Shown here: positions 1 through 64,000 of the stretch, piece after piece | Layout: every line of letters begins with the position of its first letter | How positions within the stretch are numbered: the first letter of the stretch is position 1 | Source of the DNA: a virus | Length of the DNA stretch: 64,000 bases | Virus record (IMG/VR): IMGVR_UViG_3300046167_000733 | Coordinates: 43,777 to 107,776 of that record | Strand: one strand, 5' to 3' | Made by a program: the position numbers and the translations under genes | Notes under the pieces: generated by a model | Seen by the model: only the letters and a program-made list of their open reading frames with translations | Database searches by the model: none | What the model was told of the DNA's origin: nothing

Positions 1-574
1 GGTGAGTTTCATCTAAGACAAAACCGTGGTGCAAGAAGAACACGCGATACTGAGAAAAGAAAGACTTATCGTGCCGAATGGGCATACACCAGAAACATGG
101 GTGGTAAAGATATGTTCGAATCTATTGAAGAAGCAGAGAAGTTTGCTAAAAGAATATACAAGTCTAAGACTTGGAATAAACTTTGGGAAGAAAACTTTAG
201 GAGTTGGCAAACTGAAAATGTAGGAACTAGAAAACCTATCATACTTGCGGCACAAAGAGAGTCAAAAAGACTTGGTGGACATACAGATGGTCATAGGGTT
301 ACTCTTTATAAGAGTGGTCTTTGCAAGTATACTCTACTTCATGAACTTGCGCATTGCCTCGGTCATATGCATCATGGTCGGTCATTCCGTAAAACAGTCC
401 TTGCTTTGGTAGGAACCTTTCCTAGGAGCAGACCATAAGAAAGAACTGAAGAGATGTTTCAAAGAACAAGGTCTCAAGTATGGAGACGCAAGGAAACCAA
501 AAACCTTTGAACAATGGCAGAAGTCTTATACACACATGATGTTGTTGAGACATAGACAAAGGCAAGCAAAATGA
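1..574 (+). CDS. SprT-like zinc metallopeptidase, 5' end outside window, frameshifted
   Basis: The reading frame is open from base 1, so the start lies upstream of the window. The protein has a HELAHCLG segment followed by HMHHG, the HExxH-type zinc-binding arrangement of SprT-like peptidases. In the family this is a metal-dependent protease fold; what it does in the phage is unknown. The first frame stops at 438 after LVGTF, but the +1 frame continues from 422 (LGADHKKELKRCFKEQG) to a TGA at 572-574. One extra C in the TTTCCTA stretch near 421 explains the break, so I treat it as one gene. Its stop overlaps the ATG of the next ORF. Zinc-motif recognition is good, precise family moderate. Confidence 0.6.
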
Positions 575-735
575 GTAGAGAACTATATATGGAAAGAATC
601 AAGAATGCCTATGAAGCATCGTATCGATGTGAAGGGGGTTCTTGGGGTCGCGGATATTGGAACAGTGTAGTTGAACAACTTCACAGGAACTATTGGCGAG
701 GAATAGAAAAATCTAAAAATGATTTACACAGGTAA
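571..735 (+). CDS. Small hypothetical protein, 54 aa
   Basis: I do not recognise this protein. The ATG at 571 overlaps the TGA of the upstream peptidase gene (ATGA arrangement), which suggests translational coupling, and the next gene starts 7 bases downstream. The product is short, charged and rich in aromatic residues (YRCEGGSWGRGYWN near residues 18-31), with no membrane segment or signal peptide. Tight packing between two conserved genes is the main reason for calling it real. Confidence 0.5.
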   Translation: MSRELYMERIKNAYEASYRCEGGSWGRGYWNSVVEQLHRNYWRGIEKSKNDLHR

Positions 736-741
736 GAAGGT

Positions 742-1284
742 ATGAATATATTTCACGTAGATACTGACCCAAAGATTTGTGCCGAACAGATGTGTGACAA
801 GCACGTAGTGAAGATGGTAATTGAGACTGCTCAGTTACTATCAACCACGCATCGTGTTGTAGATGGTAAAGAGTATAAGGGTAAGACAAAGTCTAATCGT
901 AATATCAAACGTTGGTTACACCCTGACTCAGAGATGGAAACAAAACTTTACAAAGCATGTCACGTCAATCATCCCTCTACTATTTGGACAAGAGAAACAT
1001 CATCAAACTATGAATGGTTGTATACACACTTCATTGCGTTGTGTGATGAATACACTCATAGGTATGGTAAGGTACATATGACTGACACTAAGTTACGCAA
1101 TACATTATCTCGAACACCTCGCAATCTTTTACAGGGTGGAGTGACTGAGTTCAAACAATGTATGCCTGACTACTGTAAACGCAAGAACCCTATTGAGGCA
1201 TATCGCGTTTACTATATTAATGAAAAGAAAGATTTCGCTAGATGGACGAAAAGAAATATTCCATCTTGGTATATTAGTGCTTGA
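742..1284 (+). CDS. Conserved phage protein, function unknown
   Basis: This 180-residue protein begins MNIFHVDTDPKICAEQMCDK and continues HVVKMVIETAQLLSTTHR. That N-terminal pattern (MNIF, D.DP, DKHVVKM, ETAQLL) is one I recognise from many T4-like phages of marine bacteria, where it is an unassigned small early protein. The C-terminal half is basic, with several Trp, Arg and Lys residues (ARWTKRNIPSW), so nucleic-acid binding is possible but unproven. A link to pyrimidine-dimer glycosylases has been suggested for look-alikes; I cannot support it from the sequence. It is followed directly by an early promoter. Confidence 0.7.
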   Translation: MNIFHVDTDPKICAEQMCDKHVVKMVIETAQLLSTTHRVVDGKEYKGKTKSNRNIKRWLHPDSEMETKLYKACHVNHPSTIWTRETSSNYEWLYTHFIALCDEYTHRYGKVHMTDTKLRNTLSRTPRNLLQGGVTEFKQCMPDYCKRKNPIEAYRVYYINEKKDFARWTKRNIPSWYISA

Positions 1285-1309
1285 CTTATTGTGTAAAGTA
1301 TGATATAGT
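1281..1309 (+). promoter_or_regulatory. Sigma70-type early promoter
   Basis: The -35 TTGACT (1281-1286) and -10 TATAGT (1304-1309) are separated by 17 bases, with TGA directly before the -10 as an extended -10 element. It reads into the small genes from 1345 and overlaps the last codons of the upstream gene. It matches six other plus-strand sites in this window. Confidence 0.75.
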
Positions 1310-1344
1310 ATAATATGTAACAACTAATAATAGAAAGGTTTAAT

Positions 1345-1530
1345 ATGAATTATAGTTGGGAAAAAAGAAGACGCCGTGAAAACAAGAAAGTGGTTGAGGA
1401 CATGTTCTCTGGGAACTATGACAAAGACTACAAGAAAGGCATTTCATGGGGAAATGATAATAAATATGCAGACTCACTCGTAGGTGATATCTGTCGTAAT
1501 ACAAGAGCATACGAAAATGACTGGAATTAA
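1345..1530 (+). CDS. Small early protein, 61 aa
   Basis: I do not recognise this protein. It is the first gene after the promoter at 1281-1309 and has a good ribosome-binding site (GAAAGG about 8 bases before the ATG). The N-terminus is strongly basic (KRRRRENKK), and the rest is polar with no membrane segment. Its position at the head of an early unit that also holds gp33 and gp32 suggests an early takeover or replication-accessory role, but that is inference only. Confidence 0.6.
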   Translation: MNYSWEKRRRRENKKVVEDMFSGNYDKDYKKGISWGNDNKYADSLVGDICRNTRAYENDWN

Positions 1531-1531
1531 T

Positions 1532-1792
1532 ATGACATACGAAGAAATAGTAAACACACTCCGAGAGGGTGTAGTAAAGTTATCCTTTACGAAAGTGAAG
1601 GATGGTGGCGTTCGTGATATGACCGCAACCTTGAAATCGGATTTGATACCCGAAGACAAGATGCCTAAAACAGACGCGAACGAGAAACTTCAGAAGAACC
1701 AAACTGCGGTACGAGTATTTGATACTGACCTCAATGACTGGAGAAGTTTCCGCGTTGATAGTTTACTAACCTTCAATCGCGCCACCGCATAA
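1532..1792 (+). CDS. Small SH3-like phage protein, probable DUF2693/WYL_2 family
   Basis: The product of 86 residues starts MTYEEIVNTLREGVVKLSFTK and ends with RVFDTDLNDWRSFRVDSLLTF. I know this layout from small proteins of T4-like phages assigned to the WYL_2 (DUF2693) family: an N-terminal helix with LREGVV followed by a beta-rich part with WRSFR. Their function is unknown; a small-barrel ligand-binding or nucleic-acid-binding fold is usually proposed. I chose the ATG at 1532, two bases after the previous stop. An in-frame ATG at 1517 is also possible and would add five residues. Confidence 0.6.
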   Translation: MTYEEIVNTLREGVVKLSFTKVKDGGVRDMTATLKSDLIPEDKMPKTDANEKLQKNQTAVRVFDTDLNDWRSFRVDSLLTFNRATA

Positions 1793-1793
1793 T

Positions 1794-2262
1794 ATGGCAA
1801 AGAAGAAACGTAAACTCAGCTGAGGAACAACGTCTTGCCGCGAGTGAACGTCTTGCGAAAGCACGACTTGCTCGTGGGCATGATGGCAGTGCATCGGTTC
1901 ATGAGGATATACGAGACTTACCTGAAGACCATGCCTTGCATTGGAAGAAAGTAAAACAGTGGATAAAGAACTGTGAACTTGATATCAAAACAAAGGACAT
2001 GCGTCTGAAGAGAGACTCAAAGAATTGGAAAGAACGTAACGAGTATACGAAACTCCAAGTCTATATTGCTAACATGAAGTCATATCTCAAAACAGGAATG
2101 TGGTTAGATATGTTTTATGGTGATGAGATGCAACATAAAACAAGATGGACTGTTCTCAAAAAAGGTTACCATGATAATGGTGAAGTGAAACGTGTCACGG
2201 GTCTTTGGTATGATGATATCGGAGTATGGGACAAAACAAAGAAAGAAGAATATGAAAGTTGA
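1794..2262 (+). CDS. Conserved phage hypothetical protein, frameshifted near its start
   Basis: The ATG at 1794 gives MAKKKRKLS and then a stop. The +1 frame is open immediately and runs SAEEQRLAASERLAKARLARG through to 2262. Removing one A from the AAA at 1812-1814 gives a single protein of about 155 residues. Similar proteins, with a basic start, an A-R-L-rich helix, a middle LPEDH segment and WLDMFYGD, occur in marine T4-like phages; function unknown. The 3' end overlaps the start of gp33. The indel is probably a sequence error. Confidence 0.55.
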
Positions 2263-2530
2263 TTTTATACAGGGTGGAGCAGATAGTCCTACCGACGAAA
2301 AAGAAGAAAGTAATTTCTTAAACAAAAAAATGTTCAGTAAGTTGATAGAAGATACCGTAAGGAAAATGTCTATGTCTTATATGGATGCCGTAGTATATCT
2401 CTGCGAGGAGATGACAATCGAGATTGAAGATGTTAAGAAATATCTATCAGTATCTATCAAAGAGAGGATTGAGGCAGAAGCAATGAACCTAAACTTTCTT
2501 GAGAAGTCTCACCCATTACCCACAACATAG
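2252..2530 (+). CDS. 33: Late promoter transcription co-activator gp33
   Basis: This 92-residue protein resembles T4 gp33, which bridges the host RNA polymerase flap and the sliding clamp to activate late transcription together with sigma factor gp55. The recognisable part is MSMSYMDAVVYLCEE, then KKYLSVSIKERIEAEAMNLN, matching T4's GMSYLEATTAFLEE and SGIIEKIQSEAIDEN. T4 gp33 is 112 residues. I chose the ATG at 2252, after GAAAGAAGAA, rather than the longer frame from 2192. It lies just upstream of gp32, as in T4's 33-59-32 region, though gp59 is absent here. gp55 and ten late boxes elsewhere in the window complete the late-transcription system. Confidence 0.8.
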   Translation: MKVDFIQGGADSPTDEKEESNFLNKKMFSKLIEDTVRKMSMSYMDAVVYLCEEMTIEIEDVKKYLSVSIKERIEAEAMNLNFLEKSHPLPTT

Positions 2531-2543
2531 GAGATAAAAATGT

Positions 2544-2551
2544 TATAAATA
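2544..2551 (+). promoter_or_regulatory. T4-type late promoter box upstream of gp32
   Basis: TATAAATA lies 75 bases before the gp32 ATG. Its end is three bases from the TTGACT of an early promoter, so gp32 appears to have overlapping early and late promoters. Confidence 0.65.
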
Positions 2552-2554
2552 CAC

Positions 2555-2583
2555 TTGACTTTACAGTCACAATATGATATAAT
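2555..2583 (+). promoter_or_regulatory. Sigma70-type early promoter for gp32
   Basis: TTGACT (2555-2560), a 17-base spacer ending in TGA, and a consensus TATAAT (2578-2583). It is one of the two best -10 matches among the early promoters here, fitting the high demand for the single-stranded DNA-binding protein. Confidence 0.85.
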
Positions 2584-2626
2584 ACAAACAATACAAAAAA
2601 CACAAAACATACAAGGAAAAATATAT

Positions 2627-3553
2627 ATGTCTTTTGCTAATCTAAAATCTAATCGTACTGATGTTTCTAAACTCGCTAATGCCGCCGCAGAAATGTCAAC
2701 CACAAAAAAATCCACAAATAAATATGAAGACTTACGGTTCTGGAAACCGACTGTCGATGAGTCTGGCAATGGTTATGCTGTTGTAAGATTTCTTCCTGCA
2801 GGGGAAGGTCAAGAATTACCTTGGGTAAGATACTTTGACCATTTCTTTAAAGGTGCTACAGGTCAATGGTATGTAGAGAAATCTCTTACCACACTGGGTG
2901 GACAAGCAGACCCTGTGAGTGAATACAACTCACGTCTTTGGAACTCTGGTATCGAAGAGGACAAAGAAACTGCTCGTAAACAAAAGAGACGACTACATTA
3001 TGTAACCAACATTATGGTACTAAGTGACCCATCTAATCCTTCTAACAATGGTAAAGTATTCCTTTACGACTTTGGTAAGAAAATCTTTGATAAGATTATG
3101 GATAAGATGCAACCTGAGTATCCTGATGAAACTCCTGTCAACCCATTTGACTTTTGGAGTGGTGCTGATTTCCAACTCAAGATACGTAACGTTGCGGGAT
3201 ATCGTAACTACGACAAGTCTGAGTTCAAGTCTCCGACACCTCTATTAGAAGGTGAAGAAACTAAACTAGAAGCAACCTATAATACTATGCATGACATGAG
3301 TGAGTTTACTGACCCATCATCATACAAGTCTTATGATGACTTGAAGGCACGACTTGAAGTTGTGTTAGGTCAAGCAACTGGTTCTGGTTCTACTATGAAG
3401 AATGAATCATTACAGAGAACTGCCGAGACTGTTGGGTCTAAGTCAGTTGAACCTCAAGTGATACCGTCTGCACCTCAACCGAAGGTCGCGATGGCATCTG
3501 AGGGAGATGATGATACATTATCCTACTTCGCGAAACTCGCGGCAGAGGATTAG
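2627..3553 (+). CDS. 32: Single-stranded DNA-binding protein gp32
   Basis: This 308-residue protein is the homologue of T4 gp32 (301 residues), which coats single-stranded DNA in replication, recombination and repair. The basic N-terminus (SFANLKSNR) corresponds to the cooperativity domain. The core has VRFLP, the conserved VNPFDFWSGADFQLKIR and GYRNYDKSEF, and the C-terminus is acidic (EGDDDTLSYFAKLAAED), as expected for the partner-binding tail. The Cys/His zinc ligands of T4 gp32 are not seen; the matching region reads VEKSLTTLGGQADPVSEYN. I chose the ATG at 2627. An open frame from 2555 would start inside the promoter. It has stacked early and late promoters and is followed by a strong terminator. 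Confidence 0.93.
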   Translation: MSFANLKSNRTDVSKLANAAAEMSTTKKSTNKYEDLRFWKPTVDESGNGYAVVRFLPAGEGQELPWVRYFDHFFKGATGQWYVEKSLTTLGGQADPVSEYNSRLWNSGIEEDKETARKQKRRLHYVTNIMVLSDPSNPSNNGKVFLYDFGKKIFDKIMDKMQPEYPDETPVNPFDFWSGADFQLKIRNVAGYRNYDKSEFKSPTPLLEGEETKLEATYNTMHDMSEFTDPSSYKSYDDLKARLEVVLGQATGSGSTMKNESLQRTAETVGSKSVEPQVIPSAPQPKVAMASEGDDDTLSYFAKLAAED

Positions 3554-3560
3554 GACTAAG

Positions 3561-3587
3561 GGGAGACTTTCGGGTCTCCCTTTTTTT
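3561..3587 (+). terminator. Rho-independent terminator after gp32
   Basis: A perfect 7-bp stem GGGAGAC/GTCTCCC with a TTTCGG loop is followed by seven T. It sits between gp32 and the convergent minus-strand block. The same stem sequence is used after gp23. Confidence 0.9.
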
Positions 3588-3588
3588 A

Positions 3589-5079
3589 TCACATTCCTTG
3601 AATAAGACTACTACCATATCCTCTAGCAAGTCCAAATCTATCTTCTCTATTAAGTGCATCAGAAATCATACCCACGAGACTAAATCCACCACTGCTATTA
3701 TGGATTTGACTATTGTCGGTTGTTGGAGCATTGACTATAATTGGTAGGTTCGTTCCTAACAACTGACTATTTGGTCCTCTTTCTAATAAATCTTCCAAGT
3801 TTTTAAGGCGTATTGCCTGTTTCTCCAAGTGTCTTATTCTGTCAATTTCTATCTGCTCAAGTCTATCATAAATTTCTGGGTTAGGTAATAATTTTAATCT
3901 ACTAAACTCATCAAGTTCTGTTTGAGTTCTACCCGTCATATTAAATTTTGCTAATTGTCTTTCAATCCTCAAATCCCCTATACCTTCCCTACCACTTCTT
4001 CTTCCCTTTAGAAAATTTCTTGACATTTCTCCAATTCCACCTGGAAGAATAGTGCCTAATGTCGCAACAGTATCTCCTAAAACATTTGTAACTGGCGCAA
4101 CTATTCCTTCATCAAATCCAAATAAAGTCCCTCTGACAATACCCATTTTTTTTATTGCTTTATCTTGTACTTCAAATCTTGCTTTTTGTTCTACAAACTT
4201 TGTATTAAAAGATGCTCTCTGTCTTTCTCTGAATGTTCCATTTTGAATTACGGCATCCATAATTTCTTTTTGTTTGTCTTGAAGTTTTTGACTTTTAAAC
4301 AGTCTTCCTATAATACCATATGCCTCAGACTGAAAATTAATTGCCTCATCATTCATTCTTGCCATTAATGCACCAAAACCAAATTGTTCTCTAAATTTTA
4401 AAACATTCATTCTGGACTTCTGGTAAAAATTCATCTCCTCATCAGCAATCTCATTAAACTGTTCACCTCTCTTCTTTGTAGAGGTTATTTTATCTAACGC
4501 CAAACCAATACCACGCGCGGCAAAGTTCAACACAGGGGTACCTTTAAACTTATCTTTTAATCCCTGTTCACTTGCACCCATCCTGCGTGGTTCAATTAAA
4601 TTTCTTTTTTCTTGAACCTCCTCATCACCTACGACTACATCTTTTATATTATCAAGAAGTTTTCTTATTGGTCCAATTGATTTTGAAAGTGCTAATAAAG
4701 CAAGACCTATTCCTACAATTCCTAATAAGAATAATCCAAAAAACTTCAGTGTTTTCATAGAGAAGAGTTTGAACTTTTCATCACTTTTTTTCTTATCTTT
4801 TTTCTGATTCTTGAAGAAACCAAATAATTTAGAGAACTTTCCATCAGTCTTTTTATCATTATTCTTTTTTCTCTTTTCACCTTCTGCAGTATCACCTTCT
4901 TTAGAGTTTTTGTCTCTTTTTAAACCTTTAAACTGTTTATCAAATATTTTTATTTGTGTTACTAATAACTCATTTGTTGTGTCAACCTTTTCCGCAGTTT
5001 GCGCGGCAAAAAACGCAGTTTCTCCGAGTGCCGCTTGTTGTTCATCTCGCATCTTTTCTGTTACATCTTTTAATGCCAT
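3589..5079 (-). CDS. Probable tape measure / tail-length protein (gp29 equivalent)
   Basis: This 496-residue protein is encoded directly downstream of the gp26/gp51-like pair, the place of the tape measure in tailed phages and close to T4's 26-51-27-29 order. It has a very lysine-rich region (about residues 50-100), one strongly hydrophobic stretch (FFGLFLLGIVGIGLALLAL, near residues 114-132) and then long helical segments. Tape measures are often helical with hydrophobic stretches that enter the host membrane. T4 gp29 is 590 residues. I see no diagnostic motif, so the call rests on position, size and composition. Another tail-associated membrane protein is the alternative. It converges on gp32, with only the terminator between. 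Confidence 0.5.
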   Translation of the reverse strand: MALKDVTEKMRDEQQAALGETAFFAAQTAEKVDTTNELLVTQIKIFDKQFKGLKRDKNSKEGDTAEGEKRKKNNDKKTDGKFSKLFGFFKNQKKDKKKSDEKFKLFSMKTLKFFGLFLLGIVGIGLALLALSKSIGPIRKLLDNIKDVVVGDEEVQEKRNLIEPRRMGASEQGLKDKFKGTPVLNFAARGIGLALDKITSTKKRGEQFNEIADEEMNFYQKSRMNVLKFREQFGFGALMARMNDEAINFQSEAYGIIGRLFKSQKLQDKQKEIMDAVIQNGTFRERQRASFNTKFVEQKARFEVQDKAIKKMGIVRGTLFGFDEGIVAPVTNVLGDTVATLGTILPGGIGEMSRNFLKGRRSGREGIGDLRIERQLAKFNMTGRTQTELDEFSRLKLLPNPEIYDRLEQIEIDRIRHLEKQAIRLKNLEDLLERGPNSQLLGTNLPIIVNAPTTDNSQIHNSSGGFSLVGMISDALNREDRFGLARGYGSSLIQGM

Positions 5080-5103
5080 ATCTTTACCTTATTACTCTAA
5101 GAA

Positions 5104-5283
5104 TTATTTATTCTTTTCTGCCTCTTCTTCAAGATGTGTTTCCAACAATGTCAAATAAACTTCTCTTTCCCAAGGCATCATATGATTGATATCAGTAAGA
5201 GAATAATTGAAATGTTGCATCAACGCGAAATTAGTTTGATAGTGATTAATTAAACTATCATGTGAGAGGCATACTAAAAAAAA
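5104..5283 (-). CDS. 51: gp51-like tail/hub assembly extension, reached by -1 frameshift from gp26
   Basis: Just past the gp26 stop, the -1 frame is open for about 57 codons and reads SHDSLINHYQTNF, then HFNYSLTDINHMMPWEREVY, and ends EEEAEKNK. The PWEREVYL motif is typical of the second frame of tail-assembly chaperone pairs and of small gp51-like hub assembly proteins in marine T4-like phages. There is no start codon in this frame near its beginning; the only Met candidates are internal (the first would give 38 residues). The TTTTTTT run before the gp26 stop would allow ribosomes to make a fusion of about 292 residues. The tape measure candidate follows. Identity of the frame is good, the expression mode is inferred. 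Confidence 0.6.
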   Translation of the reverse strand, partial: FFLVCLSHDSLINHYQTNFALMQHFNYSLTDINHMMPWEREVYLTLLETHLEEEAEKNK

Positions 5284-5981
5284 TCTGAGAGACCCTCCAA
5301 TGTTAATTTGTTTTCTCTATTACAAGCAGAACAAGTCCACTCAATCTTTTTCTGTAGTGAAGGAGTACTATCAATAAACTCTGTAACTTTCTCAAATTGT
5401 TGAGTTGTCATAGAGTCAATAAACCCTGTTATTTCTTCTGAACTCCACTCCGTTATTCTTTCGTCTGGTGTGTTTATAGAAACTATACAATCCTTTACCA
5501 TAATCATACCAAACTCTGAACCTGACATACCTTCTTTATAATTATTAATAAATGCTAGATAAGTTGGATATCTTAATTCTATACTTATTTCTTCGTTTAA
5601 TTCGATAGTAGGACTCTTTGGATTGTCTTGAACAATTTCCACACTCGTCAAGTCAACAACAACTTCTGTACTTGCTTCACAACCTTCCTGTTGACATTTT
5701 GCGTTAAAGTTTGAGGTTTCTCCTACAGACCTTGCGCGTATTTGAGTAAACAAATATTCAACATCATATGTTGTTAACATTTTTGGGTTTAGTGTATCAT
5801 ATACACATGCAACAATAGTATCTATCATTGCCCTCATAGAAAGTTTTTCATCTTTAGACTCAAATGCCTGTAAAAGTATTTTCTCTTCTTTTACGAAATA
5901 GGGTCTGAAAGTTATTTTCTTTTTTGAAGAGGGTATCTCAAGTTCATATCTGATTGATTCATTTAATTTAGGTAGTGCCAT
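5274..5981 (-). CDS. 26: Baseplate hub protein gp26 / tail assembly chaperone
   Basis: This 235-residue protein matches the T4 baseplate gp26 family (T4 gp26 is 208 residues): it starts MALPKLNESIRYELEIPSSKK, with FRPYFVKEEKILLQAFESKD and a YDVEYLFTQIRARSVGE block. Two cysteine pairs (CQQEGC near residue 95 and CSACN near residue 218) look like a zinc-ribbon arrangement, which I see but cannot confirm. It ends GLSDFF on a run of T that is a candidate frameshift site into the gp51-like frame. The order gp26, gp51-like, tape measure resembles the G/GT chaperone arrangement of other tailed phages. The start ATG is preceded by GGAG. Confidence 0.8.
   Translation of the reverse strand: MALPKLNESIRYELEIPSSKKKITFRPYFVKEEKILLQAFESKDEKLSMRAMIDTIVACVYDTLNPKMLTTYDVEYLFTQIRARSVGETSNFNAKCQQEGCEASTEVVVDLTSVEIVQDNPKSPTIELNEEISIELRYPTYLAFINNYKEGMSGSEFGMIMVKDCIVSINTPDERITEWSSEEITGFIDSMTTQQFEKVTEFIDSTPSLQKKIEWTCSACNRENKLTLEGLSDFF
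5276..5283 (-). other. Candidate -1 ribosomal slippery site (T TTT TTT before TAG)
   Basis: On the minus strand gp26 ends GAT TTT TTT TAG. The seven T (5277-5283) form a perfect X-XXY-YYZ heptamer in the gp26 frame, directly before the stop. A -1 slip reads TTA GTA TGC and enters the gp51-like frame without interruption. Confidence 0.6.
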
Positions 5982-6013
5982 AATATTTATTTTTTCTCCA
6001 TAGTAATATTATA

Positions 6014-6718
6014 TTAAAAGATTTTTCTTAGTATTCCACCAAGTAGTGCTTCGCCTAGTTGACTTCCTCGTGTTTTAAAGTTTTTGCTTTCCCAATTTTT
6101 GTAAGATAGTTGAACAGTAACTTCCATCAATCCTCCCTCACCTGTTGCGAGAGGTAATACATTCATTGATGTAGGAAAAGCATTTATAAGTTTACATTCA
6201 TATACAACATCTTCTGGTAATATAGCATTGAGGTCAAACTCACCTTGTGCGAAATCTAGAGGTCCAAGTCTCGGTAATCTTCCCCTAATACTTGATGGTA
6301 TCTTACCTGTATCAAATAATTTTTTCTTTGCAATAGGAAATGCCACACCTTTTTTGAGTTGTTGTATTGTTACAGTTTTGGTATAGTCGCTATGATAACC
6401 TATAGTTTGTGCTTCTTGATTAAACGCAAGATTTTGCCATTCTTCAAAATACGACCTTGTTTTGTAATCATTCAAAATATAAAAAGACATCGCAACATCT
6501 GCAACTATATATCCATACGCAACCTTTTCCACTTCAGTTCCTGAACGAGAATCAATCGTTGTTATTTGTCTTCCTGGAAGGTCACATCTAGTACAAAGTA
6601 TTGTCATTTCTCTTGCATTATCATTAATAGGAGGCAACTGAACCCTGAACATATTGCCCATTGCCATACCACCACCAGATGATACCTCTGAAAGGAAATC
6701 GTCTATACTTACTGCCAT
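6014..6718 (-). CDS. 54: Tail-tube-fold protein, probable baseplate tube initiator gp54
   Basis: The 234-residue product has the signature of a tail-tube-type protein: NMFRVQLPP near the start, then CDLPGRQITTIDSRSG, a YGYIVADVAMSFYILNDY strand, YFEEWQNLAFN, and a closing INAFPTSMNVLPLATG plus MEVTVQLSYKNW. The same arrangement is found in gp19 and in T4 gp54, which starts tube polymerisation on the baseplate. T4 gp54 is longer (320 residues). Its place between gp2 and gp26, in a hub-gene block, favours gp54, but a second tube-like paralogue cannot be excluded. It is spaced three bases from gp2 and belongs to the minus-strand late block. Confidence 0.55.
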   Translation of the reverse strand: MAVSIDDFLSEVSSGGGMAMGNMFRVQLPPINDNAREMTILCTRCDLPGRQITTIDSRSGTEVEKVAYGYIVADVAMSFYILNDYKTRSYFEEWQNLAFNQEAQTIGYHSDYTKTVTIQQLKKGVAFPIAKKKLFDTGKIPSSIRGRLPRLGPLDFAQGEFDLNAILPEDVVYECKLINAFPTSMNVLPLATGEGGLMEVTVQLSYKNWESKNFKTRGSQLGEALLGGILRKIF

Positions 6719-6721
6719 ATC

Positions 6722-7309
6722 TTAACCTATCATTTTTCTTGAATCTTTATACGCAGTAAGAGGATTAGGTATCTTAGCAAACTGAGCAATCGGAAGGAAT
6801 GTTGCAATCTCCCATTCAGGGGCGGGTACTCTCGCGAACTGACTTTTTACATGGGCAGAAAGGTAATGTTTAAAACACGGTTTGAAATATCTCATACTAC
6901 TCATACCTTTGAGTCTTTCATATGTAATATCAAACTTTGCGTTAGGTGATTTCTTACTTGTAGCAACTTCCATTAATGAGTCTAACATCTTTGCCCTTAG
7001 TACAGGGGGAAGGTAGTGAAGATTCAATCCATAGAAACCTTTCTCAGCAGGACCAACTACAACAACCAAAGGAAACTTATCGTAATAAGGTAGTGTATCT
7101 TTTGTCTTTGGGTCATAGAAGAACATCTGCATAGAACCAACGATTTCTTGTCCACCTCTTTCGATAGGGTCTTCTTGCATTAGGTCTTTACGATTGATTC
7201 CACGTAATGCCTTTGCACGTTGACGAAACCACTTACGTGATTCATCGGTACGAGGGTTCACACCCGCGCGGAATGCTTCTCTTGATAGTGTATCGAATAT
7301 CTTACTCAT
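6722..7309 (-). CDS. 2: Probable DNA end protector protein gp2
   Basis: This 195-residue protein lies directly downstream of gp4, as gp2 neighbours gp4 in T4-like genomes. In T4, gp2 caps packaged DNA ends and protects them from host RecBCD. Visible features are DESRKWFRQRAKAL near the N-terminus, then QMFFYDPKTKDTLPYYDKFP and FYGLNLHYLPPVLRAKMLDSLM, a pattern I associate with gp2 of marine T4-like phages. T4 gp2 is longer (274 residues). The assignment rests on this resemblance and on synteny. A TATAAATA box lies so close upstream that the ATG would be the first transcribed base. Confidence 0.5.
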   Translation of the reverse strand: MSKIFDTLSREAFRAGVNPRTDESRKWFRQRAKALRGINRKDLMQEDPIERGGQEIVGSMQMFFYDPKTKDTLPYYDKFPLVVVVGPAEKGFYGLNLHYLPPVLRAKMLDSLMEVATSKKSPNAKFDITYERLKGMSSMRYFKPCFKHYLSAHVKSQFARVPAPEWEIATFLPIAQFAKIPNPLTAYKDSRKMIG

Positions 7310-7314
7310 ACGTC

Positions 7315-7322
7315 TATTTATA
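7315..7322 (-). promoter_or_regulatory. T4-type late promoter box before gp2
   Basis: The minus strand reads TATAAATAGACGTATG. The box ends five bases before the gp2 ATG, which puts the expected +1 on the A of the start codon. It lies against the 3' end of gp4. Confidence 0.55.
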
Positions 7323-7808
7323 CTATTTTTTACGACGTTTGTAAGGTTTTATTGGTTTTAATGGTTTGGTTGACTTAGGTATAATAGACTTAAGAGGTTC
7401 GTTCTTCTCAGTCCATATCACAAACTCCCAACCCCTGTCCTTGGCATATTCTTCTGCCGCTTCCCATTTGTTCACGTTCTTAATATAAGTTAAACTCTCG
7501 GTAAGATATCTCTTTGTCCTTCTTGCCCCCTTGGGAGGTCTTGTCTGTCCATCGGGTTTTATCTCCACAAGGAATGTCTTACCCTGTTTAGTTGAAAGTT
7601 TCAAGTCCATAAAGTATCGGTGATACTTCCTATCTACTTCATATAGATAAGGTATAACAACTTCTTCAGATGACCATTTAATTATATTGGGGTTGTCGTC
7701 ACACCACTTGAAGGCATGTCGTTCCCATAGAGAACGATAGATGACCTTGGTTGGGTCACCCTCATACTTAGATGGATTTTTTACTGAATATCTTCCAGAA
7801 TATGCCAT
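7323..7808 (-). CDS. 4: Head completion protein gp4 (gp50/65)
   Basis: The 161-residue product is the homologue of T4 gp4 (150 residues), needed to finish DNA-filled heads before tail joining. The family pattern is clear: SGRYSVKNPSKYEGDPTKVI, YRSLWERHAFKWCDDNPNI, WSSEEVVIPY, YHRYFMDL and FLVEIKPDGQTRPPK. These residues form a nuclease-like fold (the D of FMDL and EIKP in PD-(D/E)xK style), although a nuclease role in the virion is not settled. The C-terminus is Lys/Arg-rich. It is the first gene of the minus-strand late block, divergent from gp48. Confidence 0.88.
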   Translation of the reverse strand: MAYSGRYSVKNPSKYEGDPTKVIYRSLWERHAFKWCDDNPNIIKWSSEEVVIPYLYEVDRKYHRYFMDLKLSTKQGKTFLVEIKPDGQTRPPKGARRTKRYLTESLTYIKNVNKWEAAEEYAKDRGWEFVIWTEKNEPLKSIIPKSTKPLKPIKPYKRRKK

Positions 7809-7816
7809 AAAAACCT

Positions 7817-7824
7817 TATAAATA
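7817..7824 (+). promoter_or_regulatory. T4-type late promoter box before gp48
   Basis: TATAAATAG lies in the 53-base gap between divergent gp4 and gp48, 37 bases before the gp48 ATG. It should drive the long plus-strand baseplate operon. The nearby TTGACG (7828) lacks a -10 at the right distance. Confidence 0.75.
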
Positions 7825-7861
7825 GACTTGACGAATATAAACTATTTAGTAGGAAAATAAA

Positions 7862-9076
7862 ATGGCGTTTATGACTCCACCAGACATTAACAAACCTAAT
7901 GAAACTTTAGCAAACTCTCAGAATGTTTATGGGGGAGAAGGTAGTGAAGTTATAGTAACTGCACAAATAAATAGAGATATGCAAGACAAAGACCTAAGAT
8001 ATCCTCTTGATGTTGGAGAAACTGCAGGTTTAGACAGTTATATTGAATTTAGATTAGTTAACGAAGAAACTCTTGATATAGGTAATGTGGTTAAAAGTAT
8101 TGTAGATACTGCAGTTGCTCTCAAGAATAAAACAGTTAAACTTGGTAAAGATGTCGGTGGTGCCTTTGTAGCGGGTGCAACTGAAGAAGAGATAAAGATA
8201 GGACAAGCGGCAATACGTACTACCGCTGTAGAGGTTGGAGGTTCCTTTTTAAATACTGGCAATGAGTTGCTAAACACAGTAAGTGCAGGTTTTCAGACAG
8301 GAGCAAACACTGCAATGTTTGTAGACGATGGTGAGGTAGTATATGTGGAACCCGAAACAAAAGGAAGAACAGTAAAACTTTATATGCCTCCTAGTTTTTC
8401 TTATTCTGACGGTGTAAACTATGATAATGTTGAATTGGGTGTTGGTGGTGCTATGAGTTTAAATGCTTTAACTAAAGATAGAAAAACAAGCGTACTAAAA
8501 GATGCACTATCATTAGGTGCAAGTACTATAGGTGCAATGGCATCAGGTAATTCTGAAATGACCTCTCTTGCTTACCAAAGAGTAGCAGGAAAACTTTCTA
8601 GTGTTCTAGGTGTTGAACAACTTGCAAGTGGTACGGGAATGGCAGTAACAAAAGCGGCAACAAGAATTGTTACTAGTCCTAATGTAAGAGTTCTTTTCAA
8701 CAGTACAAATATGAGAAACTTCTCTATGACATTTAATCTTATAGCATCATCAAAAAAAGAAGCAGAAGAAATAAAAGAGATTGTAAAACATTTTAGAAAA
8801 AATCTTTATCCTATCGCAAAGGTAGCAAACTTTGGTGGTAAACCTGTAGAGTTGGGATTAAAATATCCAGATAGGTTTCTTATTAATATGATGTTTCAAG
8901 GTAAAGAAGTTTTCACTAAAATAAAACCTTGTTACTTGACAGGTGTTCAAACCGTTTACAATGCTGAACAAACAGGAATGCATGCTGACGGGAATCCTTA
9001 CAAGGTTGATGTAACACTTAACTTTGCAGAATCACTTGCTATAAACAGGCAAGATGTAGAATATGGAGGATACTAA
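7862..9076 (+). CDS. 48: Baseplate tail tube cap gp48
   Basis: This 404-residue protein matches gp48 (T4: 364 residues), which sits on the hub and, with gp54, starts tube polymerisation. Family landmarks are KLYMPPSFSYSDGVNYDNVE, then NVRVLFNSTNMRNFSMTFNL, EAEEIKEIVKHFRKNLYP, and the C-terminal ESLAINRQDVEYGGY. The middle third (residues about 80-130) is helical and Ala/Val/Thr-rich. It is the first gene after the late box at 7817, and its last bases overlap the ATG of gp53 (TAATG), so the two are probably coupled. Confidence 0.88.
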   Translation: MAFMTPPDINKPNETLANSQNVYGGEGSEVIVTAQINRDMQDKDLRYPLDVGETAGLDSYIEFRLVNEETLDIGNVVKSIVDTAVALKNKTVKLGKDVGGAFVAGATEEEIKIGQAAIRTTAVEVGGSFLNTGNELLNTVSAGFQTGANTAMFVDDGEVVYVEPETKGRTVKLYMPPSFSYSDGVNYDNVELGVGGAMSLNALTKDRKTSVLKDALSLGASTIGAMASGNSEMTSLAYQRVAGKLSSVLGVEQLASGTGMAVTKAATRIVTSPNVRVLFNSTNMRNFSMTFNLIASSKKEAEEIKEIVKHFRKNLYPIAKVANFGGKPVELGLKYPDRFLINMMFQGKEVFTKIKPCYLTGVQTVYNAEQTGMHADGNPYKVDVTLNFAESLAINRQDVEYGGY

Positions 9077-9834
9077 TGCCTACTTCATATTTCAAAAACT
9101 TTGCTACTATAGGTTACAGATTTGGTGACAATGAACTTCCTGTTGCCTTCAAACAACTTTCTCAATATGTTTCTGTATTAGAAGAAACATTTAATAATGC
9201 TACTTTGTTTAATAAGTATACAGTAATCGCAGGAGAAAGACCTGACACATTATCGTTTAAACTCTATGGAACAACAGACCACTATTGGACATTCTTTCTT
9301 ATGAACGAACATCTCCGTGAGTCGGGTTGGGCAATACCGTCTTATGATTTACTTGATGAAGCAAAGTCTCGTTATCCTTATAGAACTGTAACAACAAACA
9401 CAGATGTCTCTGCAAACTTTCCAGTAGGTCAAGTCGTGACAGGAGCATCAAGTGGCACAACAGGAACTATCATTCGTAAGATACCTGATTTAGGACAACT
9501 TGTGATTGATACAGGCGCAGAACCTAATACCGACAAATTTAGTTCTACTGAAAACATAACCTATCAAGATACTGATGGTAATATACAATCTGCAGTTCTC
9601 ATTGCAGAGTCCGAACAATATAATTCTGTTCATCACTATGAAGATGCTGATGGAGTTTATCAAGACTTAACATTATTTGATTTTGGAACAGTAGGTGCAT
9701 CTTTAACGCCTGTTACATATAGAGATAGAATTGAATCACGAAACGATGAGTTGAAAGAGATTGTTGTTATCAAACCAAGTGCTATTGATGGAGTATCCCT
9801 TCAATTCAAAGAACTTATGAAACAAAGATTATAA
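9076..9834 (+). CDS. 53: Baseplate wedge protein gp53
   Basis: The 252-residue protein starts MPTSYFKNFATIGYRFGDNE and contains the gp53 hallmark LSFKLYGTTDHYWTFFLMNE followed by LRESGWAIP. T4 gp53 (196 residues) is the wedge component that joins hub and wedges to form the dome. The extra length lies mainly in a middle insert (residues about 115-175) with a GQVVTGASSGTTGTI segment, a small beta-rich module common in marine phage baseplate proteins. It is tightly packed between gp48 and the hub gene. Confidence 0.88.
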   Translation: MPTSYFKNFATIGYRFGDNELPVAFKQLSQYVSVLEETFNNATLFNKYTVIAGERPDTLSFKLYGTTDHYWTFFLMNEHLRESGWAIPSYDLLDEAKSRYPYRTVTTNTDVSANFPVGQVVTGASSGTTGTIIRKIPDLGQLVIDTGAEPNTDKFSSTENITYQDTDGNIQSAVLIAESEQYNSVHHYEDADGVYQDLTLFDFGTVGASLTPVTYRDRIESRNDELKEIVVIKPSAIDGVSLQFKELMKQRL

Positions 9835-9840
9835 TATATA

Positions 9841-11276
9841 ATGCAAAATAATAATCAAAAGGCACAATATACAATAACATCTGCTGTCATTCACGCGGAT
9901 AGGTTTACTATTACGGGTAGTAAAAGTGAAACGAGACTTATAGACTTTGAGGTTTTTAGTAATTTAGTAGAACTTGTTATCTATGAATCTCTTGACAAAT
10001 TATATCTTACAGGGCAAGTTTCTATTTTAGACAAACAAGGAATTTTTTCAACTATACAATTTCAAGGAACCGAAAAAATAACCTTTGCGATTAGTACTGC
10101 AGATGTAAATGATACTCCAATTATATTCAATAAAACTTTTATAATGAGTGAGATTATAAGTCAAACTAAACATAAATCGGGAAAGTCAAGTCTTTTTGTA
10201 TTCAACCTTATAGACGAGCATGGTTTTCTTGGTCGTGTTTCTAAGATAAGTAAATCCTATAACGGAAGTCTTGAAACAATTATAAAAAGAATTTTACAAA
10301 ACGAGTTAGGAAGGACAGTTGATATTGCCTATACAGGTGCTAAGAGTGGTGATGAAGAGTTTAGTATTCAAGGAGATATCACATGTATCATTCCAAATAT
10401 GACTCCAATCACTGCTATAAATTGGTTGTGTAATAGAATAACAACAGATAATGGCACTCCTTACTTTGCGTATTCAACACTTAATTTACCCAATCAAAAG
10501 GGCGAGAGTGACGAATCACAATTAGATGATGAAGATAAAGAAAAAGGGTAATCTTATCAGAATTGGTAACTTAGATACTATGTTGACTCAAGAGGCATTC
10601 AATAATATACCGTTTGTATACAACCCCAACTCAAGAAGTGGTTTACAGGTCAAGTGTTATTGAACAACTCTTTAAAATTAAAAACATAAGTTTTGATAGA
10701 ACATCGAACACATTGAAATTATTAGAACTTGGGGCAGTTTCATCAGAATACTCAAACACAAATTTAGGAACAGGTGAAGTATTCACAACAAAACATGTGT
10801 TGAGTGACCAACTTAGAAATCTATCAAGTAATTCTATCATAGGCAAGAATGAAGAAACCACACAGAATGTTTTTGATGAAGAATTATTATTGAAAGGTTC
10901 TAGGGTTGAGACATACTCTGCAAAAAATTATCATACCATTACCTCTACAGGAACATATGGTAATTTGAAAAGTTATCATGACGAGACAGACGAGAATAAA
11001 TTTAAAGTAAAAATCTCTTCAACCGCAATTAAAAATGTTCTTCATAAAAATAGTATAACTATTGTTGTAGAAGGGGCATCACTTGCTATTGGTAGAGTTA
11101 CTGTTGGAGACATTATAAATATTGTTGTTGTAAGTGATAATGTGGATGACGAAGGTAGGGGTGTACCTGATATGAAAAATTCAGGAAAACATTTAATATA
11201 CGACCTCAAGCATACCTTTTCAGGTGAGATACATAATGCTACATTAACCCTTTGTAAATTGGAGTCTATTCAGTAA
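9841..11276 (+). CDS. 27: Baseplate hub protein, gp27-like, with two frameshifts
   Basis: The N-terminal 236 residues are open to 10551, the C-terminal 220 lie in another frame to 11276, and a middle piece (NLIRIGNLDTMLTQEAFNNI) is in the third frame. Removing one G from GGG at 10546-10548 and one C from CCCC at 10624-10627 gives one protein of about 477 residues. It has the character of gp27/gpD-type hub proteins: DKLYLTGQVSILDKQGIFST, IIPNMTPITAINWLCNRITT, GTPYFAYSTL, and a C-terminal GKHLIYDLKHTFSGEIHNATLTL. T4 gp27 has 391 residues. Its position between gp53 and gp5 fits the hub. The two breaks are probably sequence errors. Confidence 0.65.
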
Positions 11277-12088
11277 TGTTAGAATATTATGGTGATAGCA
11301 CTCGTTGGTTCATAGCAACAGTTGTAAACTCAACTCCCCCTGCAGGGTATGAAGGGCGAGTAAAGATACGCATACACGGATTGCATAGTTCATCTACACA
11401 AGATATTCCAGAAGACCATCTACCTTGGGCACAATGTGTTCTCCCCACAACAGAAGGTGGAGTATCGGGTATCGGTAAGATACCTCGTGTGTTACCTAGT
11501 GCATTAGTGTTCGGAATGTTTATGGACGGAAAAAGTTCACAGACACCTATTGTTTTGGGTTCACTTCCTAAAATAGAAAGTCCTTCTGAAATACAAAAAC
11601 TTACAAAACAAAGTAGTGTTGAACAAGGTGCGGTTCTTGCAAGTACATTAGATATAAAGAATGCAGTACTTGATGTTCCTGATGCAACAATCAAAAACAA
11701 CAGGATTGAGTTTTGTTTACAGTTTTTTCTTAACTTAGGATACAGTTATATTCAAGCAAAAGGTATTACCGAAAATCTTTCACAAAAAGGAATGGTTTCA
11801 GGATTTAGGGGAGAAGATGAAAGTGGTCGGTTTGGTGTTGCAGAATGGTCAGGAGAAAGATTTAAAAATCTAAAAGCATTCTCTGAATATTTTAAACGAT
11901 TTACAACACAACTTGAATTTATTGCATTTGAACTAAACGGAACACAAAGGTCTGCCAACATTCGTTTATTACAGACAGATAGGTATAGTGGAGAAAAGGG
12001 TTCCTTAAATATATTTGCTAAATACTACTTGAAATTAGATTTGCTTCAATTAGAACAACTTGAAAGCAAAGGAGATTATAGTGAGTAA
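11276..12088 (+). CDS. 5: Baseplate hub spike N-terminal part: gp5 OB domain plus tail lysozyme
   Basis: Residues about 1-100 form the gp5/VgrG-type OB domain: WFIATVVNSTPPAGYEGRVK, HLPWAQCVLPTTEGG and GSLPKIESP. Residues about 140-270 look like a phage tail lysozyme domain (IEFCLQFFLNLGYSYIQAKG, then GFRGEDESGRFGVAEWSGER and FIAFELNGTQ). In T4, gp5 joins an OB domain, a lysozyme and a beta-helix needle in one polypeptide; here this gene carries only the first two. Needle-like sequence appears two genes later. The next gene starts inside its last codons, so the products are translated together. It should cut cell-wall glycan during injection. Confidence 0.75.
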   Translation: MLEYYGDSTRWFIATVVNSTPPAGYEGRVKIRIHGLHSSSTQDIPEDHLPWAQCVLPTTEGGVSGIGKIPRVLPSALVFGMFMDGKSSQTPIVLGSLPKIESPSEIQKLTKQSSVEQGAVLASTLDIKNAVLDVPDATIKNNRIEFCLQFFLNLGYSYIQAKGITENLSQKGMVSGFRGEDESGRFGVAEWSGERFKNLKAFSEYFKRFTTQLEFIAFELNGTQRSANIRLLQTDRYSGEKGSLNIFAKYYLKLDLLQLEQLESKGDYSE

Positions 12089-14498
12089 AATAATCAATAG
12101 TTTAAATACTGAACTAAAAAGAAAGTCTGATAAACTTGCTCAAAGAACTTTGATGCCTAAAGTTAAAAAGATTAAAAATCTTGATGGCGCAATTAGATAT
12201 GCGTCAGGATTAGATGAGATTCAAGTTAATACTAATTTCAATGTTCCTACTTTTGGTGGTGCAAACAGATTAATAGGAACTCAACTTGATAGATTAAATA
12301 TTCAAACACAATCTATAATAGGAAATAACACAGACGGAGAAGTTTTTGGTGGATTTGCTAAGTCAATTGGTAATACAGGTGGTGAAGTAGGTCTTGTTAA
12401 GTTTGTGAGTACTGCAGGGTTAGATAATGTTGTTACTCCAAACTTTAAAGTATATGCTTCTGGCGCACCACAAGCAATTAGTATAGCAAGTAAAGACATA
12501 GAGAAAAAGATAAATGCTCAAAAAGTAGAAATAAATACTTTTCTTGATAGTCTACCTCAAGTGCTTGGAAGACCTTCAGGTGGTTTCCTTGGTTCCATTC
12601 TCAAAGTTGCAGGTATAGCAGGAGGTTTAAATGGTTTGTTACAACAGATATCTCCTCTTGCAAATATATCAAATCAATTAAATAATATCAAAGACCAAGT
12701 TTTAGACCAAACAGGAATAAGCGGTTTTCTTGACCAAGTTAATGGTCTGGCAGATAATGTAACAAACTATGTTAATACTTCTCTAGATGCAGTTTCAACT
12801 TCTCTTGGAGAAGCAATCGGTAATCCTTTATCAGAATTAGATAATGCTTTAAGTATTAATATTGGAGAAGAAACTTTTAGCACTAACCTTGGTGGATTCG
12901 CGAACGATTTATTAGAAAGTGTTACTGGAGACCTTCGTTCTCGTACAAACAATTTTATTTCAGGAGCAATACCTGATGTTGAAATAGGAGGATTAGTTAG
13001 TGGTATTGTAAGTGATGATATTACGGAAAGAGTATCTTCCATTGGTAGGATAACTCAATATGACAATGTAGTAAGAGAAAACCTTACTTTATTTGAACCT
13101 TGGAGTGCTGTTGAAAATGCTTCATCTCCAAGGGATGCAATTTTTCAGATAGAAACGAACGGTAAGAAGAACGGAGCAAGTGCGGCAAATATTTCTTATG
13201 TGCAAGGTTTATATGCATCAATAATATCAAAGACCGAAAATAACACTTTCAACGCAGGACTATCTTCTGTTATTGCTATAGGTTCAAGTCCTTTACTTTC
13301 TGTCAATCCATTACCCCTTTCAAAGAAGTTTACATATGTTTCGTCCATAGAAGAACTTGAACTAGAGATATCAAGTAGACTTGTAGTAAGTGCCGCAAGA
13401 GATGTAAGTAGTGTTGTTATTCATGCAACCGAAACATTCACAAATAAGAATATAGGTGCAGAAGAAATAGATGCAATACAGAAAAAACTAGGTGAAGATG
13501 AAGTAGGTTATCACTATGTGATTAGAAGAGACGGCAGACTTCAACGCGGAAGACCTGTTGAGAAAGAAGGAAGTCATTGTCCCACAGGCAACTATGATAA
13601 AACTTCTATAGGTATTGTAATGGTAGGGGGTATTAATCGTGCCTCTACAGAACAGTCCTTTGAAACCTCTAGTGCTTCATTTACACGCGCACAATATAAC
13701 ACATTAGAACAATTCCTTCAAGTGTTTTATAATAACTTTTCTGGTGGAGAAGTATTTGGTCATAGTGATATTGAAACAGATGAACTAGACCCTTACTTTG
13801 ATGTGAGTGAATATATACTATCGTTATTTGGTAAAATAAATTCTTCATCATTAGGTGTTCCTGAAATTGAAGGTGATTTTGAACCTACTGCTCCTGAAGG
13901 TATAACTGAAGAAACAGGAACAAATGCTCCAACAACTCGTGTTCAAGTTACTCCCGAAGAATTAAATGTTGCTCCAGACGAAGTTCCAAAGGATGTTGAA
14001 GTTGTGGTTGATAATGAATCTACGTTTAAAGTTATATATGAACCACAAAAGAAAAACTTCAATTTACCTGTTGACCCTGATGCTTTATTAGATGATATAC
14101 CAGAAAAGTTACAGAAACTTGCGAATTATATGAAAAGAGATATAAGAGTTACAAGTGGATATCGTGACGAAGAACATAATAGAAGGGCAGGTGGCGCAAA
14201 GTTCTCTCCACATTTATCACGAAAGGCAGTAGATATAAGTAGAAGTGATAGGGCACCAACAGTAGGAGGATGGAGATACACATCGTCCTTGATGAGTGAT
14301 GCCCAAGTTGCTGATTTAGTGCAAAAAGCATCCGAGTTGGGATTTAAAGGTATTGGAATATATGATGGTTATTTGCATCTTGATACTAGGTCAGGAAAAA
14401 AATGTTGGGCAACATCCAAAATATTGAGAGTTTCTTCTATTCCAAGATTTGCACAGATAGCAACAGTTCTAAGAAATAATGATTGGGATAATGTATGA
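12081..14498 (+). CDS. Hub-associated peptidoglycan hydrolase: amidase plus M15-type peptidase
   Basis: The GTG at 12081 follows AAAGGAG and overlaps the upstream stop, giving 805 residues. The first half is long, Asn/Gly/Ile-rich and has no recognised domain. Residues about 445-575 form an Amidase_2 (T7-lysozyme-type) domain: VVIHATET (zinc His), GYHYVIRRDGRLQRGRP, SIGIVMVGG and GHSDI with LDPYFDV, where Asp replaces the Cys ligand of T7 lysozyme. Residues about 690-775 form an M15-type peptidase: VTSGYRDEEHN, SPHLSRKAVDI and GIGIYDGYLHLDTR carry the His, Asp and His ligands. Between two gp5 parts, it is most likely a tail-borne cell-wall hydrolase. Confidence 0.75.
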   Translation: MSKIINSLNTELKRKSDKLAQRTLMPKVKKIKNLDGAIRYASGLDEIQVNTNFNVPTFGGANRLIGTQLDRLNIQTQSIIGNNTDGEVFGGFAKSIGNTGGEVGLVKFVSTAGLDNVVTPNFKVYASGAPQAISIASKDIEKKINAQKVEINTFLDSLPQVLGRPSGGFLGSILKVAGIAGGLNGLLQQISPLANISNQLNNIKDQVLDQTGISGFLDQVNGLADNVTNYVNTSLDAVSTSLGEAIGNPLSELDNALSINIGEETFSTNLGGFANDLLESVTGDLRSRTNNFISGAIPDVEIGGLVSGIVSDDITERVSSIGRITQYDNVVRENLTLFEPWSAVENASSPRDAIFQIETNGKKNGASAANISYVQGLYASIISKTENNTFNAGLSSVIAIGSSPLLSVNPLPLSKKFTYVSSIEELELEISSRLVVSAARDVSSVVIHATETFTNKNIGAEEIDAIQKKLGEDEVGYHYVIRRDGRLQRGRPVEKEGSHCPTGNYDKTSIGIVMVGGINRASTEQSFETSSASFTRAQYNTLEQFLQVFYNNFSGGEVFGHSDIETDELDPYFDVSEYILSLFGKINSSSLGVPEIEGDFEPTAPEGITEETGTNAPTTRVQVTPEELNVAPDEVPKDVEVVVDNESTFKVIYEPQKKNFNLPVDPDALLDDIPEKLQKLANYMKRDIRVTSGYRDEEHNRRAGGAKFSPHLSRKAVDISRSDRAPTVGGWRYTSSLMSDAQVADLVQKASELGFKGIGIYDGYLHLDTRSGKKCWATSKILRVSSIPRFAQIATVLRNNDWDNV

Positions 14499-16183
14499 CA
14501 ACTAAAAATGACAATTATAAAGCAAGAACAGAGAAAGAAGGTTTAGGTCTTGGTTCTGAACTATCTGTCGGTGTCCCTGATAATGGAATGCAGAATGCTT
14601 CGGGCGATTATCCTAAGAGAGAATATAATTTTGGTTCTTCGGTTAACAAAGCAACAGTTGGAACCAAGGTAAACAAACTCTATACAGGTGGTGGTGAGAT
14701 TGGTGTTCCATTGAACATACCAGAACAGATGCCTTCTCAGTATCCATTCAATCAAGTAGATGAAACTCCAAGTGGACATGTCATTGAGATGGACGATACT
14801 CCAGGAGGAGAAAGAGTTCTTATTAAACATCGTAAAGGTTCGGGCGTAGAGTTACGCGCAGACGGTACGGTTGTAATATCTGCATTGAATAATAAGGTTG
14901 AGGTGACAGGGGGAGACCAAACTGTTATTATTGAAGGTCATGGTAATCTTGTGTATAACGGAAACCTTAATCTCAAAGTAAGTGGTGACTATAATGTTGA
15001 GGTTGGCGGTAACTATAATGTAGATGTTGCAGGTTATTCTCAAAAGACAATCGGAAGTTTCTATTCCAAAGCGGTTATAGGAGATGTCGCGCAAAAATAT
15101 ATGGGAACTAAAACAGAAAAGATTCTAGGTAATAGTCTCACTCTTAGATTAGGTGACGATGACTATGTTGTTAAAGGAACAAGGAATGATGTTACTGATG
15201 GTAATCATGAAATTTCATCTGGTGAAAACTTACTCATTTCTGGAGAAAAAACTGCAGAGATGATAAGTAGAAAAACTTCTATTACAGGGTCAGATAGAAT
15301 AAATGTTCAAGGGTCAGAAGGTATAATTGGTGGTGCGTTCGTTAGGTTTACAGGACAAACTTACTCAGGTGCACTCAAGAAAAGAGTTTACGGTGGTGGA
15401 GATAATTATGTTACAGGAGGAACACCAAGTGTTGATTCAGATGGTAGTGGAAACATATCAATCTCTGGCATTGACAGTGGTTCTTCAGGTGTTTTATCTT
15501 CAAGTGATTCTGATGGTGCAGGTAATCTTGCAACAACATATTCTTCAGGAGATGACTTTGCTTCAAGTTCGGATTATGAAACTGCTATATTTCACGGAAG
15601 TCTTCACGGTGTTGCAAAGAAAGCACAAATGGCAGACAATGCAAATAAATCTATTATGGCAACAGTATCAATGAATGCGGTTTCTTTAAATCCATTATTT
15701 GCAATTGGTGGTTTGAAAGCATTACCAAAAAGTTCTTTATTATCCAACTTCAACTTAGAAGCAGAAGATGTTCTTCATACAACTGTTGAACCCGACAATA
15801 TTGCTAAAGTTGCACTAGGTAAAATACCTCAAAATAATGAAACAAGCGCACATCTAAAAATTCAACCCATACAAGCAGTAAGTATTGACCCTGATGACTA
15901 TGTACGAGACCTTAGTTATGGTAAAGAACATTACAATCAGACATTCTTAAAAACACCTAGAACTGCAGAAATAAGAAGTGCGTTCAGAAATAAAGAGACA
16001 AGAGAGGATGGTATTTTAGGTGCTACTCTTGTTGCGGAAGGACTGTTAAATCGGAACTATAATTCTAAGGTTCCAAGTGCGAAATTAAGTGGAAGGGTTG
16101 TTGGTAAAGAAGCAAGTTCAAAATATGGTTATACACCGATAGGTAATTCTATAGAGAATAGAGGAAAAAGGTTTAGAAAATGA
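14495..16183 (+). CDS. Hub spike C-terminal part: gp5-like beta-helix needle
   Basis: This 562-residue protein has the gp5/VgrG needle character: HVIEMDDTPGGERVLIKHRK and GSGVELRADGTVVISA, then about 150 residues of short repeated beta strands (NLNLKVSGDYNVEVGGNYNV) as expected of a triple-stranded beta-helix. The middle is Ser/Gly/Asp-rich and the C-terminal 200 residues are unrecognised. It overlaps the amidase gene by four bases (ATGA). Together with the gene at 11276 it supplies the modules that T4 keeps in one gp5, so the spike here appears to be assembled from separate chains. Confidence 0.7.
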   Translation: MTTKNDNYKARTEKEGLGLGSELSVGVPDNGMQNASGDYPKREYNFGSSVNKATVGTKVNKLYTGGGEIGVPLNIPEQMPSQYPFNQVDETPSGHVIEMDDTPGGERVLIKHRKGSGVELRADGTVVISALNNKVEVTGGDQTVIIEGHGNLVYNGNLNLKVSGDYNVEVGGNYNVDVAGYSQKTIGSFYSKAVIGDVAQKYMGTKTEKILGNSLTLRLGDDDYVVKGTRNDVTDGNHEISSGENLLISGEKTAEMISRKTSITGSDRINVQGSEGIIGGAFVRFTGQTYSGALKKRVYGGGDNYVTGGTPSVDSDGSGNISISGIDSGSSGVLSSSDSDGAGNLATTYSSGDDFASSSDYETAIFHGSLHGVAKKAQMADNANKSIMATVSMNAVSLNPLFAIGGLKALPKSSLLSNFNLEAEDVLHTTVEPDNIAKVALGKIPQNNETSAHLKIQPIQAVSIDPDDYVRDLSYGKEHYNQTFLKTPRTAEIRSAFRNKETREDGILGATLVAEGLLNRNYNSKVPSAKLSGRVVGKEASSKYGYTPIGNSIENRGKRFRK

Positions 16184-16782
16184 ATGTACTCCCTGACCCA
16201 AAATATAATCCTGACTTACACGGTTTTGTAACTTCGAAAACAAGACTTGAACGTGGGATAACTATGGCAAAATTCTTAGGTGCATATGGAGACAAAACAT
16301 CTTTGAATCATATAACAAATGAATCTGTACGCAAACGGATTGCTCGTAACCTAACTTTACATGCAAGAGCAATAAATATGGTGAACGGTAATACCAATAG
16401 ATTTAATGATGTAAGAATTATTGTAAGTGAAGGAATCTATAATAGACAAGCACTCTCAGATTTTGGTAGTTATGCGATGATAGAAAAAGCATTTGGAGAA
16501 CTTGTATATTATCAAGTCATAGATACTGATGGTAAGATTGACTTTGAGAAAACATTTGATGTTGCAGAGTATTGGAAAGACCATATAAAATTTAGGGAAC
16601 TTGTATTAGATTATGATGAGTATAATACAGACGGAAGTTTAACAGCACAGATTGGATTGACAATGCCAATTGTTCCAACCTCATATGATATCATTGATTC
16701 TGAGTTTAAACAAAACATAAATACAGTGTTTAATAATAATATTTTTACTAAAAACGAACTTACTGAAATAATTCCAAGATAA
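16180..16782 (+). CDS. Conserved baseplate-locus protein, function unknown
   Basis: I do not recognise a family. The 200-residue protein starts MNVLPDPKYNPDLHGFVTSK and is mostly soluble alpha/beta in look (NVRIIVSEGIYNRQ-like strand near residue 76, EYWKDHIKFRELVLDYDEY near 130). Its ATG overlaps the stop of the needle gene, and it is followed by the late box for gp25, so it ends the hub operon. A structural or assembly role at the hub is inferred from position only. Confidence 0.65.
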   Translation: MNVLPDPKYNPDLHGFVTSKTRLERGITMAKFLGAYGDKTSLNHITNESVRKRIARNLTLHARAINMVNGNTNRFNDVRIIVSEGIYNRQALSDFGSYAMIEKAFGELVYYQVIDTDGKIDFEKTFDVAEYWKDHIKFRELVLDYDEYNTDGSLTAQIGLTMPIVPTSYDIIDSEFKQNINTVFNNNIFTKNELTEIIPR

Positions 16783-16796
16783 ACCAATTAAAAACA

Positions 16797-16804
16797 TATA
16801 AATA
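16797..16804 (+). promoter_or_regulatory. T4-type late promoter box before gp25
   Basis: TATAAATAGAACTATG: the box ends five bases before the gp25 ATG, so by T4 geometry the A of the start codon would be the first transcribed base. Confidence 0.7.
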
Positions 16805-16809
16805 GAACT

Positions 16810-17259
16810 ATGACAAGAAGAGCATACTCACAAGAAGACGCAAACTTAGGAACTAACTCAGTTCCTATAGCACGAAAGCGTGAATATAAGGATATAGACC
16901 TGACACTCGCGGTCAAACCAACGAGTGGTGATATCTATAAGAAACTTGATGCGGCGGCAGTTAAGCAATCAGTAAAAAATCTTATCATGACGAACCAACT
17001 TGAAAAACCATTTAAACCTAGATTTGGTGCTAATATAAGAAATTTACTTTTTGAATTGATTGATAATAATTCAGATGCATTAGTTAAGAAAAGACTTTTT
17101 TCTGCAATAACAAGGTCTGAACCAAGAGTAAGAGTATTAGATATCCGAGTATCCTATACTGATAACTATAGCAATACTTTGGATACAACAATAACATTTA
17201 AAGTTTTGAACTCACCAGAGGTGTTTCAAATAACTACAAATCTCGCAAGGTTAAGATAA
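16810..17259 (+). CDS. 25: Baseplate wedge protein gp25
   Basis: The 149-residue product matches gp25 (T4: 132 residues), the lysozyme-related core wedge protein shared by contractile injection systems. Landmarks are YKDIDLTLAVKPTSGDIYK, AAVKQSVKNLIMTNQLEKPF, RFGANIRNLLFE and the family EPR motif at ITRSEPRVRVLDI. It is followed by gp6, its partner in the sheath-initiating wedge core, after only one base. No ribosome-binding site is evident between the promoter box and the ATG. Confidence 0.93.
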   Translation: MTRRAYSQEDANLGTNSVPIARKREYKDIDLTLAVKPTSGDIYKKLDAAAVKQSVKNLIMTNQLEKPFKPRFGANIRNLLFELIDNNSDALVKKRLFSAITRSEPRVRVLDIRVSYTDNYSNTLDTTITFKVLNSPEVFQITTNLARLR

Positions 17260-17260
17260 A

Positions 17261-19087
17261 ATGGCAACAACAATAAATTCAACAGACTTAGATTTTGATT
17301 CAATAAAAAATAATCTTAAGACTTCTCTTCAAAATTCTGGAGAGTTCAATGATTATAACTTTGAAGCATCGGGTCTGTCAAGTATATTAGATGTACTTGC
17401 ATACAACACACACTATAATGGTCTTATCGCAAACTTTGCATTAAACGAATCCTTCTTGAGTACTGCACAACTTAGAAGTTCTGTACTTTCTCTTGCAGAA
17501 GGTATCGGATATGTTCCGAGTTCAAGAACTTCACCTCAAGCACTCGTAAACCTATCATTAAATTTGAGTGGAGTATCAGGTAGACCTTCAACCATTCAAA
17601 TAAACGATGGGTTTAAATTTAATTCAAGTGTTGATGAGATAAACTATGTGTTTCAAACACGAGAAGATTTAACTGCAACTGATGATGGTAATGGAATATA
17701 TTCTTTCAAAGATGTATCAGGAAGTGCTGATATAAAAATACTTGAAGGTACACTAAGAACTAAAACTTTCCTTGCATTGAAATCATTAGACAATCCTATA
17801 TATGTCATACCCGATAAGAACCTAGACATATCAACTACTATAGTGAGGGTTTTTGAATCACCGTCCTCTTCTTCCTTTGTTACATATGGTAACTTACAGA
17901 ACGCAAGAACAATAAACGAAAACTCTACATTGTATATATTAAGAGAAGCACCAAATGGTTTTTATGAATTATCTTTTGGTAATGGTGTTACATTAGGTAA
18001 AGCACCTTCTGTTGGTAGTAAGATAGAAGTAGAATATCTTTCTAGTGCAGGAACACTTGCAAATACTGCAAAGATATTCTCACCACAAAACTCAATAACA
18101 ATAAACTCTGTGAACTATCCTGTAACGACATCTACTGTATCAAATGCTATTGGTGGTAATGCAAAAGAAACTATAGAGAGTATTCGTAAAAATGCCCCAT
18201 TCCAATATGCATCACAGAACAGAATGGTAACTGCAAGTGACTATGCTTCATTGATACTTAAGAACTATTCTACTTTCATAAGTGATATACAATCCTTTGG
18301 TGGAGAAGATGCTCTTGAACCAGAATATGGTACAGTATTTGTTTCAATACTTTTCAATGATGATGTTGATGCCGCAACGCAACAAAATATAAAAGACGAG
18401 ATACTACAATTATCAGACGAGTTGTCGGTAGCATCATTCAGTACTAAGTTTGAAGACCCTATCACAACATTCGTTGAAGCGCAAACATTCTTTCAATTCA
18501 ATGATAACCTTACTACACTCGCAAGAAACACAATACAGAATGATGTAAATAGTGTTATCACAACTTACTTTACAAACAACACAGGTAAGTTTAATCAGTC
18601 ATTCAGAAGGTCAAATTTATTATCATTAGTAGATGCTACAAGTTCTGCAGTATTATCTTCAAGACAAGATGTAAAATTACAAAGAAGGTTTACACCAACT
18701 TTGACTGCAGTACAAGACCATAAGTTAAGATATGCCGCACCCCTTGCAACACCCGATGATATTCACTACAGAGTTACAAGTGACCAATTTACTTTTGGTG
18801 GTAATGCATGTATATTGAGAAACAAATTAAACACAAACAAACTAGAAGTGTTTGATACGGCACAAAATGTTGTTGTAGTAGATAATGTTGGAGATTACTC
18901 TGGAGACACTATCAATATAATAGGTCTAAGAGTTGATGCAATATTAGGTGGAAATGGTTTCGTTAAATTAAGTGCAACTCCTGCAAACCAGAGTGCTATT
19001 GCTCCACTAAGACAAGATGTTATTAGACTTGACGGAGATAAGTCATTCACTTCAATCGTTGATGTAGCAGATGGGGTTATTAGTTAA
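17261..19087 (+). CDS. 6: Baseplate wedge protein gp6
   Basis: This 608-residue protein is gp6 (T4: 660 residues), whose dimers form the inner ring of the baseplate. It shows the family start (STDLDFDSIKNNLKTSLQNS, then SGLSSILDVLAYNTHYNGL) and the ESFLSTAQLRSSVLSLAEGIGY helix, then the gpJ-like part ESIRKNAPFQYASQNRMVTA, SDYASLILKNY. Its stop overlaps the start of the next gene (TAATG). gp25 and gp6 are adjacent, as in many T4-like marine phages. Confidence 0.92.
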   Translation: MATTINSTDLDFDSIKNNLKTSLQNSGEFNDYNFEASGLSSILDVLAYNTHYNGLIANFALNESFLSTAQLRSSVLSLAEGIGYVPSSRTSPQALVNLSLNLSGVSGRPSTIQINDGFKFNSSVDEINYVFQTREDLTATDDGNGIYSFKDVSGSADIKILEGTLRTKTFLALKSLDNPIYVIPDKNLDISTTIVRVFESPSSSSFVTYGNLQNARTINENSTLYILREAPNGFYELSFGNGVTLGKAPSVGSKIEVEYLSSAGTLANTAKIFSPQNSITINSVNYPVTTSTVSNAIGGNAKETIESIRKNAPFQYASQNRMVTASDYASLILKNYSTFISDIQSFGGEDALEPEYGTVFVSILFNDDVDAATQQNIKDEILQLSDELSVASFSTKFEDPITTFVEAQTFFQFNDNLTTLARNTIQNDVNSVITTYFTNNTGKFNQSFRRSNLLSLVDATSSAVLSSRQDVKLQRRFTPTLTAVQDHKLRYAAPLATPDDIHYRVTSDQFTFGGNACILRNKLNTNKLEVFDTAQNVVVVDNVGDYSGDTINIIGLRVDAILGGNGFVKLSATPANQSAIAPLRQDVIRLDGDKSFTSIVDVADGVIS

Positions 19088-20067
19088 TGCCTCACAATAA
19101 CGATAATACTCTCAAGGATTTAAACCGACGTAACCTTGCGTTCGGTAAGTATTCTGTAAAGGAAATTCTTCCAGAATTTTTCCGTACAGAGTATCCTAAA
19201 CTAATTACATTACTTGATGAGTATTATCATTTTGAGAAGTCAGGTGATTCTCCTTCTAAACTTGTCGATGAACTCTTTCTCAGTAGAGATATAACACAGA
19301 ATGACCTTGACTTACTTACCTTTATTGAAGATGAGTTATTGTTAGGTCAGTCTTTCTTTGAGGGTTTCCAAGATAAACGCGCGGCATCAAAATACTCTAA
19401 TGTATTGTTTAGGTCAAAAGGCACAAAGTATTCTATACAACAATTCTTCAGAACATTCTTTGGTATAGACCCCGATATTGTATATACAAAGACTCAAGTA
19501 TTCAATGTAGGTGATGATATTGGTGCTGAGAGTCAGAAGTTTATTACTGACAACAAGTTGTATCAGAAACACGCAATACTTATCAGGTCAGAACTTGAGC
19601 AGAATACATGGAAAGATGCTTACAAACTCTTTGTTCACCCTGCAGGAACATTCTTAGGTTCAGAGATACAAATAGTCAGTAGTGTTGTTGATACAGTTAT
19701 TGCTCCAAATGTTATTATCCAAGAACCCGCACCAATCGCGGTATCAAGTGTTGCTAATCTATCACCACTCGCGTTTATTGACCACACATCACTTGTAAAT
19801 GATTTCAATACTGACTCTTCAGGAATACTCAGTAGGATAAGACCAGAACTTGCTAATCCAAGTGAGTTCTCAACGTTCACATTACAAGAGATAAATAATC
19901 AGTATGGAAGTTTGCGTGAAGCACAGATTGCATCATCACCAACCTTTGATGATTCAGACCAAGACTTCTCAAACAACTTCTCATTCGAAACACTAGACCA
20001 AGGAAGACATGTATTTTATAGTTCAGACTCTGACCAATATTTATTAAATCTTGGACATCTCGGTTAA
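19087..20067 (+). CDS. Conserved baseplate protein next to gp6, possible gp7 equivalent
   Basis: The 326-residue protein has a distinctive N-terminal half: FGKYSVKEILPEFFRTEYPK, LITLLDEYYHFEKSGDSPS, DLLTFIEDELLLG, and FRSKGTKYSIQQFFRTFFGI. I know this pattern from marine T4-like phages directly after gp6. The C-terminal third is Ser/Asp/Phe-rich. T4 has gp7 (1032 residues) at this place; the protein here is far shorter, so it may be a reduced gp7 counterpart or a separate wedge component. It closes the gp25-gp6 unit; a new late box follows. Confidence 0.6.
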   Translation: MPHNNDNTLKDLNRRNLAFGKYSVKEILPEFFRTEYPKLITLLDEYYHFEKSGDSPSKLVDELFLSRDITQNDLDLLTFIEDELLLGQSFFEGFQDKRAASKYSNVLFRSKGTKYSIQQFFRTFFGIDPDIVYTKTQVFNVGDDIGAESQKFITDNKLYQKHAILIRSELEQNTWKDAYKLFVHPAGTFLGSEIQIVSSVVDTVIAPNVIIQEPAPIAVSSVANLSPLAFIDHTSLVNDFNTDSSGILSRIRPELANPSEFSTFTLQEINNQYGSLREAQIASSPTFDDSDQDFSNNFSFETLDQGRHVFYSSDSDQYLLNLGHLG

Positions 20068-20074
20068 AAAAGTA

Positions 20075-20082
20075 TATAAATA
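20075..20082 (+). promoter_or_regulatory. T4-type late promoter box before fibre genes
   Basis: TATAAATAG lies eight bases after the preceding stop codon and 24 bases before the ATG at 20107, leaving room for a leader with AGGA. Confidence 0.75.
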
Positions 20083-20106
20083 GAATAAAGAATTAGGATA
20101 ATATAA

Positions 20107-21132
20107 ATGGCAAAACAAACATTAAATAAGGGAAGTTCTGCGAACGACGGTACAGGTGATACACTTCGTGCAGGTGCGCAAAAGATTAATGAGAACTTCA
20201 CTGAACTCTATGGTATATTAGGAGGTAACTCTCTTAACTCAGGTATCTCTTTTGATGCAACCACAAAGGGTCTCATCTTTGAAGGTTCTTCTGCCGATGA
20301 CCACGAGACATTTCTTGTTCCTACAAACGCAACTGCAGATAGAACGATTACTCTTCCAAACCTTACAGGAACAGTATCTCTTATTACGGCAACAGAAACA
20401 CTCACAAACAAAACACTTACGACTCCTACATTAACTAATCCTATATTAAGTCCTACTGCAACTACTGCGGGTAAGATAGAATTCTTAGAAGGTACAAACA
20501 ACGGAACAAACAAGGCAACTCTGATTGGACCTGCTTCAACTGCAGACGTAACCATAACCCTACCCGCGACAACAGATACATTAGTTGCTAGGACAACAAC
20601 AGATACACTTACTAATAAGACACTTACGACCCCTGTGTTAACAGCACCCAAAGTTACAACAAGTATAAATGACGCGAATAATAATGAAATAATAGAGACC
20701 CCTGCAACAGGAAGTGCAGTAAATCATTTCAAACTTACAAATGCCGCAACAGGTAATAATGTTACATTAGAAGCAACAGGTTCAGATACTAATGTTGGAC
20801 TCAATGTTACGAGTAAGGGAACAGGACTTGTTACAGTAACAACAGGTGTTGCGTTTTCAGAAATAGTACAAACTGCAAATGGTGCGGTATCTCTTGTTAA
20901 GACCGTAACAGTATTCAATAAAGGTTCTGCTCTTGCCGCAACACTTGCAAACGGAACAGTTGTAGGACAACTAAAAATACTTACAAACAAAGGTGCAGGG
21001 GCGGCAACAACAACTCCTGCAAACTTTGGGGCGGGAACAACAATCGCAATAGCACAACACAAGACCGCAACATTATTGTGGGACGGAACTAACTGGCAAA
21101 TACAATCAACTTATGGTGGAACGGTAGCATAA
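20107..21132 (+). CDS. Fibre-like structural protein
   Basis: This 341-residue protein starts with the module TLNKGSSANDGTGDTLRAGA and KINENFTELYG, common at the attachment end of fibres in marine phages. Next come low-complexity Thr/Ala/Leu repeats with TETLTNKTLTTPTLTNP occurring twice (residues about 98 and 160). The C-terminal 80 residues are a compact Gly/Ala/Thr-rich domain ending WDGTNWQIQSTYGGTV. It probably forms a trimeric fibre or baseplate spike. It is the first gene after a late promoter box and directly precedes gp8. Confidence 0.65.
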   Translation: MAKQTLNKGSSANDGTGDTLRAGAQKINENFTELYGILGGNSLNSGISFDATTKGLIFEGSSADDHETFLVPTNATADRTITLPNLTGTVSLITATETLTNKTLTTPTLTNPILSPTATTAGKIEFLEGTNNGTNKATLIGPASTADVTITLPATTDTLVARTTTDTLTNKTLTTPVLTAPKVTTSINDANNNEIIETPATGSAVNHFKLTNAATGNNVTLEATGSDTNVGLNVTSKGTGLVTVTTGVAFSEIVQTANGAVSLVKTVTVFNKGSALAATLANGTVVGQLKILTNKGAGAATTTPANFGAGTTIAIAQHKTATLLWDGTNWQIQSTYGGTVA

Positions 21133-21133
21133 A

Positions 21134-22492
21134 ATGGCAATAGTAACAAATAAATTAAAAAGAGAGATGGTTCAATTATTATTGAATAATTTTAATGACT
21201 CTGCATCTAATCATTACTTTATTGGTATTGGTAAATCAGATGAATGGAACTCAACTGACACTGCACCCACTGCAGAAAGTCAAGATGTTGAAGGAAGATT
21301 GTTTAGAAACTCACTTCAGTCTGTAAAGAAAGTTGCAGATATATCTTTTGTTGTTCCTCGTTACAATTGGAGTTCAGGAACAATATATTCACCATACAAC
21401 GACAAGCAAGTTGGATACCCAACACAATCTTATTATGTAATGAATGACAACAATCAAGTTTATGTTTGTATACAACAACCTAAAAATAACGAGGGTGTAG
21501 GACAACCTTCTACAGTACAACCTTCTGGTAATACGACAGGTACTACATTTATAACAGCAGATGATTATGCATGGAAGTTTTTATATTCTATCTCTGCATT
21601 AGATGCCTCTAAGTATATTGCCGCTAACTTTATACCTGTTAAGAAACAAATAGGTTCAGGAAGTCAGGCATCAGATACAGAACAACTTGCCGCCCAGAAT
21701 GCCGCAGTCTTTGGAGAGATAATAGGATATTCTGTTGAGTCTGGTGGAGCAGGATATGGTTCTACTCCGACATTGACCGTTGTTGGTAATGGTACTAAGG
21801 CAAAGGCAACTGCAACTATAAGTGGTGGTATTGTAACAAGAGTTGAAGTAGATGATAGTGCATCAACACTCACACTAGGTTCAGGATACACTAATGCTAT
21901 CGTCACACAAGCAGGTGGGTCACCCACTAAACCTGCAAAGATAAGACCTATATTTGCATCTAAAGGTGGTATGGGTTCAGACCCAAGACAAGACCTAAGA
22001 GCAAATGGTATTATGCTTGCAATAAAACCAGACGGAGCAGAAGGTAGTGGAGACTTTATAGTAGGAAACGATTTCCGTCAAGTAGGTCTATTAAGAAATG
22101 TAACTGCTGATAGTGACAATGGTACATTATTTACAGGTGCAACAGGACTTGCATTAGACCAATTACAGTTTGCTTCTGTATCAAGTGGGTTCACTGCAGA
22201 CAAAACTATAGTAGGTGGAACTTCAGGTGCAAAGGGACTTATAGATAAAGTAGACTCAACAAAAGTATGGTATCACCAGAATGATGATACAGGTTACACA
22301 AGTTTCGGTGCGACTGAAGCAGTAACTGAATTAGATGGTAATGGTGCAGGTGCACTTGATAGTGCGGGTGCATATCTTGTAAGTTCAGAGGTTTCAAGAA
22401 TCACTGGAGACTTATTATATATAGATAATAGGGCGGCAGTAACTCGTGCCGCAGACCAAAAAGAAGACATTAAAATAGTAATACAAATTTAG
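21134..22492 (+). CDS. 8: Baseplate wedge protein gp8
   Basis: The 452-residue product matches gp8 of marine T4-like phages (T4 gp8: 334 residues). Landmarks are IVTNKLKREMVQLLLNNF, HYFIGIGKSDEWN, ISFVVPRYNWSSGTIYSPY, YPTQSYYVMNDNNQVYVC and DYAWKFLYSISALDASKYI. The extra length comes from a beta-rich C-terminal region with repeated Gly-rich modules (GGAGYGSTPTLTVVGNGTKA). In T4, gp8 dimers link gp7, gp10 and gp6 in each wedge. Confidence 0.85.
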   Translation: MAIVTNKLKREMVQLLLNNFNDSASNHYFIGIGKSDEWNSTDTAPTAESQDVEGRLFRNSLQSVKKVADISFVVPRYNWSSGTIYSPYNDKQVGYPTQSYYVMNDNNQVYVCIQQPKNNEGVGQPSTVQPSGNTTGTTFITADDYAWKFLYSISALDASKYIAANFIPVKKQIGSGSQASDTEQLAAQNAAVFGEIIGYSVESGGAGYGSTPTLTVVGNGTKAKATATISGGIVTRVEVDDSASTLTLGSGYTNAIVTQAGGSPTKPAKIRPIFASKGGMGSDPRQDLRANGIMLAIKPDGAEGSGDFIVGNDFRQVGLLRNVTADSDNGTLFTGATGLALDQLQFASVSSGFTADKTIVGGTSGAKGLIDKVDSTKVWYHQNDDTGYTSFGATEAVTELDGNGAGALDSAGAYLVSSEVSRITGDLLYIDNRAAVTRAADQKEDIKIVIQI

Positions 22493-22504
22493 GACAGTAA
22501 CCTC

Positions 22505-25500
22505 ATGACAAACACATTTACCTCAAATGTCTTTTCTTCTACTTATAAAGACGATTTCCTTGATAGTGATAACTATCATCGCATATTGTTTAATAGTGGT
22601 AGAGCGTTACAGGCACGAGAACTCACCCAAATGCAGACAATTATCCAAGAGGAGATTGCAAGGTTTGGTAGAAACATATTTAAAGATGGTGCGGCAGTAA
22701 ACCCAGGTGGTCCATCTATAATGAATGACTACGAGTTTGTTAAACTTAATACAGAAACAAACACATTACCCGTAGACACATCAACACTTGTAGGAACAGA
22801 ATTTACAGGTGCAAGTTCAACGGTTAAAGCAAGAGTTGTAGAGGTTGTTGCCTCAACAGGGTCAGACCCCGCAACACTTTATGTTCAGTATACAAATACT
22901 TCAGGTGGTGCAACAGGTGCAACCCCTGTTCGTTTCGTTGCAGGTGAAGTTGTTGGTAACGGAAGTATAAACCTTACAGTACAATCAACAAATACTGCAA
23001 GTAACCCTGCTATAGGTGTCGGTTGTAAAATTAACAATGCGGCAGGAGACTTCTTTGTAAGAGGACACTTTGTATTTGTAAAACCACAAGGACTTATACT
23101 TTCCAAATATTCAAATAATGTTACTAAGGTTGTTGGTTTCAAAATAACAGAAGACATTATAACTGCAACAGATGATAGTGCTTTATACGACAATCAGGGT
23201 GCAACACCTAATGTGACAAGTGCAGGTGCAGACAGATATCGTATCGCACTTGTTTTAACAACACAAGACTTAATCGCATCAGATGAGAACTTTGTATTCT
23301 ATTGTAAAGTAGTAGATGGAAAGATTGTTGACCAAGTATCAGGTACAGATGATTACAACAAAATAAATGACCTTCTTGCAGAAAGAACAAAAGAAGAATC
23401 AGGAAACTATATTGCTAATAGATTTAAGTCAAACTTAAAAGATAGTGCCTCAAGTCACATTCTTGGTATATCTGATGGTATTGCATATGTTAATGGTTAT
23501 CGTGCAGAAAACCCTGCTCCTATATCTTTAATAATACCAAAACCAAGAACAACTACTACAATCAATAACGATGTAGCACCTATTTCATATGGTTCATACT
23601 TTATATGTTCTACACTCAAGGGTAATTTAAATGTATCTGCATTTGCTTCTGTGAACTTATCCACACATGCAAGTAACCCAAGTGGTAGTGTTGTTGGTAC
23701 TGCAAAAGTAAGATATGTAGAAAAAGACGGAAGTAATCACAAAGTATATCTCTTTGATATCAAAATGAATAGTGGTATTAAATTGAGTAGTGTTAAGACA
23801 GTTGGTACAGGTTCTGCAGATGTTGGTATTATTGCTTTAGAAAATAGTAAAGCAGTTCTCAAAGAAGCAAATAAAACGAACCTTGTATATACGACTTCCA
23901 AAGCAAGACCTTCAAATATTACTGATGTATCTTTTGAGGTACAAAGAATTAAAACAGGGACATCATCGGGTACAGGTACACTTACAATAGGAGGACTTGG
24001 TACAGGTGAGACCTATACTAATACAGGTCAAGTGATTGCAACTGTTGATTCTTCAGGTGCTGTTGTTACTCCTTCAAGTATAACAGGTGGTTCTTCACTT
24101 GTGTTTGCAGGATTACCTACATCAAGTGCGATGACATTCTATACAAAAGTAAATAAATCAGCACCAAGTGTAAGACAAAAAACACTTAGTGCTACTTTAT
24201 TACATAGTGCAGTAATTGAGTCCGATGGGACAGGGGTAAGGTTCATAGACTTACACGCAACAGATTTACATAAAGTAAGTGCAGTATACGCCGCTGATAG
24301 TTCAGATTTATCTTCAAGATTTAGTATTGACAATGGTCAACGCGCAAGTCATTATGCAAATGCTCGTTTGGTTGTTCAAGACGGTGCAACTCCACCTTCA
24401 GGAGATGTGATTGTAAAGTATCAACACTTCACACATGGTGCAGGTGACTTCTTCTCAGTCAACTCTTATGATGGTCAAGTAGACTATGAGAATATTCCAA
24501 CTTACAATGTTAACTCAAGAACTTCAGTAAATCTCAGAGATGTTATTGACTTCCGTTCTTCAGTAGACTCTGCAGGAACATTCACAGGTTCAGGGGCGGC
24601 ATTAAACGAGATACCAACTAATGGCGACACTTTCCAAGGCGACATAACATACTACTTACCAAGAAAAGATAAAGTCGTTATTACAACACAGGGTATAGTT
24701 AAAAATATTCAAGGCGATGCAGGATTTCAATCACAAATACCTCCAACACCAGAAAACACTCTTGCATTATTTGAACTAGAGCATAATGCATATGGACTAC
24801 ATGATAGTGATACTGTTGTAAGACCTATTGAGGCAAAACGATTCACTATGAAAGATATCTCTAAGTTAGAAAAAAGAGTAGACAAACTTGAAGAAGTTAC
24901 TTCATTATCACTTCTAGAGGTTGACACGAATGCATTACTTGTATTAGACTCTGCAGGTAATCCTCGTAGTAAGTCAGGTTTCTTTGTGGACAACTTTAGA
25001 AATCGTGCATTTGTAGATACACAAAACTTAGAGTATCGTGCCGCGATTGACCCATCACTTGGGTTTATGTCGCCTCAACAAAACACCGATAATGTTACAC
25101 TAAGATATGACTCAGACTTATCTACTAACACTATACTTAAAGGTGATACAGTATATATCAACCATACTCATGTTTCTGCAATCGCACAAACTAAAGTTTC
25201 TGGTACAGAAAATGTAAACCCATTTGGTGTTATAACAGGAATGGGTAACATAACATTATCACCTACTTCAGATGAATGGCAAGATACATTCTTCCAACCA
25301 GAGAATGTAATCAATCAAACTGCCGAAGAAAACTTAGGAGACCTCAATCAGGGGTTGACCTTTGGTACTAATGGTAACTTTGATTGGTCATCAAATAACT
25401 TTGTTCCTGTAACTGGATTTGGTCCCACAGTAATGAATATGTTAAATGGTTGGAACGGCACTACAATGTGGAACAGTCTTGGTGTTTCTACATTTGGAAC

Positions 25501-27688
25501 AGTTAGAACTTTAAGTGGAAGACCCACAAACGCAAATCCTGTATTTGCTCAAAGTAATGTTTCAAGAGACCCCGATACACTAGGTCTTGGTGGTTTCTCA
25601 AATCGTATTGTTACAGGTAATAGAACAGTAAGAGAAATTATTGAGGACAGAGAAGTTTCTTTAACATTCATACCTTTCATTCGTTCACGAAAATTATTCT
25701 TCAAAGCAGAAGGTTTAAGACCTAGTACAAGATACTATCCATTCTTTGATGGTACTGCAGTAGATAATTTTGTGAGAGAAGAAACTTTTGCTAGGTTCTC
25801 AACATCTACAAGTGGTGGTGTTGAATATGGTAATGAGTTTAGAAATAATACTGCTCACCCACAGACATCTTCAACACTTGTATCAGATGTGAATGGTACT
25901 ATAGAAGGTTCATTCTTTATCCCCTGTCAAGACGGTGAAGACGGCATAAAGTTCCGTACGGGTACACGAGAGTTTAAACTCCTTGATATAAACAAAAATG
26001 ATGAGGCGGCGGCAACAGGTCGCGCTTCAATTAATTATGTAGCACAAGGTACATTATCAACTCGACAACAGACAGTAACATCAACTCGTATCACACAAAT
26101 ACGACCAAACATATCAGTACAACCAAGAGACCCTCTTGCGCAATCTTTCAGAGTTATAGACCCTGCAGGAATGTTTGTTACAAAAGTGGAATGTTTCTTT
26201 AGTACTAAGGATGCAAGTATTCCAATCGAAATGCAAATAAGACCTCTTGTGAATGGTGCGCCATCTTCAACAGAAATTCTTGGAAATGCTATTAAGTTCT
26301 TGAATCCATCATCTGTCAACTTACCTGCAGGACAAACTTCTGCAGAGGTACTTGCCGCACCAACAACATTTGAGTTTGATGAACCAATCTTCTTGAATCC
26401 TAATACAGAGTATGCTATTGTTCTTCTTGCAGAGTCAACAGACTATAATGCATATGTTGCAGAGACTTATGCCTTTGAACTTGGTTCAACAGAACTTCGT
26501 ATTAATCGTCAACCTGCTATGGGTTCACTCTTTAAGTCACAGAATGGTTCTACATGGGAACCAGACCAAACAAAAGACTTGATGTTTAGAATATACAAAG
26601 CATCATTCGATACTACAGGTGGTAGTGCTGTATTTGAGAATACAGATGTTCAAGAAGAACTCGTTGTGAATAATGGTTTATATGCGGATAGTGGAGATGC
26701 GACGATTGTTGCCCTTATACCAAATCATGGGTTCTCAGTAAACGATAAAGTTAATGTGTCGGGTCTTACTGCAGGAACACGATACAATGGTATATTAGGT
26801 TCATCTATAAATGGTGAAAACACGGTTACTCATGTAGATGGATTTGCAATTAAGTTTGAAGCAGATAGTGCCTCAACTTCTGCAGGTGCGTTTGGTGGTG
26901 CAGTTGTTAAGACTGACAAACAAGTTCAGTTTGATGGTGTCATACCTAATATCACTACTCTTATTCCCGACGATACAAGCGTATCATTTGGTGCGAAATT
27001 TACTACAGGTAAATCTCTTGCAGGTGGTGAAACAAAATATCAGAAAGATACCTCATACACAAATGATTTAAGTATCGGTGAAGAAAACTATTTTGTCAAA
27101 CCTAAGTTAATTGCTTCACCTACAGAAGAGACTGCAGAACTAGGTTCAGGTGTTCGTTCCACAACATGGAAAGTTGACTTGAGTACAACTCGTGCAGATG
27201 TATCACCTATCGTAGATGTTCAGAGAGTTTCTCTAACAACCCTCAGTAATATGATTGACAATCAAGTTGCAAGTTCACCAACTGCGGGTGAAGAAAATGT
27301 TCCATTGACCTATGTTGCAGAGACTACTGCTTTTGGTGGTTCTTCTCTTGCAAAACATATAACTTCAGTACAAGTATTAGAAGAAACTGCGGTTGGACTA
27401 AAAGTAATAGTTGGTGCATTAAGACCTAGTGGTTCAAACTTTGACTTATATTTCAGAACTGCAAACGATGGTGAAGATATACTTGAGAAAACTTGGACAC
27501 TTCAGACACAAGAACAATCTGTTCCTGCTGATAATAGAAACTTCCGTGAATATCGTTTCTTAATCGGTGGACAGGGTGGTGATGTTGCTGAGTTCACACA
27601 GTATCAATATAAGATTGTGATGCGTAGTAATAACTCTTCTGCGGTTCCATTATTCAGAGACTTCAGGTCTATTGCAATGGCAGTATAA
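22505..27688 (+). CDS. Very large baseplate/tail structural protein with DUF4815-like N-terminus
   Basis: At 1727 residues this is the longest undisturbed gene of the window. The N-terminus (FSSTYKDDFLDSDNYHRILF, NSGRALQARELTQMQTIIQE, IARFGRNIFKDGAAVNPGG) is the DUF4815-type module of large marine phage tail proteins. The middle has beta-rich repeats, a short coiled-coil-like stretch (ISKLEKRVDKLEEVTSLSLL, about residue 780) and a region IEDREVSLTFIPFIRSRKLF followed by GLRPSTRYYPFFDG. The C-terminal third looks like carbohydrate-binding beta domains. It probably occupies the baseplate periphery that gp9-gp12 occupy in T4, but no homologue of those is visible. Confidence 0.7.
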   Translation: MTNTFTSNVFSSTYKDDFLDSDNYHRILFNSGRALQARELTQMQTIIQEEIARFGRNIFKDGAAVNPGGPSIMNDYEFVKLNTETNTLPVDTSTLVGTEFTGASSTVKARVVEVVASTGSDPATLYVQYTNTSGGATGATPVRFVAGEVVGNGSINLTVQSTNTASNPAIGVGCKINNAAGDFFVRGHFVFVKPQGLILSKYSNNVTKVVGFKITEDIITATDDSALYDNQGATPNVTSAGADRYRIALVLTTQDLIASDENFVFYCKVVDGKIVDQVSGTDDYNKINDLLAERTKEESGNYIANRFKSNLKDSASSHILGISDGIAYVNGYRAENPAPISLIIPKPRTTTTINNDVAPISYGSYFICSTLKGNLNVSAFASVNLSTHASNPSGSVVGTAKVRYVEKDGSNHKVYLFDIKMNSGIKLSSVKTVGTGSADVGIIALENSKAVLKEANKTNLVYTTSKARPSNITDVSFEVQRIKTGTSSGTGTLTIGGLGTGETYTNTGQVIATVDSSGAVVTPSSITGGSSLVFAGLPTSSAMTFYTKVNKSAPSVRQKTLSATLLHSAVIESDGTGVRFIDLHATDLHKVSAVYAADSSDLSSRFSIDNGQRASHYANARLVVQDGATPPSGDVIVKYQHFTHGAGDFFSVNSYDGQVDYENIPTYNVNSRTSVNLRDVIDFRSSVDSAGTFTGSGAALNEIPTNGDTFQGDITYYLPRKDKVVITTQGIVKNIQGDAGFQSQIPPTPENTLALFELEHNAYGLHDSDTVVRPIEAKRFTMKDISKLEKRVDKLEEVTSLSLLEVDTNALLVLDSAGNPRSKSGFFVDNFRNRAFVDTQNLEYRAAIDPSLGFMSPQQNTDNVTLRYDSDLSTNTILKGDTVYINHTHVSAIAQTKVSGTENVNPFGVITGMGNITLSPTSDEWQDTFFQPENVINQTAEENLGDLNQGLTFGTNGNFDWSSNNFVPVTGFGPTVMNMLNGWNGTTMWNSLGVSTFGTVRTLSGRPTNANPVFAQSNVSRDPDTLGLGGFSNRIVTGNRTVREIIEDREVSLTFIPFIRSRKLFFKAEGLRPSTRYYPFFDGTAVDNFVREETFARFSTSTSGGVEYGNEFRNNTAHPQTSSTLVSDVNGTIEGSFFIPCQDGEDGIKFRTGTREFKLLDINKNDEAAATGRASINYVAQGTLSTRQQTVTSTRITQIRPNISVQPRDPLAQSFRVIDPAGMFVTKVECFFSTKDASIPIEMQIRPLVNGAPSSTEILGNAIKFLNPSSVNLPAGQTSAEVLAAPTTFEFDEPIFLNPNTEYAIVLLAESTDYNAYVAETYAFELGSTELRINRQPAMGSLFKSQNGSTWEPDQTKDLMFRIYKASFDTTGGSAVFENTDVQEELVVNNGLYADSGDATIVALIPNHGFSVNDKVNVSGLTAGTRYNGILGSSINGENTVTHVDGFAIKFEADSASTSAGAFGGAVVKTDKQVQFDGVIPNITTLIPDDTSVSFGAKFTTGKSLAGGETKYQKDTSYTNDLSIGEENYFVKPKLIASPTEETAELGSGVRSTTWKVDLSTTRADVSPIVDVQRVSLTTLSNMIDNQVASSPTAGEENVPLTYVAETTAFGGSSLAKHITSVQVLEETAVGLKVIVGALRPSGSNFDLYFRTANDGEDILEKTWTLQTQEQSVPADNRNFREYRFLIGGQGGDVAEFTQYQYKIVMRSNNSSAVPLFRDFRSIAMAV

Positions 27689-27897
27689 TGAAACCCAATC
27701 TGATAATGGTAGAAAATGGTGTAGGACTTGCTCGTGATGTGAGAACAGGTGGGATTATAAACATAAATAAAGAAGAGATACGAACTGCTCGCGAGAGAAA
27801 GAAACGAAGAAAACAAAAGGAAAACGAGTTCGAACAACTCAAGACAGATGTCTCTGAGATGAAACAACTCTTAAACACTATAATAGAGAAACTATAA
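27688..27897 (+). CDS. Small coiled-coil protein, 69 aa
   Basis: The product has a short beta-like N-terminus (LARDVRTGGIININKEEIR) and a Lys/Glu-rich C-terminal helix (EFEQLKTDVSEMKQLLNTII) with heptad-like spacing. Similar small proteins lie between tail genes in marine T4-like phages; their role is unknown and could be virion assembly. Both ends overlap neighbours (ATGA at 27687 and TAATGA at 27895), so it is translated with them. Confidence 0.65.
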   Translation: MKPNLIMVENGVGLARDVRTGGIININKEEIRTARERKKRRKQKENEFEQLKTDVSEMKQLLNTIIEKL

Positions 27898-29633
27898 TGA
27901 CCGCTAAACCAACACAATTTGATATATCGTCTACCTTCTCTCAGTTGGTAACAGACTTCAATACAGTTTCACTCGACTTAGGTGGGACAGGTAGATTAAC
28001 CACAAATCAAGACTCAGATGCTGTTTCTGCTATCAATGAGTTAGAGGTTGCGATAAGAGGGACATCTAATAATCTTGCCGCAAGTGATATAACAACTACT
28101 GCAAAAAATCTTGTGGGTTCCGTAAATGAACTTGATGCCGAGTTAGGTACAATCACTGCAGGGGCAATGGGAACAACTGCATCAACTGTATCTGCCGCAG
28201 TTCTAGAACTTCATGGAGAAGTAACTACTGCGACTACTAATATTGCTACAATCAATACAAAACTTGGAACAGTATCTGCGGGTAACATGGGAACTTCTGC
28301 GAGTACAGTCGTTACTGCGATTGCAGAACTAGAAGCAGAGATTGATACTCTTAATACAAAAGTATCTCCTGCAACTTCGCTTACAACAACTGCCACAACT
28401 ACAGTAGGTGGTATTAATGAACTTGACGCAGAAATAGGTGCGGCATCTCTTGCAACATCTGCAACTACTGTCAAGGGTGCAATCAATGAACTTCACGGTG
28501 AGATTGGAACTGCTATAAGTGGAAACCATTTAACTGCAGGCAATATAGGTGCGTCATTAAATTCTCTTGCAACTAAAATAGGTAGTGTTACTGCAGGCAA
28601 TATGGGAACAACTGCTTCAACTGTTGTTACCGCTATAGCAGAACTAGAGGCAGAGATTGATGTAATCAATAGTCAGGGTGCGGGTCCAAGTAACACTGCA
28701 ATAGGTACACTTACTGACCTAACCACATCTACACAAGCAAATCTGGTTGCCGCAGTAAATGAAATAGAAGCAGTCTTCGACGCATCTACACACGAGATAT
28801 CTGCAGGAACAAACGCATTCGATGTTGTTTCAGGTGCATTCACAATAGACGCAAGTGGAACCATATCACTTGATGCCGCAACTACTGCGTTGACAGGAAA
28901 CTTGGATATGTCTACAGATACGGGTCGTTTACGACTAGGTGCAGGTAATGACTTATCAATCTTTCATGATGGTTCTAACTCATATATCCAAGACAATGGT
29001 ACAGGTGATTTAATACTAAGAGGTAGTAGCAATATAAAGTTACAATCTGCAGGAGGGACTACTCATGCTAACTTTAACTCTTCAGGAGCAGTAACTCTAA
29101 ATCATGCAGGTAACGAAAAGTTTATATCTAAATCTACAGGTGCGGGTATTACGGGTCAACTAGATTTATCTTCACACTTGGATATGCCAGATAATGCTAT
29201 CATTAAACTTGGTACAGGAGACGATTTACAAATCTATCACGATGCTTCTAACTCATACATAAAAGATGCGGGTACAGGGGGACTATATCTACGTACAAAC
29301 CTATTAAGTATACAAAGTGATGATGGATTAGAAACATACGCAACATTTACTGATAATGGTGCTGTTGATTTATACCATAACGCAAGTAAGCGGTTTGAAA
29401 CTACTGCCACTGGTATAGATGTGACAGGAGAACTGACTTTAGATACTGATGCCGTAATAAAGGGTGGTTCTTCTGCCGCAATAACCTTTGCTGGTGCGAA
29501 TGTCACTATGGGTGGAACTATAACACCAAGTGTTTCTCTTACCACAAGTGCATCGACAGTTGCCGCCGCAATAAATGAGTTGAAAGCAAGTATCCCTATA
29601 GTATATAATGCCGCAGGGTCTGCGTTGAACTAG
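27897..29633 (+). CDS. Repetitive tail fibre protein
   Basis: This 578-residue protein has an N-terminal half built of repeats, each with a TASTV or SATTV strand followed by an amphipathic helix (AIAELEAEIDTLNTKV, GGINELDAEIGAA, GAINELHGEIGTA). The second half has repeated beta modules with the pattern GAGNDLSIFHDGSNSYIQDN and GTGDDLQIYHDASNSYIKDA. The same module recurs in the giant fibre at 38.6 kb. It is likely a trimeric fibre shaft. The last residues (AAINELKASIPIVYNAAGSA) repeat the helix theme. Confidence 0.7.
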   Translation: MTAKPTQFDISSTFSQLVTDFNTVSLDLGGTGRLTTNQDSDAVSAINELEVAIRGTSNNLAASDITTTAKNLVGSVNELDAELGTITAGAMGTTASTVSAAVLELHGEVTTATTNIATINTKLGTVSAGNMGTSASTVVTAIAELEAEIDTLNTKVSPATSLTTTATTTVGGINELDAEIGAASLATSATTVKGAINELHGEIGTAISGNHLTAGNIGASLNSLATKIGSVTAGNMGTTASTVVTAIAELEAEIDVINSQGAGPSNTAIGTLTDLTTSTQANLVAAVNEIEAVFDASTHEISAGTNAFDVVSGAFTIDASGTISLDAATTALTGNLDMSTDTGRLRLGAGNDLSIFHDGSNSYIQDNGTGDLILRGSSNIKLQSAGGTTHANFNSSGAVTLNHAGNEKFISKSTGAGITGQLDLSSHLDMPDNAIIKLGTGDDLQIYHDASNSYIKDAGTGGLYLRTNLLSIQSDDGLETYATFTDNGAVDLYHNASKRFETTATGIDVTGELTLDTDAVIKGGSSAAITFAGANVTMGGTITPSVSLTTSASTVAAAINELKASIPIVYNAAGSALN

Positions 29634-29642
29634 GAGTAATTG

Positions 29643-30980
29643 ATGTCTCGATTACCATTAAAATATAAATCAGGAAATGATGTTCAGGAGATAACAACTG
29701 CTGAACACAACTACCTCGCATATCTTGCAGGGTTAGAGTTAGAAACCGTTTCAGGTACTTATAGTGAAGCAGTGCTTGGTTCTCTTGGTAAGACAAATCA
29801 ATCTAATGATTTGAATGTTGGTTCTTTTACTAATACAGAATACACAGGTTCCAATGGTGATGTAGGTGACCACGGAACTCTTACTATCACAACAACAACA
29901 ACTCCAATATATCAACAAGATGCCTCAGTTTCTATTCATGCTGATTTCCGCAATCCTTTGTATCAAAAACAAACGAGTGGACAACAGGAGATACAAGAGT
30001 TCAATGATACAGACCAACAAGATTTGGGGGAAACTCTTGCGGGTATCATATATACAAATGATTATCCAGGAACATTTAAATTAGGTTCATCTGCACCGAG
30101 TAGTGATTATAGTGTTGCAGTTGCAAATGTTATGACCGACACTCGTACAACAGGTGCTGATATTGTTTACAATATTTATCAAAGACACACAATGTCTGCC
30201 CCAACCGAGATTGATTTGATGGCAGTCGCAAGAGGTTCTTCTTCACCTTATAATGCAAGTTCAGGGACTTATAGAGGTCTCATAATAATGGCAGATAGTC
30301 ATAGGTCAAAAACTGCGAAGGGTTGTCTCGATAGACATCTTGCATCTATTACTAGTACTAATCTACCAATAGGTTCATATCTAATCAGAAGTTCTTCTCA
30401 GGGTGCACCTTCTGAAACAGGTACTTGGGTTGCAAAAGGAACTGCTATTGATACACGAAATGCAATCGCAGATGCTAACTACACTAATACATTTCAGGAT
30501 GGTGCTTTTACTAAGACTATCAATTCAAACTTCTCAGGAACATATACAGGTACATATACAGGAACAGGTACTGTAACATATAACAATATTAGTAGTTCAA
30601 ACAGATGGGAAAGAGTTTCCACTCAAACTCCTGCTATTGGAGATGGTGTTGAAGTTTATGTTGGTGGTTCACTCGTTGCGAGTAGTGTTAATGCAAACGC
30701 AACAACTATTACTGCAGGGAATGGTGTTGTTTATAATCGAGGAGATTTAGATAGTATTCAGAGTATAACAGGTTCAATCGGTAATAGAACAACTACAAGT
30801 TGGTATGAGTTTTCTGCAGTAACAAGTACGAACTATACAGGAACTTATACAGGATTCTATGGTGGAACTAAAACAACTACATCTACTCCTGCCGCATCTA
30901 CAGGTACATTTGTTGGTGACACTATTCAAAATACCACAGAAAATATCGAGACATACACTCTATATGTAAGGACTGCATAA
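29643..30980 (+). CDS. Conserved tail-locus structural protein
   Basis: This 445-residue protein begins MSRLPLKYKSGNDVQEITTA, EHNYLAYLAG, a start I recognise from marine T4-like phage tail loci. The C-terminal half is Thr/Gly/Tyr-rich with repeats of NFSGTYTGTYTGTGTVTYNN type, suggesting a beta-rich surface domain. I chose the ATG at 29643, six bases after AGGAG, over a TTG three bases earlier. The function is unknown, most likely a fibre or fibre-attachment protein. Confidence 0.6.
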   Translation: MSRLPLKYKSGNDVQEITTAEHNYLAYLAGLELETVSGTYSEAVLGSLGKTNQSNDLNVGSFTNTEYTGSNGDVGDHGTLTITTTTTPIYQQDASVSIHADFRNPLYQKQTSGQQEIQEFNDTDQQDLGETLAGIIYTNDYPGTFKLGSSAPSSDYSVAVANVMTDTRTTGADIVYNIYQRHTMSAPTEIDLMAVARGSSSPYNASSGTYRGLIIMADSHRSKTAKGCLDRHLASITSTNLPIGSYLIRSSSQGAPSETGTWVAKGTAIDTRNAIADANYTNTFQDGAFTKTINSNFSGTYTGTYTGTGTVTYNNISSSNRWERVSTQTPAIGDGVEVYVGGSLVASSVNANATTITAGNGVVYNRGDLDSIQSITGSIGNRTTTSWYEFSAVTSTNYTGTYTGFYGGTKTTTSTPAASTGTFVGDTIQNTTENIETYTLYVRTA

Positions 30981-31013
30981 AAAACATATAGATATACTTG
31001 ACTGTGGAGATAT

Positions 31014-31442
31014 ATGATGCAACGAACTTGGTTAGATAATGCCTTTTGGGAAACCCCCAAGAAACTCGTTCTAAATTGTATTAGCGAACATACCGACGAA
31101 GAAGGTAGGATTATTCGCAAGACAATGAAACTCAAAGAGAAACATCCCCAGTTCAAAGAGTGTATAGACTTCCTTGGAGAAGATGTTATTGAGGCATCCA
31201 CCGAGGAACGTAGGAAAAGAAAACTTCTTGAAAGAGAAATAGAACTCGAAAAAGAAAATGAACTTGGTAAGGCAAAGAAACTAGAAGTACTCTTCAAGTA
31301 TAAACTAGAGACTTTCGAAATCCCCGAAATAAAATCCGCAACAAATCGTAAACTCAAATCAAAACTTCGTAGGTCAAAGTCTATACCCGAAGTCAATCTC
31401 TATGCTATGATGATACTCCAAGAAAGTCTGAAAGATGAATAA
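31014..31442 (+). CDS. Hypothetical charged helical protein
   Basis: I do not recognise this 142-residue protein. It starts MMQRTWLDNAFWETPKKLVL, and the middle is almost entirely charged helix (RRKRKLLEREIELEKENELG), suggesting a coiled coil. GGAG precedes the ATG. Its stop overlaps the start of the glycosyltransferase gene by eight bases, so the two are translated together and may act together, for example in preparing fibres. That link is inference. Confidence 0.5.
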   Translation: MMQRTWLDNAFWETPKKLVLNCISEHTDEEGRIIRKTMKLKEKHPQFKECIDFLGEDVIEASTEERRKRKLLEREIELEKENELGKAKKLEVLFKYKLETFEIPEIKSATNRKLKSKLRRSKSIPEVNLYAMMILQESLKDE

Positions 31443-32178
31443 GGGATTTGTTGTTGTTGCATCAAGAAAAAACAACTTCTACATATATGCCATTAATCTC
31501 ATAGAGTCCATCAAGGACTTCTATCCCGAAGCACACGTCACTCTTGTTACGGAAGAAAGATTTATTGATGGACGAGAAGACATTGCTGACAATATTATAT
31601 TTTGTGATGACCACTATCGTGCAAAGTTATGGGGTATGGCAAACTCACCTTATGATGTAACAATGTATGTTGATGCAGATATGGAATGTGAACACGAAGA
31701 TATAATGACCGTATGGGACAACCTTAGCGAGAATGATATGGTATTTCATGAACTTACAGAAGAGAGGTCTAAGTATTATACGATAAGACATTTTGATATT
31801 GAGAATAAAGAGAAAGAGGGTTGGTTCAGTCTATGTGGTGGTGTGTGCCTGTATAGAAGTTCCAATCCTCTTGTCAAGGAGTTTATGAATGAGTGGTATG
31901 AGTTATATGATTTACAACACAGTAATCTATGGAGACCCGATTGTTTCACTAATGATGAGCAATGGAATGGACTAAAGAAGTTTGACCAGACTACGCTTTG
32001 GTATATGGTAAATACTATGGAAAAGTATAAAGACCTCAAGATAGGTTTCTTTCATGATGACATTCGTTGGAACTACTTTACACAATATCAGTATGAGAAC
32101 CTAAAATCAATTGAGAATAAACCTGTCATACTCAGACATTATTCAGGTTGTCTTGAAAAGGATAAGGCATTAGTGTGA
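31435..32178 (+). CDS. Glycosyltransferase-like protein (GT-A type)
   Basis: The 247-residue product has an N-terminal nucleotide-sugar-binding look (KGFVVVASRKNNFYIYAINL, IESIKDFYPEAHVTLVTEE) and a DxD motif in MYVDADME (about residues 80-87), the metal and sugar-nucleotide site of GT-A glycosyltransferases. WFSLCGGVCLYRSSNPLVKE and the Trp/Asp-rich WRPDCFTNDEQWNG follow, similar to GT8-type enzymes. The acceptor is unknown. It sits between fibre genes and overlaps a 2OG oxygenase gene, so fibre or host-surface modification is a reasonable guess. Confidence 0.65.
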   Translation: MNKGFVVVASRKNNFYIYAINLIESIKDFYPEAHVTLVTEERFIDGREDIADNIIFCDDHYRAKLWGMANSPYDVTMYVDADMECEHEDIMTVWDNLSENDMVFHELTEERSKYYTIRHFDIENKEKEGWFSLCGGVCLYRSSNPLVKEFMNEWYELYDLQHSNLWRPDCFTNDEQWNGLKKFDQTTLWYMVNTMEKYKDLKIGFFHDDIRWNYFTQYQYENLKSIENKPVILRHYSGCLEKDKALV

Positions 32179-32828
32179 GAGATATACCTATAAATAATCC
32201 ATATGTCAAGGAGGCATTGAACAACTTCCTTTGGTATTACGAGAATAAAGAACTTGTTATAAAAACAATAAAGGTAGATGGAGAAGAAAATAAAAGAAAA
32301 GACTTTACATCAAAGGAATATTGTGATAAGATAGTTTCAATGGGTAGAAGTCATAATGGATATCCAGAAAGTATATACACATATCCTCTTAAAGAATCAA
32401 ATATAAAGGACAATACGCATGCGGCAGAACTCATTAAAAGATACAGTGATTACAATACAGAATTATGTTCTATTCTTTGCACTAAGAATAATGCTTTAGC
32501 AACAATGTATCCACCTAATGGTTTTATTGGGTGGCACAACAATGCTAACGCAAGTGCTTACAATCTTATATTCTCGTGGAGTGAAACAGGGGATGGTCTC
32601 TTTCAATATATAGATGGAGAGACAGGTGATAATATTATAATGAAAGATAAAAAGGGATGGCAATGTAAAGCAGGATACTTCGGTTCATATGAAGAACATC
32701 AAAGTAAACTTGTTTATCATTCTGCGGAAACTGATTGTTGGAGAATGACTATATCGTATATGTTCAATCGAACCGAGATGAGTTCTAATATACAAGAAGA
32801 GACCATAGAGGAGATAATGTATATCTAA
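32175..32828 (+). CDS. 2-oxoglutarate/Fe(II)-dependent oxygenase-like protein
   Basis: The GTG at 32175 overlaps the TGA of the glycosyltransferase gene (GTGA). The 217-residue protein carries the iron-site pattern: a GWHNN segment (His plus Asn) after MYPPNGFI, a distal VYHSAET His about 75 residues later and CWRMTISYMF with the Arg expected to bind 2-oxoglutarate. Many marine T4-like phages encode this type. They are thought to hydroxylate proteins or nucleic acids; the substrate is unknown. The HxN in place of HxD is seen here. It is the last gene before the intergenic repeat region. Confidence 0.7.
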   Translation: MRDIPINNPYVKEALNNFLWYYENKELVIKTIKVDGEENKRKDFTSKEYCDKIVSMGRSHNGYPESIYTYPLKESNIKDNTHAAELIKRYSDYNTELCSILCTKNNALATMYPPNGFIGWHNNANASAYNLIFSWSETGDGLFQYIDGETGDNIIMKDKKGWQCKAGYFGSYEEHQSKLVYHSAETDCWRMTISYMFNRTEMSSNIQEETIEEIMYI

Positions 32829-32900
32829 CCCTCTCCAGTATTCTTAAAGTTTTACCTATATGTAGTACTACTTATACAAATGAAGATTTATAGAATTATT

Positions 32901-32973
32901 ATATGTATATCCAACCTTCCCTAAAGAGTACTTTAAGTATACCATACTTTTATATTTTTGTCAAGCATAAAAT
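32901..32973. repeat. Intergenic repeat, copy 1
   Basis: A 51-base block (32901-32951) is identical to 60354-60404. After a seven-base variable gap in both copies comes a shared 15-base block TGTCAAGCATAAAAT. The 221-base gap from 32829 to 33049 holds no gene: it contains this repeat, an antisense promoter within it, and the late box for the next gene. Confidence 0.9.
32936..32964 (-). promoter_or_regulatory. Antisense sigma70-type promoter inside repeat copy 1
   Basis: On the minus strand, TTGACA (32959-32964), a 17-base spacer ending TGG, and TATACT (32936-32941). It faces the 3' end of the oxygenase gene. Spacing and extended -10 match the plus-strand early promoters. Confidence 0.65.
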
Positions 32974-33009
32974 ATATTTTATTTACTCTGATATAGGGTT
33001 TCAAAAACA

Positions 33010-33017
33010 TATAAATA
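33010..33017 (+). promoter_or_regulatory. T4-type late promoter box before giant fibre unit
   Basis: TATAAATAG lies 32 bases before the ATG at 33050 and should drive the small Ig-like gene and the giant fibre gene. Confidence 0.75.
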
Positions 33018-33049
33018 GATGTAATGATTAAACAAAACGGAATTAGAAA

Positions 33050-33418
33050 ATGGCACTAGTATCACACGAAGATATTGTAATAAACCAAGGCACAGATGTC
33101 GCGATAGAAATCCATCTCGTTCACGATAGTGGTAGTGTTTATAACTTAACAAACAGAACAGTTACCTCAAAAATGAAGAGAAGATATGCTGACTCAGCAG
33201 GAGACCCTGCTACAGTATCTTTCAACTCAGTTATTGCGACACCTCCAACAGATGGTATCGTAACACTATCCCTAACTAACGCAGTCACAGATGCCCTTGA
33301 AACAAGAGGTCGTTATGTGTATGATGTAGAACTTTCTTATCAGGATAGTGATAGTAATACAATCATAGAAAGAATTCTCCAAGGAGAAGTAGAAGTTTCA
33401 CCCTCAGTAACGAGATAG
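33050..33418 (+). CDS. Small beta-sandwich virion protein
   Basis: This 122-residue protein reads like one Ig-type or upper-baseplate (BppU-N-like) domain: DIVINQGTDVAIEIHLVHDS, NRTVTSKMKRRYADSAGDPA, GIVTLSLTNAVTDAL, GRYVYDVELSYQ and RILQGEVEVSPSV. Comparable domains bind fibres to tails in other phages. It is the first gene after the late box and lies six bases upstream of the giant fibre gene, so a role in attaching that fibre is plausible but unproven. Confidence 0.6.
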   Translation: MALVSHEDIVINQGTDVAIEIHLVHDSGSVYNLTNRTVTSKMKRRYADSAGDPATVSFNSVIATPPTDGIVTLSLTNAVTDALETRGRYVYDVELSYQDSDSNTIIERILQGEVEVSPSVTR

Positions 33419-33424
33419 ATTAAT

Positions 33425-36400
33425 ATGCCTTCAGTTATATACCGAGACCCAAAGATTAAAATAAATGCTGTTGTCTATAAGGACACCACAGTTAGAGTAA
33501 AGAAACTTGTAGTAGGGACTCCTGTAAAAAGAGTTACTTCAGGTGCATTTAATATTGATAACCTTTCAGGAGTAAGTACTACAGGAAAAACAGCAGGTTC
33601 TATACTTGCATACAATGCTTCCGATACAAAATGGTCTACCACAAACTTTGCTACAGGTAATAACATTTCTATTACTTTTGATAGTGCCGCAAACACATTT
33701 ACCTTTGGTACGAATGCCGCATTAACGAATGTAACTTCACTTGACGCAACGACTACAAGTACAGTACGCGGTGTATTATCTGTAACAGATGCAGGAGGAG
33801 ATGGTTCTCTTGCGTACAATAATAGTACAGGTGTAGTAACATATACTGGACCAAGTGCAAGTGAAACACGCGCACATGTTTCTGCCGTTGATGGTGGAGG
33901 TGATGGGTCATTTACATACAACTCTGGAACAGGGGCATTCACTTATACTGGACCAAGTGCCGCAGAAGTTCGCGCACATATAACCGCAAACAAAGGTTTA
34001 AACATAAGTAGTGGTGAGTTGAATATTGACTCTGCTAATGTCAAGGGAATGTTCTCAGGGGGAACAGGGGTTACTTATAATAATGGAGTAATATCCATAG
34101 GTCAACCTGTAGCAACAAGTTCAGATGTTACCTTTAACGATGTTGTTATATCAGGTGACCTTACTGTATCAGGAACACAAACTACTGTCAATACCGAAAC
34201 ATTATTACTTGCAGATAATGTAATTGTTGTTAACTCAAATGCCACAGGTACTCCATCCGAGAATGGTGGTATTGAAGTTGAACGTGGTGACGCAACTAAT
34301 AAGACCTTGATATGGAACGAGGCAATCGACAAGTGGACAGTAGGTTCAGAAACATTCGTGGCAGGAACATTTGAAGGTAATCTTACAGGTAATGTAACAG
34401 GAACTGTATCAAGTATCTCAAACCATACCACCGCGAACTTAACAGAAAACACTAATCTTTATCATACTACTGCTCGTGCAAGAGGTGCGGTAAGTGCAAG
34501 TGGAGACTTATCTTACAACTCATCTACAGGTGTATTCTCTATTGATGTTGAAGACGCATATACTAAGGTAAACTTTGATAGTGACTTGAGTGCCGCAAAC
34601 ACAGGACAACTTCCAGAAGGTTCTAATCTTTATCATACTACCGCACGCGCACGAGGCGCAGTATCCGTAACGGACGCAGGGGGTGATGGTTCACTCTCAT
34701 ATAATAGTAGTACAGGTGTTATTACATATACAGGTGCAAGTGCGGCAGAGGTTCGTGCTCATTTTAGTGCGGGAGGAGACCTCTCTTATAACTCTTCAAC
34801 AGGACAGTTCTCGTTTGATGTTGAGAGTGTTTATACTAAGGCAAACTTTGATAGTGATTTAGGTATCGCAAATACAGGTCAACTTCCAGAAGGTAGTAAT
34901 CTATATTATACAAATGCGAGAGCAGATGCTAGAATAACAACTGCTTCAGTGACCGCTACAGGGGCGTTAATGGACAGTGAGTTGACTGATTTGGCAGGAG
35001 TCAAAGGTGTCACTATATCCACACTACAACCTAAACCATCTGAAGGTGCGTTTGCTAATGGAGATAAAACTAAACTTGATGCGATTGAATCAGGGGCAAC
35101 AGCAGACCAGACAGATGCAGAGATAAGAACTGCAGTAGAATCCGCAACAGATTCAAATGTATTTACAGACGCAGACCATAGTAAACTCAACGCAATAGAA
35201 GCATCCGCTACTGCTGACCAGACAGATGCTGAAATAAAAACTGCGTATGAGAATAACTCAGACACAAACGCATTTACAGATGCAGAGAAAACAAAACTTT
35301 CTAACATAGAAGCAAGTGCTGATGTTACCGATACTGCCAATGTAACCTCTGCGGGTGCGTTGATGGACTCCGAAGTTACTGACTTAGCAGGAGTTAAGGG
35401 AGTAACCATATCAACACTTCAGGTCAAACCAACAGAAGGTGCTTTTGCGGATGGAGATAAAACTAAACTAGACGGAATAGAAGCATCTGCGGATGTGACG
35501 GATACTGCTAATGTAACTTCAGCGGGTGCGTTGATGGACTCCGAACTAACAGATTTAGCAGGTGTTAAGGGTGTCACAATATCTACATTGCAACCTAAAC
35601 CCTCGGAAGGTGCGTTTGCTAATGGAGATAAAACTAAACTAGACGGGATAGAAGCAAGTGCAGATGTGACGGATACTGCTAATGTGACAGCGGCAGGGGC
35701 ATTAATGGACTCTGAGTTGACTGACCTAGCAGGGGTAAAAGGAGTTACAATTTCAACTCTCAAGTAAAACCCTCAGAAGGGGCGTTTGCTAACGGAGACA
35801 AGACTAAACTTGACGGTATTGAAGCATCAGCAGATGTCACGGATACTGCGAATGTAACTTCGGCAGGTGCGTTAATGGATAGTGAACTTACTTCTATTGC
35901 AGATGTAAAAGCACTAGACCAATCCGTTATATCAGGGGCAAGTCCAAACTTCACAACAACTAATATGAGTGATGCAACCAATAAAAGGTTCATGACAGAT
36001 GCTCAAGAAAGTAAGTTAGACGGAATAGAAGCAAGTGCGACTGCAGACCAAACCGATGCAGAAATCAGGGCGGCAGTAGAAGCGGCAACAGACTCGAATG
36101 TATTTACAGATGCTGACCATTCTAAACTCAATGCGATTGAGGCGAGTGCTGACGTTACAGATACTGCTAACGTTACTGCGGCAGGTGCTTTGATGGATAG
36201 TGAAGTAGATGCTGATATAAAAACATTATCACTTCCTGCTAACACAACAATATCTGCATTCGGTAAAACCTTAGTAGATGATGCTGATGCCGCTACCGCA
36301 AGAACAACATTAGGTATTGATGCTTCTGGAACAGATAATTCTACAAATGTTACTCTAGCAGGTTCACTTGATTATATAACTATATCAGGACAAGAAATAA

Positions 36401-39400
36401 CTAGAAATGCTATTAACTTGTCTACAGATGTAACAGGAACATTACCTATAAGCAATATGGCGGCAACAGCATTAACAACTGTTCAGACTGCCGCTAATGA
36501 ATCCGCACACTTAGCATTAACGGCACAAGAGGGTGACGTTGTAGTAAGGTCAGACCAAAATAAAACATATATGCATAATGGTGGTTCTGCAGGTACAATG
36601 AACGACTATACATTACTCGCAACTCCAACTGATGCCGTAACAAGTGTCAATGGTAATACTGGTGTTGTAACTGTAACAGAAAACGTTACCACAAACTTAA
36701 CAATCACGGGTACAGATGCCGCAAGAACTATAGTTTCTTCGGACGGTACAAATGCAGTAATCCCTGTTGCTACCGATAGTGTATCAGGGGTGATGTCTGC
36801 CGCAGACCATACTAAGTTAAGTGGAATAGAAACTAGTGCGGATGTTACCGACACTGCTAATGTAACCTCAGCAGGTGCGTTGATGGATAGTGAAGTCACT
36901 AACCTCGCACAAGTAAAAGCATTCGATGCTTCTGATTATGCGACTTCCGCGCAGGGTACAAAGGCAGACTCCGCATTACAAAATGTGGTAGAGGATAGTT
37001 CTCCTCAGTTGGGTGCTAACCTTGACTTGAATTCAAATGATATTACAGGTACAGGTAACATATCAACTACAGGTGACTTTACTCTTACAGATACAACAAG
37101 TGGAAGTGCCGCAGGACCAGAACTTACTTTACATAGAGACATAACAGGTGCAGACGCAAACTACCTTGGACAAATAAAGTTTACTGGTGATAACGATGCA
37201 GACCAAAGTAATGTTTTTGCTAAGATTACAGGTAAGATTAGTGATGCATCAGACGGAAGTGAAGATGGTCTTATTGAGTTTGCTCTTAAGAAAGCAGGAA
37301 GCAATAACATAGGTGCAAGACTTACAAGTACAGACTTGAAACTTATAAACGGAACAGGATTAGAAGTTGCAGGAAACATAACTGTAACAGGTACAGTAGA
37401 TGGTAGAGATGTCGCAACAGATGGTACTAAGTTAGATGGTGTTGAAGCATCAGCAGATGTAACCGACACTGCAAACGTTACTGCCGCAGGTGCGTTAATG
37501 GATAGTGAACTCACTGACCTTGCGGGTGTTAAGGGTGTCACAATATCTACTCTACAACCTAAACCCGTCAGAAGGTGCATTTCGCGAATGGCGATAAGAC
37601 CAAGTTAGATGGTATTGAAGCATCTGCCGATGTAACCGATACCGCAAATGTAACTGCGGCAGGAGCACTAATGGACTCCGAGTTAACAGACTTAGCAGGG
37701 TGTCAAAGGTGTTACGATTTCTACACTTCAGGTAAAACCATCGGAAGGTGCTTTCGCGGATGGTGACAAAACTAAGTTAGACGCAATAGAAGCATCTGCT
37801 GATGTAACCGATACTGCTAATGTTACTGCCGCAGGAGCATTGATGGACAGTGAGTTAACAGACTTAGCAGGAGTCAAAGGTGTCACGATATCTACCTTGC
37901 AACCTAAACCATCTGAAGGTGCTTTTGCTAATGGAGATAAGACTAAGTTAGATGGTATTGAAGCATCTGCGGATGTTACTGACACTGCCAATGTTACTTC
38001 AGCAGGAGCATTGATGGATTCAGAGTTAGCATCTATTGCTGATGTGAAAGCATTAGACCAATCTGTTGTATCTGGAGCAAGTCCTACATTCGGTACTGCA
38101 AATATGACCGATGCCTCTAACAAGAGGTTTATGACTGACGCACAAGAAACTAAACTTGATAGTGTTGAATCCTCTGCTACTGCAGACCAAACTGCCGCAG
38201 AAATACTTACTGCGATTAAGACAGTAGACGGAGCAAGTTCAGGGTTAGATGCTGACTTACTCGATGGAGTACAAGGTTCTTCATATCTTAGAAGTGATGC
38301 TAATGACACCTTTACAGGTAACTTAACTGTAGCAGGTAAAATTGGTCTTGGTGATGCAGATACTGTTGCAGACCACGAGTTACATATTCAAAGTGCTTCA
38401 CCAACCATAAGACTAGAAGATACAGACGGAAACCAAAGATTTGATATTACACAAAACGGTGGCACTACTAATGTTGATTATGAATCAGGTGTAATCTTTA
38501 AGAAAGCAGATGCTACAGAAATATTCAGAATTGATGGTGCGGGTATAGATGTAACGGGTATTATTACTGCTACAAGTCATATTGATGTGCCAGACAATTC
38601 ATATCTATTGATGGGTACAGGTGACGATTTACAACTCTATCACGATGGTAGTAACTCATATGTTAGAGATGTAGGAACAGGTGACCTTTACATTGATACT
38701 AACTCAGGAATACATCTGTATGCTAATGGCAGTGAAACTATGCTATATGCACAACCTAATGCGGGTGTTCAACTATTCTATGATAATGTCAAGAAAATTG
38801 AAACGGTATCTTCTGGGATAGAGGTATCAGGTACTCTTCAAGTTGAAGGTGCTACAGGCGAAACTATAAGACTACACAGAGATGACACTACAGTAACAGG
38901 TGGCAATTTAATAGGACAAATTGCATTTTCACACAACGACGATACTAATAGTGGTGATGGTGTACTTATAAAAGGTGTTGCTAATGGCGGTACAGGTAAT
39001 TCTACCTTACAAATCCATACAGGAACGCCAGGAAGTTTAACTGAAAAGATTAGAATTTCTGATAGTAAGGTTGAGAATAAAGTTGACCTAGAAGTAACAG
39101 GTGATGTAACTGCAACAGGTGCATTTAAAACAACAGCGGCGGGTACGGGTCAACAATTATTTAATGCAACTGTTGATTTAGGAACTAATACCAGAGGATT
39201 CTCACTGGTTAGTCCTGCTAGTGATAGCGGTAGTACGGCATTTAAATGGGAAACAGGAAACTCTATACTATGGGAACTTGACACTGCTGAAGCAAAATCA
39301 ATGTTCCTAAACTCAGCAGGTAACTTGGGTCTAGGTACTTACTCACAAAGTGTCAAACTTGATGTGAACGGTACTATAAAGTATACAGGTTTAAGGGGTA

Positions 39401-41785
39401 CAGGTTCTGTTACAGTAACCAATATACTTGACGAAGACAACATGGCAAGTAACAGTGCTACTGCATTGGCAACACAACAATCCATCAAAGGCATATGTAG
39501 ATGCTAATGCGGGTGGTGGTAGTTCTATGACGGATGCAGAAGTAAGGGCGGCAGTAGAAGCGGCAACAGACTCTAATGTATTCACGGACGCAGACCACTC
39601 TAAACTAAACGGAATAGAAGCAAGTGCTACCGCAGACCAAACTGCGGCACAAATACTTACTGCTATAAAAACAGTAGATGGTTCTGGTTCAGGATTAGAT
39701 GCGGATACAGTAGATGGAAAACATACAAGCGCATTACTTATCTCAGACTCTACTAGTAACTCAAATTTAAATACTGTTCAACAATCTGGGGTTTGGCGAC
39801 TCGGAGGAACTCTCACGAATGGTCCATCGGGTGCGGGTGGTTATGGTACATTGCTCGTTGCTAATAATGTAAGTGATACAGGTTTCCAGATGTATGTTGA
39901 TTTTAGTGGAAACGCAAATGCGTATATAAGAGGGGGTAATAGTTCTACATTCGGTGGTAGTGGGTCAAACACTTCTTGGGCGAAACTGTGGTCAGACCAA
40001 AATGACGGTTCGGGTTCAGGATTAGATGCGGATACAGTAGATGGTGTTCAAGGTTCTTCATTCCTCAGAAGTGACGCGAATGATACTGCAACAGGAATTG
40101 TTACTTTTAACGCTGATACAGTACACAGTCAGATAAGATTTACAGGAGTTGGTGGTAACTCTAATGTTAGTAATGACAGTTACGCTATTTATCAAGAAGC
40201 AGGCGCTTGGACATCACCATACCCAGACCTAGTTATTGGATACCACACAGGCATAAAGATTGGTGGTGCTACTGGTTATGGAGGAATTCGTTTCTACGAT
40301 AACAATCCCACTAGTGGTTCAATAATAGCGTCCATAGGAAATGGTGATAATCATTTCCGAGGTTACCATGAAGGATATTTAAGACATGGAGGTTCTACTG
40401 ATTACAAAATCTGGACACAGGGTAACGATGGTTCTGGTTCTGGATTAGACGCAGATACACTTGATGGAGTACAAGGTGCTTCATATCTTAGAAGTGATGC
40501 AAGTGATACCTTTACAGGTACGTTATCAGTAGTAGGTGCTATGTCAATAGAAAATTCTGGTGGTTATGGTAATATAGAGATTGGTGGTCCAAGTGGGGCA
40601 TATATTGACCTCAAGAAACCATACTCTGATGACTATGATTTGCGTATTATGTACGATGATACTGCCTCACTTAAAACACCAGGAAACTATGTATCTGTAA
40701 GTACTGCTTCTGGTTATGTTCATATTGGACCACAGAATACTTCTTACTCTCACTTCTCAACAGACAGAGCAAAGTTCTACTTCAATAAACAAATTAATGT
40801 TGATACAGGTATTATCACTTCACACAACGAAGACTTAAAACTACAAAGAGCAGGGTCTACTACCAACCAACTATTGATTGCTAGTGGTTCAGCAACGTTT
40901 GGTGTTGAACTTAATGCACCTTCTCTTAAGTTAACATCGGGAGGTGACGCATCACTCTCAAGTACGGCACATGTTCTTCAACTTGGTCCAACAAGTGGTA
41001 CAAATATGGCGCTTGATGGTAATGAAATCATGGCAAGAAATAATGGCGCGGCAAGTTCCTTAATATTTCAAAACGATGGTGGTAATATAAGTGCTTGTTC
41101 GGGTGGTGGAACCACAACGTTTGGTGGCAACTTAGTAATTCCAAATATAATATATCACGCAGGCGACACAAACACTTATCTGCAGTTCCAAACGGCAGAC
41201 CAATTTAGAGTTGTAACAGGTGGTGTTGAAAGACTTGAAGTTAATAACTCAGCAGTAACTGTAGCAGGTGTTTTAAGTGTTGGTGCCGCTATAGACTTAA
41301 TAGATAATAAAGTTCTAAGATTTGGTAGTAGTGATGATGTAGAGTTTTTCTTCAGTGGTTCACATATGTATACTGATTTAAATACAGGGGATTGGTATAT
41401 TAGAGACGGTACAACCAATAGATTCTTATTTAATGATAACGGAGATTTCCACGCTGACGCAAACATATTTGCGTATTCAACTTCGGTAGGTTCTGACAGA
41501 AAACTAAAAGATAATATAGAAGTTATAGAAAGTCCATTAGAAAAAATACAAAAACTAAACGGTGTTACTTTTAATTGGAAAAGAGATGGTGAAGCATCAG
41601 CAGGTGTTATTGCTCAAGATGTTCAAAAAGTTTTACCAAGTGCTGTAAAAGAGGTCAAGCAGTTAAGTAATGAGGGTGAAGATTCCACAAGACTTAATGT
41701 TGACTATAACCAAATAATAGGTTTGTTGGTTGAGTCAGTAAAAGAACTGAAAAAAGAAATCGAAGAACTGAAAAAAGGTAAATAA
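33425..41785 (+). CDS. Giant tail fibre with C-terminal S74-type chaperone, broken by five indels
   Basis: Open frames 33425-35767, 35768-37608, 37575-37766, 37767-39507 and 39508-41785 join into one protein of about 2785 residues when one missing T (near 35760) and four extra bases (37564-37567, near 37583, 37689-37692, 39490-39492) are corrected. Each correction restores a repeat seen elsewhere in the protein. It has an N-terminal beta-rich part, a central run of 57-residue repeats, modules with SGLDADTVDGVQGSSFLRSD, and a C-terminal intramolecular chaperone (GSDRKLKDNIE near 41488, then GVIAQDVQKVLPSAV) with the Ser-Asp of self-cleaving S74 domains. It is the likely main host-recognition fibre. 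Confidence 0.8.
34972..38025 (+). repeat. Tandem 171-base coding repeats in the giant fibre
   Basis: Units encode a 57-residue block with ALMDSELTDLAGVKGVTIST and GAFANGDKTKLDGIEASADV. The LMDS ATG occurs at 35363, 35534, 35705 and 35875, and again at 37498, 37671, 37843 and 38014. The normal step is 171 bases; steps of 170, 173 and 172 coincide with the indels. Related but shorter elements fill the gap between the two clusters. Confidence 0.85.
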
Positions 41786-42363
41786 TGGCAGTTCCATCGT
41801 CAGGACAAATATCTTTAAATGACTTCCATGTTGAAGCAGGGGGTACATCAGGTTCTGCCTGTACTCTAAACGATGCAGATATTAGAGGATTGATTAGTAA
41901 AGGTTCTGGTGCGGCAATGAACTTCAACGAATGGTATGGGGCGAGTGGTTCAGTACATACTACTGCGTTCGTTTCAGTATATCAGGCATCGCAATACACC
42001 CCAAGTAGTGGATTTTTGGAGAGTGGTGGACAAGGTAGTATGACAGATAACACTATAGCATCATATGGTTCTGGTAATCAAACTACTATAAAAATAACTC
42101 AACTAAGAAACTATGCAGGAACATTAATATTTGGTTTAGAACCTTCTTCAGGAACTTATGATGCGGGTAATTCTGGTTGGACTACATTAAATGTTTACTA
42201 CGGTCAAACAGACGCAAGTGGAAGTGCAGATTTATCTATTGCCAGAACCTCTATGAATTACAATGGTAATAGTAGTGGTGCTACTTGGTCAATTAATGGT
42301 TCATATGCAACAGGTACTGTTTTTGGTGAAAGTAATACTAATAACTTCTTGGAACTCCTGTAA
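41785..42363 (+). CDS. Tail adhesin-like protein
   Basis: The 192-residue product begins MAVPSSGQISLNDFHVEAGG, a start I know from receptor-binding tip or adhesin-like proteins in marine phages, often found after a long fibre gene. NDADIRGLISKGSGAAMNFN and EWYGASG follow, and then a Ser/Thr/Gly-rich beta domain. It overlaps the giant fibre stop (TAATGG) and probably forms or helps fold the fibre tip. Confidence 0.6.
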   Translation: MAVPSSGQISLNDFHVEAGGTSGSACTLNDADIRGLISKGSGAAMNFNEWYGASGSVHTTAFVSVYQASQYTPSSGFLESGGQGSMTDNTIASYGSGNQTTIKITQLRNYAGTLIFGLEPSSGTYDAGNSGWTTLNVYYGQTDASGSADLSIARTSMNYNGNSSGATWSINGSYATGTVFGESNTNNFLELL

Positions 42364-43211
42364 TGACATTTACTTATTCACATATCACAAGAGACTCAAT
42401 ACTTATAACTACTATGACGGATTCTGATGGTAGATTGGTTGAAGTTCCTTCTAAGTTAAATGCCGACAATAGTGTTAACGAAACTCTTTCTAAGAAGTTG
42501 GCAGAAAGTATTTATTATCGAAACACTACGGTTCAAACACAAGTAAATCATATCGCTTCAATCAACGCAACTCAAGTAAAAGATACAACATACTTGAATG
42601 GTAGTGCGACAAGAACAGACTATGCGGTGGGGACTACTCAGGGTCAAGCAATCGTTGCGACATTAAACGATGACTTCTCAGGGGAAGTCTCTTCTTTTGA
42701 TAACAACACTATGAACCTTGTCGGAGAATATACTGCGCAGAGACCACCTTATAATGTAAACAACAATATCTCGTTCTATAACTTTGATGCTCCAACCGAT
42801 ACTATTAAGAATAGTTTTGGGGCAACCTATCAGGAATATAGAGATTGGTATGGATTGAAGTTTGATACTGTAACGAATGATGTACTCGCAAAGTTTGTGA
42901 TACCCGAAACAGAAATGAAGAGAGTTGATGTCGATACCTATAATGAGATAAACGCATTACTACCACCTCATAGTTATCAATTCTATGCCAGAATACACGA
43001 CAAGTCAAGTAATATAAATGAGAATGTAGATGTATATTTTCAGGCAGACCCTAGTGTCATGAAGTCTTGGTGTACCACAAACTCGTACACCTTTCCTTAT
43101 GATACAACTGACAATACGATTGAACCAAAGTTGTTTATATGGGGATGCGTCTACAATACAACATCGGAGACTATAACGCATGTCAAAGCATACGCAAGAA
43201 CAACAGTATAA
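42363..43211 (+). CDS. Tail-locus protein of unknown function
   Basis: I do not recognise a family for this 282-residue protein. It is soluble and rich in Asn, Thr and Asp, with DEEP beta character in parts (TFTYSHITRDSILITTMTDS) and a more helical segment (SFGATYQEYRDWYGLKFDTV). It starts inside the stop of the adhesin-like gene (TAATGA). A role in fibre structure or fibre assembly is inferred from position alone. Confidence 0.55.
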   Translation: MTFTYSHITRDSILITTMTDSDGRLVEVPSKLNADNSVNETLSKKLAESIYYRNTTVQTQVNHIASINATQVKDTTYLNGSATRTDYAVGTTQGQAIVATLNDDFSGEVSSFDNNTMNLVGEYTAQRPPYNVNNNISFYNFDAPTDTIKNSFGATYQEYRDWYGLKFDTVTNDVLAKFVIPETEMKRVDVDTYNEINALLPPHSYQFYARIHDKSSNINENVDVYFQADPSVMKSWCTTNSYTFPYDTTDNTIEPKLFIWGCVYNTTSETITHVKAYARTTV

Positions 43212-43314
43212 TAAAGAGATATTTGAGGAAGTCGATAAGAAGTTCTGGGAAAAGAATGAAAAAGAAAACCGATATTCCGAAGGTATTTTTAGTATAAATA
43301 AGAGTAAAGAATAA
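43180..43314 (+). CDS. Tiny hypothetical protein, 44 aa
   Basis: An ATG at 43180 inside the end of the previous gene opens a highly charged 44-residue frame (EEVDKKFWEKNEKENRYSEG). It is not recognised. The frame fills the only gap before the next late promoter box, and its last codons contain that box, so its reality is uncertain. Confidence 0.35.
   Translation: MSKHTQEQQYNKEIFEEVDKKFWEKNEKENRYSEGIFSINKSKE
43293..43300 (+). promoter_or_regulatory. T4-type late promoter box before neck genes
   Basis: TATAAATA followed by AG lies 25 bases before the ATG at 43326 and should drive the unit that holds gp13-gp17. Confidence 0.65.
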
Positions 43315-43325
43315 AGAGAAATAAA

Positions 43326-43586
43326 ATGGCAATAACAAAAACAAGTGTATTAAGTGAAGTGGTGGTAACACCCGCAATGGATTCATCTGCGGCAGATACC
43401 GCAAATGATAAACACCCTGTAATAGTAGTATCACATTTTGATACCTATACTGAAGATGGTGTAGAGGGTGTTGCGAAACACAGAAAAACAGAATTAAAGA
43501 AGTTTGTTGAGGATGGCGGTGCCGCTACTGATGTAAGTGGCGAGGATGCATTCGTTCAAACAATAGCAACTGCTATTTGGAGTTAA
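43326..43586 (+). CDS. Small conserved-looking protein before gp13
   Basis: This 86-residue protein (MAITKTSVLSEVVVTPAMDS, IVVSHFDTYTEDGVEG) is not recognised. GAGAAAT precedes the ATG, and the gene is the first after a late box, three bases upstream of gp13. Its start resembles those of virion proteins in this phage (MAI followed by beta-rich sequence), so a small structural or neck role is possible. Confidence 0.6.
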   Translation: MAITKTSVLSEVVVTPAMDSSAADTANDKHPVIVVSHFDTYTEDGVEGVAKHRKTELKKFVEDGGAATDVSGEDAFVQTIATAIWS

Positions 43587-43589
43587 GAA

Positions 43590-44366
43590 ATGGCGAAACC
43601 ACAGTCAAGGAACCAACTGATAGATTACTGCCTTCGTAGGTTAGGTCACCCTGTCATTGAAATTAATATTGATGACGAACAGATAGAAGACCGACTTGAC
43701 GATGCGTTACAGATGTTCATGGAATACAATAGTGAAGGTAGTTCAAGGATTGCTCAGTTTGTAGAGATAACTTCTACAATGATAAGTAACGGATACATAG
43801 ATTTAAATACGGCATTTGGTGGTGCATACAACGATAGAATACTTAGTGTCAATCGTGTATTTCCTATTAACAGTGCAACATCGTCTGTAAACTTCTTTGA
43901 TATAAAATATCAGATGAGATTGAATGACTTAACAGACTTACACACAGGTATCGGTGACCTTGCCTATCTAGAACAGATGGAACAGTATCTCTCTACAATT
44001 GATTTGAAACTCACAGGTCACCCTCAAGTAAACTTTAATCGTATTGATGCGAAACTCTATATCCAAGGCGACCTTGGTTCAGGGGGAGAACTCATTGCAG
44101 GAAATAAGATTATGGTAGAGATGTTTGTATCTACCGCAACTTCTCTTGCAAATGTATATAACAATATGTTTGTAAAAGAATATACGACTGCATTACTGAA
44201 ACTGCAGTGGGGTGAGAACCTTGTCAAGTTTGATGGTATCACATTGCCAGGTGGTGTTACACTAAACGGTAGACAGATTGTGGAAGACGCAAAACAAGAA
44301 ATAGAAATCATAAGACAAAGACTATATAACGAGTATGACACACCTGTAGATTTCTTCGTAGGATAG
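43590..44366 (+). CDS. 13: Neck protein gp13
   Basis: The 258-residue product matches gp13 (T4: 309 residues), which with gp14 closes the filled head and forms the tail-binding site. The N-terminal RNQLIDYCLRRLGHPVIEIN and DDEQIEDRLDDALQMFMEYN is diagnostic, followed by YLEQMEQYLSTIDLKL and LLKLQWGENLVKFDGITLPG. The gene order gp13-14-15-16-17-18-19-20 that follows is exactly T4's. Confidence 0.92.
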   Translation: MAKPQSRNQLIDYCLRRLGHPVIEINIDDEQIEDRLDDALQMFMEYNSEGSSRIAQFVEITSTMISNGYIDLNTAFGGAYNDRILSVNRVFPINSATSSVNFFDIKYQMRLNDLTDLHTGIGDLAYLEQMEQYLSTIDLKLTGHPQVNFNRIDAKLYIQGDLGSGGELIAGNKIMVEMFVSTATSLANVYNNMFVKEYTTALLKLQWGENLVKFDGITLPGGVTLNGRQIVEDAKQEIEIIRQRLYNEYDTPVDFFVG

Positions 44367-44369
44367 ACA

Positions 44370-45242
44370 ATGGCAACGAGTAAGTATTTCAAACACAATG
44401 TAAGGTCAGAACAGTCCCTCGTAGAAAGTCTAGTGATTGAATCACTTCAGTTCTATGGACAAGACCTATACTATCTACCAAGAGAGATAGTCAACAAGGA
44501 CAAAGTATTCCTTGATGATGTACCTTCACGATTTGGTGAAGCATACAAGATTGAGATGTATCTTGATGGTAATCAGTTTGAAGGAGAGGGTCAACTCTTC
44601 CAGAAGTTTGGTATTGAAATAAGAGATACTGCTACCTTTGTTGTTTCCATAAAGAGATGGAAAGAACTGATTGGTCGTAAACTCACAGAGAATAACTTCA
44701 GACCTCGCGAAGGTGACTTGATATATCTTCCGATGTCCAACTCTATATTTGAGATAATGAAGTGTAACAACTATGACCCATTCTTCCAACTTGGTCAACT
44801 CCCAACATACAAACTTACTTGTGAGTTGTTCGAGTACAACGACGAAGACTTCGATACCAACATTGCGAATATAGACAACATCGAAGCAGATGGTGCGTTC
44901 CAATATAAGTTGACATTCGGTGGGGACTCTGCCTCTGGTTTCATAATAGGTGAAACAGTAACACAAGCATTCAGTACATATTCTATGAAGGGTGAGATTA
45001 CTCGTTGGAGTGACTCTGACAATGTTATGCATGTTGCTCACGCAGGTTCAACAGACGGAACTTTCAAAGAGTTTGGTACGACTAAACTTGTGACAGGGGC
45101 AACAAGTAACAAGTCTGCAACACCTACTCTCGTTCAGGAACTACAGAAAATACAAAACGATGCGCAGAATAAAATCTTTGATGACTTTGAGTCAGACTTC
45201 TTAGACTTCTCAGAGAGTAACCCATTCGGAGATATGCAATAA
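44370..45242 (+). CDS. 14: Neck protein gp14
   Basis: This 290-residue protein is gp14 (T4: 256 residues), the partner of gp13 in the neck. Landmarks are SKYFKHNVRSEQSLVESLVI, GQDLYYLPREIVNKD, DDVPSRFGEAYKIEMYLD, LFQKFGIEIRDTATFVVS and ENNFRPREGDLIYLPMSNSI. The longer C-terminus has a Thr/Gly-rich part. Its stop overlaps the ATG of gp15 (TAATG). Confidence 0.92.
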   Translation: MATSKYFKHNVRSEQSLVESLVIESLQFYGQDLYYLPREIVNKDKVFLDDVPSRFGEAYKIEMYLDGNQFEGEGQLFQKFGIEIRDTATFVVSIKRWKELIGRKLTENNFRPREGDLIYLPMSNSIFEIMKCNNYDPFFQLGQLPTYKLTCELFEYNDEDFDTNIANIDNIEADGAFQYKLTFGGDSASGFIIGETVTQAFSTYSMKGEITRWSDSDNVMHVAHAGSTDGTFKEFGTTKLVTGATSNKSATPTLVQELQKIQNDAQNKIFDDFESDFLDFSESNPFGDMQ

Positions 45243-46024
45243 TGTTTGGTGGTCATTTTTATCACAAGAGAGTTAGAACTGCGGTTTCCGTATTCGGTTC
45301 TCTGTTCAATAATATTAAGGTGATTAGAACCAATGCGTCTAATCAAGTTATATCTCAGGTAAAGGTTCCCCTGTCATATGCACCTAAAAGAAACTTCCTT
45401 GCTCGTATAGAAGATATGGCAAATGGAGAAGGTGCAGAACGTAAGGTCGCAATTAAGTTACCACGTATGTCATTCGAGATTACAAATATGGTATATGATG
45501 CAACTCGTCAGTTACCTAAGATGAATACATTGTCAACAGCAATCGCAAATAGTGTGGTGACAAGACAGAAACTCTATGCCGCGACACCTTATACAATATC
45601 TTTTCAGTTGAATGTATATGCAAAGAACCAAGATGATGCACTACAGATTGTAGAACAGATACTCCCTTACTTCACACCACAATATACTGTGACAGTAAAA
45701 CCCTTTACCGACATACCCACATTACTTGAAGATGTTCCTATCAGTCTCGGTAGTGTTGTGATGCAAGACAACTTTGAGGGTGCGTTGGGTGATAGAAGGA
45801 CAATCGTATATTCACTAGACTTTGATATGAAGATACTATTACATGGACCCCTGTCAGATGACGGACAGAAAATCATTCGTGATGTTCGTACAAACTATTT
45901 CTTACAGGGTGCAGACTCAGACGAATACCTACATACTACTAAGTTACTTCCTACACCTAATGGAGTGGGTGTGGACAGTGACTTTGGATTTACATTAACC
46001 TATATGGATAGCGATGGATTGTAA
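45242..46024 (+). CDS. 15: Tail sheath terminator/stabiliser gp15
   Basis: The 260-residue product matches gp15 (T4: 272 residues), which caps the finished tail and connects it to the head. Typical are MFGGHFYHKRVRTAVSVFGS, LFNNIKVIRT, VPLSYAPKRNFLARIEDM and AIKLPRMSFEITNMVYDATR, QLPKMN. It overlaps the gp16 ATG (TAATGA). Confidence is high because sequence and order agree. Confidence 0.92.
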   Translation: MFGGHFYHKRVRTAVSVFGSLFNNIKVIRTNASNQVISQVKVPLSYAPKRNFLARIEDMANGEGAERKVAIKLPRMSFEITNMVYDATRQLPKMNTLSTAIANSVVTRQKLYAATPYTISFQLNVYAKNQDDALQIVEQILPYFTPQYTVTVKPFTDIPTLLEDVPISLGSVVMQDNFEGALGDRRTIVYSLDFDMKILLHGPLSDDGQKIIRDVRTNYFLQGADSDEYLHTTKLLPTPNGVGVDSDFGFTLTYMDSDGL

Positions 46025-46365
46025 TGAGTGAAGAAAAAACTATTAAAGCGGATTATGAATATTCGCGTGATACATATTATGAGTTGATAGAAAAAGGTCG
46101 GGAGTCATTAGACTTGATGATTGAAGTTGCGCGTGAGAGTGAACACCCTCGTGCCTTCGAAGTCCTATCAAATATGATAAAAGGTATCGCAGATGTAAAC
46201 GATAAGTTGATGGACTTGAATAAGAAGAACAAGGACATCAATAAAGAAGAGGTTGTTCAGGATGCCAAGACGGTAACTAATAATCTTTTTGTGGGAACAA
46301 CAACAGACCTACAGAGACTGATACAGAATGAAAGTAAAGTGATAGATGTTGAACCAGAGGAATGA
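46024..46365 (+). CDS. 16: Terminase small subunit gp16
   Basis: This 113-residue protein matches the small terminase of marine T4-like phages (T4 gp16: 164 residues), which recognises concatemeric DNA and stimulates gp17. Landmarks are DYEYSRDTYYELIEKGRESL, ESEHPRAFEVLSNMIKGIAD and NNLFVGTTTDLQRLI. It overlaps the start of gp17 by about 20 bases. It is shorter than in T4, mainly at the ends, as usual in this group. Confidence 0.88.
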   Translation: MSEEKTIKADYEYSRDTYYELIEKGRESLDLMIEVARESEHPRAFEVLSNMIKGIADVNDKLMDLNKKNKDINKEEVVQDAKTVTNNLFVGTTTDLQRLIQNESKVIDVEPEE

Positions 46366-47940
46366 TACTTACCTCGGTAACATAAATGTTAAACGAGATG
46401 GTGTCCAACATAATTTTACAGAAGAAGAAGTAAAAGAATACGTCAGGTGTTCTAAAGACCCTGTTTACTTCTGTAAGAAATATCTTAAAGTAATATCCCT
46501 TGATGAAGGACTAGTCCCGTTTGACTTGTATCCATACCAAGAGAAGATGTTCGAACACTTCAATAATAATCGTTTCTCTATCGTACTTGCCTGTAGACAA
46601 AGTGGTAAGTCAATCAGTTCAGGTCGGATACATATTATGGTATGCTTGTTTTCATAGTGAGAAGACTATTGCGATACTTGCAAACAAAGGTGCGACTGCA
46701 AGAGAGATGTTGTCACGGGTCACACTTATGTTAGAGAACCTACCTTTCTTTCTTCAAACAGGATGTAAGGCACTCAACAAAGGTTCGATAGAGTTCAGTA
46801 ATAACTCTCGTATCATTGCGAGTGCGACCAGTGGTAGTTCTATTCGTGGTATGTCAGTGAACCTATTGTTCCTAGACGAATTTGCGTTTGTGGAAAGAGC
46901 AAACGAGTTCTACACTTCTACCTATCCTGTTGTATCTGCGGGTAAGGATACTAAGGTTATCATTACCTCTACCGCAAATGGTATTGGTAATACGTATCAT
47001 AAGATATGGGAAGGTGCGGTACAGAAAGACAAATGAGTTTATTCCGTTTACCGTAAACTGGCATGATGTTCCTGGACGAGATGAGGAATGGAAACGACAG
47101 ACAATCGCAAACACATCCAAACTTCAGTTTGACCAAGAGTTTGGTAACACCTTCTTTGGTACAGGTGATACTCTCATCAATGCCGAGACATTGTTGTCAT
47201 TCCGCGCAAAACCACCCGAACGATATGCCGAAGGTGGCGACCTATTGGTCTATAATGAACCTATCAATGGTCACGAATATATCATGACCGTTGATGTGGC
47301 GAAAGGAAGGGGTCAGGACTTTTCTACCTTTACGGTAATCGACATTAGCAAAAGACCTTTTTCACAGGTTGCTGTTTATCGCAATAATAATATATCTCCG
47401 TTTCTCTTCCCTACACTTATATATAAGTATGGTAAACTCTACAATGACGCATATGTAATCGTAGAATCAAATGACCAAGGTACAGTAGTTTGTAATGGTT
47501 TGTATCAGGATATGGAATACGACAACATTCATTTGGAGAGTGTTATCAAGGCAGACCGTATCGGGATTGAAATGAACCGTAAAGTAAAACGACTTGGGTG
47601 TACCGCAATCAAAGATATCCTTGAACATAATAAACTAGAGATTGTAGATGAACATACTATACTGGAGATATCCACATTCACCTCAAGGAAGAACTCATAT
47701 GCCGCGTCAGATGGCAACCACGATGACTTAATGATGAACCTCGTAATGTTTGGTTACTTTGTATCAACCCAATACTTCTCAGATATGACAGATATAAATC
47801 TAAAGGAGATGATGTTTGCAAATAGAATGAAGGTAATAGAAGATGATGTACCTGCTGTAGGGTTTATTGATGATGGACTTGATGATACGCCACAAGGAGA
47901 AAAACCCAACTCTATATGGCAAACTGTAGATGAATGGTAA
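46346..47940 (+). CDS. 17: Terminase large subunit gp17, with two frameshifts
   Basis: The packaging ATPase and nuclease lies in three frames. Removing one G at 46622-46623 and one A at 47031-47033 gives about 530 residues (T4: 610). The ATPase part has the Walker A CRQSGKS (near 46594), ILANKGATAREMLSRVTLML, and Walker B NLLFLDEFAF (near 46860). The nuclease part has MTVDVAKGRGQDFSTFTVID with its catalytic Asp, VIVESNDQG, and DGNHDDLMMNLVMFGYF. All landmarks and the gene order agree with gp17. The breaks are one-base extras in short homopolymers, so sequence errors are more likely than a dead gene. Confidence 0.9.
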
Positions 47941-47961
47941 TAATCTATAATATATTGTTTG

Positions 47962-47969
47962 TATAAATA
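47962..47969 (+). promoter_or_regulatory. T4-type late promoter box before gp18
   Basis: TATAAATAG lies 63 bases before the ATG of gp18, leaving a leader of about 57 bases that ends with AAAGGAAAAG before the start. Confidence 0.75.
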
Positions 47970-48032
47970 GAAGTATTGAAACAAAAAACGTATTATGATA
48001 ACTTATAATTAGATAACTATAAAGGAAAAGTA

Positions 48033-49802
48033 ATGGCACTTTTTACACCCTCTGCTTCCCCTGCTGTAACAGTTAAAGAAATTGACCTAACGGGAACCGT
48101 CCCTAATGTTCAAACTTCAACTGGTGCAATAGTCGGGAATTTCGGATGGGGTCCAGTTGGCGAAGCAAAATTAGTCTCAGATGAGACAGGTCTTGTTACT
48201 GCATTCTCTGCACCCACAGACGATAACTCGGTAGATTTTCATTCTGCCGCATATTTCTTACGTTATTCCAACTCTTTGTTTGTTGTTCGTGAACAAGATA
48301 CAGATGCAAGGAATGCCGTAGCAAACCACAGTACATTAGGTACTCTCACAACTCAAGCACTAAACACTCTAGACGCATTTGAAAATGCAACGATTGATTC
48401 ATCGGATGGTGTTTTCCTTGCGAAATATCCAGGCGTATTAGGAAACTCATTAAAAGTTTCTATGATTGGTACTCACTCAGACAGTAGTACAAAAGCATTT
48501 GATGCATGGACATATAAGTCAAACTTTGACGCAAAACCTGCAACTTCATCTTTCGTATCTGCATTAGGCGGTAAGAATGACGAAGTACATATTGCGGTCA
48601 TCGACGAAGATGGTCTTATTTCAGGAACTGCTAACACAGTACTTGAAACATTCCCATTTGTATCAGTTGCAAAGAACGCAAAGAACTCAGAAGGTTCATC
48701 AATATACTTTAAAGATGTATTGAAGAATCAGTCTCAGTGGGTCTATGCAGGTGTTGGACATAGAATCGGTAGTGCATCTGTTGATTCATCAGACTTCATC
48801 GGTGCTCAATGGGGCAATAATGCCACAACAGGCGCAGAAGACTTTGCCGCATCATTCCCTGCAGAACTTGCACAATCTGATTGGTCACTTAAAGGTGGTG
48901 TTACATCTGCTTCATTAGGAACAGACGATATTCTTCGAGGATACGACAAGTTCGAAGACGCAGACAACATTGAAGTAGACTTCTTGATTGCTCCACAATC
49001 AGTATCAACATCAGATGCAACAACAGTTGTGAATGACCTTATCGCTTCTGCAGAAGCACGTAAAGATTGTGTTGCAGTAGCATCACCTTCACGTACTGCA
49101 GTTGTAACAACAGGTACAAATGCCGCAGTTCTCACATGTAACAACACATACACCAAGTCAACTTACTTCGTACAAGATAATAACTTCTTGAAAGTATATG
49201 ACAAGTATAACGATAAGTACATCAAGATACCTGCCGCTTCATCAACCGCAGGACTTATGGCGGCAACAGACTTAGTTGCGGCACGTTGGTTCTCACCTGC
49301 AGGTTCAAGACGTGGTAGATATCTCGGAATAACAGATATCGTTCTTTCTCCTACAAAGGCAGAGAGAGATGCGTTATACAAAGTAGGTATCAACCCAATA
49401 GCAAATATTCCTGCAGAAGGAGTTATGTTGTTTGGTGATAAAACAAATGCTTCAAGACCAACAGCATTCGATAGAATAAATGTTCGTAGGTTGTTTTTGG
49501 GTATAGAACGCGCAATAGGTGCGGCAGGAAGAAACTTAATGTTTGAATTCAATGACGAGTTTACTCGTGCAGAGTTCGTGAACATTGTAGAACCATTCCT
49601 ACGCGAGATTAAAGGTCGTCGTGGACTTACAGACTTTAAAGTCATATGCGATGCATCTAACAATCCTCCTAGTGTCGTTGAAGCAAACAAATTTGTTGCA
49701 AACATCTTCATCAAACCATCACACTCAATCAACTATGTAACACTTAACTTTGTTGCTGTTAGAACAGGTGTCGAGTTTGAAGAAGTCGTTGGTACGGTTT
49801 AA
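48033..49802 (+). CDS. 18: Tail sheath protein gp18
   Basis: The 589-residue product is the contractile sheath protein (T4 gp18: 659 residues). Landmarks are SPAVTVKEIDLTGTVPNVQT, GWGPVGEAKLVSDE, RYSNSLFVVREQDTDARNA, and the C-terminal sheath core RLFLGIERAIGAAGRNLMFE, FTRAEFVNIVEPFLREIKGR and FIKPSHSINYVTLNFVAVRT. The strong leader and late box suit an abundant virion protein. gp19 follows after 13 bases with AAGGAGAT as its ribosome-binding site. Confidence 0.95.
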   Translation: MALFTPSASPAVTVKEIDLTGTVPNVQTSTGAIVGNFGWGPVGEAKLVSDETGLVTAFSAPTDDNSVDFHSAAYFLRYSNSLFVVREQDTDARNAVANHSTLGTLTTQALNTLDAFENATIDSSDGVFLAKYPGVLGNSLKVSMIGTHSDSSTKAFDAWTYKSNFDAKPATSSFVSALGGKNDEVHIAVIDEDGLISGTANTVLETFPFVSVAKNAKNSEGSSIYFKDVLKNQSQWVYAGVGHRIGSASVDSSDFIGAQWGNNATTGAEDFAASFPAELAQSDWSLKGGVTSASLGTDDILRGYDKFEDADNIEVDFLIAPQSVSTSDATTVVNDLIASAEARKDCVAVASPSRTAVVTTGTNAAVLTCNNTYTKSTYFVQDNNFLKVYDKYNDKYIKIPAASSTAGLMAATDLVAARWFSPAGSRRGRYLGITDIVLSPTKAERDALYKVGINPIANIPAEGVMLFGDKTNASRPTAFDRINVRRLFLGIERAIGAAGRNLMFEFNDEFTRAEFVNIVEPFLREIKGRRGLTDFKVICDASNNPPSVVEANKFVANIFIKPSHSINYVTLNFVAVRTGVEFEEVVGTV

Positions 49803-49815
49803 GGAGATATAGACA

Positions 49816-50343
49816 ATGGCAATATTAGGCGTAGATGACTTTAAGTCCAAACTCAGAGGCGGGGGCGCACGTCCCAATCTCTTCAAAGCAACTGTTAACT
49901 TTCCTGCATATGCAGGTGGTGATGTAGAACTCACTTCCTTCTTATGTAAGTCTGCTCAACTCCCTGCTTCAACAATAGCGGCACTTGCTGTTCCATTTCG
50001 TGGTAGAACACTACAGATGGCAGGAGACAGGACATTCGAACCTTGGTCACCAACTATCATTAACGATACAGATTTCTCAATCCGTAACGCAATGGAAAGA
50101 TGGATGAACGGTATGAATGGACACTCTGCTAACACAGGTATCACAAACCCTGTTGATTATCAAGCAGACCTTATCGTTGAACAGTTAGATAAAGACGGTT
50201 CTACTTTGAAGACATACAACTTCAGAGGTTGTTTCCCAACAAGTGTATCAGCAATCGACCTTTCGTATGAAACGAATGACGCGATTGAAGAGTTTACTGT
50301 TGAATTCCAAATCCAGTATTGGGAATCAGGAACAACTTCTTAA
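49816..50343 (+). CDS. 19: Tail tube protein gp19
   Basis: The 175-residue protein is the tube subunit (T4 gp19: 163 residues). It shows FKATVNFPAYAGGDVELTSF, SAQLPASTIAALAVPFRGRT, FEPWSPTIINDTDFSIRNAM and YETNDAIEEFTVEFQIQYWE, the standard gp19 pattern. AAGGAGAT lies seven bases before the ATG. A GC-rich hairpin follows the gene. Confidence 0.95.
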   Translation: MAILGVDDFKSKLRGGGARPNLFKATVNFPAYAGGDVELTSFLCKSAQLPASTIAALAVPFRGRTLQMAGDRTFEPWSPTIINDTDFSIRNAMERWMNGMNGHSANTGITNPVDYQADLIVEQLDKDGSTLKTYNFRGCFPTSVSAIDLSYETNDAIEEFTVEFQIQYWESGTTS

Positions 50344-50379
50344 TTAGTTATAGTTAATCTGATTATAAGTATATGAATA

Positions 50380-50402
50380 GGGACGGGGTTATTCCCCGTC
50401 TC
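50380..50402 (+). terminator. GC-rich hairpin after gp19, weak or partial terminator
   Basis: GGGACGGGG pairs with CCCCGTCTC (nine pairs including one G-T) around a TTATT loop. No long T run follows, so it may attenuate transcription or protect the gp18-gp19 mRNA 3' end rather than stop all transcription. It lies in the 94-base gap before gp20. Confidence 0.5.
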
Positions 50403-50437
50403 TTATACCGAAGGGAACTTAGAAATAGGAAAATATA

Positions 50438-51958
50438 ATGGCAGACGACAATAGTATTTTAAGACTATTTGGATTTGAACTCAAAAGAGCAAAATCAAAT
50501 CTAGAAAATGACAAAGATAAGAAATTAGAAAAACTGCGTTCTGTAGTTGCACCTGTCGATGATGATGGTGCAGGTTACATAACCGCGTCTGGTTCACATT
50601 ACGGTCAATACATTGACATGGATGGTGGACAGGCAAAAGACAATCATCAGTTAGTGATGAAGTATAGGGGTGTAGCAACTCACCCAGAAGTAGATGCCGC
50701 GATAGAAGATATCGTGAACGAATCAATAGTAGGTAGTGAACTTGAGTCACCTGTATCACTAAACCTAGACAAAATAAAAGCACCCGATAAAATCAAGCAC
50801 GACATGCAGGAAGAGTTCACAAAGATATGTTCTATGTTAAAGTTCAATGATTTGGGACACGACATATTCCGTTCATTCTATGTAGATGGTCGAGCATATT
50901 TTCATTTAATCGCAGACGAAAAGAATTTAAAGTTAGGTATCCAAGAGATACGTCCTGTTGACTCATCAAAGATAAGAAAAGTAAAAGAAGTATCATATAA
51001 AAAAGATGTTGCTACAAATGCAAAAATCATTGATAAAGTAAATGAGTTTTATATATTCCAAGAACGTTCAGGTGGTACTCAGGGTGTAAGACTTTCGCCC
51101 GACTCAGTATCCTATGTGACATCAGGGTTACTTGACCCAAGTAAGAAACAGGTTGTGTCTTATTTACATAAAGCATTAAAACCGATTAACCAGTTAAGAA
51201 TGATGGAAGACAGTCTGGTTATTTATCGTCTCGCGCGTGCACCCGAAAGACGTATATTCTATATTGACGTGGGTAACATGCCACGTAATAAATCAGAAGC
51301 ATATATGAAAGACATAATGTCTCGTTATAGAAACAAGTTAGTCTATGATGCAAACACAGGTAATCTCAAAGATGACCGTAAGCATATGTCTATGCTAGAA
51401 GACTTCTGGTTACCAAGACGAGAAGGTGGTAGAGGTACAGAGATTACTACACTTCCAGGTGGAGAGAACCTCGGACAGATTGATGACATCGTATACTTCC
51501 AGAAGAGAATGTATAGGTCATTAAATGTTCCGTTAAGTAGACTAGAACAAGAGAGTCAGTTCTCCCTTGGTAGGTCTACAGAGATTAATCGTGATGAAGT
51601 CAAGTTCCAAAAGTTCATTGACAGATTGCGCAAAAGATTTTCAATGTTGTTCACAGGTATATTGAAGAAGCAACTTCTTCTTAAAAACCTTATAACAGAA
51701 CAAGATTGGGAAAGTTGGAAGAACGATATTCAAGTTGACTTCCAAAGAGATAACCATTTCACAGAACTAAAGAATGCAGAAGTATTACAAAACCGTATAA
51801 ATGTTCTTGACCAAGTGTCACAATATGTAGGTGAATACTTCTCTCGTGAATGGGTTATGAAGAATGTCATGATGATGAGTGATGACGATATTAACGAAAT
51901 GAAAGACCAAGTTGAAGGCGAAAACTCCGTCGAAGATTCAGAAGAAGATGAGGAATAA
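50438..51958 (+). CDS. 20: Portal protein gp20
   Basis: The 506-residue product is the portal vertex protein (T4 gp20: 524 residues), the dodecamer through which DNA is packaged and on which the head starts. Landmarks are QLVMKYRGVATHPEVDAAIE, DIVNESIV, FRSFYVDGRAYFHLI, RMMEDSLVIYRLARAPERRI, FYIDVGNMPRNKSEAYM and PLSRLEQESQFSLGRSTEIN. The C-terminus is acidic (EDSEEDEE). It heads the prohead gene set gp20-67-21-22-23. Confidence 0.95.
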   Translation: MADDNSILRLFGFELKRAKSNLENDKDKKLEKLRSVVAPVDDDGAGYITASGSHYGQYIDMDGGQAKDNHQLVMKYRGVATHPEVDAAIEDIVNESIVGSELESPVSLNLDKIKAPDKIKHDMQEEFTKICSMLKFNDLGHDIFRSFYVDGRAYFHLIADEKNLKLGIQEIRPVDSSKIRKVKEVSYKKDVATNAKIIDKVNEFYIFQERSGGTQGVRLSPDSVSYVTSGLLDPSKKQVVSYLHKALKPINQLRMMEDSLVIYRLARAPERRIFYIDVGNMPRNKSEAYMKDIMSRYRNKLVYDANTGNLKDDRKHMSMLEDFWLPRREGGRGTEITTLPGGENLGQIDDIVYFQKRMYRSLNVPLSRLEQESQFSLGRSTEINRDEVKFQKFIDRLRKRFSMLFTGILKKQLLLKNLITEQDWESWKNDIQVDFQRDNHFTELKNAEVLQNRINVLDQVSQYVGEYFSREWVMKNVMMMSDDDINEMKDQVEGENSVEDSEEDEE

Positions 51959-51962
51959 AAAA

Positions 51963-52175
51963 ATGAGTAATGAAGCATTAGCACAACTAATAGACCATAT
52001 AGGTGATGGTGAACTAAATAAGGCACAAGATATGTTTAGTTCTATATTACAGGACAAACAATCAAGTGCATTAGAGTCACAGAGAGTATCTGTTGCAGGA
52101 CAAATCTTTAATGGAGATGTTCCAGATGCCGATATGGAGATATCTGACGAAGAAATAGTCGCAGAAATAGAATAA
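51963..52175 (+). CDS. 67: Prohead core protein gp67-like
   Basis: Between gp20 and gp21, where T4 has gene 67, lies a 70-residue protein that resembles it: EALAQLIDHIGDGELNKAQD, MFSSILQDK, then an acidic end (DADMEISDEEIVAEIE). T4 gp67 (80 residues) starts similarly with EELIEAIKSNDLVAARKLF and has an acidic tail. It is a core component cleaved by gp21 during maturation. The ATG at 51963 is chosen four bases after the gp20 stop; the longer frame from 51912 would overlap gp20. Confidence 0.75.
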   Translation: MSNEALAQLIDHIGDGELNKAQDMFSSILQDKQSSALESQRVSVAGQIFNGDVPDADMEISDEEIVAEIE

Positions 52176-52203
52176 AATAGTTAATTTTATAAAAATAAAT
52201 TTG

Positions 52204-52211
52204 TATAAATA
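52204..52211 (+). promoter_or_regulatory. T4-type late promoter box before the capsid gene set
   Basis: TATAAATAGAAGTATG: the box ends five bases before the ATG at 52217, again placing the expected +1 at the start codon. It should drive the small head protein, gp21, gp22 and gp23. Confidence 0.7.
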
Positions 52212-52216
52212 GAAGT

Positions 52217-52429
52217 ATGAAAACTTATAAAAACCTCATAACAGAACTTGCGGGTCGTAAACCAGAAGGAAAGGTTGTCTTCAAAAAGACAATCAATAAA
52301 ATCCCTGTACTTGTGACTCAAGGAAAAGATGGTTTTGTTGCGTATGTTGATGGTGACCACTTAGACCACTACGACAACTTAAATAACGCAAAGAAGGCAA
52401 TCGACAAAGTTATAAAGGAATTGACCTAA
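52217..52429 (+). CDS. Small internal head protein with capsid-targeting peptide
   Basis: This 70-residue protein starts MKTYKNLITELAGRK. T4 internal proteins IPI-IPIII and Alt begin with a capsid-targeting sequence of the form MKTYQEFIAE, which the gp21 protease removes after Glu. Here the equivalent cut would fall after MKTYKNLITE, leaving a basic 60-residue protein (VVFKKTINKIPVLVTQGKDG, then NAKKAIDKVIKEL). It sits at the position of T4 gene 68 but does not resemble gp68. It overlaps gp21 by one base. The targeting peptide is clear; the role inside the head, such as DNA binding or injection with the DNA, is not. Confidence 0.65.
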   Translation: MKTYKNLITELAGRKPEGKVVFKKTINKIPVLVTQGKDGFVAYVDGDHLDHYDNLNNAKKAIDKVIKELT

Positions 52430-53091
52430 TGAAGTTAATTACAGAATTTACAGAGAACGAAACACTAAAGTGTCTCGTAGAGAAAAAAGAAGATGGCGAA
52501 AAGAAATACGTTATAGAAGGCGTTTTCGCACAAGCAGATAAAAAGAATAGAAACGGACGAGTTTATCCTAAACCGATTATGGAAAAGGCAGTAAACAAGT
52601 ACGTGGAAACCCAAGTTAGTAAGAAACGTGCGGTAGGGGAACTTAATCACCCCGAAGGACCAACTGTTAACTTGGATAAAGTTTCTCACCTAATCACCGA
52701 CCTCAAATTAGAGGGAGTTGATGTGGTAGGAAAGGCACAAATATTGGATACTCCAATGGGTAAGATTGTTAAAGGTCTGCTCGATGGTGGTGTACAACTA
52801 GGTGTGTCAACTCGTGGTATGGGTAGTCTTGAGAAAAAGGGTGACGCAATGGTCGTGAAAGACGACTTTATTCTTAGTACGGTTGACATCGTACAAGACC
52901 CATCAGCACCAGATGCTTTTGTTAATGGTATAATGGAAGGTGTTGATTGGATTTGGGATAACGGTGTCCTTAAACCTCAAGTAATTGAACAAATGGAGAT
53001 TGAAATTAAGAATGCTCCGAAGACTGTCTTATATGAGACAAGTGTTCGAGAGTTTAAGAATTTCCTCTCGTTACTAAAATCTAATATGTAA
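52429..53091 (+). CDS. 21: Prohead core protease gp21
   Basis: The 220-residue product is the head maturation serine protease (T4 gp21: 212 residues). Landmarks are VIEGVFAQADKKNRNGRVYP, the catalytic His in VGELNHPEGP (about residue 72), and the catalytic Ser in LGVSTRGMGSL (about residue 126), with VDIVQDPSAPDAFVNGIMEG after it. It cleaves core, internal and capsid proteins after L/I-x-E. Candidate sites are visible in gp23 (LTE) and the small protein upstream (ITE). Confidence 0.92.
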   Translation: MKLITEFTENETLKCLVEKKEDGEKKYVIEGVFAQADKKNRNGRVYPKPIMEKAVNKYVETQVSKKRAVGELNHPEGPTVNLDKVSHLITDLKLEGVDVVGKAQILDTPMGKIVKGLLDGGVQLGVSTRGMGSLEKKGDAMVVKDDFILSTVDIVQDPSAPDAFVNGIMEGVDWIWDNGVLKPQVIEQMEIEIKNAPKTVLYETSVREFKNFLSLLKSNM

Positions 53092-53101
53092 AGGAGTCAT
53101 T

Positions 53102-54148
53102 ATGACTGAAAAACATGAAGACCTCGACGATGTAGTAACAGACGAAATCGTTGAACAAACTCTCGAAGAGATGGACGGTAAAGCACCTGCTCCTAAAGAA
53201 GACCCCGACGCAACTTCTCCCGAAGATGCCGTTGCTTCTGTGGATAAAGTAGAAAAAGATGCTCCTGCTCCTATCAAGAAAGTCCACCCGAAAACAAAAG
53301 CGGGTATGATTAGTGCAATGACTGACAAAATGCTTAAAATGACCAAAAAGGACATGGAAGAGATGTATGGCAGTTACAATACTGAATCAGTAGATATGGA
53401 AGATAGTGAAGTTGTTGTTGAAACAACTGTAGATACTTCTGCTGAGTTAGACGCACTAGTTGAGTCTGAAGCAACTCTTTCCGAAGAGTTTAAGCAAAAA
53501 ACCGCAATACTTTTTGAAAGTGCATTAAAATCTAAGTTGTCAGAAGAAGTTGACAGATTAGAAGCACAATACAAATCAGAGTTAGCAGAAGAAGTATCTT
53601 CAACTAAATCTGACCTTGTTGAAAAAGTGGACAACTACCTGAACTATGTAGTTGAAACTTGGATGGAAGACAACAAACTTGCAGTGCAGAATGGTCTGCG
53701 CACAGAGATTGCTGAAACTTTCATGGAGAAAATGAAAGACCTCTTCACAGAGTCTTACATTGATGTTCCAGAATCTAAAGTTGACCTAGTTGATGAACTT
53801 GCTGAGTCTGTAGATGAGTTGGAAACAAAACTCAATGAACAAACACAGAAAGTAATCGACACTACAGTAGAACTAGAAGGATACAAGAGAAACACGATTA
53901 TTCGTGAAGCATCTCGTGACCTTGCTGAAACTCAAGTTGAAAAACTTAAGTCACTCGTTGAAGACGTTGATTTTGGAAGTGAAGAAATCTTTGCTGAAAA
54001 AGTAAACACAATCAAAGAGTCATATTTCAGTAAAATAATCAAAGAAGAAGTAAGTCAAGACATTGCAGAAGACGCTGACCAAACGGTTGAAGTTTCTGAC
54101 ACGATGGGTTCTTACCTCTCCGCAATTCGTAAAACAGCATTAAAATAA
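53102..54148 (+). CDS. 22: Prohead scaffold protein gp22
   Basis: This 348-residue, highly acidic and helical protein lies between gp21 and gp23 as T4 gp22 does (269 residues). It has a Pro/Ala/Glu-rich N-terminal part, KTKAGMISAMTDKMLKMTKK, then long Glu-rich coiled-coil-like stretches (KSKLSEEVDRLEAQYKSELA, DELAESVDELETKLNEQTQK), and ends MGSYLSAIRKTALK. The scaffold fills the prohead and is degraded by gp21. AAAGGAGTC precedes the ATG. Confidence 0.9.
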   Translation: MTEKHEDLDDVVTDEIVEQTLEEMDGKAPAPKEDPDATSPEDAVASVDKVEKDAPAPIKKVHPKTKAGMISAMTDKMLKMTKKDMEEMYGSYNTESVDMEDSEVVVETTVDTSAELDALVESEATLSEEFKQKTAILFESALKSKLSEEVDRLEAQYKSELAEEVSSTKSDLVEKVDNYLNYVVETWMEDNKLAVQNGLRTEIAETFMEKMKDLFTESYIDVPESKVDLVDELAESVDELETKLNEQTQKVIDTTVELEGYKRNTIIREASRDLAETQVEKLKSLVEDVDFGSEEIFAEKVNTIKESYFSKIIKEEVSQDIAEDADQTVEVSDTMGSYLSAIRKTALK

Positions 54149-54160
54149 GGAAGTATCACA

Positions 54161-55471
54161 ATGCAACAATCATACGACAGACTAATAGAAAAGTGGGCAC
54201 CAGTCCTAGACGAAGGCGTGGCAATCAAAGACCACCACAAACGTCAAGTTACTGCCGCTATTCTAGAAAACCAAGAGCGTGCTTTACAAGAAGAGCGTTC
54301 AGCACTTAGCGGATTCTTAACAGAGAATGCCGCCGCACCAGGAAACTCCACATCAGGCGTTTCAAACTTTGACCCAGTATTAATCTCATTAGTACGACGT
54401 TCAATGCCTAACCTAATCGCATACGACGTATGTGGTGTTCAACCAATGAACGGACCAACTGGTCTTATCTTTGCTATGAAAGCAAGATATGGTAAAGGCG
54501 CAACAGGTTCAAGAGAAGCACTATTCAACGAAGCAGAAACACGTTTCGGTGGTGATTCAGGTGGAACACATGACTCAGACAACGCATCTGGTTTCAATGG
54601 TATTGATTCAGAAGGCGCACGTCTAACTGCACTAGGTGCAGGTGGTATGCCAACTGCTGATGCTGAAGCATTAGGCGCAACAGGCGGTTCTGCTTTCAAC
54701 GAAATGGGTTTCACCATTGAGAAGCAAACTGTTACTGCTAAGTCCCGTGCATTAAAGGCAGAGTATTCATTAGAACTTGCTCAAGACCTTAAAGCAATCC
54801 ACGGTCTAGATGCTGAAACAGAGTTAGCAAACATATTGTCAACTGAAATCCTCGCTGAAATCAACCGCGAAGTTATCAGAACAATTAACTCACAAGCAAA
54901 AACTGGTGCACAACAGTCAAACGTAACTGCTAAAGGTATATTCAATATGTCTGCAGATACAGATGGACGTTGGAGTGCAGAGAAGTTCAAAGGTCTCGGA
55001 GTACACATCGACAGAGAAGCAAACGTTATTGCTAAAGAAACTCGTCGTGGTAAAGGTAACATCGTAATCTGTTCATCAGACGTTGCTACTGCTCTCGCCG
55101 CCGCAGGAACTCTTGACTATTCACCTGCTCTTGCATCAACCCTACAGGTAGATGACACAGGTAACACTTTTGCAGGTGTATTAAACGGACGTATCAAAGT
55201 ATACATAGACCCATATGCAAGCACAGACTACATCACTGTAGGTTATAAGGGTTCAAACCCATATGACTCAGGCGTATTCTATTGCCCATATGTACCGTTA
55301 CAAATGGTTAAAGCAGTGTCTGAAAATTCATTCGCTCCGAAAATCGGGTTCAAAACTCGTTACGGCATGGCGTCTAACCCATTCGTAGGTGCCGCACCTT
55401 CAGATGGTTTGGCAACAGTCAAAACTAACCAGTACTACAGAATCTCAAAAGTGACTAACATCCTTACATAG
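54161..55471 (+). CDS. 23: Major capsid protein gp23
   Basis: The 436-residue product is the T4-type HK97-fold capsid protein (T4 gp23: 521 residues). Landmarks are SLVRRSMPNLIAYDVCGVQP, MNGPTGLIFAMKARYG, EKQTVTAKSRALKAEYSLEL, AQDLKAIHGLDAETELANIL and FAPKIGFKTRYGMASNPFV. A processing site for gp21 is likely after Glu55 in SGFLTENAAAPG. AAGGAAG precedes the ATG, and a strong terminator follows. gp24 is not present in the window. Confidence 0.96.
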   Translation: MQQSYDRLIEKWAPVLDEGVAIKDHHKRQVTAAILENQERALQEERSALSGFLTENAAAPGNSTSGVSNFDPVLISLVRRSMPNLIAYDVCGVQPMNGPTGLIFAMKARYGKGATGSREALFNEAETRFGGDSGGTHDSDNASGFNGIDSEGARLTALGAGGMPTADAEALGATGGSAFNEMGFTIEKQTVTAKSRALKAEYSLELAQDLKAIHGLDAETELANILSTEILAEINREVIRTINSQAKTGAQQSNVTAKGIFNMSADTDGRWSAEKFKGLGVHIDREANVIAKETRRGKGNIVICSSDVATALAAAGTLDYSPALASTLQVDDTGNTFAGVLNGRIKVYIDPYASTDYITVGYKGSNPYDSGVFYCPYVPLQMVKAVSENSFAPKIGFKTRYGMASNPFVGAAPSDGLATVKTNQYYRISKVTNILT

Positions 55472-55516
55472 ATTACTGTTAAAAAAATGAGAGTTGGGTT
55501 AACCAACCAGTTTTTA

Positions 55517-55542
55517 GGGAGACTTCGGTCTCCCTTTTTTTT
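55517..55542 (+). terminator. Rho-independent terminator after gp23
   Basis: GGGAGAC-TTCG-GTCTCCC is followed by eight T. The UUCG tetraloop makes this a very stable hairpin. The stem is identical to that of the gp32 terminator. It separates the late capsid unit from the early genes that follow. Confidence 0.93.
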
Positions 55543-55577
55543 GTCTAAAAATAAATGAAAAAAAGTGAAAAAAGTAC

Positions 55578-55606
55578 TTGACATTCTCTGTTTTATATGG
55601 TACTGT
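55578..55606 (+). promoter_or_regulatory. Sigma70-type early promoter
   Basis: TTGACA (55578-55583), 17 bases ending in TGG, and TACTGT (55601-55606). It lies in the gap after the gp23 terminator and reads into the gene at 55632. A near copy lies 359 bases downstream. Confidence 0.75.
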
Positions 55607-55631
55607 AAGACATAATAAGAAAGGAAATATT

Positions 55632-55928
55632 ATGAAAGTAAATAGAAAAGATATCGAGAACAGGAAAATGACAAGAGAGTTTTTTGATTATGTTCTTAGT
55701 TTCTATGGTAAAGGTGGTCTTTATGACTTCGGTGCCAAGTTAGATGATGTAATCACTGCAACGCAGATTTACCTCAACAAAATCTTGACGAATAAAAATA
55801 AGTTTTATACTTGGGGTGATGGCGATAGTCTTGACCGCGAAAGAGTTCGTGACATCTTGTTAGATGAAGACATCTTCGGTTACGAGTGGAAAACAAATGC
55901 TAAACTTCACTTAGACTTAACAAACTAA
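55632..55928 (+). CDS. Small early protein, 98 aa
   Basis: I do not recognise this protein. It starts MKVNRKDIENRKMTREFFDY, with a GKGGLYDFGAKLDDVITATQ middle and a C-terminal half with DGDSLDRERVRDILLDEDIF. The ATG at 55632 follows GAAAGGAAAT at normal distance; the open frame from 55578 would start in the promoter itself. Two promoters with near-identical leaders flank it, so this and the next gene may be a locally duplicated regulatory arrangement. Confidence 0.65.
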   Translation: MKVNRKDIENRKMTREFFDYVLSFYGKGGLYDFGAKLDDVITATQIYLNKILTNKNKFYTWGDGDSLDRERVRDILLDEDIFGYEWKTNAKLHLDLTN

Positions 55929-55936
55929 AAAAGTGC

Positions 55937-55965
55937 TTGACATTCTCTGTCAAGTATGGTACGGT
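55937..55965 (+). promoter_or_regulatory. Sigma70-type early promoter with inverted repeat
   Basis: TTGACA (55937-55942), 17 bases ending in TGG, and TACGGT (55960-55965). The -35 lies in a perfect dyad CTTGACATTCTCTGTCAAG (55936-55954) that could be an operator. Confidence 0.7.
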
Positions 55966-55996
55966 AACACATAATAGAGAAAAGGAAAAAAATATT

Positions 55997-56220
55997 ATGA
56001 AAACGAAACTTACGAATATGTAGAAGAACCTACACTTGAAGAACAGATTGAGGCATCAGTCAAAGAAGGAATAACTTTAGGACTTTTTAAAGACCTTTCT
56101 GATGACCCAACTTTCTTGAAGTTCAAGGCAACAGTTGATGAGATAGAAAATACCTCTAGAGACGAACGCATTGCGGACATCGAGGATTCTTATGAAGAGT
56201 TCTTGGCAGGAGGTGCGTAA
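55997..56220 (+). CDS. Small acidic early protein, frameshifted after the start
   Basis: The ATG at 55997 gives eight codons and a stop, but the neighbouring frame is open from the same place: YENETYEYVEEPTLEEQIEA and on to 56220, ending YEEFLAGGA. Adding one A to the AAAA after the ATG gives a 75-residue protein starting MKNETYEYVEEP. AAAGGAAA precedes the ATG. The protein is acidic and not recognised. The missing A is probably a sequence error. Confidence 0.5.
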
Positions 56221-56222
56221 TA

Positions 56223-56435
56223 ATGGCATTAGTATTAGGATACACTAAAGAGAAAGAGTTCGTACAAGAATGTTTCAATACTCGTTTAGAGTTCGAAAAC
56301 AGATACCAAGAACTCGTGGAGAGATTTGGTGGACTTGACTTTGAGTTTCTAAAGGAATATGAAGTCAGTGGTTACAACTCAAAACTTATAAAAGACATGA
56401 ATACAGAAAGAAAAATCAGAAAGGAAAATGTATAA
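56223..56435 (+). CDS. Small early protein, 70 aa
   Basis: An unrecognised 70-residue protein (MALVLGYTKEKEFVQECFNT, LEFENRYQELVERFGGLDFE), mostly helical and charged. It begins two bases after the previous stop and overlaps the next ATG by one base (TAATG), so it belongs to one tight early unit read from the promoters at 55.6-55.97 kb. Confidence 0.6.
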   Translation: MALVLGYTKEKEFVQECFNTRLEFENRYQELVERFGGLDFEFLKEYEVSGYNSKLIKDMNTERKIRKENV

Positions 56436-56629
56436 TGAAAGCATATGAAGTAAAACTAAAGTTGAACACAAGGAACGAGGATTGGAAACGATTTGCAACC
56501 GCAAAGGAAGCAGTCAAGTTTATCCTAGACGAGAGACACACCGAAGGGTTCACGGTCTCTGGACGTACCTATGATGAAAAGTTCGAAGAGTTAGAATGGA
56601 TTGAGAAAGGTCGCATTGTAAATGTGTGA
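56435..56629 (+). CDS. Small early protein, 64 aa
   Basis: An unrecognised 64-residue protein (MKAYEVKLKLNTRNEDWKRF, ATAKEAVKFILDERHTEGFT, EELEWIEKGRIVNV). The alternation of a beta strand, a helix with ATAKEAVKFI and two strands suggests a small compact alpha/beta domain. AAAGGAAA precedes the start. It is coupled to the gene upstream by overlapping stop and start codons. Confidence 0.6.
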   Translation: MKAYEVKLKLNTRNEDWKRFATAKEAVKFILDERHTEGFTVSGRTYDEKFEELEWIEKGRIVNV

Positions 56630-56667
56630 CTTATTCTTGACCTATATAATTATAAATGGAGTTGATA

Positions 56668-56823
56668 ATGTTTGAGTTTTTTCTGGGATTAATGATTGGT
56701 GGTTTTGGAACCATATTGTTTGTTTTTATGACAAGTGTTGATATTGATTGTGGCGGGTATACTGCTATGACACCTGAAGAGGAAGATGAAGAGAGAGAAA
56801 TGTATCTCAGAGGTGAAGACTAA
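56668..56823 (+). CDS. Small membrane protein, 51 aa
   Basis: The N-terminal half (MFEFFLGLMIGGFGTILFVF) is a clear single transmembrane segment, and the C-terminal half is strongly acidic (MTPEEEDEEREMYLRGED). GGAG lies six bases before the ATG, and the TAA overlaps the ATG of the cupin gene (TAATG). The family is unknown. A small early inner-membrane protein is the best description. Confidence 0.6.
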   Translation: MFEFFLGLMIGGFGTILFVFMTSVDIDCGGYTAMTPEEEDEEREMYLRGED

Positions 56824-57179
56824 TGGGAACTAAGGCAGGAAAGATTTGGGGAAACACAGAACTGATACACGCAAATGGTGTATTAGAGTTTCATCGTATC
56901 AACTTCAAAAAGGGATACAAGTGTTCCGAACATTTACACAAACATAAATGGAATGGTTTCTTTGTTGAGAGTGGAACTATGATTGTTCGTGTATGGCAAG
57001 ACGGAGAACAGGATGGTCTTGTTGATGAAACAATACTAACTGCAGGAGACTTCTGTCAGGTAAAACCTGGAAAGATACATCAGTTTGAAGGTGTTCAAGA
57101 TGGTGTTGCGTTTGAACTCTACTGGGCAGAGTTTGCTCATGATGATATTGAAAGAAGAACTATAGGGACTTCTATTTAA
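56823..57179 (+). CDS. Cupin-fold protein
   Basis: This 118-residue protein has a single cupin barrel: a metal-site region EHLHKHKWNGFFVESGTMIV (His residues at about 38, 40 and 42 plus Glu), then TILTAGDFCQVKPGKIHQFE with the second-motif His, and FELYWAEF at the end. Cupins bind metal ions or small ligands and range from isomerases to sensors; no substrate can be read from the sequence. It is the last gene of the early unit from 55.6 kb and converges on a minus-strand late gene, overlapping it by eight bases. Confidence 0.75.
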   Translation: MGTKAGKIWGNTELIHANGVLEFHRINFKKGYKCSEHLHKHKWNGFFVESGTMIVRVWQDGEQDGLVDETILTAGDFCQVKPGKIHQFEGVQDGVAFELYWAEFAHDDIERRTIGTSI

Positions 57180-57708
57180 TCTCGAACTCAGAGAAAGCAA
57201 AGGAAGCACTGAAAGTTAGATACGATGCATCACCTGATGTAGAGTTAAATGTTATTGCACCTAAGTCAGTAGGAATACAATCTCTATATGTTATTTGTCT
57301 TATTGAGTTATTGTGACTTGAAAGGATAGACAAGGTTATATCAGAATATGTTGGTATTGCGGTTCTTCTTTTTTCTGCAGATATTTGACCCACGTTCACA
57401 CCACGTTGCATCCAATCAAACATCTCTCTATAGGAAGTCATATTTTCGTCAAGGAGAATACTGAACTCGACAGAACCAAATGTTATTTTGTCACCAACCA
57501 AAGGAACAGAAGATAATCGTCTTACAGAAAGGGGAACAGAGTTAACTGCCATAGAAGGGTGAGATACCTCTTGAACAAAATACTCTAGATTGGGATATCG
57601 TGTTCTATCAATACTAATACGGAAACCCGTAGGTTGTAAGTAGTTCACATTAGATGTAAGTTCTACATCTTTCAATTGAGTTTTAAGTGTTGCAGTATTC
57701 TGTGGCAT
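57172..57708 (-). CDS. Tail-tube-like late protein of unknown role
   Basis: The 178-residue product has the tube-type layout: NYLQPTGFRISIDRTRYPNL, EYFVQEVSHPSMAVNSVPLS, VGDKITFGSVEFSILLDENM, TSYREMFDWMQRGVN and a late DCIPTDLGAITFNSTSG plus LTFSASFAFSEFEI. This parallels gp19 and gp54 closely in order of strands. It lies alone on the minus strand among early plus-strand genes, with its own late box. It may be a second tube or tube-end protein such as a gp3 or gp54 counterpart; which one is not clear. Confidence 0.6.
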   Translation of the reverse strand: MPQNTATLKTQLKDVELTSNVNYLQPTGFRISIDRTRYPNLEYFVQEVSHPSMAVNSVPLSVRRLSSVPLVGDKITFGSVEFSILLDENMTSYREMFDWMQRGVNVGQISAEKRRTAIPTYSDITLSILSSHNNSIRQITYRDCIPTDLGAITFNSTSGDASYLTFSASFAFSEFEIK

Positions 57709-57732
57709 TTTAGTTCCTATATCTTCTACTTC

Positions 57733-57740
57733 TATTTATA
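57733..57740 (-). promoter_or_regulatory. T4-type late promoter box for the minus-strand tube-like gene
   Basis: The minus strand reads TATAAATAG 24 bases before the ATG at 57708, with AGGA in the leader. It marks this isolated gene as late, although its neighbours are early. Confidence 0.75.
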
Positions 57741-57791
57741 TAGAAAATACAGAGATAATTAAAATATATATAGTAACATAAGGAATATATT

Positions 57792-58241
57792 ATGATAAAT
57801 TTAGAATCCATATTGGCAGAGTGGAAAGAGGACTCCCTTATAAAGGAGGGTCAACTTGACAAGAATAGTATGGACACTCCCAAGATGCATGCCAAGTATC
57901 TTGAGTATCTATCCCTAACCAAACTACGATTGAAGAAGGCAGAGTTTTCTCAGAAGTCTCTGTTGAAAGATAAGTGGTTATGGTACAACGGGAAGATGGA
58001 CGAAGAGACTATGAGGTCAAAGAACTGGTCACCCGACCCGTTCAATGGACTCAAAGTATTGAAGGGTGACCTAGAGAAATACTACTACGATGCAGACCAA
58101 GAGATACAGGACAGCGAGATACGCATTCAGTATCTAAAAACTATTGTTGAAACCCTTGAGAGTATCATGAATAATCTCAACTGGAGACACACCACGATTG
58201 GTAACATCATCAAGATAAGACAACTTGAGGCAGGATACTAA
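57792..58241 (+). CDS. uvsY: Recombination mediator UvsY
   Basis: This 149-residue protein fits UvsY (T4: 137 residues), which loads the UvsX recombinase on gp32-coated DNA. Landmarks are LESILAEWKEDSLI, MHAKYLEYLSLTKLRLKKAE, LLKDKWLWYNGKMDEETM, LKVLKGDLEKYYYDADQEIQ and the basic C-terminus with NNLNWRHTTIGNIIKIRQLE. It is followed by a small gene and uvsW, a usual association. UvsX itself is not in the window. The stop overlaps the next start (TAATG). Confidence 0.82.
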   Translation: MINLESILAEWKEDSLIKEGQLDKNSMDTPKMHAKYLEYLSLTKLRLKKAEFSQKSLLKDKWLWYNGKMDEETMRSKNWSPDPFNGLKVLKGDLEKYYYDADQEIQDSEIRIQYLKTIVETLESIMNNLNWRHTTIGNIIKIRQLEAGY

Positions 58242-58429
58242 TGAGTGTTGAAAAGAACGCAAAGGCATTCGCAGAAGAAAGAGTTAACTTCCTTATAGAT
58301 AATAACTACATTGATAAAAATCGACGTGAAGAAGTATTCGAATCGTTAAGATATAAGTTTATAGAAGAAGATGCCAGAGACAAAGAATACATTGCCAAAC
58401 ACAATAACCGTAGGACTCAAGAATCATAG
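58241..58429 (+). CDS. Small protein between uvsY and uvsW
   Basis: This 62-residue charged helical protein (MSVEKNAKAFAEERVNFLID, NNYIDKNRREEVFESLRYKF) is not recognised. It overlaps uvsY by one base and uvsW by 59 bases, so all three are translated together. A role in recombination is suggested only by this packing. Confidence 0.6.
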   Translation: MSVEKNAKAFAEERVNFLIDNNYIDKNRREEVFESLRYKFIEEDARDKEYIAKHNNRRTQES

Positions 58430-59871
58430 TATGATGTTGGTTGATGCGGAGGCGCATCAGATACCAGAACTACGAGAATACTTTTCTTTCTTTGTACCCA
58501 ACTATAGATATGTCCCTGCCTACAAGAACAAAAAGTGGGATGGCAAAATCAAGTTATTCAATCAGGTCACGCGCGAACTCAATGTGGGTTTGTATGAACA
58601 CTTGCGTAAGTTTTGTAGTGACCGAATGTATCCCCTACGATTACAGGAGACCGACTATGGACATCCTGCTCAGAGAAATAAAGTAGACCACCAAACCCTT
58701 GTGAAGTTTCAAGAGAGTTTGAAGTTACCCTTTCCCCTACGCGATTATCAGTACGAAGCAGTGTCACACGGCATCGAGAAAAAACGCGCGATTTTATTAT
58801 CCCCTACAGGTTCGGGTAAATCCTTTATCTGTTATAATCTGATACAATGGTACATGGATAACTATGGCGACAAACAGATACTGATTGTTGTTCCTACAAC
58901 AAGTCTAGTCGAACAACTCTATAAAGACTTTGATGAGTATGGATTTGATGTAGAAGAGAATGTGCATCGTATCTATAGTGGTAAGGATAAGAATACCGAC
59001 AAACCTATTATCATATCAACGTGGCAATCTATTTACAAGTTTAGTCGAGAATGGTACGAGAACTTTGGTTGCGTAGTAGGTGATGAGGTACATCTCTTCA
59101 AGGCAAAGTCTCTTTCGGGTATTATGAATAAGTGTGTGAATGCTGAATATAGATTTGGTATGACAGGTACACTCGATGGAACCTGCAACAAATAAACTTG
59201 TGCTTGAAGGATTATTTGGTGTAACGAAAAGAGTGACGATGACCAGAGACCTACAGGAGAAAGGTACACTTGCAAAATTAGATATCTCCATTCTATTATT
59301 GAGGTATCATAATGATGTGTGCCACTGGATGAAGGGTAAGACCTATCAAGAGGAAATAGATTATATTGTCACGAATGAGAAACGCAATAGATTGATTACT
59401 AATCTAGCGGCAGACCAGAAAGGAAACTCACTGGTGTTATTTCAGTTCGTAGAAAAGCATGGTAAACCATTATTCGATATGATACGCGACAAGGTAGGCG
59501 AGAGACCCGTATATTACGTCTCAGGAGAGGTAGATGCAAAAGACAGGGAACAGATAAGGGGAATCGTAGAGAAACAAAAGAATGCTATCATTGTTGCGTC
59601 ACTCGGTACATTCTCTACAGGTATCAACATAAGGAACCTACATAATATTATATTTGCATCTCCAAGTAAGTCTCAAGTGAAAGTGTTGCAATCTATTGGT
59701 AGGGCATTACGAATGAGTGATGATGGTAGTGTTGCTAAACTCTATGACATTGCAGATGACTTTCATGTGAAATCTCATAAGAACTTTACACTGAAACATA
59801 GTGGTGAAAGAATTAAGATATATAGTAAGGAACAGTTCCCATATAACATATTTAAAGTGGACTTAAAGTAG
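58371..59871 (+). CDS. uvsW: DNA/RNA helicase UvsW, with one frameshift
   Basis: The gene lies in two frames that meet near 59182; removing one C from AACCTG gives about 499 residues (T4 UvsW: 503). The N-terminus (QIPELREYFSFFVPNYRYVP, KWDGKIKLFN) matches UvsW's substrate-binding domain. The helicase core has Walker A in LLSPTGSGKS, the DEVH box in GDEVHLF, MTGTLDG, and in the second half YYVSGEVDAKDREQ, VASLGTFSTGINIRNLHN and VLQSIGRALR. UvsW remodels recombination intermediates and replication forks. The break is a single extra base and probably a sequence error. Confidence 0.9.
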
Positions 59872-59885
59872 GACTAAATAATATT

Positions 59886-60353
59886 ATGAGTAAAGAGTTA
59901 TACGAAACAAAACAATTTAAACTTACATCAGGTGAGGAAGTTATTGCTGAAGTTGTCCAATGGAATATGGATGACGAGACAGAGATAGTTGTCCGTAAGG
60001 CAATGAAACTTGTCATGGGTGAAACTGAAGGTGGTAGTTATAGATATTATTCCTTTCGACCTTGGATGGTATATCAAGAAAACTTACAGGACTTTATTAT
60101 ATTGAACGCGGCACATATTGTTGGTATTGCTCAACCTGTTGATTCTATATTGATACAATATGAAGAAGCACTTATTAGTATGCAAGAAATGTTTGAGAGT
60201 AGAGAAACCCAAGCAACCGTAACAGGTAATGGTGATGTGAATGAACTGACCCAGAAGTTAAGAGAACATTTAAAGGACATTGAAGAAGCAAATGATGATG
60301 AAGGAAACGACGACAATGTGCTTCCATTTATAGACCCAAAGACATTACATTAA
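59886..60353 (+). CDS. Conserved phage protein with Sm-like N-terminal domain
   Basis: This 155-residue protein begins KQFKLTSGEEVIAEVVQWNM, then IVVRKAMKLVMGETEGG and YYSFRPWMVYQENLQDFIIL. I know this pattern from marine T4-like phages; it resembles a small Sm-like beta-barrel, but no function is established. The C-terminal third is Glu/Asp-rich (KDIEEANDDEGNDDNV). It lies between uvsW and gp55, and its stop is followed directly by repeat copy 2 with an antisense promoter pointing into it. Confidence 0.65.
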   Translation: MSKELYETKQFKLTSGEEVIAEVVQWNMDDETEIVVRKAMKLVMGETEGGSYRYYSFRPWMVYQENLQDFIILNAAHIVGIAQPVDSILIQYEEALISMQEMFESRETQATVTGNGDVNELTQKLREHLKDIEEANDDEGNDDNVLPFIDPKTLH

Positions 60354-60426
60354 ATATGTATATCCAACCTTCCCTAAAGAGTACTTTAAGTATACCATAC
60401 TTTTCAGAATATGTCAAGCATAAAAT
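60354..60426. repeat. Intergenic repeat, copy 2
   Basis: Bases 60354-60404 are identical to 32901-32951, followed at the same distance by TGTCAAGCATAAAAT (60412-60426). The repeat starts on the base after the upstream stop codon. It ends 17 bases before the TTGACT of the gp55 promoter. Confidence 0.9.
60389..60417 (-). promoter_or_regulatory. Antisense sigma70-type promoter inside repeat copy 2
   Basis: On the minus strand, TTGACA (60412-60417), 17 bases ending TGG, and TATACT (60389-60394). Seven spacer bases differ from copy 1, yet both boxes and the spacing are kept. It is divergent from the gp55 promoter. Confidence 0.65.
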
Positions 60427-60442
60427 GAAAATAAATATTTGC

Positions 60443-60471
60443 TTGACTTCTGCACCCCGTTGTGATAGAAT
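60443..60471 (+). promoter_or_regulatory. Sigma70-type early promoter for gp55
   Basis: TTGACT (60443-60448), 17 bases ending in TGA, and TAGAAT (60466-60471), 36 bases before the gp55 ATG. Confidence 0.8.
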
Positions 60472-60507
60472 AGTAGGTATAGAAATAAAACTATAACAGG
60501 AATTAAA

Positions 60508-61107
60508 ATGAATAAAGTGAAACCAAGAGATAGACCACACTACGTTAATAACGCGCAGTTCTCACAAGCAGTGGTTGACTATGTTACTATATTAAATGAA
60601 GCACGCGATAAAAAGGCAAACCGACTTCCAAAGGTTCCCGACTATATCGCATCCTGTTTCCTAAAAATATCTGAAGGTCTTTCCCATAAATCAAACTTCG
60701 TGAGATACACATATAGAGAAGAGATGGTAATGGACGCAGTGGAGAACTGCCTCAAGGCGATAGAGAACTACAACCTAGAAGCGGCAACACGAACAGGTAA
60801 ACCAAATGCGTTTGCTTACTTCACACAAATATCTTGGTATGCATTCCTACGCAGAATAGCAAAGGAAAAGAAACAACAAGATATCAAAATGAAATATATC
60901 AATCAATCTGGTATTGAGAACTTTCTTGATAATGAACTTGGTGATGCTCAGAGTGCCACAGTTGCACAAGCATTCGTTGACCAACTTCGTATTCGTATTG
61001 ATGAGGTAAAGGTCAAGGATAGTGAGTGGAAAGAGATTGTAAAGAAACAACGTAAAAGACGTACAGTCAAAGTTGATAGTGACCTATCGGGGTTTATAAG
61101 TGATTGA
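60508..61107 (+). CDS. 55: Late sigma factor gp55
   Basis: The 199-residue product is the T4-type late sigma factor (T4 gp55: 185 residues), which directs host RNA polymerase to TATAAATA boxes. It has RPHYVNNAQFSQAVVDYVTI, IASCFLKISEGLSHKSNFVR, MVMDAVENCLKAIENYN and FAYFTQISWYAFLRRIAKEK, the sigma region-2-like pattern of the family. The gene has its own early promoter. Together with gp33 at 2.25 kb and the ten late boxes it gives a coherent late switch. The next gene starts inside its last codons. Confidence 0.93.
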   Translation: MNKVKPRDRPHYVNNAQFSQAVVDYVTILNEARDKKANRLPKVPDYIASCFLKISEGLSHKSNFVRYTYREEMVMDAVENCLKAIENYNLEAATRTGKPNAFAYFTQISWYAFLRRIAKEKKQQDIKMKYINQSGIENFLDNELGDAQSATVAQAFVDQLRIRIDEVKVKDSEWKEIVKKQRKRRTVKVDSDLSGFISD

Positions 61108-61282
61108 TAATTTTGTATATCACGGTAAGTCTTTGGACATTATGCATTGGAACTTACACAATCTCGGTGACGCTGAAACAAGACGAATACACAAAGACAA
61201 CGCAACCTATAATGAATGGATAGACATACAAAGAGAACTACTCGTAAGGGAGATTACGAATATGACCGAATATAATACTTGA
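61100..61282 (+). CDS. Small protein after gp55, 60 aa
   Basis: The GTG at 61100 overlaps the gp55 stop. The product (DNFVYHGKSLDIMHWNLHNL, ATYNEWIDIQRELLVREITN) is unrecognised, and likely helical in its second half. Its 3' end overlaps the promoter of gp47. The overlapping start suggests translation along with gp55. Confidence 0.5.
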   Translation: MIDNFVYHGKSLDIMHWNLHNLGDAETRRIHKDNATYNEWIDIQRELLVREITNMTEYNT

Positions 61283-61307
61283 CTTATTGTGTCAAGTGTG
61301 ATATACT
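61279..61307 (+). promoter_or_regulatory. Sigma70-type early promoter for gp47, with inverted repeat
   Basis: TTGACT (61279-61284), 17 bases ending in TGA, and TATACT (61302-61307). The -35 lies in the dyad CTTGACTTATTGTGTCAAG (61278-61296), the same geometry as at 55936-55954. Confidence 0.8.
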
Positions 61308-61332
61308 AAAGGTTATATAAGAAAGGCAAACT

Positions 61333-62391
61333 ATGAAAATCGCAATACTGAATGATACTCACGCGGGTATACGAAACTCTTCGGACATCTTTATGGATTA
61401 CCAAGAGAAGTTTTATCGAGATGTATTCTTCCCCTATCTAAGAGAAAATGGTATCACTCAGATACTTCACCTTGGCGACTACTATGATAATCGTAAGACC
61501 GTCAACTTCAAGGCACTGGGTCACAATCGTAAAATCTTCCTAGAGAAACTTCGTGAGTATGGTATCACGATGGATATCATTCCAGGAAATCACGATGTAT
61601 ACTACAAGAATACTAATGAGTTGAATGCTTTGAAGGAACTTCAAGGTCACTATATGAATGAAGTTAATCTTGTTATGGAACCAACAGTGTTGGACTATGA
61701 AGGATTGAAGATGGGACTTGTCCCTTGGATATGTAAAGAGAATGAAGAACAGTGTCTTGACTTTATTGCGAATTGTAAAGCAGACTTTATTGGTGCGCAT
61801 TTAGAACTACAAGGTTTTGATATGCAGAAAGGTATGCCTTGTCAAGATGGTATGTCTCCCAAACTCTTTGAGAGATTTGAGACTGTATTGTCGGGTCACT
61901 TCCATGCCAAGTCACATATGGGTAACATACATTATCTTGGGTCACAGATGGAGTTCTTCTGGAATGATTGTAATGATGACAAGTACTTCCACATTCTTGA
62001 TACGGAAACAAGAGAACTGACTGCTGTTCGTAACCCTGTCACAATCTATGAGAAGATATATTATGACCACGAGAAGTTAAACAAGTTTCAAGACCTATCA
62101 CATCTTGATGAGAAGTTTGTGAAGATTATTGTGGTGAACAAGGGTGATGCATATGAGTTCGAAAGATTTGTTGACAGGGTACAGGCACAAAAGATACACG
62201 AACTCAAGATACAAGAAGACTTCTCCGATTTCATTGGAGACAATGTAGATGACGCAAAGGTTTCTGTAGAGGATACTGAACAGATTGTATATGATTATAT
62301 TGATGCTGTCAATACTGACCTCGATAAGGGTAGGATAAAGAAAGAGATTTCTGATTTAATGAAAGAAGCACAGAGTATGGAAATAGTATAA
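61333..62391 (+). CDS. 47: Recombination nuclease subunit gp47 (Mre11/SbcD-like)
   Basis: This 352-residue protein is the nuclease half of the gp46/gp47 complex (T4 gp47: 339 residues), which resects DNA ends for recombination-dependent replication. The metallophosphoesterase motifs are complete and in order: LNDTHAG (about residue 5), HLGDYYDN (about 47), PGNHDVYY (about 85), and LSGHFHAKS (about 190). AAAGGC precedes the ATG. gp46 follows with its own promoter. Confidence 0.95.
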   Translation: MKIAILNDTHAGIRNSSDIFMDYQEKFYRDVFFPYLRENGITQILHLGDYYDNRKTVNFKALGHNRKIFLEKLREYGITMDIIPGNHDVYYKNTNELNALKELQGHYMNEVNLVMEPTVLDYEGLKMGLVPWICKENEEQCLDFIANCKADFIGAHLELQGFDMQKGMPCQDGMSPKLFERFETVLSGHFHAKSHMGNIHYLGSQMEFFWNDCNDDKYFHILDTETRELTAVRNPVTIYEKIYYDHEKLNKFQDLSHLDEKFVKIIVVNKGDAYEFERFVDRVQAQKIHELKIQEDFSDFIGDNVDDAKVSVEDTEQIVYDYIDAVNTDLDKGRIKKEISDLMKEAQSMEIV

Positions 62392-62399
62392 CTTTGTGC

Positions 62400-62428
62400 T
62401 TGACTTATGTTATCCATTGTGATATAAT
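62400..62428 (+). promoter_or_regulatory. Sigma70-type early promoter for gp46
   Basis: TTGACT (62400-62405), 17 bases ending in TGA, and consensus TATAAT (62423-62428), 22 bases before the gp46 ATG. Confidence 0.85.
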
Positions 62429-62449
62429 GGATGTTGAAAAGGAAATTTT

Positions 62450-64000
62450 ATGATTTATTTTGAGAAACTGCGGTTCAAGAACTTCTTGTCTACAGGTAAC
62501 AACTTTACTGAGTTGAGTTTGAGAAAACTCCTACGACATTAGTTGTAGGGCAAAATGGTGCAGGTAAGTCTACTATGTTAGATGCCTTGTCATTTGCCAT
62601 CTTCGGAAAACCTCATCGCAAAATCTCTAAGACGCAACTCGTAAACTCAATCAATGGTAAAGGTACTATTGTAGAGGTGGAGTTTCGCATCGGTTCGTCC
62701 AACTATAAAGTTGTCCGTGGTATCAAACCCAACAAGTTTGAGATATGGGTCAATGGCAATATGGTGAACCAAAATTCTCATGCACGCGAATATCAACAAA
62801 TGCTTGAGAATAATATTATCAAGTTGAACCACAAGTCCTTTCATCAAATAGTGGTTCTTGGGTCTTCGTCCTTCGTCCCGTTCATGCAACTCTCTGGAGG
62901 CGCACGACGCGAAGTGATTGAAGACCTACTTGATATAAATGTTTTCAGTAAGATGAATGGTATCCTGAAGGAACAGACATCTATACTCAAAGATAAGATG
63001 AACAATAACGCACATGAAATCAATCTGGTCGACACTAAGATACTTGCTCAGAAGAAATATCTTCGTGACCTTACTACGATTACATCGGCACAAAAGAAAG
63101 AGAAACAGGATACTATCAATAATCTTCAAGAGGATATACGAGTATTGAATGAGTCCAACGGAAGTCTTACTTCTGAAATAACAACAAACCAACCTACCCT
63201 GAATGAAGAGTCCACCAACGTATCGAAGGACATTACTGAACTTGATAAGTTTATGACGCAGTTCCGTACTCAACAGAAGAACGTAGTGAAACAGGCAAAG
63301 TTCTTTTCTGAGAATGATACTTGTCCTACTTGTGAACAGGATATAGATGCCGATACGAAACAACATCACCTATCCGAATGTAAGACCAAGGCAGGAACTA
63401 TCAAAGATGCACTGGAGATGGGTGAGAAGAAACGTACTAGTCTTGACTTATTATTAGAACAAGTAAATACTAAGTTGAATGAAGTAAGAGAGTGGCAGAG
63501 TAAAGTCAATGCCAACACTCAAGAGATTGGTCGTATCAATAATAATATCAACAGACTACAAAGTGAAATACAAGAGATAGAAAATAATACTGGAGACCTT
63601 ACCGAAGCAAACGAGGGTCTGGAGAAACTAAGAATAGAGAAAGAGGGTTTACAAGAAGACAAGTTTAAACTCGCTGAACAAAACTCATACAATCGTGTCA
63701 ACGCAGAACTACTGAAAGACACGGGTATAAAGACAAAGATTATAAGGCAGTACTTACCTGTTATCAATCAGTTGACTAACAAGTATTTACAAATCCTTGA
63801 CTTCTTTGTTCACTTTGATTTGGATGGGAGTTTCGCTGAGACTATCCGTTCAAGACATCGTGACGCATTCTCCTATGACTCATTCTCTGAGGGTGAGAAA
63901 CAACGTATTGACTTGTCATTACTATTTACATGGAGACAGATTGCTAAGATGAAAAACTCTGTAGCAACAAACCTTCTAATCCTTGATGAGACTTTTGACT
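62450..64000 (+). CDS. 46: Recombination ATPase subunit gp46 (Rad50/SbcC-like), partial and frameshifted
   Basis: The ATG at 62450 follows AAAGGAAAT and gives MIYFEKLRFKNFLSTGNN before a stop. The other frame continues at once with EFEKTPTTLVVGQNGAGKS to the window end. One missing base near 62516 joins them. Walker A is GQNGAGKS, the coiled-coil arms carry the zinc-hook CPTC near 63330, and the second ATPase half has FSEGEKQRIDLSLLF (signature) and Walker B LLILDETFD at the edge. About 517 residues are present; T4 gp46 has 560. It pairs with gp47 just upstream. Confidence 0.93.

Follow-up and report, generated by a model that had tools for sequence, protein, structure and literature searches.

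A predicted early promoter with a G-rich leader, antisense upstream of gp55 in marine T4-like phages

Described systems and the present locus

Antisense RNA is often regarded as noise. In T4, the origins oriF and oriG use middle promoters and oriE apparently an early one. T4-type phages reportedly also carry PeSLs, attributed to Arbiol 2010 and Comeau 2014 (both cited in PMC4503421), cassettes in which an early sigma70 promoter is joined to a stem-loop terminator. T4 expresses uvsW from a late promoter, and the UvsW protein unwinds R-loops at origins (PMC3016281), and G clusters near the 5′ end of an RNA promote R-loops (PMC4245955). Cyanophages of the kind considered here are without MotA and AsiA, and in cyanophage S-PM2 an antisense RNA of ~225 nt, CfrI, has been seen experimentally at psbA and a homing endonuclease gene (PMC2984593). 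Halovirus HF2 has intergenic repeats carrying promoters (PMC8707807), and antisense promoter sequences in bacteria are described as poorly conserved (PMC6978322).

The element described here is, by prediction, an early sigma70-type promoter with an extended −10, plus a G-rich leader of ~35 nt. It resembles PeSLs in being a small intergenic early sigma70 unit that is repeated in one genome and placed at exchanged-module junctions (copy 1 and loci L031/L032), and differs from them in having no stem-loop terminator, in a main copy that is fixed in the core region and antisense, and in its conserved G-rich leader. Like T4 oriF, oriG and oriE it has a low number of sites per genome and a position beside uvsW, and its promoter may share with theirs an R-loop-prone start. 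Whereas oriF and oriG combine a MotA middle promoter with a mapped unwinding element, the present element combines a host sigma70-type early promoter with a G cluster. CfrI likewise represents antisense transcription in a T4-like marine phage, in our case predicted; unlike CfrI, the element lies at uvsW/gp55, is widely conserved and is a prediction from sequence. The HF2 repeats are similar in being dispersed intergenic viral repeats that embed promoters, and different in belonging to an archaeal virus and another promoter class. We know of no conserved antisense site for the HF2 repeats. To our knowledge the element has no earlier description, and we found no mention of antisense RNA at gp55, in both cases within a partial coverage of the literature.

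The repeat and its copies in one virus record

The DNA analysed is a 64-kb stretch (the window) of a 107,776-base virus record, whose first 43,776 bases were also covered. Two segments of the window, 32901–32973 and 60354–60426, are identical at 67 of 73 positions and share one layout: 51 exact bases, a 7-base gap with six of the seven bases different, and 15 exact bases. By our own arithmetic, chance alone would yield a repeat of 51 identical bases in a 64-kb sequence of this composition with an expectation of the order of 1e-20. On the minus strand both copies read TTGACA, a 17-bp spacer ending in TGG and then TATACT; the next 35 bases are the same in both. The variable gap of 7 bases falls inside the spacer, a part of a promoter in which changes are tolerated. 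Each copy scores 11 of 12 at the promoter positions, and the −35 and extended −10 of the element, ~17 bp apart, resemble those of the phage's other early promoters. The features of the two loci are as follows.

32901–32973, minus strand: copy 1 of the promoter-leader element, antisense to the upstream gene 32175–32828
32959–32964, minus strand: −35 of copy 1, TTGACA
32936–32941, minus strand: −10 of copy 1, TATACT, with TGG just before it; predicted start at ~32929
32901–32935, minus strand: leader of copy 1, with the G-rich block AGGGAAGG at 32915–32922
32175–32828, plus strand: gene faced by copy 1, earlier labelled an oxygenase, a label that Pfam and PHROGs did not confirm, neither giving a match
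32814–32850, minus strand: decayed leader-like remnant, probably of an older element, at the upstream gene's stop; the match, at 32814–32843, is only suggestive (E 0.05 in 6 kb)
33010–33017, plus strand: late-promoter-like TATAAATA before the tail fibre assembly gene 33050–33418
60354–60426, minus strand: copy 2 of the promoter-leader element, in the conserved position with the Sm-like gene on one side and gp55 on the other
60412–60417, minus strand: −35 of copy 2, TTGACA
60389–60394, minus strand: −10 of copy 2, TATACT; predicted start at ~60382
60354–60388, minus strand: leader of copy 2, with the G-rich block AGGGAAGG at 60368–60375
58371–59871, plus strand: uvsW, read as two ORFs
59886–60353, plus strand: Sm-like gene, whose 3′ end is faced by copy 2
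60443–60471, plus strand: sense early promoter of gp55, divergent, TTGACT-17-TAGAAT
60508–61107, plus strand: gp55, late sigma factor

The two uvsW ORFs, 58371–59195 and 59176–59871, overlap at 59176–59195 and amount to a frameshift relative to the single ORF of C48C1, which is either a sequencing error or real. The tail fibre genes at 33425–38082 contain many degenerate repeats ~171 bp apart. A second pair of early-promoter repeats, 50 nt long and 86% identical, lies on the plus strand at 55568–55617 and 55927–55976 and has no G-rich leader.

Outside the window, a third copy occupies record positions 32483–32546, on the strand opposite to the window copies and in sense orientation, with the ATG of a 54-aa zinc-ribbon ORF immediately after it. 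It is identical to the window copies from the −10 through TATACA / TTAAAGTACTCTTTAGGGAAGGTTGGATATACA, and its spacer and −35 (TTGACT) are different. Because the −10 and leader are common to this sense copy as well, the repeated unit comprises a leader in addition to the promoter. This leader is missing from the record's remaining early-promoter-like sites, most of which precede an AAAGGA-like ribosome site.

These results bear on an earlier, sequence-only reading of the window. The exact repeat with its second block, the minus-strand promoter boxes with their 17-bp spacer ending in TGG, and the conserved transcript start that it had reported all stand, the leader being conserved in relatives as well. 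The gap varies as that reading had said, at one base fewer than the seven it had allowed. Its two dispersed copies of a regulatory unit remain a unit, with a minus-strand promoter that appears to be selected, and have been joined by the third copy, in sense and beyond the window.

The site upstream of gp55 in relatives

Copy 2 lies within the gene order uvsY, uvsW, Sm-like, element, gp55 (late sigma), gp47, uvsY being assigned from its position, by analogy with C48C1. C48C1 and the cyanophages examined likewise have uvsW, Sm-like and gp55 in this order. Across 80 IMG/VR loci collected via gp55, the DNA upstream of this gene typically holds a minus-strand promoter and a G-rich leader. By a strict pattern, the antisense promoter occurs in 56 of 78 gp55 upstream regions versus 3.9% in shuffles, and the promoter together with a purine/GGG block in 42 of the 78, compared with 0/78 on the sense strand and a shuffle rate of 0.05%, counts that are not independent events since the loci share descent. 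A sequence model, R1, gives an antisense match upstream of gp55 in 70 of the 80 loci (60 distinct sequences), a figure that is not independent because R1 was trained on 41 of these sequences, nearly all from the gp55 loci, and the loci are kin by descent. Loci in which another gene separates the element from gp55 also have it antisense, ~430–550 bp upstream of gp55.

Twelve named cyanophages, none of them in the R1 training, extend the comparison. The antisense promoter is found in 11, within the short gap that separates the Sm-like gene from gp55, with 10–12 of 12 positions matched and a spacing of 16–17 bp; MC09 is the exception. Syn33, S-RIM2, S-WAM1 and others have a short G-rich leader start in common, and the promoter is also present upstream of gp55 in C48C1 and Pelagibacter phage Mosig. 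One copy, at the same spot and in the same backward direction, is present in most marine T4-like phages examined. The −35/−10 pair is kept with the element in the relatives searched, and the opposite case named by the earlier reading, a repeat that has lost the pair, did not arise. The exact leader pattern ATATGTATATCCAACCTTCCCTAAAG had no match in IMG/VR; the shorter pattern TTAAAGTACTCTTTAGGGA gave 11 stretches, one of which (L095) has no promoter and is probably a chance match, and blastn of an 86-mer against named phages returned only weak matches to unrelated phages. The boundary of the uvsY-uvsW-Sm-like genes and gp55, with the element pointing backwards, is best explained as its ancestral place, an account that taken as a whole we regard as an even call.

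Of 57 elements, 48 have TATAAT as their −10 and 48 a 17-bp spacer; the −35 belongs to the types TTGACA, TGTACA and TTTACA. In 43 loci the element and the gp55 sense promoter share one type, and in 3 they differ, unclear loci being left out. Such agreement would be difficult to account for if the two promoters were not read by one host polymerase, and the matching classes imply selection on promoter function. A −35 that changes in step with its sense neighbour, in an element that appears to be kept in position and direction, points to selected antisense transcription during infection.

The leader has a distinct composition. At nt 16–25 after the −10, G makes up 66%/53% and C 3–4% in the 57 elements, and G content is back to ordinary levels directly after this block. 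With a start ~7 nt after the −10, the G-rich block would occupy about +10 to +19 of the predicted RNA. It is found in most elements and absent from some: several cyanophages have short or no G runs, and in L074 and L079, where the element lies on the antisense strand ~640–680 bases upstream of gp55, six C replace it. The core at 60360–60399 is 91–100% identical among close relatives, compared with 55–87% for most flanking intergenic DNA. A small dyad after the −10 weakly exceeds simple shuffles; RNAalifold predicted no pairs and no consensus fold for the element, and the covariance models of Rfam 15 gave no relevant match to it. Of the 57 elements, none has a terminator-like site on the plus strand and two have one on the element strand, and neither window copy has a terminator stem-loop.

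What the antisense promoter may do

From the observed anatomy, position, orientation and conservation of the element we infer its transcription, the timing of that transcription and an effect on the uvsW genes. The most likely reading, about evenly poised between right and wrong, is a conserved antisense early promoter that fires back over the uvsW/Sm-like 3′ end early in infection. Host RNA polymerase would start antisense transcription at the gp55-site element early in infection and read backwards through the 3′ end of the uvsW/Sm-like genes, holding their expression low or shielding them from the gp55 unit for as long as gp55 has not reprogrammed the polymerase. Late timing of the uvsW/Sm-like genes in this phage is presumed from T4, and the DNA directly upstream of these genes contains no exact TATAAATA. 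As uvsW is late in T4 and UvsW unwinds origin R-loops there, early uvsW silence would make sense in this phage too. The conserved place and direction suggest that early backward transcription at this site does something useful, and an antisense promoter that appears to be kept in position and direction across an abundant ocean phage family contrasts with the poor conservation described for its bacterial counterparts. The gp55 site would then bear on uvsW timing, the late-gene switch or replication start in phages that have neither MotA nor AsiA.

Plain antisense interference alone does not account for the G block, and because G clusters near an RNA 5′ end promote R-loops, the block points to an R-loop-primed origin as the main rival. 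The early element transcript would re-anneal via its G cluster, the hybrid would prime leading-strand synthesis and UvsW would later unwind the R-loop, a course of events that we consider unlikely. In its favour, R-loops are promoted where a strong promoter has a G cluster shortly downstream, close to the 5′ end of the RNA (PMC4245955), conservation ends after the leader, and the element has few copies per genome and lies beside uvsW, an R-loop helicase gene (PMC3016281); yet neither GC nor AT skew flips at the element in C48C1, G001 or G000, the block gives way to C6 in L074/L079 and is missing from cyanophages without G runs, G content is ordinary immediately beyond it, and copy 3 is an ordinary gene promoter. 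That the gp55-site element is a conserved R-loop-primed origin of Kyanoviridae-type marine T4-like phages, with the extra copies as secondary origins, is in our estimate unlikely.

Beside early antisense initiation at gp55, the reading that we prefer, copies of the element would have spread, copy 1 antisense at a junction near the tail fibre genes and copy 3 in sense as promoter and leader of the zinc-ribbon gene. Copy 1 is, judging from its distribution, a lineage-specific derived copy at a module junction. At tail fibre assembly gene loci the element is antisense in seven close relatives (L172–L178) and absent from thirteen more distant ones; the upstream gene's stop codon lies inside an intact element in L176–L178, and a putative decayed piece lies beside an intact element in the window and in L173–L175. 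In the copy-1 locus, homology to L088/L124 sets in precisely at the edge of the element, the upstream gene being different, and L031 and L032 have the element and gp55 in common with different upstream genes. Copy 3, which is by its setting probably co-opted as a gene promoter, precedes the zinc-ribbon gene in L192, L194 and L195 and is absent in L193, where the protein is 93% identical. Further copies stand in sense before a 121-aa ORF in G001 and in sense in L132, antisense into the 3′ end of a large-terminase-like gene before the tail sheath gene (L126 1501–1570; G011 22703–22772), and, at full length, antisense inside a coding gene of ~211 aa (L130 1501–1571; G002 57736–57806). With copy 3 and L132 in sense, the antisense direction is not intrinsic to the unit.

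The homology that begins at the element edge, the differing upstream genes of L031/L032 and the gains at the copy-1 and copy-3 sites would also be expected of a PeSL-like promoter cassette for homologous recombination between dispersed copies and module shuffling, its antisense direction being incidental. We find this quite unlikely, since the defining stem-loop terminator is absent, shuffling does not predict a gp55 site fixed in place and direction across the family, and the matching −35 classes imply selection on the promoter itself. Copies 1 and 3 would suit such a role; the invariant gp55 site would not.

A trans-acting RNA, or a short cis-antisense one, whose defined body pairs with the 3′ ends of the faced genes would agree with the conserved antisense promoter and 5′ leader and has a precedent in CfrI (PMC2984593), but is improbable: among close relatives, third positions at the Sm-like 3′ end, which would form the body of any antisense RNA, are 75–77% identical, no higher than in the rest of the gene, and terminator, Rfam match and consensus fold are all wanting. 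A conserved antisense RNA body was accordingly rejected, as conservation ends with the leader, and antisense initiation seems to matter more than any specific downstream RNA sequence. The sequence-only reading had proposed short antisense RNAs aimed at the 3′ ends of two genes; neither part is supported, as the minus strand beyond copy 2 has no terminator-like site for >2 kb, and other copies face other genes or, in the case of the third, lie in sense. That the leader is mainly the ribosome-binding leader of a since-lost minus-strand gene, as a start codon directly after the G block in copy 3, L092, L132, L192, L194 and L195 might suggest, is very improbable, given that no consistent minus-strand ORF follows the element at the gp55 site (34 of 57 are without a start codon in range) even though the element itself is retained throughout the family.

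If the antisense transcript from copy 2 were long, it would reach the minus-strand ORF at 57172–57708 in sense. This ORF, perhaps a tail tube gene by its place, goes with a minus-strand TATAAATA at 57733–57740, and the C48C1 genes at the same place are on the plus strand.

Concerted evolution of the copies was considered and rejected: the window phage has identical leaders, yet in the L175/L192 contig copy 1 is unlike copy 3, so it is not general. The small zinc-ribbon phage protein is widespread (L003 1543–1707, L131 1346–1501 and loci L192–L233), occurs in several genomic settings and has weak similarity to Lar-like restriction alleviation proteins.
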